Made by a program: the position numbers and the translations under genes. A stretch of DNA of 52,622 nt from Euzebyales bacterium (GTDB lineage Bacteria > Actinomycetota > Nitriliruptoria > Euzebyales > JAHELV01), in NCBI GenBank assembly GCA_035461305.1, contig DATHVN010000008.1, forward strand, positions 1 through 52,622. Direction: 5' to 3'. Positions within the stretch are counted from its first letter, which is position 1. Each line of letters opens with the position of its first letter. Under the pieces are notes generated by a model. That model saw nothing but the letters and a program-made list of their open reading frames with translations, did no database searches and was not told where the DNA came from. Of the stretch, positions 1-52,622 are shown in pieces.

Positions 1-386
1 TGGGGGGCGTAGGTGGTCCGGTGGTAGCCCCAGCCGCTGGTGAACCGGTGCGCCGGCACGCCCGCACCCAGCCACCGCCCGTCCACGCTGAACCAGATGC
101 CGTCGAGCAGTTTGATCGGCGGGGCCCAGAAGCCACCCATCTCGCCTCGGGTGTGGAACCCCATCGCGGGATACAGCCCGTCGGCGGTCGACGTGGCGTA
201 CAGCTGATCGCCGATGACCACGGCGCGTCGGTCGGCCAGTCGCGTCGTCTCCGACAGCTCCGGCGACCGGGTCAGGACGCCGGTCGTCGTACCGACGCCC
301 TCGGCGCCGGCCGGCACGGCCAGCACCGACAGCGTGAGCGCGATCGCCAACACGACGCCAACGAGACGTCCACGGACTCGACGCAT
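1..386 (-). CDS. Secreted protein, partial (3' end beyond the left edge)
   Basis: The reading frame is open from an ATG at 386 to the window edge, about 128 residues. A second ATG lies at 392, but the run of six G directly abuts it and is six bases from the one at 386, so 386 is preferred. The N-terminus is a typical signal peptide (basic MRRVRGR, a hydrophobic Leu/Val/Ala stretch, then a VPAGA cleavage region), so the protein is exported. The mature part contains YPAMGFHTRGEMGG and IKLLDGIWFSVDG, which look like a folded enzyme domain. I do not recognise the family with certainty; a GH15-like or related carbohydrate-active protein would suit the sugar importer and debranching enzyme next door. 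It lies downstream of the importer genes on the same strand. Confidence 0.6.
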   Translation of the reverse strand, partial: MRRVRGRLVGVVLAIALTLSVLAVPAGAEGVGTTTGVLTRSPELSETTRLADRRAVVIGDQLYATSTADGLYPAMGFHTRGEMGGFWAPPIKLLDGIWFSVDGRWLGAGVPAHRFTSGWGYHRTTYAP

Positions 387-521
387 TGCCATCCCCCCGG
401 TTCAACACCCGGCCTCCCCCGGGATCACCCTGGCCCGTCGTGACGACCGCCGGCGGCGGCCTCCCTGTCGGTGGTGCATCGACCGCCGACACCTCGTCGG
501 GGTCGTCCAGCTGCAGCCGCG

Positions 522-1427
522 CTAGCCCTTCACGCTGCCGGCGGTCAGGCCGGCGACGATCCTGCGTTGGAAGATCAAGGTCATGATGATCAGCGGGATC
601 GAGATGACCACGCAGGCGGCGGTGATCGTGCCGATCGGACGCTCGAACTGGCTCGCACCCGTGAAGAACGCGATGGCCGTGGTGGCCGTCTGCACCTCGA
701 GGTCGCGTGGTGCGAATGTGCTCGCGATCAGGAACTCGTTGGTGGCGTACACGAACACGATGATCGCCGCGGCGAACACACCCGGCGCCGCGAGCGGCAG
801 CACCACCTTGTAGAAGGTCTGCCACGGCGTGGCACCGTCGACGCGCGCCGACTCGGCGAGCTCCATCGGGATCGTCGAGAAGAATGTCACCAGGATGAAG
901 ATCGTCAGTGGCAGCGTGAACGCGATGTAGGGGATGTACAGCCCTGGGTAGGTGTTGAGCAGCCCGAGCGCGCGCCACGCCTCGTACAGCGGAGGCACAA
1001 GCGCGACCGGCGGGAACAGGCTGGCCGCCAGCACCCCCGACATCCACAGGACCTTCTTCTTCAGCGGCAGCCGTGCCAGCGCGTAGGCCGCGAAGCTGCC
1101 GATGACGATGCAGATGACGGTCGTGAAGATCGCCACCACGAACGTGTTGCGCAGGTTGTAGATGAAGTTCTGCTCGAACACGGTCTGGTAGTTGCTGATG
1201 CCGAACGGGCCCTGGAAGATGTTCGGGTCGTTCAGCGCGTCGTTGCCCTGCTTGAGGCTGGTGCTGATCAACCACACGAAGGGGAACAGACACCACGCGA
1301 AGATGGCCAGCAGCAGCACCGCCTTGCCGACCTTGCGGGCGGTGGTGTCCTCGGTCGAGGCTGCCGCTCTCCGCTGGGGGGGCGGCGCCGTGGTCTCGGT
1401 GGTCTCGGCGTCGATCGTCTGACTCAT
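522..1427 (-). CDS. Carbohydrate ABC transporter permease (MalG/UgpE type)
   Basis: A 301-residue inner-membrane permease of a CUT1-type sugar importer. About six hydrophobic segments follow a 35-residue cytoplasmic N-terminus. The EAA loop that docks the ATPase is visible as ELAESARVDGATPWQTF followed by VVLPLAAPG, and the C-terminus (RRIVAGLTAGSVKG) is typical of MalG-like subunits. The start is well supported by GGAGGAG upstream of ATG 1427. It lies 3 bp after the partner permease and is third in the set binding protein-permease-permease. No ATPase gene is present, so a shared MsiK-like ATPase elsewhere is likely. The substrate is probably an alpha-glucoside, judged only from the neighbouring debranching-type enzyme. 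Confidence 0.93.
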   Translation of the reverse strand: MSQTIDAETTETTAPPPQRRAAASTEDTTARKVGKAVLLLAIFAWCLFPFVWLISTSLKQGNDALNDPNIFQGPFGISNYQTVFEQNFIYNLRNTFVVAIFTTVICIVIGSFAAYALARLPLKKKVLWMSGVLAASLFPPVALVPPLYEAWRALGLLNTYPGLYIPYIAFTLPLTIFILVTFFSTIPMELAESARVDGATPWQTFYKVVLPLAAPGVFAAAIIVFVYATNEFLIASTFAPRDLEVQTATTAIAFFTGASQFERPIGTITAACVVISIPLIIMTLIFQRRIVAGLTAGSVKG

Positions 1428-1430
1428 GGC

Positions 1431-2366
1431 CTACTCCTCCACCCCGATGACCAGATCCCTGCCGAGCGCAGAGATGAACACGATGCCGATCGCCAGGACG
1501 ATTGCGAACGTCAACGTCGAGAACGCCGAGCCCAGTCCGGGGTCGGGCGTCTGCACCACGAACTGCTGCACCAGGACCGACAGGGTCTCGGTGCCGAACG
1601 CGCCGTTGGTCATCACTGCCGGCAGGTCGTAGATGCGCAGGGCGTCGACGGTGCGGAACAGCAGGGCCACCAGGATCGCTGGCCGCAGCAGCGGCAGCGT
1701 GATGTTGCGGAACCGCTGCCAGGCGGTGGCGCCGTCGACGCGCGCGGCTTCGTACAGTTCCCCCGGGATGGTCTGGAGACCTGCAAGCAGCAGCAGTGCC
1801 ACGAACGGCGCCGTCTTCCAGACATCCGCGAAGATGACCGCGAACATCGCCCAGTAGTCGGCGCCCAACCAGTTGAAGTCGGCGGGGACGAACGGGAGCA
1901 CCGAGTTGATGAAGCCCGGTGTGATGTTGAACATGAAGAACCACATCTGGGCGCTGATGACCGTCGGGATGACCCACGGGATCAGGATGGCCGCCCGCGT
2001 GACGCCCCGACCGAAGAACGCCCTGTTCATGATCAGCGCGAACACCATGCCGATGATGAACTCGAAGAACACCGACCCGACGGTGAACACGAAGGTCGCG
2101 ATCACCGAGTCCCAGAACCGCGGGTCGGTGGCCGCCTCGATGTAGTTGCCCAGGCCCGCGAAGCCGGTCCGCTGGCGCCCCTGGTAGGCCCACAGGCTCA
2201 GGAAGGCCGCCCAGATGATCGGGAAGCCGGCGACCAGCACCATCGCGGTGACCGACGGCGCCATGAAGGCGCGGGCCAGGGTGCGCTCGGACATGCCCTG
2301 GGGCTGCGACCTCGGCGGCTCGGACTGCTGTCCGGCGCTCGCGGTCTCCTCGGTGTCGACGGCCAT
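1431..2366 (-). CDS. Carbohydrate ABC transporter permease (MalF/UgpA type)
   Basis: A 311-residue permease partner of the downstream gene. A hydrophilic N-terminus of about 35 residues is followed by six membrane segments. The EAA motif is ELYEAARVDGATAWQRF with ITLPLLRPA, as in MalF/UgpA proteins. Translation is probably coupled to the binding-protein gene: that gene's stop lies 2 bp upstream and its last codons carry the GGAGGG ribosome site. It forms the heterodimeric channel of a CUT1 sugar importer. The fit to the family is clear; the substrate is not. Confidence 0.93.
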   Translation of the reverse strand: MAVDTEETASAGQQSEPPRSQPQGMSERTLARAFMAPSVTAMVLVAGFPIIWAAFLSLWAYQGRQRTGFAGLGNYIEAATDPRFWDSVIATFVFTVGSVFFEFIIGMVFALIMNRAFFGRGVTRAAILIPWVIPTVISAQMWFFMFNITPGFINSVLPFVPADFNWLGADYWAMFAVIFADVWKTAPFVALLLLAGLQTIPGELYEAARVDGATAWQRFRNITLPLLRPAILVALLFRTVDALRIYDLPAVMTNGAFGTETLSVLVQQFVVQTPDPGLGSAFSTLTFAIVLAIGIVFISALGRDLVIGVEE

Positions 2367-2368
2367 GC

Positions 2369-3721
2369 CTAGCCCTCCAGTTGGCTGGTCAGCTCGGTGT
2401 TCAGGTCATTGATCGTCGGCCCGACGGGCGCGCTGCCGTTGTACGCCGGGAAGATCGCCTGCTGGATGTCCTGGCTCAGGAAGTTGTACGACGGGACCGG
2501 AGGACGCGGCTTCGACTGCGGCAGGATCTCCGCCAGCAGGCTCATCACCGGGTCGTCGGACAGCTCGTCGTAGACGTCCTCGCGGGTCGGCGGCAGCGAG
2601 TCCTCGGCGAGCATCTTCTGGGCCTCCGGGTCGGTCGCGGCCCAGACGACGAAGTCCTTGGCCTCTTCGGTCTTCTCCGAGTAGGCGTTGACCGCGAGGT
2701 TGAACCCACCGAGCGCCGACACGGTGCCCTCCCCCGTGAACGTCGGCAGCGGTGCGATGTCGAACTTGCCCTCCACGGCGCTCGGGTTCTCCTCGTCCTC
2801 ACCCTGCATCAGCGAGTAGGCATACGGCCAGTTGCGCATGAAGACGGCTTTGCCGCTCTGGAAGGTGTTGCGCCCCTCCTCCTCCAGCATGGTGTTGAAG
2901 CCGGGGGCGAACGTGCCGTCCTCCAGCGACGTCTGCATGAACTCAAGCGCCCGTTGCCCGGCCTCGTTCTGGTCCAGTACGGCCTGGCTGCCGTCCTCGT
3001 TCACCAGCTCGCCGCCGGCACCCCACACCAGCTCGAGGTAGTTGACGACCAGTCCCTCGTACTGGGAGCCCTGACCGACGTATCCGCCGATGCCCTCCCG
3101 CTCGCCGATCTCCTTGGCCATCGTCGCCAGCTCGTCCCAGGTCTTGGGTGGCTCGTCGACCAGGTCGGAGCGGTAGTAGAGGAACCCCGCGTTGGTGTTG
3201 AACGGCGCCGCCCAGACCTCCTCCTGGTGCAGGGCGGACTCCAGCGCCGGGTCGAGCACCACACCCTCGAGGTCGCCGCGTCGGTCCTCGAGCTTCTCGA
3301 TCCAGCCGTTGACCGCGAACTCGCCCGTCCAGATCACGTCGAGGCCCAGGATGTCGAACGTCGGGCTCTGCGCCTGCAGCTCGTAGGCCATCTGCTCGCG
3401 CTGCAGGTCCGCTTCGTCCGGCAGCGGGACCAGCTTCACGGCAGGACGCGACGGGTCCTGCTCGGTGTAGAGCGTGGCGATCCTCTCGTTCACGGCGCCC
3501 GGTGCGGCGGACGCGCCACCGACGGCCCACACCAGGTCATCGGGTCCCGCACCGGTCGACGACGGCGCAGGCAGGCTGCACGCGGCGGCGAGCAGTGCGA
3601 GCACCACGAGCGCGGCCACCCTGCGACCGGCACCCACGGCCGGGTTGCGCGCCCCCCGCCCGCGTTGCCTCCTTGGTCTCCGGTTCGGAGCGATCGGTCT
3701 GTTCCAGCGCATTCCACCCAT
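2369..3721 (-). CDS. Extracellular solute-binding lipoprotein of the sugar ABC importer
   Basis: A type 1 (MalE/UgpB-like) substrate-binding lipoprotein. The lipobox LLAAAC follows the hydrophobic stretch VAALVVLALLAA, so the mature protein is anchored outside the membrane. Body motifs such as WDELATMAKEI, FNTNAGFLYYR and GGFNLAVNAYS are normal for the family. The start is uncertain. ATG 3721 (450 residues) or ATG 3712 gives an unusually long, Arg-rich leader, while GTG 3637 would give a compact signal peptide beginning MGAGRR; none has a good Shine-Dalgarno. A TATACC box about 8 bp upstream of ATG 3721 would suit a leaderless transcript. It is the first gene of the importer operon and divergent from the glycosidase at 3788. 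Confidence 0.9.
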   Translation of the reverse strand: MGGMRWNRPIAPNRRPRRQRGRGARNPAVGAGRRVAALVVLALLAAACSLPAPSSTGAGPDDLVWAVGGASAAPGAVNERIATLYTEQDPSRPAVKLVPLPDEADLQREQMAYELQAQSPTFDILGLDVIWTGEFAVNGWIEKLEDRRGDLEGVVLDPALESALHQEEVWAAPFNTNAGFLYYRSDLVDEPPKTWDELATMAKEIGEREGIGGYVGQGSQYEGLVVNYLELVWGAGGELVNEDGSQAVLDQNEAGQRALEFMQTSLEDGTFAPGFNTMLEEEGRNTFQSGKAVFMRNWPYAYSLMQGEDEENPSAVEGKFDIAPLPTFTGEGTVSALGGFNLAVNAYSEKTEEAKDFVVWAATDPEAQKMLAEDSLPPTREDVYDELSDDPVMSLLAEILPQSKPRPPVPSYNFLSQDIQQAIFPAYNGSAPVGPTINDLNTELTSQLEG

Positions 3722-3787
3722 GGCCGTGGTATAGACGAAAAGAGCCGATCTGGCTAGACCCCATCGTCGCCACGTCGTGGAAAGGGC
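3722..3787. promoter_or_regulatory. Divergent promoter region between sugar importer and glycosidase
   Basis: The 66 bp between two divergent genes must hold both promoters if they are not leaderless. It contains a TATACC box facing the importer and an interrupted inverted repeat AGCC-5-GGCT that could bind a sugar-responsive repressor. These are pattern observations only; no regulator gene is adjacent. Confidence 0.3.
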
Positions 3788-5800
3788 GTGCTCATCACGA
3801 CCCTTGCGTCCCTGCACACCGCGGTCGGTGGCGGTGCGGTGCTGATCACGGCATCCGACGGTGGTGTTACCCCGGACGGGGTCACCGGCCTCTATAGCGG
3901 CGACCGCCGGCTGCTGTCACACCTGGCCCTCACCGTGGCCGGCCACCACCATGAACTGCTCGACAGTGCAGACCCGGGTCCCGACCGGCGCACCCTGCAC
4001 CGGCTGGTCCGGGATGCCGCGGGACGGCAGCGGGCGCTGCTGTCCCAAGTGCACCACGTCGACGGCGGCCTGCGCGTCGATCTGACAGTGCGGTCGCTCG
4101 GTGGCGAGGTCACGCTCGAGCTGGTCATCGACGTCGCGACCGACCTGGGTGACCTGCTCACGCTGCGTTATGGCGAGCCCCCACCGCCGCCCGTGCCCTA
4201 CCGCCCGGCCGGCGCCGGGCTGGTCGGCGGGGACACCACGGTCGGGGTCGAGGTGACCGCTGGCGAGGCGATCCTGGACCCCACCGGTCGGGTGTCGTGG
4301 ACGGTTACCGCCACCCCGGGGGTGTCGCGCACCGTCGGGATAGACGTCGCACGCCGGCCGCGACGGCGATCGTCCGCGCCCGCCGTCGCCGACGTCGAGG
4401 TGACCGGCGACCACCGGTGGCACCGGGCCGTCGCGTCGGCGCGTGCCGACCTCGTGGCCCTGCACATGCACGACGACGAGCGCGGGCTCTCGTGGATCGG
4501 CGCCGGCGCGCCCTGGTACATGGCGCTGTTCGGCCGCGACGCCCTCCTGACGGCCCACCAGGCCCTGATCCTGGGCACCGGCCAGGCGCTCGACGTCCTC
4601 GAGGCGCTGGCGCACTTCCAGGGGACGACCGACGACGAGCGGACGGGCGAGGCACCCGGCAAGGTGCTCCATGAGCTGCGCACCGGCGACAGCGGCGTCT
4701 TCGGGCTGGCGCCCTGGCAGCCGTACTTCGGGTCGGTCGACGCCACCCCGCTGTTCGTCATGCTGCTCGCCGAGGCGTGGCGGTGGGGCGCGGACGCCGA
4801 TCGGGTGCGCGCGCTGCTGCCCGCGGCCCGCCGCGCGGTGGCGTGGTGCCGCTCCGTGGCCGAGGCAGACGCAGGCGGCCACCTGACCTACGACGCCGAC
4901 CCCGACGGGCTGATCAACCAGGGCTGGAAGGACTTCCCCGACGCGATGGTGCACGCCGACGGGAGCATCGCACCACCGCCGATCGCGGTGGTCGAGGCCC
5001 AGGGCTACCACTGGCGGGCGCTGCGCGACCTCGCCGAGCTGGAGCGGCACGTGGGGGATCCGGTCGCCAGCGACAGCCTGGGCGCCGAGGCCGCGGGCGT
5101 GCGGTCACGGGTCCTGGCGGCGTTCCGCTCACCCGCCGACCACGTGCTGGCCATGGCGCTGGACGGCCACGGACGCCCTCTGGAGGTCACGTCGAGCAAC
5201 GCCGGCCACCTGCTGTGGGTCGGCATGCTTGACGCCGCCGACGCTGCGGCGCTGGCCGACCGGCTGACGGCGGCGGACATGGACAGCGGGTGGGGCCTGC
5301 GCACGTTGAGCAGCACGGCGGCCGCGTACGACCCGTTGTCGTACCACCGCGGGTCGATCTGGCCCCACGACACCGCCCTCGTGATCGACGGGATTGCCCG
5401 CGCGGGACGGCAGCGGCGCGCCGCGAACCTCATCGACGGGGTGCTGCGGCTGGCCGAGCACGCCGGATGGCGCCTGCCCGAGGTGGTCGCCGGATACGGC
5501 GTCGACGAGGTCGACGCACCTGTGCCCTACCCCACCACCTGCAGTCCACAGGCGTGGAGCGCCGCGGTGCCGCTCGCCCTGCTGCGCACGCTGCTGAGGC
5601 TCGACCCCGACGTGCCGGCGGGCAGGGTGGCGCTCGGGCCCGCACTGCGCGATGACGTGACCCTCACCGTCACGGGCATCCGCCTCGGCGCCCACCGCCT
5701 CGACGTGTCGCTCGACCGCGGCCGCATCTCCGCGCGCACCGACGCCCCCCTCGATGTCACCGTGCGCGACGAACCAGATGTGTCATCGGATGCACGATGA
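3788..5800 (+). CDS. Glycogen-debranching-type glycosidase (GDE_N plus amylo-1,6-glucosidase-like domain)
   Basis: A 670-residue cytoplasmic enzyme. Residues about 1-200 form a beta-rich domain like the N-terminal domain of bacterial glycogen debranching enzymes, opening with a LYSGDRRLLS-like segment. Residues about 210-640 form an (alpha/alpha)6 barrel with WYMALFGRDALLTAHQ, the substrate-pocket signature of the amylo-alpha-1,6-glucosidase/GH63-like group, then VDATPLFVMLL and YHRGSIWPHDTALV. It probably hydrolyses alpha-glucosidic bonds in imported or stored glucans. The start is GTG 3788, with GGAAAGGG only one base away, so the real start could be slightly downstream. It is divergent from a sugar ABC importer, which supports a role in using imported oligosaccharides; the exact substrate is inferred. 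Confidence 0.85.
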   Translation: MLITTLASLHTAVGGGAVLITASDGGVTPDGVTGLYSGDRRLLSHLALTVAGHHHELLDSADPGPDRRTLHRLVRDAAGRQRALLSQVHHVDGGLRVDLTVRSLGGEVTLELVIDVATDLGDLLTLRYGEPPPPPVPYRPAGAGLVGGDTTVGVEVTAGEAILDPTGRVSWTVTATPGVSRTVGIDVARRPRRRSSAPAVADVEVTGDHRWHRAVASARADLVALHMHDDERGLSWIGAGAPWYMALFGRDALLTAHQALILGTGQALDVLEALAHFQGTTDDERTGEAPGKVLHELRTGDSGVFGLAPWQPYFGSVDATPLFVMLLAEAWRWGADADRVRALLPAARRAVAWCRSVAEADAGGHLTYDADPDGLINQGWKDFPDAMVHADGSIAPPPIAVVEAQGYHWRALRDLAELERHVGDPVASDSLGAEAAGVRSRVLAAFRSPADHVLAMALDGHGRPLEVTSSNAGHLLWVGMLDAADAAALADRLTAADMDSGWGLRTLSSTAAAYDPLSYHRGSIWPHDTALVIDGIARAGRQRRAANLIDGVLRLAEHAGWRLPEVVAGYGVDEVDAPVPYPTTCSPQAWSAAVPLALLRTLLRLDPDVPAGRVALGPALRDDVTLTVTGIRLGAHRLDVSLDRGRISARTDAPLDVTVRDEPDVSSDAR

Positions 5801-5815
5801 CCCGATTCGGTCATC
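5796..5815. terminator. Hairpin between convergent genes
   Basis: GATGACC and GGTCATC form a perfect 7-bp stem with a 6-base loop, overlapping the stop codon of the glycosidase and facing the 3' end of the acyl-CoA dehydrogenase gene. There is no T tract, so it is only a candidate bidirectional terminator. Confidence 0.35.
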
Positions 5816-5858
5816 CACCCGGCGGTGCAGCCGCGTCACGGCAGGCCCGCCCGTGGTG

Positions 5859-7568
5859 TCAGACCGTGTGGTGGTAGCGGTCGCGTTCATAGGCGGCCCG
5901 CGCGATCTGGAACGCGCGGTCGTCGTCGTTGCGCTCGATCTGCTCGAACTGGCGGCGGACGCGCTCGGCGGCGCGGACGCAGAACGTCTCGGCGATGAAC
6001 GGCTCGTCGCCGACCATGCCCTGCTCGGGGTGGTCGAGCACGTCGGACACGCGCGCCAGCGTCGCGACCTGCGCGAAGATGTCGGTCACCGCCGATGCCA
6101 GCCGTTTGTGCTGCGCACCTCGCAGCTTGATCGCCTCGCCGTGGTGACGCAGCAGCTTCTCGGTCACCGAGCGTAGCTGCTCGACCTGCTCGCCGACCTC
6201 CCGCGCCTGTGCGGCGAAGCGCTCGTGGGTCAGGGTCAGCTTCGGGGGCTGGACGCGCCGGCGGACCATGCCGCCGACGTAGTCGGCCACCACACCGACG
6301 GCGTTGATCGGGTCCCGCAAGTCCAGGTGGGACAGGCCCGACAGCTGCGCGGCGACCGGCTCGATGCCATTGAGCGCGATGTAGCTGCGCAGCACGTCGT
6401 TGGCGCCCTCGAAGATCGGGAAGATCCTGATGTCGCGCAGCACCTTCTCGTACGGCTCGGTGCGCATGTAGGCCCTGCCGCCGGCCAGCTGGAAGGCCCG
6501 GTTCGCGGCCGCCCAGATGAAGTCGGTCCCGGCGACCTTCACGATCGCCGACTCCAGCGAGAAGTCCTCCAGGCCGCGGTCGACCATGCCGGTCGTCAGG
6601 TACGCCATTGCCTCCAGGCCGTAGGTGTAGGCGACCATCCAGCCGATCTTGTCCTGCACCAGCTCGAACTCCGCGAGCGGCCGGCCGAACTGCTCGCGGC
6701 CGGTGACGTGGGTGATCGCGAGGTCGGTCAGGCTGCGCGCCGCCGCGACCGAGGCGGTGCCCAGCGACATGCGCCCGTTGTTGAGGATCTCCATCGCGAT
6801 GGTGAAGCCCTCGCCCTCGGACCCGAGGACGTTGGCCCTCGGCACCCGCACGTCACGGAACGACAGGCGGCGCAGGTCGTTGGCCCGCAGCCCCATCGTG
6901 TCGTAGCGCTTCCCGACCTCGAAGCCATCCATGCCGCGTTCGACCAGCAGCGCGACGTGCGCACCCGCGGGTGTGCGCGCGAACGTGGTCAGCACGTCGG
7001 CGCGCGAGCCGTTGCCGATGTAGCGCTTGTCGCCGTTGAGGATGTACGAGCCGTCGGCCTGCAGCTCCGCGGTCGACTCGAGGTGGTAGGCGTCGGACCC
7101 GGCGTTGGGCTCGGTCAGCGCGAACGCCGCCAGCCTCCGGCCGCGTGCGAGGTCCGGCAGGAACCGGTCCTTCTGCTCCTCGCTGCCGAACAGGTGGATG
7201 CCCTTGTAGCCGATCGACTGGTGGACGCCCAGCACGATCCCAAGCGTCGGGTCGACCCCGCTGATGGCCTCGAACATCCGGCAGTAGGCGGTCTGGCTCA
7301 GCCCGAGCCCTCCGTGTCGCGGGTCGACGAACAGGCCGAGCAACCCCATGTCGCCGAGCGCGTGCAGGACGTCGTCGTCGATCCACCGCGCCTCCTCGAC
7401 CGCGCGCGCGTCGTAGTGCTCCGCGGCCCAGTCGCGCAGCTGTCCGGTCAGCGCGTCGACACGCGCATGCTCGTCGGCGGCCATGCGGGGGTAGGGCGTG
7501 ACCAGTCCCTCGTGCAGTTCGCCGAGGAACAGCGGCTTGACGAACGACGGTGCGGTGTGCCGGGTCAC
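5859..7568 (-). CDS. fadE: Acyl-CoA dehydrogenase, long form with C-terminal extension
   Basis: A 569-residue flavoenzyme that introduces the alpha-beta double bond in fatty acyl-CoA. The acyl-CoA dehydrogenase signature FALTEPNAGSDA and the FAD-binding FGRPLAEFELVQDK are present, and the catalytic base is the Glu in FEGANDVLR. A C-terminal extension of about 150 residues, as in VLCAD-like enzymes, follows. The start is GTG 7568: its GTGA overlaps the stop of the upstream fadJ-like gene, and the longer open frame upstream is an Arg-rich shadow of that gene. It is the last gene of a thiolase, hydratase/dehydrogenase, acyl-CoA dehydrogenase operon, so the three core steps of beta-oxidation are made together. 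Confidence 0.93.
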   Translation of the reverse strand: MTRHTAPSFVKPLFLGELHEGLVTPYPRMAADEHARVDALTGQLRDWAAEHYDARAVEEARWIDDDVLHALGDMGLLGLFVDPRHGGLGLSQTAYCRMFEAISGVDPTLGIVLGVHQSIGYKGIHLFGSEEQKDRFLPDLARGRRLAAFALTEPNAGSDAYHLESTAELQADGSYILNGDKRYIGNGSRADVLTTFARTPAGAHVALLVERGMDGFEVGKRYDTMGLRANDLRRLSFRDVRVPRANVLGSEGEGFTIAMEILNNGRMSLGTASVAAARSLTDLAITHVTGREQFGRPLAEFELVQDKIGWMVAYTYGLEAMAYLTTGMVDRGLEDFSLESAIVKVAGTDFIWAAANRAFQLAGGRAYMRTEPYEKVLRDIRIFPIFEGANDVLRSYIALNGIEPVAAQLSGLSHLDLRDPINAVGVVADYVGGMVRRRVQPPKLTLTHERFAAQAREVGEQVEQLRSVTEKLLRHHGEAIKLRGAQHKRLASAVTDIFAQVATLARVSDVLDHPEQGMVGDEPFIAETFCVRAAERVRRQFEQIERNDDDRAFQIARAAYERDRYHHTV

Positions 7569-9760
7569 CGCGGGGACACATCCGCGGTGAACGACCCGCC
7601 CCGCTCGGCGACCTCGATCAGCAGCGGTGCCGGCGTGAAGCGCTCGCCGTGGTCCGTCACCAGGGCGCGCAGGCGGTCGACGACGGCGCCGGGACCGCGG
7701 TCGTCGATGTAGCGAAGCGGGCCGCCGAGGTGCGGTGGGAAGCCCAGCCCGAAGATGGCGGCCGCGTCGCCGTCGCGCGGCGAGCGCAGCACGCCGTCGC
7801 CGAGCGTCCATGCCGCCTCGTTGGCCATCGCCAGCACCGCCCGGTCGACGATCTCGTCGCGGCGCGGCGCCGGCCGCGGTGACCGTGCCACGAGCTCGTA
7901 GATCGACGGGTCGACCTCACCGCGGACCTGGCCGCCGTCGTGCTGCTGGTAGCGGTAGAAGCCGCGACCGTTCTTGCGGCCCTCGCGCCCGTCGTCGACG
8001 ACCGCCGCCATCGAGGGCGCCGGCGCCATGCGGGAGCCGATGCCCTCCTGCAGGATCCCCGAGATCTTTGCGGCGACGTCGATGCCGACCTCGTCGACCA
8101 GGCGGAACGGTCCCACGGGGAAGCCCAACTGCTCCAACGCGGTGTCGATCGCGTCGACCGACGCGCCGTCGGCGAGCAGGTGCGCCGCCTCGTTGATGTA
8201 GGGCCCGAGGATGCGCGACGTGTAGAAGCCCGGACCGTCGCCGACCACCACGACCGTCATCCCCTGGCGTCGGCCGACGTCCACCGCGGTGGCGGTGGCC
8301 CGCGGGTCGGTCCGCGGCCCCTCGACGACCTCCAGAAGCGGCACCCGCGGCACCGGCGAGAAGTAGTGCATGCCGATGACCAGCTCCGGCCGGCGGTAGC
8401 CGTCGGCGATCTGGTCGATGGGGATCGACGACGTGTTCGTCGCGATGATCACCTCATCAGACGTGACCTCGGCGACCTCCTTGAGCACCTGGTGCTTGAC
8501 GGCGAGGTCCTCGACGACGGCCTCGATCACCAGGTCCACGCGGCCGAAGCCGCGGTAGTCCGTGCTGGGATGCACCAGCGACAGCACGCGGTCACGCTCG
8601 TGGGCCGTGATCCGCCGCCGTTCCACGCGTTGATCCAGGTAGTCACGGATCGAGCGCATGCCGCGGCGCAGCGCCGCCCGATCGACGTCCTTCAGGCGCA
8701 CCGGCAGCTCCGCACGGCTCGTCGTGACCGCGGCGATGCCTGCACCCATGAGGCCGGCGCCGATCACCGCGACCTTGCCGACGTCCCGCGCCTGCTCGGC
8801 CGCAGCGCGTGCCTCGCGGCGCAGCTGCTGGCGCATGTCGAGGACGCGCATCAGGTTGCGCGCCTGCGGCGTCACCGCGAGCTCGCCGAACGCCTGCGCC
8901 TCGGCGGCGTAGCCGGCCCGTGCACCCTGCTCCACGCCGGTCCGGACCACCTCGATCGCGCGCAGCGGCGCCGGCAGGTTGCCGTGGGTCCTCGCGCGCA
9001 CGTTGGCCTCGGCCTGGCGGAACAGAACCGCCCGGCCCGCAGGGTTGTCCTCCAGCAGCGCACCGCGGACCCGCTCGATCAGATCCCGGCGCCGACCGTC
9101 GGTGCCGTGCGACGACGCGAGGGCGCGTGCCCGATCACACGCGACGTCGACGAGGATGGCCGGGTGCACGACCTCGTCGACGATGCCCATGCGCCGCGCA
9201 CGCGACGCCGACACGTCCCTGCTGGTCAGGATCAGGTCGAGCGCCTGCTCGATGCCGACCAGCCGCGGCAGGCGCTGTGTGCCACCGGCACCGGGGATCA
9301 GCCCGAGCTGGATCTCCGGCTGGCCGAAGCGGGTCGCCGGGTCGTCGGAGGCCACGCGGCCGTGACAGGCCATCGCCAGCTCCATGCCGCCGCCCAGGCA
9401 CGCGCCGTGGACGGCGACGACGACCGGTGTCGTGCAGCCCTCGATCCGGTCGAACACACGCTGTCCGTCACGTGACAACGCCACGCCCTCGGCGACCGAG
9501 CCGACGCCCGCGAGCATCTCGATGTCGGCACCGGCGATGAAGCTGTCGGGCTTGCCACTGGTCAGCACGATCCCACGCACGTCCCGGTCCGCCTCCAGGT
9601 CGTCGAGCAGGCGCTCGAGCTCGGCGCTGAAGTCGGTGCGCAGCGTGTTCATCGACTGACCTGGGACGTCGAGCACGACGATCGCGACGTCGTCTCGGCG
9701 CTCGACCGTGAACGCGGACTGCATGTCGTCCGCCCTGTCGCTGTCAGTGGTCGAGGTCAC
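7565..9760 (-). CDS. fadJ: Fatty acid oxidation complex alpha subunit (enoyl-CoA hydratase / 3-hydroxyacyl-CoA dehydrogenase)
   Basis: A 731-residue bifunctional enzyme with the domain order and length of FadJ/FadB. The N-terminal crotonase domain has SFIAGADIEML and the oxyanion-hole region GACLGGGMELAMACH, with the catalytic Glu region LGLIPGAGGTQRLPR. The NAD-binding domain begins with VIGAGLMGAGIA near residue 330, and two C-terminal 3HCDH domains follow (GMHYFSPV, GPGFYTSRI). It hydrates 2-enoyl-CoA and oxidises the 3-hydroxy product. The start is GTG 9760, one base after the thiolase stop, consistent with coupling; ATG 9724 (MQSAF) is an alternative. The product acts with the neighbouring thiolase. 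Confidence 0.93.
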   Translation of the reverse strand: MTSTTDSDRADDMQSAFTVERRDDVAIVVLDVPGQSMNTLRTDFSAELERLLDDLEADRDVRGIVLTSGKPDSFIAGADIEMLAGVGSVAEGVALSRDGQRVFDRIEGCTTPVVVAVHGACLGGGMELAMACHGRVASDDPATRFGQPEIQLGLIPGAGGTQRLPRLVGIEQALDLILTSRDVSASRARRMGIVDEVVHPAILVDVACDRARALASSHGTDGRRRDLIERVRGALLEDNPAGRAVLFRQAEANVRARTHGNLPAPLRAIEVVRTGVEQGARAGYAAEAQAFGELAVTPQARNLMRVLDMRQQLRREARAAAEQARDVGKVAVIGAGLMGAGIAAVTTSRAELPVRLKDVDRAALRRGMRSIRDYLDQRVERRRITAHERDRVLSLVHPSTDYRGFGRVDLVIEAVVEDLAVKHQVLKEVAEVTSDEVIIATNTSSIPIDQIADGYRRPELVIGMHYFSPVPRVPLLEVVEGPRTDPRATATAVDVGRRQGMTVVVVGDGPGFYTSRILGPYINEAAHLLADGASVDAIDTALEQLGFPVGPFRLVDEVGIDVAAKISGILQEGIGSRMAPAPSMAAVVDDGREGRKNGRGFYRYQQHDGGQVRGEVDPSIYELVARSPRPAPRRDEIVDRAVLAMANEAAWTLGDGVLRSPRDGDAAAIFGLGFPPHLGGPLRYIDDRGPGAVVDRLRALVTDHGERFTPAPLLIEVAERGGSFTADVSPR

Positions 9761-9761
9761 G

Positions 9762-11054
9762 TCATGCCTCCAGGATCATGGCGGCACCCATGCCGCCGGC
9801 GGCGCATGCGCTGCACAGCGCGACGCCACCACCGCGCCGGCGCAGCTCGTGCAGGGTCTGGGCGATCTGCCGCGCGCCGGTCGCGGCGAACGGGTGGCCC
9901 AGCGCGATCGATCCGCCGAGCACGTTCACGATGTTCCAGTCGACTTCGCCGATCGGCTCGTCGACCCCCGCGTAGCGTTTGCACATCTCGGCTGACGCAA
10001 ACGCCTGCGTGACCGACAGCACCTGCGCGGCGAAGGCCTCGTGCAGGTCGATGAGGTCGAGGTCGTCGAACGCGACGCCGGCGCGCTGCAGTGCGATCGG
10101 CGTGGCGCTGACCGGACCGAGCAGCAGCTGGTCGGCCGGGTCGAGCGCCGTGAAGGCGTAGCTGCGCAGCCAACCGAGCGGCTCGCGTCCCTCGGCCTCG
10201 GCGCGGTCCTCGCTCATCAGCAGGAGTGCTGCGGCACCGTCGGTCAGCGGCGAGCTGTTGCCGGCCGTCAGCGTGCCGTGGTGGCGGTCGAAGACCGGGG
10301 CCAGATCGTCGTAGCGTCGCCGGTCGCTGTCGAACCGCACCGTCGTGTCGACGTCGACCGTCTCCTCGTAGCGCGGCGGCACGTCGACCGACACGACCTC
10401 GTCCGGCAGCTTCCCCTCGTTCCAGCCACGGGCGGCCAGCACGTGGCTGCGGTGTGCGAAATCGTCCTGGGCGCTGCGGTCGATGCCATTGATCTTGGCC
10501 ATCCGCTCGGCGGACTGTCCCATCGTCTCCTGGGTCGACGGCTCGGTGAGGTCCGGCGGCCGCGGTGCCAGATCCCCGGGGCGCACGTCGGCGAACGCCT
10601 GGACCCGTGCTCGCAGCGACCGCGCCTCGGCGGCGGCGCGGAACGCGTCCTGTAGCGCCGGGGACACCAGTACGGGAACGTTGCTCGCGGACTCGGCTCC
10701 ACCGGCGACGCCACAGTCGATCACGCCCGCAGCGATGGCCTGCGCGATGTTGACCGTCGTCTGGTAGCTGGTGATGCAGGCCTTGCTCACGCTGTATGCC
10801 TCGACCGTGGGCGGCAGCCCGGTGCCCAGCACGATCTCGCGCGCGATGTTCGGCGTGCTCGGATCCAGGATCACCTGCCCGAACACCACCTGTCCGACCG
10901 ACGAGGGATCGACGTCGTTGCGGTCGACCACCTCCGACACGACGTGACGACCCAGGTCGATCGCCGTCATGCCGGCCAGCGCCCCCGCCCGCTTGGTGAA
11001 CGGCGTGCGGACGCCGTCCACGATCGCTACGCGTCTGCCATTGCCCTCCGCCAT
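9762..11054 (-). CDS. fadI: 3-ketoacyl-CoA thiolase
   Basis: A 430-residue thiolase that cleaves 3-ketoacyl-CoA to acetyl-CoA. The nucleophile is in SKACITS, the catalytic His in DLHEAFA, and the C-terminal Cys in CSACAAGGMGAA; GHPFAATG is also present. ATG 11054 is chosen because GAGGAGG lies about 7 bases upstream; an upstream in-frame start would add only MDWPAEEGR. It is the first gene of the beta-oxidation operon, and a palindrome in the upstream region is a candidate operator. The FadI-type assignment rests on pairing with the FadJ-like alpha subunit. Confidence 0.93.
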   Translation of the reverse strand: MAEGNGRRVAIVDGVRTPFTKRAGALAGMTAIDLGRHVVSEVVDRNDVDPSSVGQVVFGQVILDPSTPNIAREIVLGTGLPPTVEAYSVSKACITSYQTTVNIAQAIAAGVIDCGVAGGAESASNVPVLVSPALQDAFRAAAEARSLRARVQAFADVRPGDLAPRPPDLTEPSTQETMGQSAERMAKINGIDRSAQDDFAHRSHVLAARGWNEGKLPDEVVSVDVPPRYEETVDVDTTVRFDSDRRRYDDLAPVFDRHHGTLTAGNSSPLTDGAAALLLMSEDRAEAEGREPLGWLRSYAFTALDPADQLLLGPVSATPIALQRAGVAFDDLDLIDLHEAFAAQVLSVTQAFASAEMCKRYAGVDEPIGEVDWNIVNVLGGSIALGHPFAATGARQIAQTLHELRRRGGGVALCSACAAGGMGAAMILEA

Positions 11055-11122
11055 GCGGCCCTCCTCAGCCGGCCAATCCACGGGTGGCGCGACCGGTGGT
11101 CAGCGCCGACCGGTCCCCATGC

Positions 11123-11134
11123 TACCGAGCGGTA
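11123..11134. promoter_or_regulatory. Candidate TetR-type operator upstream of the beta-oxidation operon
   Basis: TACCG-AG-CGGTA is a short inverted repeat in the 148-bp gap between the divergent thiolase and selenoprotein genes. Compact palindromes with ACCGAGCGGT-like cores are used by TetR-family regulators of fatty acid genes in actinomycetes. Assignment is by resemblance only. Confidence 0.35.
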
Positions 11135-11202
11135 ACCTCGGTCATGCAGCTACGTGGGACGACCTGGCGAGCCGCGACCGCACACGGGGATAGGGTTGCG
11201 GC

Positions 11203-11475
11203 ATGCTCGATCCGACCCACGCTTTCACCATCGAGTTCTGCGTCCCCTGAAGCTATGTGGAGCGCGCCGCCGGTCTGGCGGCCGAGATCCTCAGCGGCTG
11301 GGCCCCCGTCATCACCGACCTCCGGCTGGTGCCATCGTCAGGCGGACGCTTCGAGGTCACGCTCGACGACGAGGTGATCTTCTCGAAGAAGGCGCTGGGG
11401 CGCCACGCTGCCCCCGGGGAGGTCGTCGGCGAGGTCAGGGCCCGCCTGGGCCCCGAGGTGCTCGAGGAGCGCTAG
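11203..11475 (+). CDS. SelW/SelT/SelH (Rdx) family protein, probable selenoprotein with in-frame TGA
   Basis: A 90-residue thioredoxin-fold redox protein of the Rdx family (SelT/SelW/SelH). Translation from ATG 11203 gives MLDPTHAFTIEFCVP, then TGA at 11248-11250, then SYVERAAGLAAEIL and onward to a TAG at 11473. The TGA sits exactly where the family has its CxxC or CxxU active site, giving Cys13-Val-Pro-Sec16. The rest (VPSSGGRFEVTLDDEVIF, SKKALGRHAAPGEV) is normal for the family. TAG at 11191 in frame leaves ATG 11203 as the only start, with AGGG about 7 bases upstream. A SECIS-like hairpin follows the TGA. A standard gene caller would report only a truncated gene from GTG 11257. The selenocysteine machinery is not in this window, so recoding is inferred. 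Confidence 0.82.
11248..11299 (+). promoter_or_regulatory. Bacterial SECIS-like hairpin next to the in-frame TGA
   Basis: GCCGCC (11266-11271) and GGCGGC (11277-11282) form a 6-bp stem capped by the loop GGTCT (11272-11276). The E. coli fdhF SECIS recalled from the literature has the same GGUCU apical loop, 18 nt after its UGA against 21 nt here. Lower helices GAG/CTC (11260/11290) and AGC/GCT (11251/11297) are possible. This fits SelB recognition immediately 3' of the UGA, inside the coding region. Confidence 0.7.
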
Positions 11476-11489
11476 GCCAGCGTCGGTCG

Positions 11490-11921
11490 CTAGCCTGAGA
11501 GTGAGCCCGTGTCAGCCGTCGCGCTGTGCAGCAGGCGGTGCAGCAGCGCGCGGCCATAGGCGTTGGCCGCGTCCGTGTCGCTGTACTCCATGCGGTGGCC
11601 GTCGACGTCGACGACGCAACGCAGCCCGGTCGGCGTGCGCTCGAGCGCGATGAAGCGATCGCCGAGCAGCTCACGCAGCTGCCCCTCACCGGGCAGCCAG
11701 ATCACCTCACGCTGCATGATCGAGTCGAGTGCCCATTCGACCGTGCCGTTGAACGCGATGAGCTTGCCGACCGGTGATGAGCGCACGTCGATGGTCATCT
11801 CACTGATCGAGAACACCTGCCCGTCCAGGTCGCGGTCCGGGATCATGAACTGGTCGCCGCTGGCGGGTTCCCACCGAAGCCCGGCGTCGCGCAGCTCGCG
11901 GGCGAGCTTGACCGAGATCAC
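11490..11921 (-). CDS. Conserved hypothetical protein
   Basis: A 143-residue soluble protein beginning MISVKLARELRDAGLRW from GTG 11921. It contains FNGTVEWALDSIMQREVIW and LPGEGQLRELLGDRF, a pattern I associate with a conserved actinobacterial family sometimes labelled as pilus-assembly-like; no pilus role can be supported here. There is no signal peptide or membrane segment. It converges on the selenoprotein gene, with only 14 bp between stops, and is divergent from the cupin gene. No obvious Shine-Dalgarno precedes the start. The function is unknown. Confidence 0.75.
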   Translation of the reverse strand: MISVKLARELRDAGLRWEPASGDQFMIPDRDLDGQVFSISEMTIDVRSSPVGKLIAFNGTVEWALDSIMQREVIWLPGEGQLRELLGDRFIALERTPTGLRCVVDVDGHRMEYSDTDAANAYGRALLHRLLHSATADTGSLSG

Positions 11922-12029
11922 ACATCATCCGATCGTCGTCGTCATCTCCGACGTCAACCAGCGTACGCATCCGGATGCGCCGCGGCCCCGACGATCCAGC
12001 ATCGCCGGTCGGTCCCATAGGATCGGTGC

Positions 12030-12457
12030 GTGCAGACCGCCGCCCAGATCATCGCCGCGCTCGACCTGGCGCCGCATCCTGAAGGCGGCATCTTCCGCGA
12101 GACGTGGTGCCACGACGCCGGACCCGACGCCCGCGGCGCGGGTACGGCCATCTACTTCCTCCTGCGCGATCGGGACCGGTCGCACTGGCATCGAGTCGAC
12201 GCCGACGAGCTGCAGCACTTCCACGCTGGTGCACCTCTGACGCTCTGGCGCGCACCTGACGCCTCGACCGCGCCGGACGAGGCGGTGCTCGGCGTCGATC
12301 TGGCCGCCGGCGAGCAGCCACAGCTGCGGGTGCCGGCCAGCTGGTGGCAGGCAGCGGAGTCGACCGGTGACTGGACCTCGTCAGCTGCGCGGTCTCGCCC
12401 GCGTTCACGTTCGACGGCTTCGAGCTGGCGCCCACCGACTTCGAACCGGGTGGCTGA
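12030..12457 (+). pseudogene. Cupin (DUF985 / cupin_5) protein with one frameshift
   Basis: Residues 1-115 match a small DUF985-type cupin: LDLAPHPEGGIFRETW, TAIYFLL, SHWHRVDADELQHFHAG with the metal-site His residues, and VPASWWQAA. The frame then breaks near 12376. Continuing one base back in phase gives LVSCAVSPAFTFDGFELAPTDFEP and a TGA at 12455-12457, which is the expected family C-terminus. Adding one C to the CC at 12376-12377 restores a complete protein of about 142 residues. It is therefore either a very recent pseudogene or a one-base sequence error. The start at 12030 (a GTG, MQTAAQ) has no strong ribosome site. The DUF985 function is not established. Confidence 0.75.
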
Positions 12458-12599
12458 ACGGCACGCCTGCCTGGCGTGTCCACCTGAGACCCGGACCCGC
12501 ATGATGCGGCCGAGCTGATAAGCGGTCCGTGCAGTCTCGGAGCCAGCACGCTCGGCGCCAGCATGCGGACGCACCGGTGGCCCGCCGGTGTAGGCGGGT

Positions 12600-12994
12600 G
12601 TCCGGTGCGCGGGGTCGTCGGTGTGTGGTGCGTGCTCGACCGCGGGGGTCGGAACGCGGGCGCGTTGCGCGGCGGTCAGGTGCCGCGTCGCGGCCACGAT
12701 GGCACGCACCGCAGCCCACGACACCACCCCGGGCGTGGAACCACGCGTCACCGCGGCATGTCGCCCAGGCGGTCCGCGGCCGCCAGCAGCATCCCCGGCG
12801 TCGCTGCTGGTGCGGCCGGCCGCCCGTAGCCAGTTGTCGCGGGTCACCCCGTGCGCACCGACCACCTGATGATGATCGGCGGCCTGCAGGATCGTGATCA
12901 CCGCCGCGGCCACCCGGTCGACCGCGGTCAGCAGCCCCGCGTGACCGTGGCCGTGGCCGCGGCGACCATGGTGGCGGTGGTGCGGCCACCCCAT
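12600..12994 (-). pseudogene. Remnant of a DUF222/HNH-endonuclease-type gene
   Basis: The 600 bp between the cupin and aconitase genes hold no intact gene. Minus-strand pieces in different frames read [35 protein letters not shown], then MLLAAADRLGDMPR, then VVSWAAVRAIVAATRHL and TAAQRARV. In this order they resemble the N-terminal DUF222 region of the very common actinobacterial HNH endonuclease family (tandem helices with the S-W-A-x-V-R-A-I motif). At least two frame changes are needed and the HNH domain is absent, so this is a 5' fragment undergoing decay. The match is from memory of the family pattern. Confidence 0.45.
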
Positions 12995-13056
12995 CCATGC
13001 GGGAGCTGCGACGCGCGTGCGACTATTGGACCCCCGAGCACGACCGGAGGCCAGCC

Positions 13057-15897
<2,841 letters not shown>

Positions 15898-15909
15898 GGA
15901 GGGCTAAAC

Positions 15910-17262
15910 ATGCACCGCGTGCTGCCGGCCACCCCGTACGACAGCCTCCACGACTACATCGTGGACGGGGGTGGGGACGGGCTGGCGACCGCGCTTGAGC
16001 TCATGCCCGATGACGTGATCGACATCGTCGCGGCCTCCGGGCTGCGGGGCCGGGGCGGCGCCGGGTTCCCGACCGGCACCAAGTGGCGGTCGGTGGCCGA
16101 CGCCGCCAGCGAGGCAGGCGAGTGCCACATCGTGTGCAATGCGGCCGAGGGCGAGCCGGCGACCGCCAAGGACCGGGCGCTGCTGGCGCGAAACCCGTAC
16201 GCGGTCATCGAGGGCCTCGCGATCGGCATGCACGCCATCGGCGCCCGTGGTGCATACGTCGGCGTCAAGCGGCGCTTCACGCACGAGGTCGAGCGGCTGA
16301 TATCCGCGCGCGACGCCGCCGTGGACGCGGAATGGCCCGGTGCGGAGCGGATCCGCATCGTGACGGGGCCCGACGAGTACCTGTTCGGCGAGGAGTCGGC
16401 GATGCTGGAGGTGATCGAGGGCAAGCTGCCGCTGCCCCGCATCCTCCCGCCGTACCAGACGGGCCTGTTCGCCACGATGGCCGAGCCGAACCCGACCGCG
16501 GTCAACAACGTCGAGACGCTCTCGCACGTGGCGAGGATCCTGCGCGACGGTGCCGACTGGTTCCGCGAGGTGGGCACCACAGAGTCGCCGGGCACCATGG
16601 TCTTCACCATCGTCGGCGACGTGGCGCGCCCGGGCGTGTACGAGTTGCCGCTGGGCACGCCGGCGCGCGAGCTGATCGTCGATGTGGCCGGCGCCACGGA
16701 CATCCTGGCGATCTACGCGGGGACCTCAAACACCGTCGTCACACCCGACGTGCTCGACCTGCCGATGGACTTCGACTCGTTCGCCGAGGCCGGCGCCGGT
16801 CTGGGCAGCGCCGGTTTCGCGGTCTACGACACCAGCCGCGACATCGTTCAGGTGTGCGCGGCGCTCGCTCGGTTCCTCGCCATCGAGTCCTGCGGACAGT
16901 GCCTGGCCTGCAAGCTGGGGACGGCCGAGATCTCCGAACGCCTCGACGCGCTGGTGCGAGGTGACGGCACGTCGACCGACATCGCCGAGATCCGGCGACG
17001 GACCGACACGGTGACCGATCTGAACCGCTGCTACCTGCCGGTCGGTGCCGCCCTGCTCGTCCGCTCGACGCTCGACGTGTTCGTGGACGAGTTCGAGGCA
17101 CACGTGGGACGGGCCACCGATCCCGCGGTGGCGGTTCCTGTGCCGAAGATCAGCGCGATCGACACGGCGACCGGGGAGGTCACGTTCGATCCCACGTACC
17201 ACCGCAAGCGCAGCGACTGGAGCTACGAGCCGGCCGAACCATCACCGAGCGACACGGCCTGA
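15910..17262 (+). CDS. Stand-alone NuoF-like NADH-binding flavoprotein
   Basis: A 450-residue protein with the three domains of complex I subunit NuoF: an FMN/NADH-binding 51-kDa domain with LRGRGGAGFPTGTKW and CNAAEGEPATAKDR, an SLBB domain (residues about 235-290, GTMVFTIVGDVARPGVYELP), and a C-terminal 4Fe-4S domain with SCGQCLACK plus a fourth Cys in NRCYLPVG. No other Nuo subunit is nearby. It starts 12 bp after aconitase with GAGGAGGG before ATG 15910, so the two are co-transcribed. It could pass electrons from NADH to a ferredoxin or another acceptor. The NAAEGEPATA segment differs from the NADEGEPGTF of true NuoF, which supports a separate subfamily. The partner is unknown. Confidence 0.85.
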   Translation: MHRVLPATPYDSLHDYIVDGGGDGLATALELMPDDVIDIVAASGLRGRGGAGFPTGTKWRSVADAASEAGECHIVCNAAEGEPATAKDRALLARNPYAVIEGLAIGMHAIGARGAYVGVKRRFTHEVERLISARDAAVDAEWPGAERIRIVTGPDEYLFGEESAMLEVIEGKLPLPRILPPYQTGLFATMAEPNPTAVNNVETLSHVARILRDGADWFREVGTTESPGTMVFTIVGDVARPGVYELPLGTPARELIVDVAGATDILAIYAGTSNTVVTPDVLDLPMDFDSFAEAGAGLGSAGFAVYDTSRDIVQVCAALARFLAIESCGQCLACKLGTAEISERLDALVRGDGTSTDIAEIRRRTDTVTDLNRCYLPVGAALLVRSTLDVFVDEFEAHVGRATDPAVAVPVPKISAIDTATGEVTFDPTYHRKRSDWSYEPAEPSPSDTA

Positions 17263-17390
17263 TCGCACACCGGAATGGTCCGATGCACCTACGATGAGTG
17301 CAAGATCGGGCAAAATTGCGGCGGTTGGGCCTGTTCGCGGACCTTACCGACGGGTACGGTTGCTAGAGATGTCAAGCACGGGAGGCACGC

Positions 17391-18932
17391 GTGACGTCAC
17401 GTGAAACCGTCGGTGACCTGATGAAGCAGCCGCCGCTGACCGTGGAGCCAGAGGCCCAGGTGCAGACCGCGGCCCACCGGATGCACGCGAACGGCTCGGG
17501 GTCGATCGTCGTGGTCGACGCGGACGACCGCGTGGCAGGCATCCTCACCGAGCGCGACCTGCTGCGGCTCGCGGCGTCCGGCAGCGATGCCTCCAAGGAA
17601 CGTGTCGCGGACTGGATGACGGCCGACCCCACCACGGCGGAGCCTGACATGCCGGCCACCGACGGCCTCAAGGGCATGAACGAGGGCAAGTTCCGGCACC
17701 TGCCGGTGGTCGGTCGGGACGGGCGCCTGGTCGGCGTCGTGTCGATGCGTGATCTGATGGCCATCGCCAAGGTCGAGGCCGTCCGTCACCCGGGTGAGCT
17801 TGACGCGCCCAAGGGCCTGGCCGGCGTCACCGTCGCCGAGACCGAGGTCGGCGGCGTCCGCGGTCGGGAGGGCTTCTTCCACTACCGGCAGTACGCCGCG
17901 ACGGACCTGGCGCGCCAGCGCACCTTCGACGACGTGTGGCACCTGCTGCTGGTCGGCGAGCTACCCGGGTCCATCAAGGAGCACGAGGCGTTCCTCGACC
18001 GCGTCCGCCCGTTGCGCGAGCTGTCTCCCAAGACCGCCAGGCTGCTTCACCAGATCGCCGAGGCGGGCAGCTCGCCGCTGGACGGCCTGCGCACCGGCGT
18101 GTCGATGGTCGCCGCAGAGGAGGGCTTCCAGCCGAGCATGGACGTCTCCGCCGACGACCTGCTCGAGCAGGCGCTGCGGATCACCGCCGTCGTGCCCACC
18201 ATCATCGCCACCCTCCACCGGGCGCAGCAGGGTCAGGACCCGGTCGCGCCGCATCCCGACCTGCCGTACGCCGCCAACTACCTGTACATGCTGCACGGCG
18301 ACGTCCCCGAGCCCGACCACGCCCGCGCGATCGAGCAGTACCTCATCTCGACCGTAGACCATGGCTTCAACGCGTCGACGTTCACCGCGCGGGTGATCAC
18401 GTCGACCGGTGCCGATCTGGGCGCTGCGATCACCGGAGCCATCGGTGCACTGTCGGGTCCGTTGCACGGGGGCGCACCATCGCGTGCGCTCGATCTGCTC
18501 GACGAGATCGGCGCGGTCGAGCGCGCCGACGAGGTCGTGCGGCGCAAGATCGAGACCGGCGAGCGCATCATGGGGTTCGGTCACCGGGTGTACAAGACGC
18601 GCGACCCACGGTCCGTGCTGCTGCGCGAGGTCGCCGAACGGATCGGTGGCGACGACGCACAGCTGGCCACCGCGGTCGAGGACATCGTCGTGGACGTGCT
18701 GGCGGAGCTGAAGCCCGGTCGTGAGCTGTACGCCAACGTCGAGTACTACGCGGGCATCGTCATGGAGTCCGCCGGTCTGCCGACCGACCTGTTCACGGCG
18801 ACGTTCGCCGCCAGCCGCACGGTCGGCTGGTGCGCACACGTGATGGAACAGGCGGCCGACAACCGCATCATCCGGCCATCGGCCCGCTATGTGGGCACCC
18901 CACCGCCGCAGGACGTGCCGGCGATCGACTAG
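17391..18932 (+). CDS. gltA: Citrate synthase with an N-terminal pair of CBS domains
   Basis: A 513-residue fusion. Residues about 8-130 are two CBS motifs (VGDLMKQPPLTV to GILTERDLLRLA, and VADWMTADPTTA to GVVSMRDLMAIA), which usually bind adenine nucleotides. Residues about 140-505 are a complete citrate synthase. Catalytic residues are His near 359 in GPLHGGAPS, His near 398 in GFGHRVYKT, and Asp near 466 in GLPTDLF. The enzyme condenses oxaloacetate with acetyl-CoA and, with the nearby aconitase, forms the entry to the TCA cycle. GTG 17391 has GGGAGG 6 bases upstream. The CBS pair suggests AMP/ATP control, which is inference. A methylcitrate synthase activity cannot be excluded. Confidence 0.92.
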   Translation: MTSRETVGDLMKQPPLTVEPEAQVQTAAHRMHANGSGSIVVVDADDRVAGILTERDLLRLAASGSDASKERVADWMTADPTTAEPDMPATDGLKGMNEGKFRHLPVVGRDGRLVGVVSMRDLMAIAKVEAVRHPGELDAPKGLAGVTVAETEVGGVRGREGFFHYRQYAATDLARQRTFDDVWHLLLVGELPGSIKEHEAFLDRVRPLRELSPKTARLLHQIAEAGSSPLDGLRTGVSMVAAEEGFQPSMDVSADDLLEQALRITAVVPTIIATLHRAQQGQDPVAPHPDLPYAANYLYMLHGDVPEPDHARAIEQYLISTVDHGFNASTFTARVITSTGADLGAAITGAIGALSGPLHGGAPSRALDLLDEIGAVERADEVVRRKIETGERIMGFGHRVYKTRDPRSVLLREVAERIGGDDAQLATAVEDIVVDVLAELKPGRELYANVEYYAGIVMESAGLPTDLFTATFAASRTVGWCAHVMEQAADNRIIRPSARYVGTPPPQDVPAID

Positions 18933-18971
18933 CGACTGACGGCGGTTCCGGTCGAGCGCCGGGCGGTCAGG

Positions 18972-20759
18972 TCACGGCTCGAACCGGTGCGATGCGAGGA
19001 AGTAGGGCCACAGCTCGCGCGCGGCGTCGAACTCGGACTGGCGAGCCTGCAGGTTCAGGGCGAAGCCGTTGTCCCCACGGTTCACGCCGAGGTTGTAGGC
19101 GTGCAGGGTGGCACCACCCTCGCGGTACCGGTACTCCCACAGCGCCGCGCGATCCCCGCGGTAGGTCGTCGGTCGCAGCTGGATCCGCTCGTAGCCCGCG
19201 TGCCGGGCAGCGAACGACTCCTCCTGACGTTCCCACGCGGCCACCGGGTCGCGCCGGTCGGCGACCCAGTCCAGTCGCAGGTACATACCCGTCCGGGGGT
19301 CTCTGACATCGGTCAGCGTCGCGCTCTGGCGGACGACCTCCCAGCCGGGTGGGTGCGCGACCCGATAGGGCAGGTCGTCGGGGTCATGGACCATCCACTC
19401 GTCGGGCGCGTCGACGTCGTAGGAGGGCAGGACGCCGTCGGCTGCGGGCGTGGGGGACGGCGACGGAGCCGTCGGTTCGGACGGCGTCGGTGACGCCCCG
19501 TCCGCCTCGGGATCCTCCGCACCGGCCGCATCGGTGACGGCCGCGGACGGCGTCGCGGCGGGCGCCCCCGCGGCCGCGGGCGGTGAGGCCCGCCCCGTCG
19601 CGGTGGCGGCCCCGCCTCCGCCGGGACCGTCAGCCCGCGTCAGGGCGAAGGCCGTGAGGACCAGCACCGCCAACGCCACACCGACCGCCACCCGACGCCG
19701 TCCGGGATCGCCCGACGCGGCAGCGTCCTCGACATCATGTGGTCCCGCGACCGCAGGACCTTCTACCGCGTCCGCCACATCGGACATCGGACGGTCGTCG
19801 TCGGGGGTGGTGGCGTCGGACGACCTGTCGCCGCCTGAGGGCGCAGCAGCCGACGCGATCTCGTCGGTCGAGGGCCACTCGTCCAACGCAGCGGTGACGG
19901 CCACGGTGCCGCCCCGACCGTCCGCTTCCCACGCGTCGTCGCCGGTCCCGGCGATCTCCTCGAGCCGCGCACGGAGGGCGTCCGCGGCAGGTCGCGCAGC
20001 GGGATCCTTGACCAGCAGCTCCTCGAGCACGTCGGTCAGGGGCCCCGCCCGCTCGAGGGGTCGCGGCGGATCGCGGAGGACGGCCATCACCGTGGCGAGC
20101 GACCCACCGGACCCGAACGGTGGGACCCCCTCCACGGCGTAGTACAACGTGGCGCCGAGCCCGTAGATGTCGACTGCCGGCCCGATCTCGTCGCCGCGCG
20201 CGTGCTCGGGTGCGATGTACGCCGGCGTGCCCATCACCACCCCGGACCCCGTCAGCGTCACGTCGTCGCCGAGCCGCGCGATACCGAAGTCGGTCAGCCG
20301 CGGCTCGTCACCGTCGATCAGCACGTTGCTGGGCTTGACGTCGCGATGCACGATGCCCGCTCGGTGGGCGGTGTCGAGGATGTCGAGCACCCGCAGCCCC
20401 AGCGTGGCCACGGCATGAGGTGTCATCGGTCCGGCACGTCGCACCAGCGTGTTGAGGTTCGGCGCGTCGACCAGCTCCATGATCAGGTACGCACGGCCGT
20501 CGGCTTCGACGATGTCGTAGACCTCGACGACCCCTTCACCGCCGAGGCGCGCGGCGGCGCGGGCTTCGCGCAGTGCCCGCCTGCGGCCGACGTCCGCCTC
20601 GTCGGCGTCGGCGGAGAATGCGATCTCCTTGATCGCGACGAGGCGGCGCAGGCGCTCGTCGAACCCGCGCCAGACAGCACCGGACCCGCCCCGACCGATC
20701 AGGCGATCGAGGCGGTACCTGTCCGCGACCTTGCGTGCCGAAGCCGGCTCATCCGCCAT
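18972..20759 (-). CDS. Receptor-type Ser/Thr protein kinase (PknB-like) with an extracytoplasmic domain
   Basis: A 595-residue membrane kinase. The N-terminal kinase domain has the P-loop GRGGSGAV (residues 22-29), Lys44 in AIKEI, HRDVKPSN with catalytic Asp140, DFG at 157-159, and APE at 183-185. An acidic linker leads to one membrane helix near residues 350-375 (VAVGVALAVLVLTAFAL), then a Pro/Ala/Thr-rich spacer and an outer domain of about 150 residues (YRVAHPPGWEVVRQ, YLRLDWVADRRDPVAAWE). The outer domain does not look like PASTA; it resembles the small beta-rich sensor tails of other actinobacterial kinases. It converges on citrate synthase and follows the YceI gene. The ligand and substrates are unknown. 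Confidence 0.92.
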   Translation of the reverse strand: MADEPASARKVADRYRLDRLIGRGGSGAVWRGFDERLRRLVAIKEIAFSADADEADVGRRRALREARAAARLGGEGVVEVYDIVEADGRAYLIMELVDAPNLNTLVRRAGPMTPHAVATLGLRVLDILDTAHRAGIVHRDVKPSNVLIDGDEPRLTDFGIARLGDDVTLTGSGVVMGTPAYIAPEHARGDEIGPAVDIYGLGATLYYAVEGVPPFGSGGSLATVMAVLRDPPRPLERAGPLTDVLEELLVKDPAARPAADALRARLEEIAGTGDDAWEADGRGGTVAVTAALDEWPSTDEIASAAAPSGGDRSSDATTPDDDRPMSDVADAVEGPAVAGPHDVEDAAASGDPGRRRVAVGVALAVLVLTAFALTRADGPGGGGAATATGRASPPAAAGAPAATPSAAVTDAAGAEDPEADGASPTPSEPTAPSPSPTPAADGVLPSYDVDAPDEWMVHDPDDLPYRVAHPPGWEVVRQSATLTDVRDPRTGMYLRLDWVADRRDPVAAWERQEESFAARHAGYERIQLRPTTYRGDRAALWEYRYREGGATLHAYNLGVNRGDNGFALNLQARQSEFDAARELWPYFLASHRFEP

Positions 20760-20793
20760 GTCGGATGTCTGCCCAGCGTGGCCCGTTGGAACA

Positions 20794-20831
20794 CGGCCGG
20801 CCGGACGTGTCGTCGAACGCCTGGCCGGCCG
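20794..20831 (-). terminator. GC-rich hairpin between YceI and the kinase gene
   Basis: CGGCCGGCC and GGCCGGCCG form a perfect 9-bp stem around a 20-base loop in the short gap between the YceI stop and the kinase start. It could end the YceI transcript or tune read-through. No T tract follows. Confidence 0.4.
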
Positions 20832-20840
20832 CGCGAACGA

Positions 20841-21443
20841 TCAGCAGCCGCGTGACGCGACGCCTCTGATGCGCACCCGGATCGTGTCCGAGAGCAGCCC
20901 GCCGTGCCGGCGGACACCGAACTGCGCGCAGCGCAGCGTCGTCGTGCCGGAGAAGGCGATGGTGGCACCACCGTCGAGGGGCCGCACCACGCCGACCGCA
21001 ATCCGCGCCGGGCGCGTCACACCGCACAGGGTCAAGTTGCCGACGAGCGCCCACAGCGGGCGGTCGCCGTCGTGGGTGACGAACGACTCCAGGATCGGCT
21101 CCATCCGGTCGGCCTCGAAGTGCGTCACAGGACCGGCGTTGGCCTCGACGCCCCGGCGCAGCAGCGCGCCGAGTGGGCCGGCGGTGGGAGCGAAGCTGCC
21201 CGGGTCGACCGTCACGGAGACGGTCGCGCGGGTGAGGTCGTTGAGGACCTCGATCCTTCCGGCGACGCCATCGAAGGTCCCGCCGACGGGGAGGCCCGCA
21301 CAGCGCGTCCTGATCTCGATGGACGTGGACGCGGCGTCGATCTCGTAGCGACCCGCGGTGCGTGGCATGCCGGCGTCGACGGCGGCCCGGGGGCTCGAGG
21401 TGGGTGTCACGGCGGTTCCTTCGGCGGACGTTCGGCTCATCAC
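20841..21443 (-). CDS. YceI-like family protein
   Basis: A 200-residue protein of the YceI beta-barrel family, whose members bind isoprenoid lipids or act in stress responses. After about 30 variable residues, the family pattern appears: GRYEIDAASTSIEIRTR, GTFDGVAGRIEV, FEADRMEPI, GNLTLCGVTRPARIAV and FSGTTTLRCAQFGV. There is no signal peptide, so a cytoplasmic location is likely. Two adjacent ATGs at 21443 and 21440 are possible starts. It lies upstream of the kinase on the same strand, separated by a hairpin. The function is inferred from the family only. Confidence 0.82.
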   Translation of the reverse strand: MMSRTSAEGTAVTPTSSPRAAVDAGMPRTAGRYEIDAASTSIEIRTRCAGLPVGGTFDGVAGRIEVLNDLTRATVSVTVDPGSFAPTAGPLGALLRRGVEANAGPVTHFEADRMEPILESFVTHDGDRPLWALVGNLTLCGVTRPARIAVGVVRPLDGGATIAFSGTTTLRCAQFGVRRHGGLLSDTIRVRIRGVASRGC

Positions 21444-21510
21444 GGCAGGAGCCTAGGCCGCACTCTGCCGCGTGGAATCGCCAAAACTGCTGAACCCCGG
21501 CGGCGTCGCC

Positions 21511-21590
21511 GGGTCAGCGGACGATGCGGACCGCGATCACGCGAGGTCGCGGGTCAGCGGACGACACGGACCGCGATCACGCGAGGTCGC
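21511..21590. repeat. Tandem duplication of a 40-bp unit
   Basis: Two abutting 40-bp copies (21511-21550 and 21551-21590) differ at two positions. The unit is not a multiple of three and lies just beyond the point where the sugar transferase remnant loses similarity, so it may mark a rearrangement joint. Confidence 0.85.
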
Positions 21591-21639
21591 CGGGCTCGCC
21601 GGGACGACCGCCGCAGGCGCCGGACGCACCGCCGCGGCC

Positions 21640-21945
21640 ACGTCGACCGGCAGCGAGCGCGGGCCCACCAGGCTCATGGAGCCCAAGAACGACGCTCCAC
21701 AGCTGGGGCAGCTCGTCGAGGGTCGGACGCGCGCAGCAGGCGACCGACGCGGGTCACCCTGGGTCGCCAGCGAGCTTGAACAGCGGGCCGGTGGGTTCGT
21801 TCCTCGTCCGCAGCAGCGCCTGGCTCGCCTCCGCGCGGGCGGCCATGGTCCGGAACTGTATATCACGAACGGGCGGAGTCTCGTCCGGTCCGACCCTGCC
21901 GGAACAGCACCGGCCCGGGGAGTCGACCGTGGTCGCGATGGCGGT
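21640..21945 (-). pseudogene. Decayed bacterial sugar transferase (WcaJ / polyprenyl glycosylphosphotransferase type)
   Basis: The 785-bp gap between YceI and the epimerase has no intact gene, but on the minus strand successive frames read VDSPG, GPVLFRQGRTGRD, RPFVIY, FRTMAARAEA, LRTRNEPTGPLFKLAGD, RVTRVGRLLRA, LDELPQLWSVVLG and SMSLVGPRSLPVDVA. This is the conserved order of the cytoplasmic domain that transfers a sugar phosphate to undecaprenyl phosphate in exopolysaccharide assembly. Several frame changes are needed; two lie in G/C runs (21771, 21917). The N-terminal membrane part and the C-terminal RPGLTGLWQV region are missing, so it is truly truncated. Next to an epimerase, it suggests loss of a polysaccharide locus. 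The remainder, 21946-22228, shows nothing recognisable. Confidence 0.75.
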
Positions 21946-22228
21946 GCGACCAGGACCCGGGGATGGGACGAGCAGCGCGTGGACATCCGCGTCCTGGCGT
22001 CAGCCTTCGCCCACGTGTCGGGTCTGCTCGGTGCGCGCGCTGCGCCGTCGGTCGAGGTCGGATGGATGTGAGATCGTGCTCGATCGGGTCAGACGCCGTT
22101 CGCTCGACGCACAGACATGCCCGACCGGCTACCGTCGACTCGGTCGTGGTCCAGGTTCACGCGTGCACTGACGCCGGCCGCGGGCCGTCCGTCGTCCACA
22201 CGCTCGACTCGTCCCAGGGGAGCATGTC

Positions 22229-23164
22229 ATGAAGGTCATGGTCACCGGCGGTGCCGGGTTCATCGGCGCCAACCTCGTCCGGCGCCTGACCGCCGAGCCG
22301 GCGATCGACGGCATCGTCGTCATCGACGACCTGTCGACCGGCGAGGCCGGTCGGCTCGACGGGCTCAGCGGCGTCGACCTCGTCAAGGCGTCCGTGCTCG
22401 ACGCCGACGCGCTGAGTGCGGCCGGGTCAGGCTGCGATGCGATCGTCCACCTCGCCGCGCTGGCGTCGGTGCCCGAGTCGCTCGACCGACCGGGCGACTA
22501 CCACTCCGTCAACGTCACCGGCACGCTGCGAGTGCTCGAGGCGGCGCGCCGCCACGGCAGCCACATGATCCTCGCCTCGTCGGCAGCCGTGTACGGCCAG
22601 GACCCGCCTCTGCCTGTCAGCGAGTCGCTGCCACCCGATCTGCACAGCGTCTACGCGTCGAGCAAGCTGGCCGCCGAGGCGCACGCGCTGGCATATCGCA
22701 ACGCCTTCGACCTACCCGTGCTGGTCCTGCGCTTCTTCAACGTGTTCGGTCCACTGCAGGACGTCGGGCACACCTACGCCGCGGTCATCCCCGCGTTCGT
22801 CTCGGCGGCCGTGCGTGGGGCGCCGGTCACGATCTTCGGCGACGGCGAGCAGACCCGCGACATGATCCCCGTGGGTGCGGTCACGGCCGTGTTGACCGAT
22901 GCCGTCCTGCGACGGGTCAGCCACCCGACAGCCGTCAACCTGGCGTCCGGCAGCCGGCGCAACCTGCTCGACATCCTGGGGCGCCTCGAGGAGATCCTCG
23001 GAACGAGCATCACGCGCGACCACCAGCCACCCCGTGCCGGGGACGTGCGCCACTCCCAGGCCGACACGTCGACGCTGCACCGGCTGTTCCCGACGCTGGA
23101 CACCCCGAACTTCACCAATGAACTGCGCGCGACCGTGGCGTGGTTCCGCGAGTGTGGCAGCTGA
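22229..23164 (+). CDS. NAD-dependent epimerase/dehydratase (UDP-sugar epimerase type)
   Basis: A 311-residue extended SDR enzyme. It has the Rossmann motif GGAGFIGANLV, the catalytic Ser in ASSAAVYGQ, the YASSK catalytic pair, LRFFNVFGP, and GDGEQTRDMIPV with Met-Ile in place of the more usual Phe-Ile/Val. The family (GalE/WbpP-like) interconverts or oxidises nucleotide sugars at C4 or C6. ATG 22229 has GGGGAG nearby. The decayed sugar transferase upstream suggests it once served a surface polysaccharide pathway. A 32-bp direct repeat begins at its last codons. The exact nucleotide sugar cannot be told. Confidence 0.88.
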   Translation: MKVMVTGGAGFIGANLVRRLTAEPAIDGIVVIDDLSTGEAGRLDGLSGVDLVKASVLDADALSAAGSGCDAIVHLAALASVPESLDRPGDYHSVNVTGTLRVLEAARRHGSHMILASSAAVYGQDPPLPVSESLPPDLHSVYASSKLAAEAHALAYRNAFDLPVLVLRFFNVFGPLQDVGHTYAAVIPAFVSAAVRGAPVTIFGDGEQTRDMIPVGAVTAVLTDAVLRRVSHPTAVNLASGSRRNLLDILGRLEEILGTSITRDHQPPRAGDVRHSQADTSTLHRLFPTLDTPNFTNELRATVAWFRECGS

Positions 23165-23235
23165 CACCGACATCCCGGCGCTGACTGCCACGCAAACGCC
23201 AGCGTGGCAGCTGACACCGACATCCCGGCGCTGAC
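23154..23235. repeat. 32-bp direct repeat, two copies 50 bp apart
   Basis: Bases 23154-23185 and 23204-23235 are identical. The first copy covers the last codons and stop of the epimerase. The spacer contributes TGCCAC after copy 1 and GCCACGC follows copy 2, so each copy can also fold back on its GTGGC start. It could be a duplicated terminator or the scar of a small insertion. Confidence 0.85.
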
Positions 23236-23312
23236 GCCACGCAGGATCGCGGAACTTTCCGGCCGCCCCGGACGTCCTACGCCGGTAGGACCGCTGAGCC
23301 TGGAGGCGTGGG

Positions 23313-24271
23313 ATGAAGCGCTTTGCAGTGATGACCGTGATCCTGATGACGATGCTGGCCGGCTGCGTGGCGAGCGACGAGAGCACCGGCGCCGATGGTG
23401 CCGCCGAGGAGGCCGCGGCAGAGGTCGCCGACCGCGACGCAGCCGACCGGGCCGCCGCGGGCGGCGCGGGCGAGCAGGAGGCCGCCGACCGCGGCACGGG
23501 CGGCGGGGGCGAAGAGCAGGCGGTCGGCGACGCGGCGCCGGACGGCGTCGACGACCGAGCGTCCGCTGTGCTGACCGCCGGCATCGGCGACCGCATCGTG
23601 AGGGACGGAACCATGCGGATCCGCGTCGAGGAGACGCCTTCGACAGCGCCTTCGATCGTCTCGTCGAGCTGGCCGACCAGCTCGGAGGCACCGTGCTCTC
23701 CAGCGACGCGTCCACCGCTGACAACGGCTCGACGTCGGGCACCGTGACCCTGCGGGTGCCGGCGCCGGACTTCGACGACCTGCTCGTCGCGGTCGGCCGG
23801 GTCGGAGAGGTCGAGCAGCGCTCGATCACGTCGGAGGACGTGTCCGCCGAGTACGTCGACCTCGAGGCGCGTCTGCGGCACAACCAGGCGCAGGAGCGCT
23901 TCTACCTGTCCCTGCTCGACCGCGCCCGGGACGTCGACGATGCGATCGCCGTGCAGCAGCAGGTGGAGGGCATCCAGCAGACGATCGAGCAGATCGAAGG
24001 GCGGCTGCGGTTCCTCGACGACCGCACCAGCTACTCCCGCCTGACCGTCGAGCTGTTCGAGGCCGGTGGCGCGTTCCAGGCCGGCGGCACACCGGAGCCG
24101 AGCTTCGCAGAGTACTGGGCCACGGCACGGGCCGCGCTGGTTACGGTGCTGGGTGGAACGCTGGTGGTCGCGACGGTCGCACTGCCGTTCCTGGTCTTGG
24201 GCACGGTGATCCTGACGCTCGCGCGTCGCCACGGTGTGCTGCGGCGCCGTGCGGTCGCGCGGGACGCCTGA
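23313..24271 (+). pseudogene. DUF4349 lipoprotein with one frameshift
   Basis: ATG 23313 has GGAGG 8 bases upstream. The N-terminus is a lipoprotein signal (MKRFAVMTVILMTMLAGC), followed by an Ala/Asp/Glu-rich spacer. At DGTMRIRVEE the frame breaks near 23633; one base back in phase it continues as DAFDSAFDRLVELADQLGG, then VTLRVPAPDFDDLL, SEDVSAEYVDLEARLR, a coiled coil of about 45 residues, a terminal membrane helix (LVTVLGGTLVVATVALPFL) and a basic tail. This is the normal DUF4349 order, a membrane-anchored domain of unknown function. Adding one G at 23633 restores a protein of about 319 residues, so the break may be a sequencing error. Confidence 0.8.
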
Positions 24272-24369
24272 GGCTCGTCGTTTGGGCACGCACCCCGGTC
24301 GCAATGCTGTCGGCACGACGTCGGCGGATGCCGCCGGGCACGACACCGAGCAGAGGCGGCCACGGTGAG

Positions 24370-24737
24370 CACTCCCGCGCGGGTTCGTCGCCTCCGACTG
24401 GCTGATCGCGCATGACGGCGAGCCGTCCCCGGAGATGGCCGACTACCTGATCGCCGAGGACCTCGGCTTCGGCATGGCGTCACCCGAGCGCTACCGGCGG
24501 GGGCTCGTGGACGCCGGCTTCATCGACGTGGCACTGCGCAACCGCAACGCGTGGTACCTCGACACGGCGCGCGAGGAGCTACGGCAGCTGGAGCGGTTGG
24601 ATCGGGCGCGGTTCGACGCTGTGGTGGGGGCCGACGAGGTCGACCGGCAGATCCGCACGTGGCGGGCGATGCTGCCCGTGCTCGGGTCTGGCGAGCACTG
24701 TCCCCATCACCTGCGCGGCCGCCGGCCGCCGGGCTGA
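24370..24737 (+). pseudogene. C-terminal fragment of a SAM-dependent methyltransferase
   Basis: In one frame the sequence reads GFVASDWLIAHDGEPSPEMA, then DLGFGMASPERYRRGLVDAGF, RNRNAWYLDTAREEL, IRTWRAMLPVLGSGEHCP and a terminal RGRRPPG. This resembles the C-terminal half of phosphoethanolamine or sarcosine-type N-methyltransferases (the R-N-A-W-Y and S-G-E-H segments). The SAM-binding N-terminal half is absent, and a TGA lies in frame just upstream near 24362. The first usable ATG is 24435. It is a 5'-truncated relic whose last 31 bp overlap the converging amidohydrolase gene. Confidence 0.6.
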
Positions 24738-25696
24738 CCACCGGCGCCTGGCGGAACCGACCCGCGCGTGACGGCACGATCCGCCGCGGTCCGCACGGCG
24801 GCGAGCAGCCGCTGCGGGTTGTGCCAGCACACACGGCGCAGCCAGTCGGCGCCCAGGCCGACGCGGGCCAGCACGTCGATCTGATGGGCGTAGTGGTACG
24901 GGATGTTCGGGAAGTCACTGCCGAGCACGATGCGGTCGGCGTGCTCGGCCAGCCGCGGGACCAGCGCGCGCGGGTACGGTGCGAAGCGCTCGACGAAGTC
25001 GGTGAACACCATCGTGGTGTCGAGGTGCACGTTGGGGTAACGCACCGCCAGGTCCAGGAACGGCCCGTACTCGGGCATGCCCATGTGCGCGATGACGGCC
25101 GTCAGCCTGGGATGGGCGGCCAGGACCTCGCCGAAGACGTCCGGCCCGGTGTGGGCGCCCGGTCGTGGCCCCGAGCCGGCATGGACGATGACGGGCACCT
25201 CGGCGGCGGCCAGGCGCGCCCACACGGGACGGAGCTGGGGGTCGCGCGGATCGAAGCCACCGACCCGCAGGTGCACCTTGAACAGCGCCGCGCCGGCCTC
25301 GAGCGCCGCGGCGACGTAGGCGTCGGCTTCTGGTTCGTCGTGGAACGTCGCGCAGTGGACCGCGTCGGGGACCGCGGCCGCGAAGTCCGCCGACCAGATG
25401 TTGAGCCACTCGGCCATGCCCGGACGGTGCGCGTACGCAAGGGCACCGAAGCGCGTCACGCCGAGCGCCCGCAGGCGTGCGACGCGAGCGTCCTGATCGA
25501 GCCGGTAGGTCACGTGCCACGGCGTCCCGTCGCGCAGCCGCACACCGTCGAAGAACGCCCACACCTTGCACAGCACCCGGTCGGGCATGAAGTGGACATG
25601 CAGGTCGACCGCACCCGGCAGCCCGAGCGTCCGCCAGAACTCGGCGACCTCGGCGTCACCGGCTGGCCCGGCGACGCCTGCGTCGGCGTCGGTCAC
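24707..25696 (-). CDS. Amidohydrolase family protein (amidohydrolase_2)
   Basis: A 329-residue metal-dependent TIM-barrel hydrolase or decarboxylase. Metal ligands are visible: HxH in DLHVHFMPD, a barrel Lys in LFKVHLRVGGF, His in VIVHAGSG, and Asp in VLGSDFPNIPYHY. The start is GTG 25696, whose GTGA overlaps the stop of the HMG-CoA lyase gene; the longer frame running to 26233 is a shadow of that gene. The C-terminal tail is Arg/Pro-rich and overlaps the methyltransferase fragment. The family includes 2-amino-3-carboxymuconate decarboxylase-like enzymes. The pairing with a lyase suggests breakdown of a branched or aromatic acid, but the substrate is unknown. Confidence 0.88.
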   Translation of the reverse strand: MTDADAGVAGPAGDAEVAEFWRTLGLPGAVDLHVHFMPDRVLCKVWAFFDGVRLRDGTPWHVTYRLDQDARVARLRALGVTRFGALAYAHRPGMAEWLNIWSADFAAAVPDAVHCATFHDEPEADAYVAAALEAGAALFKVHLRVGGFDPRDPQLRPVWARLAAAEVPVIVHAGSGPRPGAHTGPDVFGEVLAAHPRLTAVIAHMGMPEYGPFLDLAVRYPNVHLDTTMVFTDFVERFAPYPRALVPRLAEHADRIVLGSDFPNIPYHYAHQIDVLARVGLGADWLRRVCWHNPQRLLAAVRTAADRAVTRGSVPPGAGGQPGGRRPRR

Positions 25697-26589
25697 GCGG
25701 CATCGGGGAACGGGCCCGCGCGCGAGAGCAGGCCCGGCACGGTCATGCCGAGCTGGTCGCCGACCCACGCGGCGACCCGGCTGGTGGCGGCCAGCGAGAC
25801 GCCGTGGTCGACGCCCATGCGATCCAACAGGTAGATCAGATCCTCGGTGGCGATGTTGCCTGTCGCGTCGGGCGCGAACGGGCACCCGCCGATGCCCCCG
25901 ACGCTGGCGTCCAGCGCGGCGACGCCGGCGTCCAGCGCGGCGACGACGTTGGCGAAGCCGGTGTTGCGGGTGTTGTGGAAGTGGCAGCGCAGTGGGACCG
26001 GGCCGATGCGGTCGGCGACACGGGCCATGAGGTCGGTCACCTGCGGCGGGACGGCCACGCCGATCGTGTCGGCCAGGGCGATCTCGTCGGGTCCGGCGTC
26101 GGCGACCCGGACTGCGATGTCGGCCACGCGCGCCGGGTCCACCTCTCCCTCGAACGGGCATCCGAACGCGGCCGAGAGCGTCACGCTGGTGCGCAGACCG
26201 GCGTCCCGGGCGCGGCCGGCGATGCGCTCCCACGCCGCGAGCATCTCCTGCACAGTCACGCCCTGGTTGCGCCGGCTGAAGGTCTCCGACACCACGACCA
26301 CGACGTTCGCCTCGTCGACGTGGGCGTCGAGCGCGCGGTCGAGCCCGCGGTCGTTGAGCACGAGGCCGATGTAGGACGCGCCGCGGTCCCGAGGGACGGC
26401 AGCCATGACCCGCTCGGCGTCCGCCATCTGTGGCACCCGTTTCGGGTGCACGAAACTGGTCGCCTCGATGCGTCGCACGCCGGAGTCGAGCATCCGCTCG
26501 ATCAACGCGACCTTCGTCGGCGTGTCGACCAGCGTGTCCTCGTTCTGCAACCCGTCACGGGGTCCGACCTCGACGATCTCGACCTGCAT
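25693..26589 (-). CDS. mvaB: Hydroxymethylglutaryl-CoA lyase
   Basis: A 298-residue DRE-TIM enzyme cleaving HMG-CoA to acetoacetate and acetyl-CoA, the last step of leucine breakdown. It has EVGPRDGLQNE with the catalytic Arg-Asp, FVHPKRVPQMADAE, HFHNTRNTG with the metal His pair, and the loop signature GGIGGCPFAPDATGN with the catalytic Cys. ATG 26589 has GGAAGGT upstream. It is translationally coupled to the amidohydrolase. No other leucine pathway genes are here, so a related 3-hydroxy-3-methyl-acyl-CoA substrate is possible. Confidence 0.92.
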   Translation of the reverse strand: MQVEIVEVGPRDGLQNEDTLVDTPTKVALIERMLDSGVRRIEATSFVHPKRVPQMADAERVMAAVPRDRGASYIGLVLNDRGLDRALDAHVDEANVVVVVSETFSRRNQGVTVQEMLAAWERIAGRARDAGLRTSVTLSAAFGCPFEGEVDPARVADIAVRVADAGPDEIALADTIGVAVPPQVTDLMARVADRIGPVPLRCHFHNTRNTGFANVVAALDAGVAALDASVGGIGGCPFAPDATGNIATEDLIYLLDRMGVDHGVSLAATSRVAAWVGDQLGMTVPGLLSRAGPFPDAA

Positions 26590-26690
26590 GGTCACCTTCC
26601 CACGGCCCGGCACCAACCCATGATCGCATGCCCTCGGCGGCACCATCCGGCCTGGCGGCACGGCTGGTCTCCACGATCGGATCTGGTGCC

Positions 26691-28037
26691 TCAGCCAGCC
26701 ACGTCCTCGGCGAGCGCCGCGACCACCTCGTGTGGCGGTCCACGTCGGCGGCGGTCGGGGCCGGCGACATGAGTGCCATGTTGTGGAACGGCGTCATGAC
26801 GATGCCGCGGTTGAGCAGGTACAGGTGGATGAAGGCGTCCACCTGCTCGTCCTGGCCCGCGGCGGCCTCCGCGCCGGTGCGCGCCGCGTCCGCACGGAAC
26901 AGGTACTCGATCCTGCACCCGAGGCGCACGACGTGCCAGGGTCAGGCCGCGCGCCTCGATCACGTCGCGCACCCCTGCTCGAAGCGCGCCCCGAGGTCGA
27001 CCATCCGCGCGAACGGTCGTCGGTCAGGATCCGGTCGAGCGTCACGCGCATCGCCGCCAGCGAACAGCGTGTTGCCCGTGAGCGTGCCGCCCACGCCGCC
27101 GACGTCGGCGTTGTGCCAGTCGATCCGGTCGTGCACCCGCTGCGCCACGTCGGCGCTCATCCCGTGGGCGGCGCACGGGATGCCCGCGCCCAGCGTCTTG
27201 CCGATGGTCACGATGTCGGGCTTCAGGCCCCACGCGCGGGTGCAGCCGCCCGCCCGGCACTGATGGTGTGGTCTCGTCAATGATCAGCAGCACGTCGTGG
27301 CGCGTACACAGGTCGCGGACCGCGTTGTGGTAACCGGGCTCGGGCAACACGATGCCGATGCTTGTCAGGGCGGGCTCGAACAGGCACGCCGCGACGTGTC
27401 CGGGCGCCAGGGTCGCCTCGAGGGCGACGAGGTCGTTGATCTCGACCACGCGGGGGTCTGATCGAGCGGGACCGGCGATCCGATGCTGCCCTCACGCTTG
27501 ATGGTTCCGCCGTCGGGCCCGAGCGTCGCGAACGTCTCGTCGACGGTGCCGTGGTAGCACCAGTTGTGGACAACGATCTTCGACCGCCCCATGATCTGCC
27601 GGGCCCAGCGGATCACGAAGCGGTTCGCATCGGTCGCGGTAAGGCTGAACGCCAGCGGGGCAGGCCGAACCGCCGTGCCAGCTCGTCGCCGACCCAGATG
27701 GCGTCGGCGGTCGGCAGCATCAACGTCATTCCCTTCGCGGCCCGGCGGGCGATGGCGGCGACGGCGTCGGGCGAGGCATGTCCCGCCATGTTCCCGGTTC
27801 GCCGAGGCCAGAAGTCGATGAACTCGTTGCCGTCGACGTCACAGACATGCACCGGTGGCCCCGGCGACGTGGACCGGATGCGCGCCGGGTCAGCCGGTCA
27901 TCCAGTTCATGGGCACGCCGAACAGCAGTGAGCGGCGGGCGTCGCGCCAGCTCGCCGGACCGCGGATGCCGCTCGAGGAAGCGGCGGCGCTCCCGCTCCA
28001 TCAGCCCGCGAAGACGGGTCCGGTCGATCTGTCGCAC
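26691..28037 (-). pseudogene. Class III (PLP) aminotransferase broken by multiple frameshifts
   Basis: In order along the minus strand, alternating frames give MRQIDRTRLRGLMERERRRF, RSLLFGVPMNWM, HVCDVDGNEFIDFWPRRTGN, MAGHASPDAVAAIARRAA, FSLTATDANRFVIRWARQ, VVHNWCYHGTVDETFATL, HVAACLFEPALTSIGIVLPE, LLIIDET, GGCTRAWGLKPDIVTIGK with the PLP Lys, GGVGGTLTGNTLFAGG, RLGCRIEYLF and NRGIVMTPFHNMALMSP. This is a full-length glutamate-1-semialdehyde-mutase-like aminotransferase of about 450 residues with six or more frame changes. Two breaks (27270, 27660) are cured by adding one base to a C or G run. GTG 28037 has GAGG 6 bases upstream. The substrate is unknown. Confidence 0.8.
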
Positions 28038-28223
28038 TGCGCACCTCACCGACCAGTGTGGTCACGCCGGTCTCGCCGGCAGCGTGGACCGACGCCACCG
28101 GGGGCGCGGCCCGCGCGGAGTCCAGAGCCGTCATCGGGCCAGGCACAGCCGCCCGCCACACAGCACGACGCCGGCCACGTGGCTGGTGTCCAGGTGACCG
28201 GCGTCGGGGTCGGTCCACAGCCG

Positions 28224-28388
28224 CTACCGATGGGCGAGCCTGCGCTTCGGCGGCCAGAGCCGCCGAGGCGAGCGGACGCGGACGCGCGGATCGCGTGGCT
28301 CGTCCGGGAGGGGACCGCGTCGCCGCAGCGCACGGGCACGCGCGGCGTGCTCCATGCGATACAGCTGGAGGTGGGTCTCGGGGTGCAT
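28224..28388 (-). CDS. Small basic protein, unknown function
   Basis: A 54-residue ORF starting MHPETHLQLYRMEHAARARA. Its support is the ribosome site: GGAAGGAG lies 8 bases before ATG 28388, one of the best in the window. A perfect 8-bp hairpin (28402-28421) abuts that site. The peptide is rich in Arg and His with no membrane segment. Short His/Arg-rich ORFs with an 'MHPE...HAA.RA..R' start are common in actinobacteria, but I know no function. It may be a real microprotein or a regulatory leader. Confidence 0.5.
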   Translation of the reverse strand: MHPETHLQLYRMEHAARARALRRRGPLPDEPRDPRVRVRSPRRLWPPKRRLAHR

Positions 28389-28401
28389 CGTGCGTCTCCT
28401 T

Positions 28402-28421
28402 CCGCCGCACCGTTGCGGCGG
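28402..28421 (-). promoter_or_regulatory. Hairpin adjoining the ribosome site of the 54-residue ORF
   Basis: CCGCCGCA and TGCGGCGG form a perfect 8-bp stem with a 4-base loop. On the minus strand its 3' arm runs directly into GGAAGGAG. It could gate ribosome access, protect the transcript, or end an upstream transcript. Confidence 0.5.
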
Positions 28422-28562
28422 ATCGTTGTCGGTGCCCGCTGGATCGTGGGCGTCGGTGGCGACCGGCGCGCGACGAGCACTCACGATCCGACAGGACGTC
28501 GGTGGAGACGACGAAGGCGGCGGCCGCAGCCACCGCCTCTCAGCACGTCGACCGATCTGTGA

Positions 28563-28652
28563 TCAGTCGGGACGAGGCGACGGTGGCGGGGCGGAACGCG
28601 GGCATGTTCCAGCCCCCGACACGGCGAACTGCTGCGTGATGGCTGCTGTCAT
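28563..28652 (-). CDS. Candidate microprotein with a strong ribosome site
   Basis: ATG 28652 is preceded by GGGAGGAGG with a 6-base spacer. As read, the peptide is 29 residues, starting MTAAITQQFAVSG. If the run of five G after codon 12 were six, it would read on as GWNMPAFRPATVASSR and end at 28540 with Ser-Thr-Cys (37 residues). The second version looks more protein-like, and other genes here appear to have lost one base in such runs. Upstream there is a CTGCCC/GGGCAG hairpin (28690-28708) and a TTGACA box (28738-28743). No family is recognised. Confidence 0.4.
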   Translation of the reverse strand: MTAAITQQFAVSGAGTCPRSAPPPSPRPD

Positions 28653-29114
28653 GGCGTTCCTCCTCCCGATGTGCGTCGCGCTTGTCGGCTGCCCGTCTGG
28701 GGGGCAGGTCCGCAACCCTCGCGCGGGGCTGCGTCGATGTCAAGAGCCAGTAACCACCGTCGCTGATACATCGCGGCGTCCCGAGAGGCTCGATCGCCAC
28801 CGCGAGAGACACCGTCGGTCGTCGACGGACACATTCGAGGGTGTCCCTCAGCTATCGACCATGTCCCTTGGCTGCCGTTGGACCCCCCCGGGCGTCGGTG
28901 ACCGTGATGAGCGCCTGCACGAGGCGAACCTGTTCGACCTCGACGCCACGTCCGCCGACGTCGTCACCTGAGTCCGACGTGGCTCCTACCTCACTGCCGT
29001 CGGCGCGCACGACTGACGCCGACCCGGACGACGCACCAGTGGACGGTGGGGCGCGTGTATCCGTGCGTGGCTGGACATGATCCCGAACATCCCGTCACGC
29101 GAAAGGCATCGACG
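28653..29114. other. Long intergenic stretch without a supported gene
   Basis: This 460-bp stretch contains the leader hairpin and -35-like box mentioned for the microprotein, plus an interrupted inverted repeat GGACAC-8-GTGTCC at 28827-28846. Open frames crossing it lack ribosome sites and recognisable motifs. The 28044-28223 stretch likewise shows nothing I can support. Confidence 0.4.
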
Positions 29115-29489
29115 ATGTTTGGACTCATCCGCCGGGCGCTGCTGGCGGCCGTCTTCGTGTGGAGCGCGATCAACGCCATCCAGAACGCCGAACACATGAC
29201 CGGACCCGCCGACGCCCTGGGCCTGCCCGAGCCCGAGAGGATGGTCAAGGTCCACGGGTGGGTGAACCTTGTCGGTGGGATCATGCTGGCGCTCAACGTC
29301 AAGCCGAAGCTGGCTGCGCTGGCCATGGTCGCCAACCTGATCCCGACCACGGCGGGTGGCCACCAGTTCTGGGAGGCCGACGACGAGGGCGAGAAGATCA
29401 ACCAGATGGTGCACTTCTTCAAGAACGTCAGCCTCCTGGGCGGGCTGCTCGGCGTCCTCGCCTCCCCGAGGTCGTCCGACGACGCGTAG
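29115..29489 (+). CDS. DoxX-like membrane protein
   Basis: A 124-residue protein with four hydrophobic segments in the DoxX order: ALLAAVFVWSAINAI, VHGWVNLVGGIMLAL, LAALAMVANLIPTTAGG and VSLLGGLLGVLAS. Between segments three and four lies HQFWEADDEGEKINQMVHF, the typical DoxX charged loop. ATG 29115 with AAAGG about 8 bases upstream is preferred to the GTG at 29046. DoxX-family proteins are small membrane subunits linked to thiol redox or quinone metabolism, but the role here is not known. It converges on the pyridoxamine-oxidase-like gene. Confidence 0.85.
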   Translation: MFGLIRRALLAAVFVWSAINAIQNAEHMTGPADALGLPEPERMVKVHGWVNLVGGIMLALNVKPKLAALAMVANLIPTTAGGHQFWEADDEGEKINQMVHFFKNVSLLGGLLGVLASPRSSDDA

Positions 29490-29497
29490 CCTCAGCC

Positions 29498-29935
29498 TCA
29501 GGGGGTCCACACGCGCGCGGCGTGCTGCGTCTGGAGGCGGGCACGCCGCAGCGCCACCTCGACGAACACCGCGTCGGTGTCGCCGGGGTCGCCGAAGAAC
29601 GCGGCCAGGTGGTAGGGCATGATGCCGGCGTCCCACAGCCGGCGACGGACGTCCGCGTCGTCGTGGAGCGTCGCCGTGCCCCACGCGGCGAGCTCCCCCG
29701 GCGCCTCGGCGTTGCCGATCGGCCAGTGGAACGCAACCTCACGGTTCTCCTTGAGGTTGCGCAGCTTCTTCGATGACACGCGCGTGACGAACCACACGGT
29801 CCCGTCGGTGAAGCCGGGCGCGACAACGGCGACGTGCGGACGCCCGGCAGCGTCGGCTGTGCCAATGTAGGTCGTCCAGCCGCACGCCGTCGCCGCGTCG
29901 ACGACCTCGTCCCACTCCATGGCCGCATCGTGCAT
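29498..29935 (-). CDS. Pyridoxamine 5'-phosphate oxidase family protein
   Basis: A 145-residue split-barrel flavin or F420-binding protein. It contains TYIGTADAAGRPHVAVVAPGF, TVWFVTRVSSKKLRNLKENREVAFHW and ELAAWGTATLHDD, the usual order of PPOX-class proteins. It could reduce or bind a small molecule using FMN or F420; F420 use is common in actinomycetes, but nothing here decides it. ATG 29935 and ATG 29920 (MEWDEV) are both possible and neither has a clear ribosome site. Confidence 0.83.
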   Translation of the reverse strand: MHDAAMEWDEVVDAATACGWTTYIGTADAAGRPHVAVVAPGFTDGTVWFVTRVSSKKLRNLKENREVAFHWPIGNAEAPGELAAWGTATLHDDADVRRRLWDAGIMPYHLAAFFGDPGDTDAVFVEVALRRARLQTQHAARVWTP

Positions 29936-29968
29936 GCGACGCGGGTCGCAGACAAGACGCCAGTGGAC

Positions 29969-30202
29969 TCAGCCGGACAGGGCGACCACGGACAGGACCA
30001 GAAGCGCGAGCAGGATCAGGCTCACGACGCCGACGATCATCCATGGCACCGACGACTGCTCACGCGGCGGCTCGGGCTGGATCTCGGGGATGTCGATCGT
30101 CTTGGTCTGCTCCCCGTCCTCGAACGGGCTGGGCATCCCACACCGACCGCAGTGCGCGGCCTGCCGGCTGTTGCGCGCGCCGCAGCGGGCGCACCTCCAC
30201 AT
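29969..30202 (-). CDS. Small zinc-ribbon membrane protein
   Basis: A 77-residue protein with a RanBP2-like zinc ribbon at the N-terminus (WRCARCGARN...HCGRCG, four Cys), an acidic proline-rich linker and one C-terminal membrane helix (MIVGVVSLILLALLVLSVVAL). The zinc ribbon should face the cytoplasm. ATG 30202 is preceded by GGGAGG. Such tail-anchored ribbons are widespread in actinobacteria and have no assigned function. It lies 33 bp upstream of the PPOX gene on the same strand. Confidence 0.8.
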   Translation of the reverse strand: MWRCARCGARNSRQAAHCGRCGMPSPFEDGEQTKTIDIPEIQPEPPREQSSVPWMIVGVVSLILLALLVLSVVALSG

Positions 30203-30323
30203 CTCTGCCCGCCTCCCGATCGTGGTCCACGGGGCGCTCGACGCCAGGGGTGCACAAATCTAGCCGTCCGGTGACGCGGATCCACCGCGTCCACCGACCA
30301 GGCGCACGGACCTCGGCCTCCCG

Positions 30324-31688
30324 TCAGGCGAGGTCGCCGAGCGCGATGTCGTAGGCTTCGGCGTAGGTCGGGAACGCGTGGATGGTGTCACGGAGCACGG
30401 CGAGCGGCACGCCGGCGCGGATCGCCAGCACAGCCTCGTGGATCCATGCGTCCGCCATGTCCCCGATCGCGCTCGCCCCGACCAGCACCTGTGCGTCGGC
30501 GTCCGCGACCAGCACCAGGCGTCCGCCAGGCGCGCCGGCGACGCTGGTCCGGGGCAGGTCGGACAGGTCAGCCCAGCCGACAGCGACGGTGCCGCACTGT
30601 TCGCGGGCCTGCGCGGGTGTCAGGCCGACACCGGCGACCGGCGGATCGGTGTACATGGTCCGCGGGATGGCGCGGTGGTCGGTCCGCGCGTGACCGCCGG
30701 CCAGGTTGTCGGCGACGACGCGGGCCTGGTAGTTGGCCATGTGCGTGAACGGCGCGACCATCGTGGCATCGCCCGCAGCCCACAGGTGCTCGGCACCGAC
30801 GACGCGGCACCGCTCGTCGATCTCGATGCCGCCGGACACGTCGAGGCCGAGGGTCTCGAGCCCGAGGCCCGCCAGGCGCGGCGTGACGCCGGTGGCCGCC
30901 AGCAGGACCGCGGCGTCGACGGACGATCCATCGCCGAGGTGGGCCCGCACGCCGCCGTTGCGCGGCTCGACCCGTTCGACGTCGACGTTGGTGCGGACCA
31001 TCACGCCGTCCTCGGCGAGCCGGTCGGCGACGAGGCGGCCGATCTCGGGCGGCTCGGTGTTCGCGAGCGTCCCGGCCATCTCGACCACGGTCACCGGGAC
31101 GTCGAACCGCGCGTACAGCTGCGCGATCTCGCACCCGACGGGGCCGCCGCCGATGACCATGAGGGACGCTGGCCGCTCCTGTGCGGCCCATGCGTCGTCG
31201 CTCGTCCACACAGCGACGTCGTCGAGCCCGTCGATCGGCGGGCGGGAGTCAGCTGCGCCGGTCGTGATGACGAGATCGTGCCACGTGTGCTCCTGCCCGT
31301 CGACGGTCAGCCGGCCCGGCCCGGTGACACGGCCGTCGCCCCGCAGCAGGGTCGCCCCGGCCTGGCGCAGGCCGTCGGCGTGCCGCGCATCGTCCCGGTG
31401 GTCGACGAGGTCGTCACGGCGCCGCGCCGCGCTCGCGAAGCCCTTGTCGGGCTGCCTCGGCGTGACCGGGTCCATCGTCGCGCCGAGCTCGATGACGCGG
31501 CGCAGCAGCGTGCGGACCTCGCCGGAGCGCAGCATCGCCTTGCTGGGCATGCACGCCGTGAACGGGCACTCGCCGCCGACCAGGTCGCGCTCGACGACCG
31601 CGACGTCACGTCCGGCCCCAGCCAGCGCGCGTGCGACGTTCTCTCCCGCCGAGCCTCCGCCCAGCACGATCACGTCGTGGTGCGCCAC
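30324..31688 (-). CDS. Pyridine nucleotide-disulfide oxidoreductase (dihydrolipoyl dehydrogenase / mercuric reductase-like)
   Basis: A 454-residue FAD enzyme. It has the FAD site VIVLGGGSAGENVARAL, the redox-active pair in GGECPFTACMPSKAM (Cys-x4-Cys), the NAD(P) site MVIGGGPVGCEIAQLYARF, AAGDATM for FAD, and the C-terminal dimer motif HAFPTYAEAY supplying the active-site His-Glu pair. Lipoamide dehydrogenases usually have CLNVGC, so CPFTAC marks a divergent subgroup and the substrate is unclear. GTG 31688 has AGGAGGT 5 bases upstream, so the longer frame to 31730 is rejected. There are no 2-oxoacid dehydrogenase genes nearby. Confidence 0.88.
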   Translation of the reverse strand: MAHHDVIVLGGGSAGENVARALAGAGRDVAVVERDLVGGECPFTACMPSKAMLRSGEVRTLLRRVIELGATMDPVTPRQPDKGFASAARRRDDLVDHRDDARHADGLRQAGATLLRGDGRVTGPGRLTVDGQEHTWHDLVITTGAADSRPPIDGLDDVAVWTSDDAWAAQERPASLMVIGGGPVGCEIAQLYARFDVPVTVVEMAGTLANTEPPEIGRLVADRLAEDGVMVRTNVDVERVEPRNGGVRAHLGDGSSVDAAVLLAATGVTPRLAGLGLETLGLDVSGGIEIDERCRVVGAEHLWAAGDATMVAPFTHMANYQARVVADNLAGGHARTDHRAIPRTMYTDPPVAGVGLTPAQAREQCGTVAVGWADLSDLPRTSVAGAPGGRLVLVADADAQVLVGASAIGDMADAWIHEAVLAIRAGVPLAVLRDTIHAFPTYAEAYDIALGDLA

Positions 31689-31763
31689 GCCTGGACCTCC
31701 TGTCGTCTGCGTGAACCTCGGCGTACCCATCGGCGCCGGCGGACATCCCGCCGAGGTTGGAGG

Positions 31764-32861
31764 TCAGGTGCCCGGTGGGTGCGTGGTGACCGTCACGGGG
31801 ACGCGGTGGACGGTGTTGACGGCATAGCCACCGAGGTTCCAGCGATGCTCGTCGGGCTGGGTGTCGCCCGCGCTGTCCGTGGCCCGGCACACCAGGACGT
31901 GGTCGCCCTCGTCCGCCGTCCACCGGAAGCGCCAGCCCTGCCAGGCGTGGTCGGCGACGGCCGCGTCGAGCTCGGCCTCGGTCCAGGTCGCGCCGTCGTC
32001 GGTGCTCACCTCGACCCGGTCGATCATCCCCGCGCCGGACCACGCGCGGCCGGTCAGCGTCACGTCGCCGGGCGGCAGGTAGCGGGCACGCGTGAAGAAG
32101 TCGGGGATGCCCGGGGGCACGATGAGCGAGCGCACGGCCATGCGGGTCACCGGCTCGCCCGCATCGTCGGACTCCGCCCTGAACCGGTAGGCCGTCGCCT
32201 GCTGGTAGCCGGTGAATGGCTCGGTCGACGCCGTGATCCGGGCCAGCCACTTGACGCTGGTCATTCCATACCAGCCGGGGACCAAGAGGCGCAGCGGGAA
32301 GCCGTGCTGTGGTGGCAGCGGTCTGCCATTGAGGCCGTGGACGAGCAGCGGGCCCTCGTCGCGCACCTGCTGTGGGGTGAGGCTGCGCTGGTATGCCTGC
32401 TCGACGCCACCCTCGACCCCCCGGTCGAGCCCAGTGAAGACGATATCGACGGCGTCGGGCGACAGTCCGGCGTCCTCGAGCAGCGGCCACAGCGGCGTGC
32501 CCGTCCACTCGCCGGTGCCGACCGCCTCCAGCAGCCACGGCTGGCTCAGCGCGCGGGGCGACAGCCGCGCCCGACCGTTGCCCGCGCACTCCATCGTCAC
32601 GGGGCGCGTGACCGTCTCGCGAGCACGCAGGTCGTCAAGCGAGAGCGACAGTGGCGTGTCGACGGCGCCGTCAATCTCCAGGCGGAACGCCGCCTCGTCG
32701 ACCACCGGGATGTCGTAGTGCACCAGCAGGTAGTGCAGACCGACCGGTGTCACGTCGTAGCGCATCGCCTCGAGCGGCATGCCGTGGTTGCGCGCGGCGA
32801 GCTGCAGCTCCTCACGTGTGATCTCCTCGGTGGCCGCGGTGCCCGTCGGCGCGGTCGTCAT
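31764..32861 (-). CDS. Sulfite-oxidase-like molybdopterin oxidoreductase
   Basis: A 365-residue enzyme with the oxidoreductase molybdopterin-binding domain (residues about 50-210), including the Mo-ligand Cys in VTMECAGNGR, HGFPLRLLVPGWYGM and SVKWLARI, followed by the Mo-cofactor dimerisation domain (residues about 230-355: AWSGAGMIDRVEVSTDDGATW). There is no Tat or Sec signal, so a cytoplasmic form is predicted, unlike SorA or plant-like exported forms. It could oxidise sulfite or another small oxyanion. ATG 32861 is preceded by GAAGGG. No heme or partner subunit is adjacent. Confidence 0.9.
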   Translation of the reverse strand: MTTAPTGTAATEEITREELQLAARNHGMPLEAMRYDVTPVGLHYLLVHYDIPVVDEAAFRLEIDGAVDTPLSLSLDDLRARETVTRPVTMECAGNGRARLSPRALSQPWLLEAVGTGEWTGTPLWPLLEDAGLSPDAVDIVFTGLDRGVEGGVEQAYQRSLTPQQVRDEGPLLVHGLNGRPLPPQHGFPLRLLVPGWYGMTSVKWLARITASTEPFTGYQQATAYRFRAESDDAGEPVTRMAVRSLIVPPGIPDFFTRARYLPPGDVTLTGRAWSGAGMIDRVEVSTDDGATWTEAELDAAVADHAWQGWRFRWTADEGDHVLVCRATDSAGDTQPDEHRWNLGGYAVNTVHRVPVTVTTHPPGT

Positions 32862-33051
32862 GTCGTTCCCTTCGTCGTCCGTCCCCGGGGTGCCGGGAGC
32901 GGTCGCCTGCGTCGCGCGGCGCCCATCGTCGCACGATGCCGAGCGCGCAAGGGCGAGCCTGGCACGAGAGCGCCAGGTCCACCACCGGCGATGTCACACC
33001 TCGTCGGTGTCGGTCGTCAGGTGGGGCGAGGACGAACACAGGAGGTGTCCG
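32862..33051. promoter_or_regulatory. Divergent promoter region (sulfite-oxidase-like / epimerase-sigma operon)
   Basis: These 190 bp separate two divergent transcription units. ECF41 sigma factors usually recognise a promoter upstream of their linked epimerase operon, so an ECF41 site may lie here. I could not see a convincing -35/-10 pair. Confidence 0.25.
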
Positions 33052-33969
33052 ATGAGGATCTTCGTCGCCGGAGCGACGGGCGTGCTCGGCCGCCGGGTGG
33101 TCCCCGGGCTGATCGCCGCAGGCCACGACGTCGACGCAGTCGCCCGGAATCCGGCCAAGGCAGAGCAACTGCGGACGCAGGGTGCATCGCCGATCGCGGT
33201 CGACCTGTTCGACGCGGCCGCAGTCGCGACCGCCGTCCGCGGCAGCGATGCCGTCGTCAACCTGGCCACTGCGATCCCCCCGATGGGCCGGATGCTCCGA
33301 CGGTCGGCGTGGGAGATGACCGATCGCCTGCGCACCGACGCGTCGCGCAATCTGGTCGACGCCGCCCTCGCCACGGGCGCGCGGCGCTACGTGCAGGAGG
33401 CGTTGGGGTTCGTCTACCCCGACCGCGGCTCGGCCTGGATCGACGAGGACACGGCGCTGGCGCCAGCGCCCTTCGCCAGGGCGGTCCTCTCGGCGGAGGC
33501 CGAGGCGCGACGGTTCGGCGCCGACGGCGGGACCGGGATCGCGTTGCGGTTCGGGCTGTTCTACAGCGCTGATTCAGAGCAGACGCGCCAGATCGCCTCC
33601 GGGGCACGCGGGGGCTGGCTCGCGCTTCCGGGGCGTGGAGACGCGTACCGGCCGTGGGTGCACGTCGACGACGCGGCTACCGCCGTCGTGGTCGCGCTGG
33701 ACGCTCCCGGCGGCGTGTACAACGTGGTCGACGACCACCCCCTGACCAACGACGAGCATGCCAGCGTCCTGGGCGAGCTGGTCGGTCGACGCCTTCGCCG
33801 CCCACCCTCGTGGCTCGCGGTCGGCCCCCTGCGGCTGCTGACCCGGTCGTTGCGGGTGTCGAACCGGCGGCTGCGCGACGCGACAGGGTGGCGTCCGGCG
33901 TACGCGTCACTGCGCGAGGGCTGGGACGAGGTGCTCGCGCGCCTGGGTGCGGTGACGGCCGGTGTCTAG
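33052..33969 (+). CDS. NAD(P)-dependent epimerase/dehydratase (atypical SDR)
   Basis: A 305-residue Rossmann protein: FVAGATGVLGRRVVPGLIAAGHDV at the start, VNLATAIPP, RYVQEALGFVYPD and YRPWVHVDDAATAVV. The canonical Tyr-x3-Lys pair is not obvious, placing it with atypical SDRs. ATG 33052 has AGGAGGT 7 bases upstream. Its 3' end overlaps the next gene by 8 bp, and the third gene is an ECF41 sigma factor. ECF41 operons classically carry a carboxymuconolactone decarboxylase, oxidoreductase or epimerase, so this is probably the sigma factor's cognate target enzyme. Confidence 0.87.
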   Translation: MRIFVAGATGVLGRRVVPGLIAAGHDVDAVARNPAKAEQLRTQGASPIAVDLFDAAAVATAVRGSDAVVNLATAIPPMGRMLRRSAWEMTDRLRTDASRNLVDAALATGARRYVQEALGFVYPDRGSAWIDEDTALAPAPFARAVLSAEAEARRFGADGGTGIALRFGLFYSADSEQTRQIASGARGGWLALPGRGDAYRPWVHVDDAATAVVVALDAPGGVYNVVDDHPLTNDEHASVLGELVGRRLRRPPSWLAVGPLRLLTRSLRVSNRRLRDATGWRPAYASLREGWDEVLARLGAVTAGV

Positions 33970-34411
33970 TCGCCGCACGGCGCTGTGGCTGCTTGCCGCG
34001 GCGATGGTCACGGTCGGTGTGTGGGCGCAGTTCGCACCGGCGTCGTTCTACACGTCGTTCCCGGCGGGCGGTGCCTGGGTCGCGGCCGACGGCCCCTACA
34101 ACGAGCACCTCGTACGCGACGTGGGCGGTCTCAACCTCGCGTTGGCGTTCCTGCTCGCTGTCGCCGCGACCCGCCTGGAGCCGCACGTGACGCGCATGGT
34201 CGCGGTGGCCGCGCTCGTCTACGCCGTCCCCCACCTCGTGTACCACGCCCAGCATCTCGAGCTGTATGGCGCCGGCGACGCCGCCGCGAACGTGATCACA
34301 CTCGGCCTGGTGGTGCTCGTGCCATGCTGGTTGGCGATCTCGCCCACACCACGCGGCGATCCGGCGTCAGCCGGGCCGCGGACCCCGGAGGTACAGGCCG
34401 GTGGACGCTGA
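33962..34411 (+). CDS. Four-helix membrane protein, unknown function
   Basis: A 149-residue integral membrane protein with four hydrophobic segments: TALWLLAAAMVTVGVWAQF, LNLALAFLLAVAATRL, MVAVAALVYAVPHLVYHA and VITLGLVVLVPCWLAIS. The loop after helix 1 has SFPAGGAWVAADGPYNEHL and the third helix is followed by HAQHLE. The pattern resembles small DUF4345/DUF4383-like membrane proteins but I cannot name the family with certainty. GTG 33962 overlaps the epimerase stop, and its end overlaps the sigma gene by 11 bp, so all three are co-translated. Confidence 0.8.
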   Translation: MSSRRTALWLLAAAMVTVGVWAQFAPASFYTSFPAGGAWVAADGPYNEHLVRDVGGLNLALAFLLAVAATRLEPHVTRMVAVAALVYAVPHLVYHAQHLELYGAGDAAANVITLGLVVLVPCWLAISPTPRGDPASAGPRTPEVQAGGR

Positions 34412-35276
34412 GGCGCTCATCGCGAGCGAACGGCCTCGTCTGTTCGGCATCGCCTACCGGATGCTGGGCGAGGCCGGCGAGGCCGAGGACGCGGTGCAGG
34501 AGACCTTCCTCCGGTGGTCCCAGGCCGATTGGGCCGAGGTCGACAACCCGGCGGGCTGGCTGACGACGGTGCTGGCACGCATCTGCCTCGATCGACTGAA
34601 GTCGGCCCAGCACCGGCGGGAGACCTACGTCGGGCCGTGGCTGCCGGAGCCGATCGCGACCGACACGCTCGATCCCGCCGACGACGCCGCGCTCGCCGAC
34701 AGCCTCAGCCTGGCGTTCCTGGTCGTGCTGGAGCGCCTGTCCCCATTGGAGCGCGCGGCGTTCCTGCTCCACGACGTGTTCGGCTACGCCCACGACGAGG
34801 TCGCGGCGATGCTGGAGCGAACCCCTGCGGCCGTGCGTCAGGTCGCCGCGCGCGCCAGAGGCCACCTGGCCGCGGAGCGTCCACGGTACGAGCGCGACGC
34901 GGCGCGCAGGGAGGCGGTCACGGAGGCGTTCGTCGAGGCCGTCGACGGCGCCGACCTCGACGCGTTGATGGACGTCCTCGCGCCCGACGTGGTGTTCGTC
35001 GCCGACGGTGGCGGAATCGTGGCCGCCGCGCGTCACCCCCAGCACGGCGCGGACCGGGTCGCCCAGGTCATCATCTCGCTGGCGCGCCTCAAGCCACCCG
35101 ACTGGACGCTCGGCGCGCGCGAGCTCAACGGCGAGCCGGGCTTCACCGTCCACCGCCCGGACGGCACGATCGACAGCGCGTGGGTCCTCCACGCAATCGG
35201 GCACCGCGTCGTCCGCATCGACGTGCTTCGCAACCCGGCCAAGCTGGCCGGCCTGGAGCCCTCCGAACCGAACTGA
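34401..35276 (+). CDS. sigJ: RNA polymerase ECF sigma factor, SigJ/ECF41 type with SnoaL-like tail
   Basis: A 291-residue sigma factor. Region 2 is RPRLFGIAYRMLGEAGEAEDAVQ to WLTTVLARICLDRLKS. The linker has the ECF41-typical YVGPWLPEP, and region 4 is LSPLERAAFLLHDVFGYAHDEVAAML. Residues about 165-285 form an SnoaL-like domain ending near NPAKL, close to the NPDKL motif that controls ECF41 activity in the literature. These factors lack an anti-sigma; the fused domain does that job. GTG 34401 has GGAGGT upstream. The linked epimerase supports the classification. The signal it senses is unknown. Confidence 0.9.
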   Translation: MDAEALIASERPRLFGIAYRMLGEAGEAEDAVQETFLRWSQADWAEVDNPAGWLTTVLARICLDRLKSAQHRRETYVGPWLPEPIATDTLDPADDAALADSLSLAFLVVLERLSPLERAAFLLHDVFGYAHDEVAAMLERTPAAVRQVAARARGHLAAERPRYERDAARREAVTEAFVEAVDGADLDALMDVLAPDVVFVADGGGIVAAARHPQHGADRVAQVIISLARLKPPDWTLGARELNGEPGFTVHRPDGTIDSAWVLHAIGHRVVRIDVLRNPAKLAGLEPSEPN

Positions 35277-35300
35277 CCGATGGCTCCGCGCCCGGCGCCG

Positions 35301-36152
35301 TCAGCGGTCGACGACCATGACCTCGAACGAGTACTTGTCCGCCCGGTAGATGTGCCGCCCAAGCTCGACGGCCCGGCCACTGTCATCGTACGTGGTGCGC
35401 TCCATCGTGAGCACGCAGGTGCCCCTCCGCACACCGAGCTGCCTGGCCTCGGCCGCCGACGCGTCGCGCGAGCCGATCCGTTGCGATGCGATGCGAGGAT
35501 GGATGCCCTTGGCGCGGAACAGGGCGTAGAGGCCACCGGTCTCGAGCTGTGCACGGGTGAAGGTCGCTGCGACCTCGGCCGGCAGCCAGTTGCGCATCAG
35601 CGCGAGCGGCTCGCCGTCCGCGAACCGGAGGCGCTCGAGGTGCAGCACGTTGTCGCCGGCCGCGATGCCGAGGGTCTCGGCGACCGCCTCGTCAGCCTCG
35701 ATGAAGGAGTGGACGAGCACGTCCGTCCGCGGCTCCTGGCCCGCCTCCAGCAGGTCGTCGTAGAGGCTCGTGAGCTGGACCTGCCGCTTGACCGCGTGGC
35801 TGCCGACGACCTGGGTCCCGATCCCCCGCTTGCGCACCACCAGACCCTTGTCGACCAGCTCCTGCATGGCGCGTCGCACCGTCGGACGCGACAGACCCCA
35901 GCGCTTGGCGATGCCCGTCTCGTTCTCGAGCCGCGTCCCGGGAGCGAGCTCTCCACGGTCGATCGCGGCCTCGATCTGCCGGGATACCTGGTAGTACAGC
36001 GGGACAGGGCTGGAGCGATCGAGGTCGAAGGTCAGCTCGGGCAAACGGTCTCCGTGCGTGTCAGATGGCGCGATGGATCTATCGCTGCCGACCATCGTAT
36101 CGTCACCCGCCCCGGCGGGACGCGTCACCTGCATGTGTGGACATCGTGACAA
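35301..36152 (-). CDS. GntR-family regulator with UTRA domain (HutC subfamily), probable iol repressor
   Basis: A 283-residue regulator. The winged-helix domain (residues about 48-115) has PLYYQVSRQIEAAIDRGELA, RLENETGIAKRWGLSRPTV and MQELVDKGLVVRKRGIGT. The UTRA effector domain (about 130-280) has VLHLERLRFADGEPLALM and TMERTTYDD. ATG 36152 is chosen because AGAGG lies 8 bases upstream, although ATG 36134 and 36095 exist. It is divergent from the inositol operon, so an inositol intermediate is the likely inducer. It converges on the sigma gene with a 24-bp gap. Confidence 0.88.
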   Translation of the reverse strand: MSRCPHMQVTRPAGAGDDTMVGSDRSIAPSDTHGDRLPELTFDLDRSSPVPLYYQVSRQIEAAIDRGELAPGTRLENETGIAKRWGLSRPTVRRAMQELVDKGLVVRKRGIGTQVVGSHAVKRQVQLTSLYDDLLEAGQEPRTDVLVHSFIEADEAVAETLGIAAGDNVLHLERLRFADGEPLALMRNWLPAEVAATFTRAQLETGGLYALFRAKGIHPRIASQRIGSRDASAAEARQLGVRRGTCVLTMERTTYDDSGRAVELGRHIYRADKYSFEVMVVDR

Positions 36153-36337
36153 CCTCTTGACGTAGCGGCACGTGTGCCCGACGCTGGGTCCAGGGCCACA
36201 CTGCGCCGCACCGGAAGGCCGGGACGGTCACGGGGGTAGACGTGCCGCAGGGCGAAGATCACATCCTCACCACCCTCCCGCGCCGCCCGCCTGGGTCACG
36301 TCCTACGGCGTGATCATCGGGCTTCGATGTCGGTTTG

Positions 36338-36411
36338 TAAAGACATTCTGTCAATACGACGTAGTTATGTCTTTATCACCTATTGACATCCTGCTCTCGA
36401 TGCGCGATGGT
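36338..36411 (+). promoter_or_regulatory. iol promoter and nested operator repeats
   Basis: This is the most AT-rich patch of the window. TAAAGACAT (36338) pairs with ATGTCTTTA (36367), and TGTCAATA (36349) pairs with TATTGACA (36381), two interleaved inverted repeats sharing GACA/TGTC half-sites. TTGACA at 36383-36388 followed after 17 bases by GATGGT is a good -35/-10 pair directed at iolC. The half-site overlapping the -35 suggests repression by the divergent GntR protein. The flanks 36153-36337 and 36412-36453 hold nothing else I recognise. Confidence 0.55.
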
Positions 36412-36453
36412 CACCGTGCGAGCCAGGCTGGCGAGCGAGGGCAGGAGGACGCG

Positions 36454-36486
36454 GTGCGTCGTTGCAGCCGGATGCGCGCGGCATGA
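36454..36486 (+). CDS. Possible 10-residue leader peptide coupled to iolC
   Basis: GTG 36454 has AGGAGG 5 bases upstream and reads MRRCSRMRAA to a TGA at 36484-36486, which overlaps the iolC ATG as ATGA. iolC itself has no ribosome site, so ribosomes finishing this mini-ORF could restart on iolC. It is too short to confirm by content. Confidence 0.35.
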   Translation: MRRCSRMRAA

Positions 36487-37523
36487 CCTACGACGTCGTG
36501 ACGATGGGACGGGTCGGGATCGACGTCTACCCCCTCCAGGTCGGCGTGGGGCTCGAGGAGGTCACCACCTTCGGCAAGTTCCTGGGCGGCAGCGCGACGA
36601 ACGTCGCCGTCGCCGCGGCGAAACACGGACGGCGCAGTGCCGTGATCACCCGCACAGGCGCCGATCCCTTCGGACGCTTCGTGCACACGGCACTGCGCGA
36701 CCTCGGCGTCGACGATGCGTTCGTGACCGCCGTCGACGGTCTGCCGACGCCGGTCACGTTCTGCGAGATCTTCCCGCCCGACGACTTCCCTCTGTACTTC
36801 TACCGCCTGCCCAAGGCACCGGACCTCGAGCTGCGGGCCGACGAGCTGGACCTCGACGTGATCCGGGAGGCGGGGATCTTCTGGATGACCGTCACGGGGC
36901 TGTCGCAGCAACCCAGCCGTGACGCGCACCACGCCGCGTGGCGGGCACGTGGGCGCCGCACCCACACCGTGCTCGACCTCGACTACCGCCCCATGTTCTG
37001 GTCGTCCCAGGAGGAGGCCCGCCGCGAGATCGCGCCGGCGCTCGAGCACGTCACCGTCGCCATCGGCAACCTCGAGGAGTGCGAGACGGCCGTCGGCGAG
37101 CGCGAACCGGAACGGGCCGCGAAGGCGCTGCTGAATCGCGGCGTCGAGCTCGCGATCGTGAAGCAGGGGCCCAGGGGCGTGCTCGGACGGACCGCCGACG
37201 AGAGCGTTGAGGTGCCACCGTTCCCGGTGGACGTCGTCAACGGGCTCGGCGCCGGCGACAGCTTCGGCGGCGCGGTGTGCCATGGGCTGCTGTCCGGGTG
37301 GTCGCTCGAGCGGATCCTGACGTTCGCCAACGTGGCGGGCGCGATCGTCGCGTCACGGCTCGAGTGCTCGACCGCGATGCCGACCAGCGCCGAGGTCGAG
37401 GCCGAGCTGCGGGGCGAGGTCGAGGCCGAACTGCGGGGCGAGGTCGAGGCCGAACGTCAGCGAGCCGGCGGGCGGGGGCCCGAACAGGTCGCCGCGACGC
37501 GGGAAGGTGGCGGGGATGCCTGA
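36483..37523 (+). CDS. iolC: 5-dehydro-2-deoxygluconokinase
   Basis: A 346-residue PfkB-family sugar kinase that phosphorylates 2-deoxy-5-keto-D-gluconate. It has FLGGSATNVAVAAAKHG, RTGADPFGRFV and the PfkB signature 2, NGLGAGDSFGGAVCHGL, with the catalytic Asp. ATG 36483 fits the family start MTYDVVTMGRVGID. The C-terminus is unusual: about 45 residues of EVEAELRG repeats and ERQRAGGRG beyond the normal end (near SAEVEAEL), which includes the 20-bp repeat also found in aconitase. The stop overlaps the next gene by 8 bp. It is the first structural gene of the inositol operon. Confidence 0.93.
   Translation: MTYDVVTMGRVGIDVYPLQVGVGLEEVTTFGKFLGGSATNVAVAAAKHGRRSAVITRTGADPFGRFVHTALRDLGVDDAFVTAVDGLPTPVTFCEIFPPDDFPLYFYRLPKAPDLELRADELDLDVIREAGIFWMTVTGLSQQPSRDAHHAAWRARGRRTHTVLDLDYRPMFWSSQEEARREIAPALEHVTVAIGNLEECETAVGEREPERAAKALLNRGVELAIVKQGPRGVLGRTADESVEVPPFPVDVVNGLGAGDSFGGAVCHGLLSGWSLERILTFANVAGAIVASRLECSTAMPTSAEVEAELRGEVEAELRGEVEAERQRAGGRGPEQVAATREGGGDA
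37392..37477 (+). repeat. 24-bp in-frame tandem repeat plus shared 20-bp element in iolC
   Basis: A 24-base unit coding EVEAELRG occurs at 37392-37415 and 37416-37439, and its first half recurs at 37440. This runs directly into the 20 bases at 37458-37477 that are identical to 15445-15464 in aconitase. All copies keep the reading frame. Confidence 0.85.
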
Positions 37524-38418
37524 GCTCGACCTGCACGAGCTGCGCGGGGTGCGGGCCCACGACCCGCAGGCCGTCGCCGACGCCGCGCGGCGACGGGTGC
37601 GTCGGCCGTTGTTGGGCGGCGACGGCAGGCTTATGCTGGTCGCCGCGGACCACCCGGCACGCAACGCGATCGGCGTCGGAGACGAGGCCAACGCGATGGC
37701 CGACCGCACGGAGCTGCTCACGCGCCTGGTGACTGCGCTGTCCCGGCCCGGCGTCGACGGCGTGCTGGGAACCGCCGACATCGTCGAAGACCTGCTGCTG
37801 CTCGGCGCGCTCGACGACAAGGTCGTCATCGGCTCGATGAACCGGGGCGGGTTGCAGGGTGCGGTCTTCGAGCTCGACGACCGCTTCACCGGGTACGACA
37901 CGGAGACCCTCGTCGACCGCGGCCTCGACGGCGGCAAGATGCTGTGTCGCATCGACCTGGCAGACCACGGCACGCTCGCAACCCTGCAGGCGTGCGCGAC
38001 GGCCGTGACCGAGCTGGCCGGCCGGGGCCTGATGGCGATGCTCGAACCGTTCATGTCCACGCGCTCGGATGGCCCGGTCCGCAACGACCTGACGCCCGAC
38101 GCGGTGATCCGCTCGATCGGGATCGCCAGCGGGCTCGGCGCCACGAGCAGCCACACGTGGCTCAAGCTGCCGGTCGTCGACGACATGGAGCGGGTGATGA
38201 CGGCGACCACCCTGCCAACCCTGCTGCTCGGTGGGGACCGGTCGGGCCCGCAGGACGAGGCGTACGCCAGCTGGGAGAAGGCACTCGTGCTGCCGGGCGT
38301 GCGTGGCCTCGTCGTGGGGCGGACGCTGCTGTACCCGGCGGACCACGACGTCGAGGCGGCGGTCGACGTCGCCGCCTCGCTCGTGCACACCGGACCGATG
38401 GCCGAGGAGCAGCGATGA
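37516..38418 (+). CDS. DeoC/LacD-like (beta/alpha)8 aldolase of the iol operon (Cgl0158-like)
   Basis: A 300-residue TIM-barrel protein with RLMLVAADHPARNAIGVG at the start, VVIGSMNRGGLQG, a probable Schiff-base Lys in SSHTWLKLPVVDD, and LLLGGDRSGPQDEAYASW. Proteins of this type replace IolJ in actinobacterial inositol clusters, so the likely reaction is cleavage of 5-dehydro-2-deoxygluconate 6-phosphate to dihydroxyacetone phosphate and malonate semialdehyde. This function is inferred from context. ATG 37516 (MPELDLHEL) overlaps the iolC stop; GTG 37507 is possible. The end overlaps iolB as ATGA. Confidence 0.85.
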   Translation: MPELDLHELRGVRAHDPQAVADAARRRVRRPLLGGDGRLMLVAADHPARNAIGVGDEANAMADRTELLTRLVTALSRPGVDGVLGTADIVEDLLLLGALDDKVVIGSMNRGGLQGAVFELDDRFTGYDTETLVDRGLDGGKMLCRIDLADHGTLATLQACATAVTELAGRGLMAMLEPFMSTRSDGPVRNDLTPDAVIRSIGIASGLGATSSHTWLKLPVVDDMERVMTATTLPTLLLGGDRSGPQDEAYASWEKALVLPGVRGLVVGRTLLYPADHDVEAAVDVAASLVHTGPMAEEQR

Positions 38419-39349
38419 CCGACACTCTCCGGTTGCACAGGACGGCCGCCGAGCTCGGGACCGGGCCGTGGACACTCGAGGTCAAGCCCAAGTCCGCCGG
38501 CTGGGAGCACTCGAGCCTGCGCATCCTCGACCTCCCGGCCGGCGGAGCGCACGAGTTCGACACGGACGAGGACGAGACGCTCGTGCTGCCCCTGTCGGGA
38601 TCGTGCGTGGTGGCCTGCGAGGACGAGCGTTTCGATCTCGACGGCCGTGACGACGTGTTCACGCAGATCAGCGACTTCGCCTACATACCCCGCGACGCGA
38701 CCGTGCACATCAGCAGCGAGCAGGGCGGACGGTTTGCGCTCCCGGCGGCGCGGGCATCTCGGCGGCTGCGACCACGCTACGGTCCGGCGGCCGATGTCCC
38801 GTCCGAGCTGCGAGGTGCGGGCCAGTGCTCCCGCCAGGTCGTGAACTTCGCCACGCCCGAGGCCTTCGAAGCAGACAACCTGATCGCGTGTGAGGTGCTC
38901 ACCCCCGCGGGCAACTGGTCGTCGTTTCCGCCCCACAAGCATGACGAGGAGCGCCCGGGCGAGGAGACCCCGTTGGAGGAGATCTACTACTTCGTCGTGG
39001 CGGACGGCCCCACCGGCCCCGGCATGGCCTACCAGCGGGTGTACGGCACGGACGACCGGCCGATCGACGTGCTGGTCGAGGTCCGGTCCGGTGACGTGGT
39101 GCTGATCCCCCATGGGTGGCACGGCCCGTCCATGGCCGTGCCGGGCTACGACCTGTACTACCTCAACGTCATGGCAGGTCCCGGCGCCGAACGGGCGTGG
39201 CGGATCTGCTTCGACGCCGCACATGCCTGGGTCACCGAGACCTGGGGCGAGCAGCAGATCGATTCCCGCTTGCCGATGTCCGCAGCGGAACCAGGCCCCG
39301 CGGAGGATCTGCCGATGTCTTCCGCGGTGTCCGAGGAGAGGAACCGCCA

Positions 39350-39353
<4 letters not shown>
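38415..39353 (+). CDS. iolB: 5-deoxy-glucuronate isomerase
   Basis: A 312-residue bicupin that converts 5-deoxy-D-glucuronate to 2-deoxy-5-keto-D-gluconate. It has GWEHSSLRILDLPAGG, the cupin metal residues in SSFPPHKHDEE and EEIYYFVV, and VLIPHGWHGPSMAVPGYDLYYLNVMAGP, all as in IolB. The ATG at 38415 overlaps the upstream stop and the TGA overlaps the iolD GTG. About 25 Ser/Pro/Glu-rich residues extend the C-terminus beyond the usual end. Confidence 0.94.
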
Positions 39354-41274
<1,921 letters not shown>

Positions 41275-41278
<4 letters not shown>

Positions 41279-42771
41279 GAACCATTCAGCACTGGATCAA
41301 CGGCGCATCGACGCGCGGTGCAGCGGAACGAACGGGGCCGGTGTGGAACCCCGCCATCGGCGAGCGACAGGCCGAGGTGGTCCTGGCCTCCACCACGGAT
41401 GTCGATGCGGCCGTGCAGGCTGCCGCGACCGCCTTCGAGAGTTGGTCCCAGACGTCGCTGTCACGGCGGACCAACATCATGTTCGCCTTCCGCGAGCTGA
41501 TCAACGACCGCATCGCCGAGCTCGCCGAGATCATCTCCGACGAGCACGGCAAGGTGCTGTCGGACGCCGCCGGCGAGGTGCAGCGGGGGCTCGAGGTCGT
41601 CGAGTTCGCCTGCGGCATCCCGCACCTGCTCAAGGGCGAGTACTCCGACCAGGTGTCGACCAACGTCGACGCGTTCTCCTACCGCCAGCCGCTCGGCGTC
41701 TGCGCCGGCATCACGCCGTTCAACTTCCCGATCATGGTCCCGATGTGGATGTACCCGGTCGCGATCGCCTGCGGGAACACGTTCGTGCTGAAGCCGAGCG
41801 AGCGGGATCCGTCGGTCTCGATGCGGGTGGCAGAGCTGTGGGCCGAGGCCGGGCTGCCCGACGGCGTGTTCAACGTCGTGCACGGCGACAAGGAGGCCGT
41901 CGACGCGCTGCTCGACCATCCCGACGTCGCGGCCGTGTCGTTCGTCGGATCGACGCCGATCGCGAAGTACATCCACAGCCGGGGCACCGAGCACGGCAAG
42001 CGCGTCCAGGCACTCGGCGGCGCGAAGAACCACGCGATCGTGCTGCCCGACGCCGACCTCGACTTCGCCAGCGACCACCTGGTCGCCGCGGCCTTCGGCT
42101 CGGCGGGCGAGCGCTGCATGGCGATCTCGGCGGCCGTCACCGTGGGAGCGGCCGGCGACGCGCTCAAGGAGGTGCTGCAGGACAAGGCGACCTCGGTGCG
42201 GGTGGGGCCGGGAGACGATCCCGACAGCGAGATGGGCCCGGTCGTCACCAGGCAGGCGCAGGAGCGGATCCTGCGCTACATCGACTCGGGCGAGCAGCAG
42301 GGCGCCGACATCACCGTCGACGGCCGCGGTCTGGTCGTCGAGGGCTACGAGAACGGCTTCTTCGTCGGGCCGACCGTGATCGACCGCGTCACGACCGACA
42401 TGGATGTGTACCGCGACGAGATCTTCGGTCCGGTGCTGTCGGTCGTGCGCAGCGACACCGTCGACGAGGCGATCGAGCTGATCAACGCCAACCCGTATGG
42501 CAACGGCACCGCCATCTTCGCCCGCAGCGGGGAGGCCGCGCGGCGGTTCCACCGCGGCGTCACCGTCGGGATGATCGGCATCAACGTCCCCGTGCCGGTC
42601 CCAATGGCCTTCTATTCCTTCGGGGGCTGGAAGGACTCGCTGTTCGGCGACCACCACATCCACGGCCCGGAGGGCGTGCGGTTCTACACGCGCGGCAAGA
42701 TCGTCACCGCCCGCTGGCCACACATGGAGCAGCCGCTCGACGCCAGCTACGACATGCCGACCGCCGAATGA
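41275..42771 (+). CDS. mmsA: CoA-acylating methylmalonate/malonate-semialdehyde dehydrogenase
   Basis: A 498-residue aldehyde dehydrogenase (MmsA/IolA) that turns malonate semialdehyde plus CoA and NAD into acetyl-CoA and CO2, the final step of inositol breakdown. It has TPFNFPIMVPMWMYP, KPSERDPSVSMR, LGGAKNHAIVLPDAD and the catalytic Cys in GSAGERCMAIS. The MmsA-specific EVQRGLEVVEFACGIPHLLK is present, which separates it from general aldehyde dehydrogenases. GTG 41275 overlaps the iolD stop. Confidence 0.94.
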
Positions 42772-42790
42772 CCCGAGCGGAGGGGCACCG

Positions 42791-43729
42791 ATGATGACCG
42801 ACGCGTCGCAGACCGAGCCGCAGGTGAAGCTCGGCACCGCTCCGGACTCGTGGGGTGTGTGGCTGCCGGACTCTGACCTGCAGACACCGTGGCACCGGTT
42901 CCTCGACGAGGTCGCCGCCTGCGGCTACGAATGGATCGAACTCGGGCCGTACGGCTACCTGCCCACCGACCCGGCGCGTTTGCGCGATGAGCTCGAATCG
43001 CGGGGCCTGCGATGCTCCGGGCAGGCGGTGTTCGCGCCGTTCCACCACGCCGACGGCTTCGACAGGACGTTGCCCGACGCGCGGGCGGTGGCCGAGCTGA
43101 CCAGCGCGATGGGCGGCCGCTACGTGATCCTGCTGCCAGGTCTGCACACGGACGAGTTCGGTACGCAGACCGAGCCGAAGGAACTGGACGACGACGCCTG
43201 GAAGCGTCTCGTCGACGGCAACAACCGGATGGCCAGAGTGCTGGCCGAGGAGTACGGCTGCACGCTCGTCTTCCACTCCCACGCCGACAGCCACGTCGAG
43301 TCGCAGGAGCAGATCGACCGGTTCGTGGCCGACACCGACCCCGAGTACGTCCAGCTGTGCCTCGACACCGGGCACGTCGCGTACGGCGGCGCGGACAATT
43401 TCAAGATCATCGCCGGCCATCCCGAGCGCATCGGCTACGTGCACCTCAAGTGCATGGATCCCCAGATCCTTCGGCGCGTGGTCGAGGCACCGCTGTCGTT
43501 CGCGCAGGCGGTCAAGGAGGGGGTCTGCATCGAGCCGCCCGCCGGCGTGCCCGACATGCGCCTGATCAGCGACGCGCTGCACGGTCTGGACACCGAGCTC
43601 TTCGCGATCGTCGAGCAGGACCTCTTCCCGTGCGACCCGGACCTGCCGCTGCCCATCGCACGACGCACCCGGGGGCACCTGCGGGCGTGTGGGATCGGCA
43701 CCCGGATGCGAGGAGTGAGCTCGACATGA
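42791..43729 (+). CDS. iolE: Inosose dehydratase-like sugar isomerase (IolE type)
   Basis: A 312-residue xylose-isomerase-like TIM barrel. It begins with LGTAPDSWGVWLPD, the actinobacterial IolE opening, and has GYEWIELGPYGYLP, HSHADSHVE, LCLDTGHVAYGG and FAIVEQDLFP, giving the Glu, Asp, His and Glu metal ligands. The expected reaction is dehydration of 2-keto-myo-inositol to the trihydroxycyclohexanedione. GGAGGGG precedes two ATGs (42791, 42794). Its TGA overlaps the ATG of the bridging mini-ORF. Confidence 0.87.
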   Translation: MMTDASQTEPQVKLGTAPDSWGVWLPDSDLQTPWHRFLDEVAACGYEWIELGPYGYLPTDPARLRDELESRGLRCSGQAVFAPFHHADGFDRTLPDARAVAELTSAMGGRYVILLPGLHTDEFGTQTEPKELDDDAWKRLVDGNNRMARVLAEEYGCTLVFHSHADSHVESQEQIDRFVADTDPEYVQLCLDTGHVAYGGADNFKIIAGHPERIGYVHLKCMDPQILRRVVEAPLSFAQAVKEGVCIEPPAGVPDMRLISDALHGLDTELFAIVEQDLFPCDPDLPLPIARRTRGHLRACGIGTRMRGVSST

Positions 43730-43794
43730 CTGTACTTCCGGCGGACCGCGACAGTCCGCCGGCCGGAACCCCGGCACTGCGGAGGTATCCATGA
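43726..43794 (+). CDS. 22-residue bridging ORF between iolE and the inositol permease
   Basis: ATG 43726 overlaps the iolE stop as ATGA and its own TGA (43792-43794) overlaps the permease ATG as ATGA. The peptide is MTVLPADRDSPPAGTPALRR followed by Tyr-Pro. GAGGAG lies 8 bases before its ATG, and GGAGGT inside it serves the permease. It contains a 9-bp hairpin. Its exact fit suggests a coupling or attenuation device rather than a functional protein, though both remain possible. Confidence 0.5.
   Translation: MTVLPADRDSPPAGTPALRRYP
43738..43762 (+). promoter_or_regulatory. Intra-operon hairpin before the inositol permease
   Basis: CCGGCGGAC and GTCCGCCGG form a perfect 9-bp stem with a 7-base loop inside the bridging ORF. 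It could slow or halt transcription or mark a processing site separating enzyme genes from transport genes. Confidence 0.55.
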
Positions 43795-44834
43795 GCCAGA
43801 CGCTTGGCCAGCAACCGACGGCGGAGGCCGATGATCGGACCCAGGGCCGGTCGCTTCTTCGCCGATTGATCGCCCGCCCAGAGGTCGGCTCGGTCATCGG
43901 TGCGATCGTCATCTTCATCTTCTTCTTCGCTGTCGCACCACCGTTCAGAGGCATATCGGCCCAGACCACTGTGCTGTACGCCAGTTCGACGATCGGACTG
44001 ATGGCCGTCGCCGTAGCGCTGTTGATGATCGGTGGAGAGTTCGACCTGTCGGCCGGTGTGGCGGTCACCACCGCGGCGCTCACCGCGTCGATGTTCGCCT
44101 ACCAGATGCGTGCCAACGTGTGGGTCGGTGTCCTCGTCGCGCTCCTGGTCGCGCTGGCGATCGGGTTCTTCAACGGCTGGCTGGTCATGAAGACGGGCAT
44201 CCCCAGCTTCCTTGTGACGCTCGGCTCCTTCCTGATGTTGCAGGGCCTGAACCTGGCTGTGACCCGGCTGGTCACGGGCGTTGTCGCAAGCCCACCGATC
44301 AGCGACATGGAGGGGTTCCCCAGCGCGGAGGCCGTGTTCGCGTCGTCGATCTCGATCGGGAGTGTGTCGCTCCGGATCACGGTCATCTACTGGCTGGTGT
44401 TCGTCGCGATTGCTACGTGGGCGCTGCTGCGGACGAGGATCGGCAACTGGATCTTCGCGGTCGGCGGTGACGCGGATGCCGCCCGTGCGGTCGGTGTTCC
44501 GGTCAAGGGCACCAAGATCGGGCTCTTCATGTTCGTCGGCTTCATGGCCTGGTTCACCGGGATGCATCTGCTGTTCACGTTCAACAGCATCCAGTCCGGT
44601 GAGGGCGTTGGTAACGAGTTCCTCTACATCATCGCCGCCGTGATCGGCGGCAACCTGCTCACCGGTGGCTACGGGTCGGCGGTCGGATCAGCGGTCGGTG
44701 CCTTCATCTTCGGCATGGCCACGCAGGGCATCGTGTTCGCCGGCTTCCAGGCCGACTGGTTCTTCTTCTTCCTCGGCGTGATGTTGCTGCTTGCGACGAT
44801 CGCCAACACGTGGGTTCGAGAAGCCGCTCGCTAG
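43791..44834 (+). CDS. Sugar (inositol) ABC transporter permease, RbsC/FrcC type
   Basis: A 347-residue CUT2 permease with about nine or ten membrane segments. Typical features are GLMAVAVALLMIGGEFDLSAG near the start, FFNGWLVMKTGIPSFLVTLG, the loop GNWIFAVGGDADAARAVGVPV with the ATPase-contact region, and VIGGNLLTGGYGSAVGSAVGA. ATG 43791 has GGAGGT 5 bases upstream. With the ATPase and the binding lipoprotein at 47708 it forms an importer, very probably for inositol given its position. Confidence 0.92.
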   Translation: MSQTLGQQPTAEADDRTQGRSLLRRLIARPEVGSVIGAIVIFIFFFAVAPPFRGISAQTTVLYASSTIGLMAVAVALLMIGGEFDLSAGVAVTTAALTASMFAYQMRANVWVGVLVALLVALAIGFFNGWLVMKTGIPSFLVTLGSFLMLQGLNLAVTRLVTGVVASPPISDMEGFPSAEAVFASSISIGSVSLRITVIYWLVFVAIATWALLRTRIGNWIFAVGGDADAARAVGVPVKGTKIGLFMFVGFMAWFTGMHLLFTFNSIQSGEGVGNEFLYIIAAVIGGNLLTGGYGSAVGSAVGAFIFGMATQGIVFAGFQADWFFFFLGVMLLLATIANTWVREAAR

Positions 44835-44843
44835 GAGGGCGTC

Positions 44844-45653
44844 ATGAGTGACAACGGACCAGCCGCGGTCAAGCCAGGCGAGCACACACGCCTCGTTGAG
44901 ATGCATGACGTCGGCAAGCACTACGGCCACATCTACGCCCTGGAGGGAGTGTCCCTGGGTGTCGACTCGAGCGAGGTCACGTGCGTGCTTGGCGACAACG
45001 GCGCCGGCAAGTCCACGTTGATCAAGATCGTCGCCGGGCTGCATCAGCACGACGAAGGCACGCTGATCGTCGACGGCGAGGAGACCCGGTTCAACTCGCC
45101 GCGGGATGCCCTGGACCACGGCATCGCCACGGTGTACCAGAACCTCGCGGTCGTGGAGCTGATGCCCGTGTGGCGCAACTTCTTCCTGGGCTCCGAGAAG
45201 GTCAAGCACCGGTGGCCGGTCAAGTCACTTGACGTGGACTTCATGAAAACCACGGCGCGCGACGAGCTGCTCAAGATGGGGATCGACCTCCCCGACATGG
45301 AACAGCCGCTCGGCACGCTGTCCGGAGGTCAGCGTCAGAGTGTGGCGATCGCCCGCGCCGTCTACTTCGGCGCCCGGGTCCTGATCCTCGACGAGCCGAC
45401 CGCCGCGCTCGGGGTCAAGCAGTCGGGAGTGGTCCTCAAGTACACCGCCCGCGCCCGCGACGCGGGGCTGGGCGTGATCTTCATCACGCACAACCCGCAC
45501 CACGCGTACATGGTCGGCGACCACTTCGTGATCCTCAAGCTGGGCCGGATGGTCCTCGACAAGACACGTGCGGAGACCAGCCTCGACGAGTTGACCCGCC
45601 AGATGGCGGGCGGCGACGAGCTCGAGGAGCTCTCGCACGAGCTCGAGCGCTGA
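44844..45653 (+). CDS. Sugar (inositol) ABC transporter ATP-binding protein, single domain
   Basis: A 269-residue ATPase with Walker [10 protein letters not shown], signature [14 protein letters not shown], Walker [13 protein letters not shown] and the switch His in IFITHNPHH. RbsA-type proteins have two fused ATPase domains; here there is one, as in FrcA, so it must act as a homodimer. The start follows the permease stop by 9 bp with GGAGGG. The C-terminal [14 protein letters not shown] tail is acidic. Confidence 0.93.
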
Positions 45654-45683
45654 CGTCGACCCGCACCCCGAGGAGGGACCCCC

Positions 45684-46688
45684 ATGCTGCTCAACGTCGG
45701 TGTGATCGGCACCGGCAACATCGGCACGTACCACATCAACCGGCTGGCCCGCCACATCTCCGGCGCGCGGGTCGCCGCCGTCTACGACCTGGCGAAGGAG
45801 CGTGCTGCACAGGTCGCGGAATCCGTGGGTGCGAAGGCGCACAGCGAGCCCAGCGACGTCATTGCCGACGACGGCGTCGACGCGGTGATCGTGACGTCGC
45901 CGGGCGATACGCACGCGGAGTTCATCCTCGCCAGCATCGCGGCGGACAAGCCGGTCCTGTCGGAGAAACCGCTGGCGACGACGGCAGAGGACGGTCTGCG
46001 TGTGCTCGAGGCCGAGGTGGTGCACGGTCGTCGGCTGGTGCAGGTCGGGTTCATGCGGCGGTTCGACGCCGGCTACCGCCAGGTCAAGGCGACGATCGAC
46101 GACGGCGCGATCGGCACGCCGCTGCTCGTCCACTGCGTCCACCGCAACCCGATCGCGCCGGATTTCTTCACCAGCGAGATGCTGCCGACCGACTCGGTGG
46201 TCCACGAGATCGACGCGACGCGGTGGCTGTTGGAGGCCGAGTTCGCGGCGGCGACGGTGCTCACACCGCGCAGCAGCCCTTCGGCTCCCGACGGCCTGCT
46301 GGACCCGCAGCTGGTGATCCTCGAGACGACCGACGGTGTGATCGTCGAGGTCGAGGTCTTCGTCAACGCGCAGTACGGCTACGACGTGCGGTGCGAGGTG
46401 GTCGGCTCCGAAGGGACCGTGGAGCTCGAGACACCGTCGACGGTGTCGGTGACCCGGGACTTCGCCCGCGGCCGGTCCGTGCCCGCCGACTGGAAGGAGC
46501 GCTTCGACAACGCCTTCCACGCCGAGATCGCGCAATGGGTCGACGGCCTGCATGCCGGGACGATCACCGGCCCGAGCGCCTGGGACGGCTACGCCGCGAC
46601 CGTCGTCGCAAACGCCAGCGTCGACGCGCTGCACAGCGGCCAGCGCAAGGCGATCGACCTGGTCGACAAGCCCGACTTCTATGCCTGA
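45684..46688 (+). CDS. iolG: Inositol 2-dehydrogenase
   Basis: A 334-residue Gfo/Idh/MocA enzyme oxidising myo-inositol to 2-keto-myo-inositol with NAD. It has the Rossmann GVIGTGNIGTYH, the EKP motif (VLSEKPLATT), the IolG-like VGFMRRFDAGY, and the catalytic Asp/His segment SVVHEIDATRWLL. GAGGAGGG lies upstream of ATG 45684. It sits between the transporter ATPase and the binding protein, confirming the substrate of the cluster. Activity on other inositol isomers is possible. Confidence 0.92.
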   Translation: MLLNVGVIGTGNIGTYHINRLARHISGARVAAVYDLAKERAAQVAESVGAKAHSEPSDVIADDGVDAVIVTSPGDTHAEFILASIAADKPVLSEKPLATTAEDGLRVLEAEVVHGRRLVQVGFMRRFDAGYRQVKATIDDGAIGTPLLVHCVHRNPIAPDFFTSEMLPTDSVVHEIDATRWLLEAEFAAATVLTPRSSPSAPDGLLDPQLVILETTDGVIVEVEVFVNAQYGYDVRCEVVGSEGTVELETPSTVSVTRDFARGRSVPADWKERFDNAFHAEIAQWVDGLHAGTITGPSAWDGYAATVVANASVDALHSGQRKAIDLVDKPDFYA

Positions 46689-46727
46689 CCTCCCGCCCTG
46701 TCCGCCCACATCCGTGAGGGAAAGACG

Positions 46728-47582
46728 ATGAAGATCGCGCTGGACCCGTACATGCTCCGCTCCACGCCGCTGCTCGAGTTGCCCGGCGTCGTCGCCGACC
46801 TCGGCTATGAGCACATCGAGTTGTCGCCGCGGGAGGACTTCCTGCCCTTCTTCACGCACCCGCGCGTCGACGACGCCACCGTGGCCGCGTTCCGCTCGAC
46901 ACTCGACACCGCAGACGTCGACGTGGCCTGTGTGCTGCCGCTGTACCGCTGGTCGGGACCCGACGAGGACGCACGCCAGGCCGCGGTCCGCTACTGGAAG
47001 CGGGCGATCCAGATCACGGTCGACCTGGGGTGCGAGGTCATGCTCTCGGAGTTCAACGGCCGCCCCGAAGCCTCGGACGTCAGTGAGGCGCAGTTCTGGC
47101 GGTCGATGGAGGAGCTGCTGCCGATCTTCGAGCGCGAGGGGATCCACCTGCGCCTCGAGCCTCACCCAGACGACTTCATCGAGGACGGCTTCGCGGCGAT
47201 CGACATGATCCGTGGGATCAACTCGCCGAATGTCACCTTCGAGTACTGCGCACCGCACTCGTTCCATCAGGGTGGCGACATCGAAGGGATCATGACCTAC
47301 GCCGGCGACCTGCTGACCCATGTGCACGTCGCCGACAGCTTCGACCACCGCCTATCGTCCGGGTTGCGTTACATCGTCAACCCGCCGGGCTCGCCGGCGC
47401 GGGTGCACCAACACCTGGACATCGGGCAGGGCGAAGTCGACTGGGACGTGTTCTTCGGCACGCTCGGTCGGCTGGGGTTCGACGGGATCATGACCGCCTG
47501 CGTCTTCGCGTGGGAGGAACGCGCCCATGAGTCGTGCGTCTTCATGCGCGAGCAGATCACCCAGTACGTGGAGAAGTGGTGA
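46728..47582 (+). CDS. Sugar phosphate isomerase/epimerase family TIM barrel (IolH-like)
   Basis: A 284-residue xylose-isomerase-like barrel: ALDPYMLRSTPLLELP, YEHIELSPREDFLPFF, LRLEPHPDDFIEDG with a metal Glu, FEYCAPHSF, VHVADSFDHR and GFDGIMTACVFAWEE. It resembles the iolH gene of inositol clusters, whose exact reaction is not settled. It could be a second inosose isomerase or dehydratase. ATG 46728 is preceded by GAGGG. Confidence 0.85.
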   Translation: MKIALDPYMLRSTPLLELPGVVADLGYEHIELSPREDFLPFFTHPRVDDATVAAFRSTLDTADVDVACVLPLYRWSGPDEDARQAAVRYWKRAIQITVDLGCEVMLSEFNGRPEASDVSEAQFWRSMEELLPIFEREGIHLRLEPHPDDFIEDGFAAIDMIRGINSPNVTFEYCAPHSFHQGGDIEGIMTYAGDLLTHVHVADSFDHRLSSGLRYIVNPPGSPARVHQHLDIGQGEVDWDVFFGTLGRLGFDGIMTACVFAWEERAHESCVFMREQITQYVEKW

Positions 47583-47707
47583 CCGAGCCCGGGAGCTGCG
47601 CGGTGGCTTCGAGCCCCGCGGCGGTGCGCCTATGGGCACCACCGCCCAGCCCGACCTTCCCGATCCGTCACGTACGCACCGACGCCATTGAGCGAAGAGG
47701 AACCATC

Positions 47708-48712
47708 ATGTTCAGAGCCGGCAGGCACCTACCACTGTCCGTTATCATCGCCGCCGTGCTGGCGCTGCTCCTTGCAGCGTGCAGTGAGACTGGTGGAGCC
47801 CCACGAGCCGAGGGCGGTGGTACCGGGCAGGCCGTCGCTCAGGCCGACACACCTGCCGCCACTATCGCGTTGGTCACCCATGGCCCGCAGGGCGACACGT
47901 TCTGGGACATCATCCGGACCGGCGCGGAGGCCGCAGCCCAGAAGGACAACATCACCCTGGAGTACGCGAGCGACGCCGACCCCAGCCAGCAGGCGAACCT
48001 GATCCAGAACGCGATTGACCGCGGCGTCGACGGGATCGCGGTCACCATGCCGAGCAGCGAGGCGTTGTCCCGCCCGATCCAGCAAGCGGTCGAGGCCGGC
48101 ATCCCGGTCACGATGCTCAACGCCGGGTTCCAGGACTGGCGAAACACCGGCGCACTCATGTACTTCGGCCAGGACGAGGGGGTGGCGGGCGAGGCCGCCG
48201 GCGAGCGGCTGAATGAGGAGGGGGCGACGAAGGTCCTGTGCGTGCCCCAGGAGCAGGGCCAGTCGCAGCTGGAGGCGCGGTGCGACGGCGTCGATCAGAC
48301 GTTTCAGGGCGACTACGAGAAGGTGTACGTCGACGGCACCAACATGCCGTCGGTGCAGTCCACCATCTCGTCGAAGCTGCAGCAGGATCCGAACATCAGC
48401 CACGTGCTGACGCTCGGGGCACCGTTCGCGCTGACCGCGGTGTCAGCTATCGAGGAAGCCGGCAGCGAGGCGCAGGTCGTCACGTTCGACACCAATGCCG
48501 AGCTGGTCCAGGCCATCCAGTCCGGCGATGTCCTGTGGGCGATCGACCAGCAGCCGTACCTGCAGGGCTATGGGTCTATCGACGGGCTGTGGCTGTACCT
48601 CAACAACCGCAACGTCATCGGCGGGGGCGAGGCCGTCCTGACCGGCCCAGCGTTCATCGACGAGAGCAACATCGACGCGATCGCGGAGCTCGCCCGGCAG
48701 GGCACCCGCTAG
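47708..48712 (+). CDS. Sugar (inositol) ABC transporter substrate-binding lipoprotein
   Basis: A 334-residue periplasmic-binding-protein-like (RbsB type) lipoprotein. The signal LPLSVIIAAVLALLLAAC ends in a lipobox Cys. The two-lobe fold is seen in IALVTHGPQGDTFWDIIRTG, QANLIQNAIDRGVDGIAV, LCVPQEQGQSQLEARCDG and FDTNAELVQAIQSGDVLWAIDQQPY. ATG 47708 has AGAGG 7 bases upstream; the longer in-frame extension lacks a signal and is rejected. It completes the importer. A strong hairpin follows the gene, as is common after abundant binding-protein genes. Confidence 0.93.
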   Translation: MFRAGRHLPLSVIIAAVLALLLAACSETGGAPRAEGGGTGQAVAQADTPAATIALVTHGPQGDTFWDIIRTGAEAAAQKDNITLEYASDADPSQQANLIQNAIDRGVDGIAVTMPSSEALSRPIQQAVEAGIPVTMLNAGFQDWRNTGALMYFGQDEGVAGEAAGERLNEEGATKVLCVPQEQGQSQLEARCDGVDQTFQGDYEKVYVDGTNMPSVQSTISSKLQQDPNISHVLTLGAPFALTAVSAIEEAGSEAQVVTFDTNAELVQAIQSGDVLWAIDQQPYLQGYGSIDGLWLYLNNRNVIGGGEAVLTGPAFIDESNIDAIAELARQGTR

Positions 48713-48725
48713 GAGGCCCAGGACC

Positions 48726-48759
48726 GGCGGGCAGGTCGCCGCAGAGCGACCGGCCCGCC
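48726..48759 (+). terminator. Strong stem-loop after the binding-protein gene
   Basis: GGCGGGC-A-GGTCGC pairs with GCGACC-G-GCCCGCC around a 6-base loop: 13 base pairs with one A/G mismatch. It begins 14 bp after the stop. It may stabilise the upstream mRNA or cause partial termination. There is no T tract, and the next gene starts 22 bp later. Confidence 0.6.
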
Positions 48760-48780
48760 GCAGTCAGGAAAGGAGTTGCC

Positions 48781-49959
48781 ATGGCATCGTCCATCGGGGT
48801 CGCCGTCGTAGGCGCCGGCATGGTCGGTCGCGCCCACGCCAATGGGTACCGGGCCGCCTCGACCGTGTACGGGACCGACGGACCGGACGTCCGGCTCGTG
48901 GCCATCGCCGATCCCAACGAGGAGTTCGCGCAGGACACGGCGACACGCTTCGGCTACGAACGCACCGAGAAGAGCTGGGAGGCCCTCGTCGACGCACCGG
49001 ACGTCGACGCGGTGAGCGTCGCGGTCGCCAACCACCTGCACCGCGAGATCGTCGAGGAGATGCTCGCCGCCGGCAAGCACGTGCTGTGCGAGAAGCCACT
49101 GGCCCCGACGACCGAAGACGCGCAGGCCATGGTCGAAGCCGCCGAGCCGTCCGACCGGGTCGCCGCGGTCGGCTTCACGTTCCGCCGCTCGCCAGCGATC
49201 AACGCGATCCGGGACCAGGTGGGCGATGAGCACCTCGGCGCGGTCCGTCACTTCAACGGCCATTACTGGTGCGACTACGGCGCCGACCCCAACGCGCCGA
49301 TCAGCTGGCGTTACCGGGGGGGGCCGGGATCGGGCGCGCTCGCCGACATCGGCAGCCACATGGTCGACCTGGGCGAGTTCCTGTGTGGTCCGATCGACAC
49401 CGTGCGGGGCGCCGTGCTGGCGACGCTCGTCGAGGAGCGCCCTGTGCCGATCGGCACGGCGGTCGGACATGCTGCGACCGAGGTCAGCGATGAGAAGGAG
49501 CCGGTCGACAACGAGGACATCGCGACCTTCACGGCAACGTTCGCCAGCGGCGCTGTCGGCACCTACTCGGTGTCGCGCGTCCATTTCGGCCACGCCAACG
49601 CGCTGGGGTTCGAAGTGTTCTGCGAGCACGGCGCCGCCGGGTTCGATCTGGAGCGCGCAGCCGAGTTCACCATCGCGGACAGCACGCCCGCCGCAGTAGT
49701 CAACGGCTACCGTCAGGTGCTTGTCGGTCCGGCACATCCCTACGTGGCCAAGGGCCTACCGATGGACTTCCCCAGCGTCGGCCACGGGCAGAACGACTTC
49801 TTCACGTTCCAGGCCCGCGCGTTCCTGAACGCGGTCGCCGGTCGCACCGACGAACTGCCGCCTCCCCCGACGATGGCGGAGGGCCTGCACAACATGCACG
49901 TGCTCGACGCCGTGAAGGCCTCCGCAGAGACCGGCGGCGCAGCCGTGACGGTCCAGTGA
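48781..49959 (+). CDS. Gfo/Idh/MocA family oxidoreductase (inositol or inositol-derivative dehydrogenase)
   Basis: A 392-residue NAD(P)-dependent dehydrogenase: GVAVVGAGMVGRAHANGYRA, VLCEKPLAPTTEDA, GFTFRRSPAI, and SGALADIGSHMVDLGEFL with the catalytic Asp-His pair. It is longer than IolG and belongs to the subgroup containing scyllo-inositol and related sugar dehydrogenases. AAAGGAG precedes ATG 48781. Its neighbour is another isomerase, and such pairs often handle a different stereoisomer or glycoside by oxidation and isomerisation. The substrate is inferred only from the cluster. Confidence 0.87.
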   Translation: MASSIGVAVVGAGMVGRAHANGYRAASTVYGTDGPDVRLVAIADPNEEFAQDTATRFGYERTEKSWEALVDAPDVDAVSVAVANHLHREIVEEMLAAGKHVLCEKPLAPTTEDAQAMVEAAEPSDRVAAVGFTFRRSPAINAIRDQVGDEHLGAVRHFNGHYWCDYGADPNAPISWRYRGGPGSGALADIGSHMVDLGEFLCGPIDTVRGAVLATLVEERPVPIGTAVGHAATEVSDEKEPVDNEDIATFTATFASGAVGTYSVSRVHFGHANALGFEVFCEHGAAGFDLERAAEFTIADSTPAAVVNGYRQVLVGPAHPYVAKGLPMDFPSVGHGQNDFFTFQARAFLNAVAGRTDELPPPPTMAEGLHNMHVLDAVKASAETGGAAVTVQ

Positions 49960-50026
49960 CCAGCGAGCCGAACTGACCGCCTCCGCAACGACCACCGAGA
50001 AGCTTGACCCACGGAAAGGACGGACG

Positions 50027-51028
50027 ATGAAGCTCGGCGCCTACACGGCATGCCTGCATGACAAGTCGCTCGGCGAGACCCTCAAGCTGTTGGGCGACAT
50101 GGGTCTGGACAGCGCAGAGATCAACGCCGGAGGGTTCATCGGTGCCCCGCACCTGCCGATCGAGCGGCTTCGCGAGAGCGCGGATGCGCGCAGCGAGTAC
50201 CTCGGCCAGTTCGCCGACGCCGGCATCACGCTGACGGGACTGAACTGCAACGGCAATCCCCTGGACCCCGACCCCAAGGTCGGCCCGAAGCAAGCCGACG
50301 ACCTGCGGCAGGCGATCGAGATCGCCGGCCTGCTCGGCGTCACGCGGGTCGTCGCCATGTCGGGGCTGCCCGGCTCCGACCCGCAGGCCCGCTACGCCTC
50401 CTGGGTCGTCAACCCCTGGAACAGCGAGTACCTCGACGTCATGGCGTACCAGTGGGACGAGGTCGCCGTGCCGTTCTGGAGGGAGATCGACCGCCTCGCC
50501 CGCGACAACGACGTGAAGGTCTGCATCGAGATGCACCCACACAACGTCGTGTTCAACCCAGGGTCGTTGGAGCGCCTCCTCGATCGGATCGACGCCACCA
50601 ACGTCGGCGCCGAGATGGACCCCAGCCACCTGTTTTGGCAAGGCATCGACCCGGTCGCTGCGATCGACCACCTCGGTGCCCTCGTCTACCACGCGGCCGC
50701 GAAGGACACGAAGATCCACGACGACAACTGCAGGATCTACGGCGTCCTCGACGACCGCCACCAGCGCGTGCCCGCCGATCAGGACCCGCTGAACGTCGGC
50801 GGCGACTACACGCTGAACCGGTGGCCGGAGAACCCCGCGTGGGAGTTCGTCGCCGTGGGCCGCGGCCACGACCAGGACTTCTGGGAGCGCTTCCTGAAGG
50901 CGCTGGCCCGCGTCGACGCCGACATGGCCGTCAACATCGAGCATGAAGACGCCGCCTTCGACCAGGTCGAGGGTCTGCGGCTGGCCGCCGAGAACCTGCG
51001 CGCTGCCGCTCAGGAGGCCGGCGTGTGA
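50027..51028 (+). CDS. Sugar phosphate isomerase/epimerase family TIM barrel
   Basis: A 333-residue xylose-isomerase-like barrel: LGAYTACLHDKSLGETLKL, AEINAGGFIGAPHLP, VCIEMHPHNVVFNP with a metal Glu, GAEMDPSHLFWQG with Asp-His, and VYHAAAKDTKIH. It matches the isomerases commonly encoded next to Gfo/Idh/MocA dehydrogenases. GGAAAGGACGG precedes ATG 50027. Its stop overlaps a GTG that opens a truncated dehydrogenase remnant. The substrate is unknown. Confidence 0.87.
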   Translation: MKLGAYTACLHDKSLGETLKLLGDMGLDSAEINAGGFIGAPHLPIERLRESADARSEYLGQFADAGITLTGLNCNGNPLDPDPKVGPKQADDLRQAIEIAGLLGVTRVVAMSGLPGSDPQARYASWVVNPWNSEYLDVMAYQWDEVAVPFWREIDRLARDNDVKVCIEMHPHNVVFNPGSLERLLDRIDATNVGAEMDPSHLFWQGIDPVAAIDHLGALVYHAAAKDTKIHDDNCRIYGVLDDRHQRVPADQDPLNVGGDYTLNRWPENPAWEFVAVGRGHDQDFWERFLKALARVDADMAVNIEHEDAAFDQVEGLRLAAENLRAAAQEAGV

Positions 51029-51147
51029 CCGCCACAGGACGCTTCATCGGACGGCTGCCCGTTCGATGGGGCATCCTGTCCACAGCTGCGATCGGCCAGG
51101 TCGTGACGACGGCAGCCCGTCAGGGGCGGGAGGCTGCTGGCACGTGA
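51025..51147 (+). pseudogene. N-terminal remnant of a Gfo/Idh/MocA dehydrogenase
   Basis: GTG 51025 overlaps the previous stop as GTGA, the cluster's usual coupling. The 40-residue reading MTATGRFIGRLPVRWGILST followed by AAIGQVVTTAARQ is the first strand and nucleotide loop of a Gfo/Idh/MocA enzyme, then it ends at TGA 51145. All the rest of the gene is missing. Confidence 0.65.
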
Positions 51148-51271
51148 CGCGGTCGACATCGACACGCTGACCAGCACTGTCGTTGGACTCGCCGACTTCG
51201 CCGACGCCTTCGCGGCGCTGCGCCAGCCCGAGCGGACAATCAAGGCACTGATTCGGACATCTGACGGATGA
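51131..51271 (+). pseudogene. C-terminal remnant of a zinc-type alcohol dehydrogenase (MDR family)
   Basis: In another frame, directly joined to the previous remnant, the sequence reads GRLLARDAVDIDTLTSTVVG, LADFADAFAALRQPERTIKA and LIRTSDG to TGA 51269. This is the end of a threonine-dehydrogenase-like MDR enzyme (the D-A-F-A-A-L and K-A-L-I pattern). The catalytic and NAD domains are absent. A deletion joining two neighbouring genes explains both remnants. Confidence 0.6.
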
Positions 51272-51281
51272 GGAGGAGCAC

Positions 51282-52186
51282 GTGGCGGTGCCCGCGTTCG
51301 ATCTCGCGGTCTGCCCCGAGATGGTCTTCCTCGACCTGCCGCCGGTCGAGCGGGTCGAGCGGATCCATGACCTGAGCTTCGCCGTCGAGATCTGGGACCA
51401 CCGCACCCGTGACATTGACGCGCTCGCGCGCACCGGCACGCGGATCGAGTCGATGACCGGCTACCTCGAGGGCGGTCTGATCGACAAGGCCGGCGACGAT
51501 GCCTACGTCCGCACCGCGCAGGCGTGCATCGACGTCGCCGAGCGGCTCGGCTGCCAACTGCTCAACTTGCACGGCACCGCCCTGGACGACCGTGGGCTAC
51601 CCGTCGGGTCGATCACCGAGGTCACCGGCCCGATGTGGCGCGCGGCAGCACGGACGCTCGAGCGGCTTGGCGCGCTCGGCGAGCGCCACAGCGTGACGTT
51701 CTGCCTGGAGAACGTCAACGCCGCCGTCGACCACCCTGGCGTGCCGTTCGGACGCGCCGCTGACACGCTCGCGCTGATCGAGACCGTCGACCACCCGTCC
51801 GTGCGGATGAACGTCGACCTGTACCACGCTCAGATCGGCGAGGGGAACTTCGCGGAGCCTGGTTCCACGACGTCTGGACGTCTCGCTGACGCTCGACTTC
51901 CAACAGCCGAGGGACCGCTGCGCGGGACGGAGTACCTCATGGAGCTGGTACGCCGGCCCCAGCCGGTCGTCGGTGAGATCCAGGTCGCGGACGTGCCGGG
52001 GCGTTGCGAGCCCGGCACCGGCGAGATCAACTGCCCGGCGATCCGCGACGCGCTCTGGTCCTGGGCTACGACGGCACGGTCGGCCTCGAGGCGTGGGCGT
52101 CCGGCGACCCGATGACGGCCCCCGACCGCTTCCGCGTCGCCTTCACCCCTGCATCCGACGATCCCAATGCCGGGGAAGCTCCATGA
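51282..52186 (+). pseudogene. Sugar phosphate isomerase/epimerase (hydroxypyruvate-isomerase-like) with an insertion and a frameshift
   Basis: GTG 51282 has GAGGAGGAG upstream. The product is a hydroxypyruvate isomerase/OtnI-like barrel: FDLAVCPEMVFLDLP, LSFAVEIWDHR, NLHGTALDD, TFCLENVNAAVDHPG, MNVDLYHAQIGEGN and GEIQVADVPGRCEPG TGEIN. Two oddities occur. Bases 51849-51935 add 29 in-frame residues between GEGN and LMELVRR that the family lacks. Near 52060 the frame breaks; adding one C to the CC there restores LGYDGTVGLEAWASGD and an end at TGA 52184-52186. The gene may be active if the shift is a sequencing error. Confidence 0.78.
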
Positions 52187-52214
52187 CCCGACCGGTAGGC
52201 ATCAAGGAGGTGGC

Positions 52215-52622
52215 ATGACCAACGAGGGGCACAGCGCACCCCCACGTCGGCTGCGGTGGGGCATGGTCGGCGGCGGCGCGGGATCGACGATCGGCGACTC
52301 GCACCGACGCGCCGGCCGGTACGACGACCGGTTCGAGCTCGTCGCCGGCGTCTTCGCGACCGACGCGGATCGCAGTCGCGCGTTCGCCCGTGGTCTCCGG
52401 ATCGACGAGGACCGCCGGTACGGCAGGTGGGACGAGATGGCCGAGCGGGAGGCGAACCGAGAGGACGGCATCGAGGCGGTTACGATCTGCACGCCCAACC
52501 ACAGCCACCACGCGATCGCATCAGCGTTCCTCGACCACGGCATCGACGTGATCTGCGACAAGCCGCTGACCACGACGGTGGACGACGCGCTCGACCTGGT
52601 CGGCCGGCAGCGCCACACTGGC
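52215..52622 (+). CDS. Gfo/Idh/MocA family oxidoreductase, partial (cut by the right edge)
   Basis: ATG 52215 has AAGGAGGT directly upstream. The 136 residues present form most of the NAD(P)-binding domain: [55 protein letters not shown] and [15 protein letters not shown] (CDKP in place of CEKP). It is the third dehydrogenase of the island and follows an isomerase, repeating the pair arrangement. The substrate domain lies beyond the window. Confidence 0.88.

Follow-up and report, generated by a model that had tools for sequence, protein, structure and literature searches.

Introduction

SelW-like selenoproteins have been described in bacteria since at least 2005 (PMC1088965), and a 2006 survey lists one under the Actinobacteria, for Symbiobacterium (PMC1794560). 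The general biology of SelW selenoproteins is already known, and in the bacterial examples (PMC1088965, PMC1794560) an Rdx domain with a CxxU redox motif is accompanied by a hairpin directly after the UGA codon and by the machinery for selenocysteine (Sec). The gene considered here, which lies in a window of 52,622 nucleotides (the whole stretch of DNA analysed) from a Euzebyales bacterium, shares all of these features. It differs from those systems in nothing essential, its own traits being the C-V-P-U form of the motif and its actinobacterial lineage, and it therefore adds to a known group.

Two further systems serve for comparison. Cys-type relatives of solved structure (3dex, SAV_2001 of Streptomyces avermitilis; 2fa8; 2obk) are alike in sequence and in fold (TM about 0.8), but, to judge from the aligned Cys homologues, would carry Cys in place of Sec and lack a SECIS-like hairpin. 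The SECIS element of Escherichia coli fdhF is likewise a stem-loop after the UGA with the loop word GGUCUG, although the lower stems differ and the GGU starts at +22 in fdhF and at +25 in selW, counting the U of UGA as 1.

The selW-like gene almost certainly encodes a selenoprotein of thioredoxin-like fold, with a Cys-Val-Pro-Sec active site and Sec insertion at codon 16 directed by SelB and a hairpin. Standard annotation would truncate or miss this gene, a reading that is corrected here, and the result assigns both a SelW selenoprotein and the whole selenocysteine pathway to an actinobacterial lineage that has received little study. The features are collected in Table 1.

Table 1. Positions of the selW-like gene and its elements in the window
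Feature	Position	Strand	Description
selW-like gene	11203..11475	+	90 aa, Sec at residue 16, then TAG stop
CxxU redox motif C-V-P-U	11239..11250	+	codons TGC GTC CCC TGA
In-frame UGA, probable Sec codon	11248..11250	+	based on frame, six-frame search and homologue conservation
Predicted bacterial SECIS hairpin	11266..11282	+	stem 11266-11271/11277-11282 (6 bp), apical loop GGUCU 11272-11276

The gene and its product

ATG 11203, TGA 11248, GTG 11257 and TAG 11473 share one frame, whose upstream limit is the in-frame TAG at 11191. Codon 16, the TGA, is the sole stop between the ATG and the final TAG, as the sequence-only reading had described. With this codon read as U, the product is MLDPTHAFTIEFCVPUSYVERAAGLAAEILSGWAPVITDLRLVPSSGGRFEVTLDDEVIFSKKALGRHAAPGEVVGEVRARLGPEVLEER, while a fragment begun at GTG 11257 would measure about 72 aa, with the CxxU motif absent. 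The same reading had placed the TGA at the second redox position of a CxxC/CxxU motif, and the alignment of SelW-like proteins agrees: C13 is invariant and column 16, the position of U in C13-V-P-U16, is always U or C.

The read-through protein matches the Rdx family PF10262 with an E-value of 1.2e-17 (64.3 bits, cut-off 22.6) over profile positions 3-73 of 74, so that a single domain runs across the TGA and the residues after it are, as had been claimed, normal for Rdx. It also passes TIGR02174, the CXXU SelW/T/H model (48.5 vs a cut-off of 34.2), and scores under the cut-off of the Campylobacter-specific model NF041051 (69.6 vs 88). The proposed assignment to a SelW/SelT family holds for its SelW-like part; SelT, like SelH, is a related family and not that of this gene. 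An AlphaFold2 model built on an alignment of 19 relatives (pLDDT 92) has the thioredoxin-like SelW fold, and its nearest PDB structures are the SelW-related bacterial proteins 2fa8, 2obk, 3dex, 2oka, 2p0g (TM 0.76-0.81), followed by mouse SelW 2npb (TM 0.62) and thioredoxins. The sequence search against solved structures agrees (3dex_A, E 1.3e-12).

The genome, a draft assembly in 237 contigs, was searched in six frames, and the selW-like gene was its single Rdx locus. The neighbours in the window are ordinary, comprising a thiolase, a 3-hydroxyacyl-CoA dehydrogenase and an acyl-CoA dehydrogenase on the minus strand, plus a cupin. When the window was scanned for further TGA codons close to a Cys and flanked by open, GC3-rich sequence, four more sites emerged, none of them in a sensible sequence context.

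Conservation of the UGA codon

The SelW frame keeps its TGA in all four genomes of the genus, which are independent assemblies, and the 11 SelW genes detected across the order each have a single TGA at codon 16 and lie in a genome with selA (11/11). In a phylum-wide sample of 396 genomes, the family was found in 55, with 56 matches, of which 39 contain one internal TGA and 17 no stop. Those stop-free copies whose sequence was inspected carry Cys at the UGA column, so that the homologues show Sec/Cys exchange at this position, and none of them shows decay of the whole gene, which the sequence-only reading had named as evidence that would speak against it. Outside the order, selA accompanies the UGA-type gene in 28 of 32 genomes, vs 4 of 15 with a stop-free match (Fisher P 7e-5, a value that ignores kinship); selA may be missing from the other four TGA-type genomes because several genomes are drafts. 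The MAGs behind the named relatives in GTDB contigs bear the labels Nitriliruptorales, Acidimicrobiales or Acidimicrobiia, and Chloroflexi. In relatives, the stretch of 15 codons that leads up to the TGA is preserved at the protein level (MLDPTH...IEFCVP), including the short N-terminal extension MLDPTH.

The SECIS-like hairpin

The bSECIS model asks for a loop of 3-9 nt, a stem of 4-16 bp and a distance of 16-37 nt from the UGA, and also for a G in the first two loop positions (PMC13188914). The selW hairpin, which spans +19 to +35 from the UGA, agrees with this model in every respect, with its 5-nt loop GGUCU, its 6-bp stem and a spacing of 21 nt after the UGA. An Rfam search of the window returned no family at the gathering score. 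Taken by itself, the hairpin has only a slight advantage in stability over synonymous recodings of its own sequence (P about 0.07), and the case for a SECIS element therefore rests on comparison.

This comparison separates the two types of gene. The loop GGU-CU with an intact stem is present in 22 of 27 Sec genes, from several families, whereas the hairpin occurs in none of 14 Cys genes. Conservation of the element, GCCGYC-GGUCU-GRCGG, extends to codon third positions in the Sec forms. All Sec genes that encode Gly here use GGT (22/22), a codon making up 16.5% of the Gly codons in a set of the genome's own genes; no exact probability can be attached to the 22/22 because the Sec sequences are related. 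When the stem partner is slid by one to three columns, paired cells fall from 93.5% to at most 59%. Covariation of the base pairs is limited, with one pair that changes on both sides (U-A, U-G, C-G).

Two Cys-type genes, L052 and L058, come from genomes that keep selA and have a protein context (GYAPRALGL) close to that of the Sec forms; both use GGC, not GGT, for the Gly and lack the stem. Four UGA-type SelW genes (L034, L054, L062 and L063) are without GGUCUG after the UGA and have GCCGTGCGC there instead. These four would need another hairpin, perhaps a second type of SECIS.

The selenocysteine pathway of the genome

The sequence-only reading had pointed to the Sec genes as a check, and family searches located all of them over their cut-offs: selA (465 bits) and selB (332 bits) near each other on contig C141, selD (348 bits) on C186, and a tRNA-Sec gene with anticodon TCA (70 bits) on C157. 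Two further genes of the genome carry an in-frame TGA. In selD (L016 690-692, on C186) it lies within SHGAGUACK, and in the gene for the formate dehydrogenase alpha subunit (L100, C13:3283-5172, minus strand) it lies within SCNRTUHAPSV, positions that we take to be the usual Sec sites of the SelD and formate dehydrogenase families. SelD is thus itself a predicted selenoprotein, and annotation may truncate its gene. Hairpins are also present after the selD UGA, with a loop that does not match GGUCUG, and the hairpin sequence after the formate dehydrogenase UGA shares the GGUCUG word with selW. Together, selA, selB, selD, tRNA-Sec and the UGA-bearing selW, selD and formate dehydrogenase genes indicate that the Sec pathway is complete and that the genome has no fewer than three predicted selenoproteins. 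All four neighbouring genes tested end in TGA, which is hence a normal stop in this genome.

Mechanism and rival explanations

From the perspective of mechanism, SelA and SelD would make Sec-tRNA(Sec), which SelB would bring to the ribosome while binding the hairpin just 3' of the UGA; with SelB at the hairpin, Sec would be inserted at codon 16 instead of termination. The earlier proposal that the TGA encodes selenocysteine is supported by the Sec genes, the homologue column and the SECIS-like hairpin, and it is from these sequence data that we infer the actual insertion at codon 16. The mature protein would most likely act as a thiol/selenol oxidoreductase through a selenenylsulfide in the CxxU motif, its redox role and partners being presumed from knowledge of SelW.

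The TGA could also be the mark of a pseudogene, or a Cys codon corrupted during sequencing or assembly. The draft state of the genome, in 237 contigs, and the single base that separates TGA from a Cys codon are compatible with this, but the codon recurs in independent assemblies (4/4 in the genus, 11/11 in the order, 39/56 matches in the phylum), the remaining frame is open and conserved, and the hairpin is restricted to the TGA forms, which together make decay or error extremely improbable. A true stop, followed by a shorter protein without the redox motif that starts at GTG 11257, deserves equally little credence: this GTG is in frame, so that a gene caller unaware of Sec could pick it, but conservation of the 15 preceding codons as protein would be unexpected if they were untranslated, and the third positions of the hairpin are conserved in a UGA-linked manner.

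It is just as hard to sustain that TGA has come to code for Trp or Cys throughout the genome, or that it is read through without selenium. Under such codes the frame is open by construction, but neighbouring genes end in TGA, the genome holds a complete Sec pathway, and the TGA stands where the family is known to carry Sec.

Evolution of the element

Nearly the same apical hairpin is found in SelW genes of several actinobacterial families, some Chloroflexi and Acidobacteriota, despite the divergence of the proteins. A tentative explanation, somewhat short of an even chance, is that the Sec type of SelW is ancient, or has moved between phyla, that its SelB recognition sequence is shared, and that some Cys forms derive from it by loss of both the UGA and the hairpin. 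Sec forms with the hairpin, as opposed to Cys forms without it, provide a clean comparative case for how a SECIS constraint appears or disappears.

The gene between selA and selB

On C141, a gene for a ClC-type anion channel with CBS and TrkA_C domains (L013 7745-9889) sits between selA and selB. Within the collection of papers searched, none combines selA, selB, a chloride channel and selenocysteine. The product could be a channel for selenium oxyanions, or the gene could simply be a co-transcribed neighbour. selA, the ClC gene and selB each overlap the next by 4 nt. Of 16 further genomes examined from the order, 10 show the same selA-ClC-selB arrangement (L108-L113, L116, L117, L120, L122).
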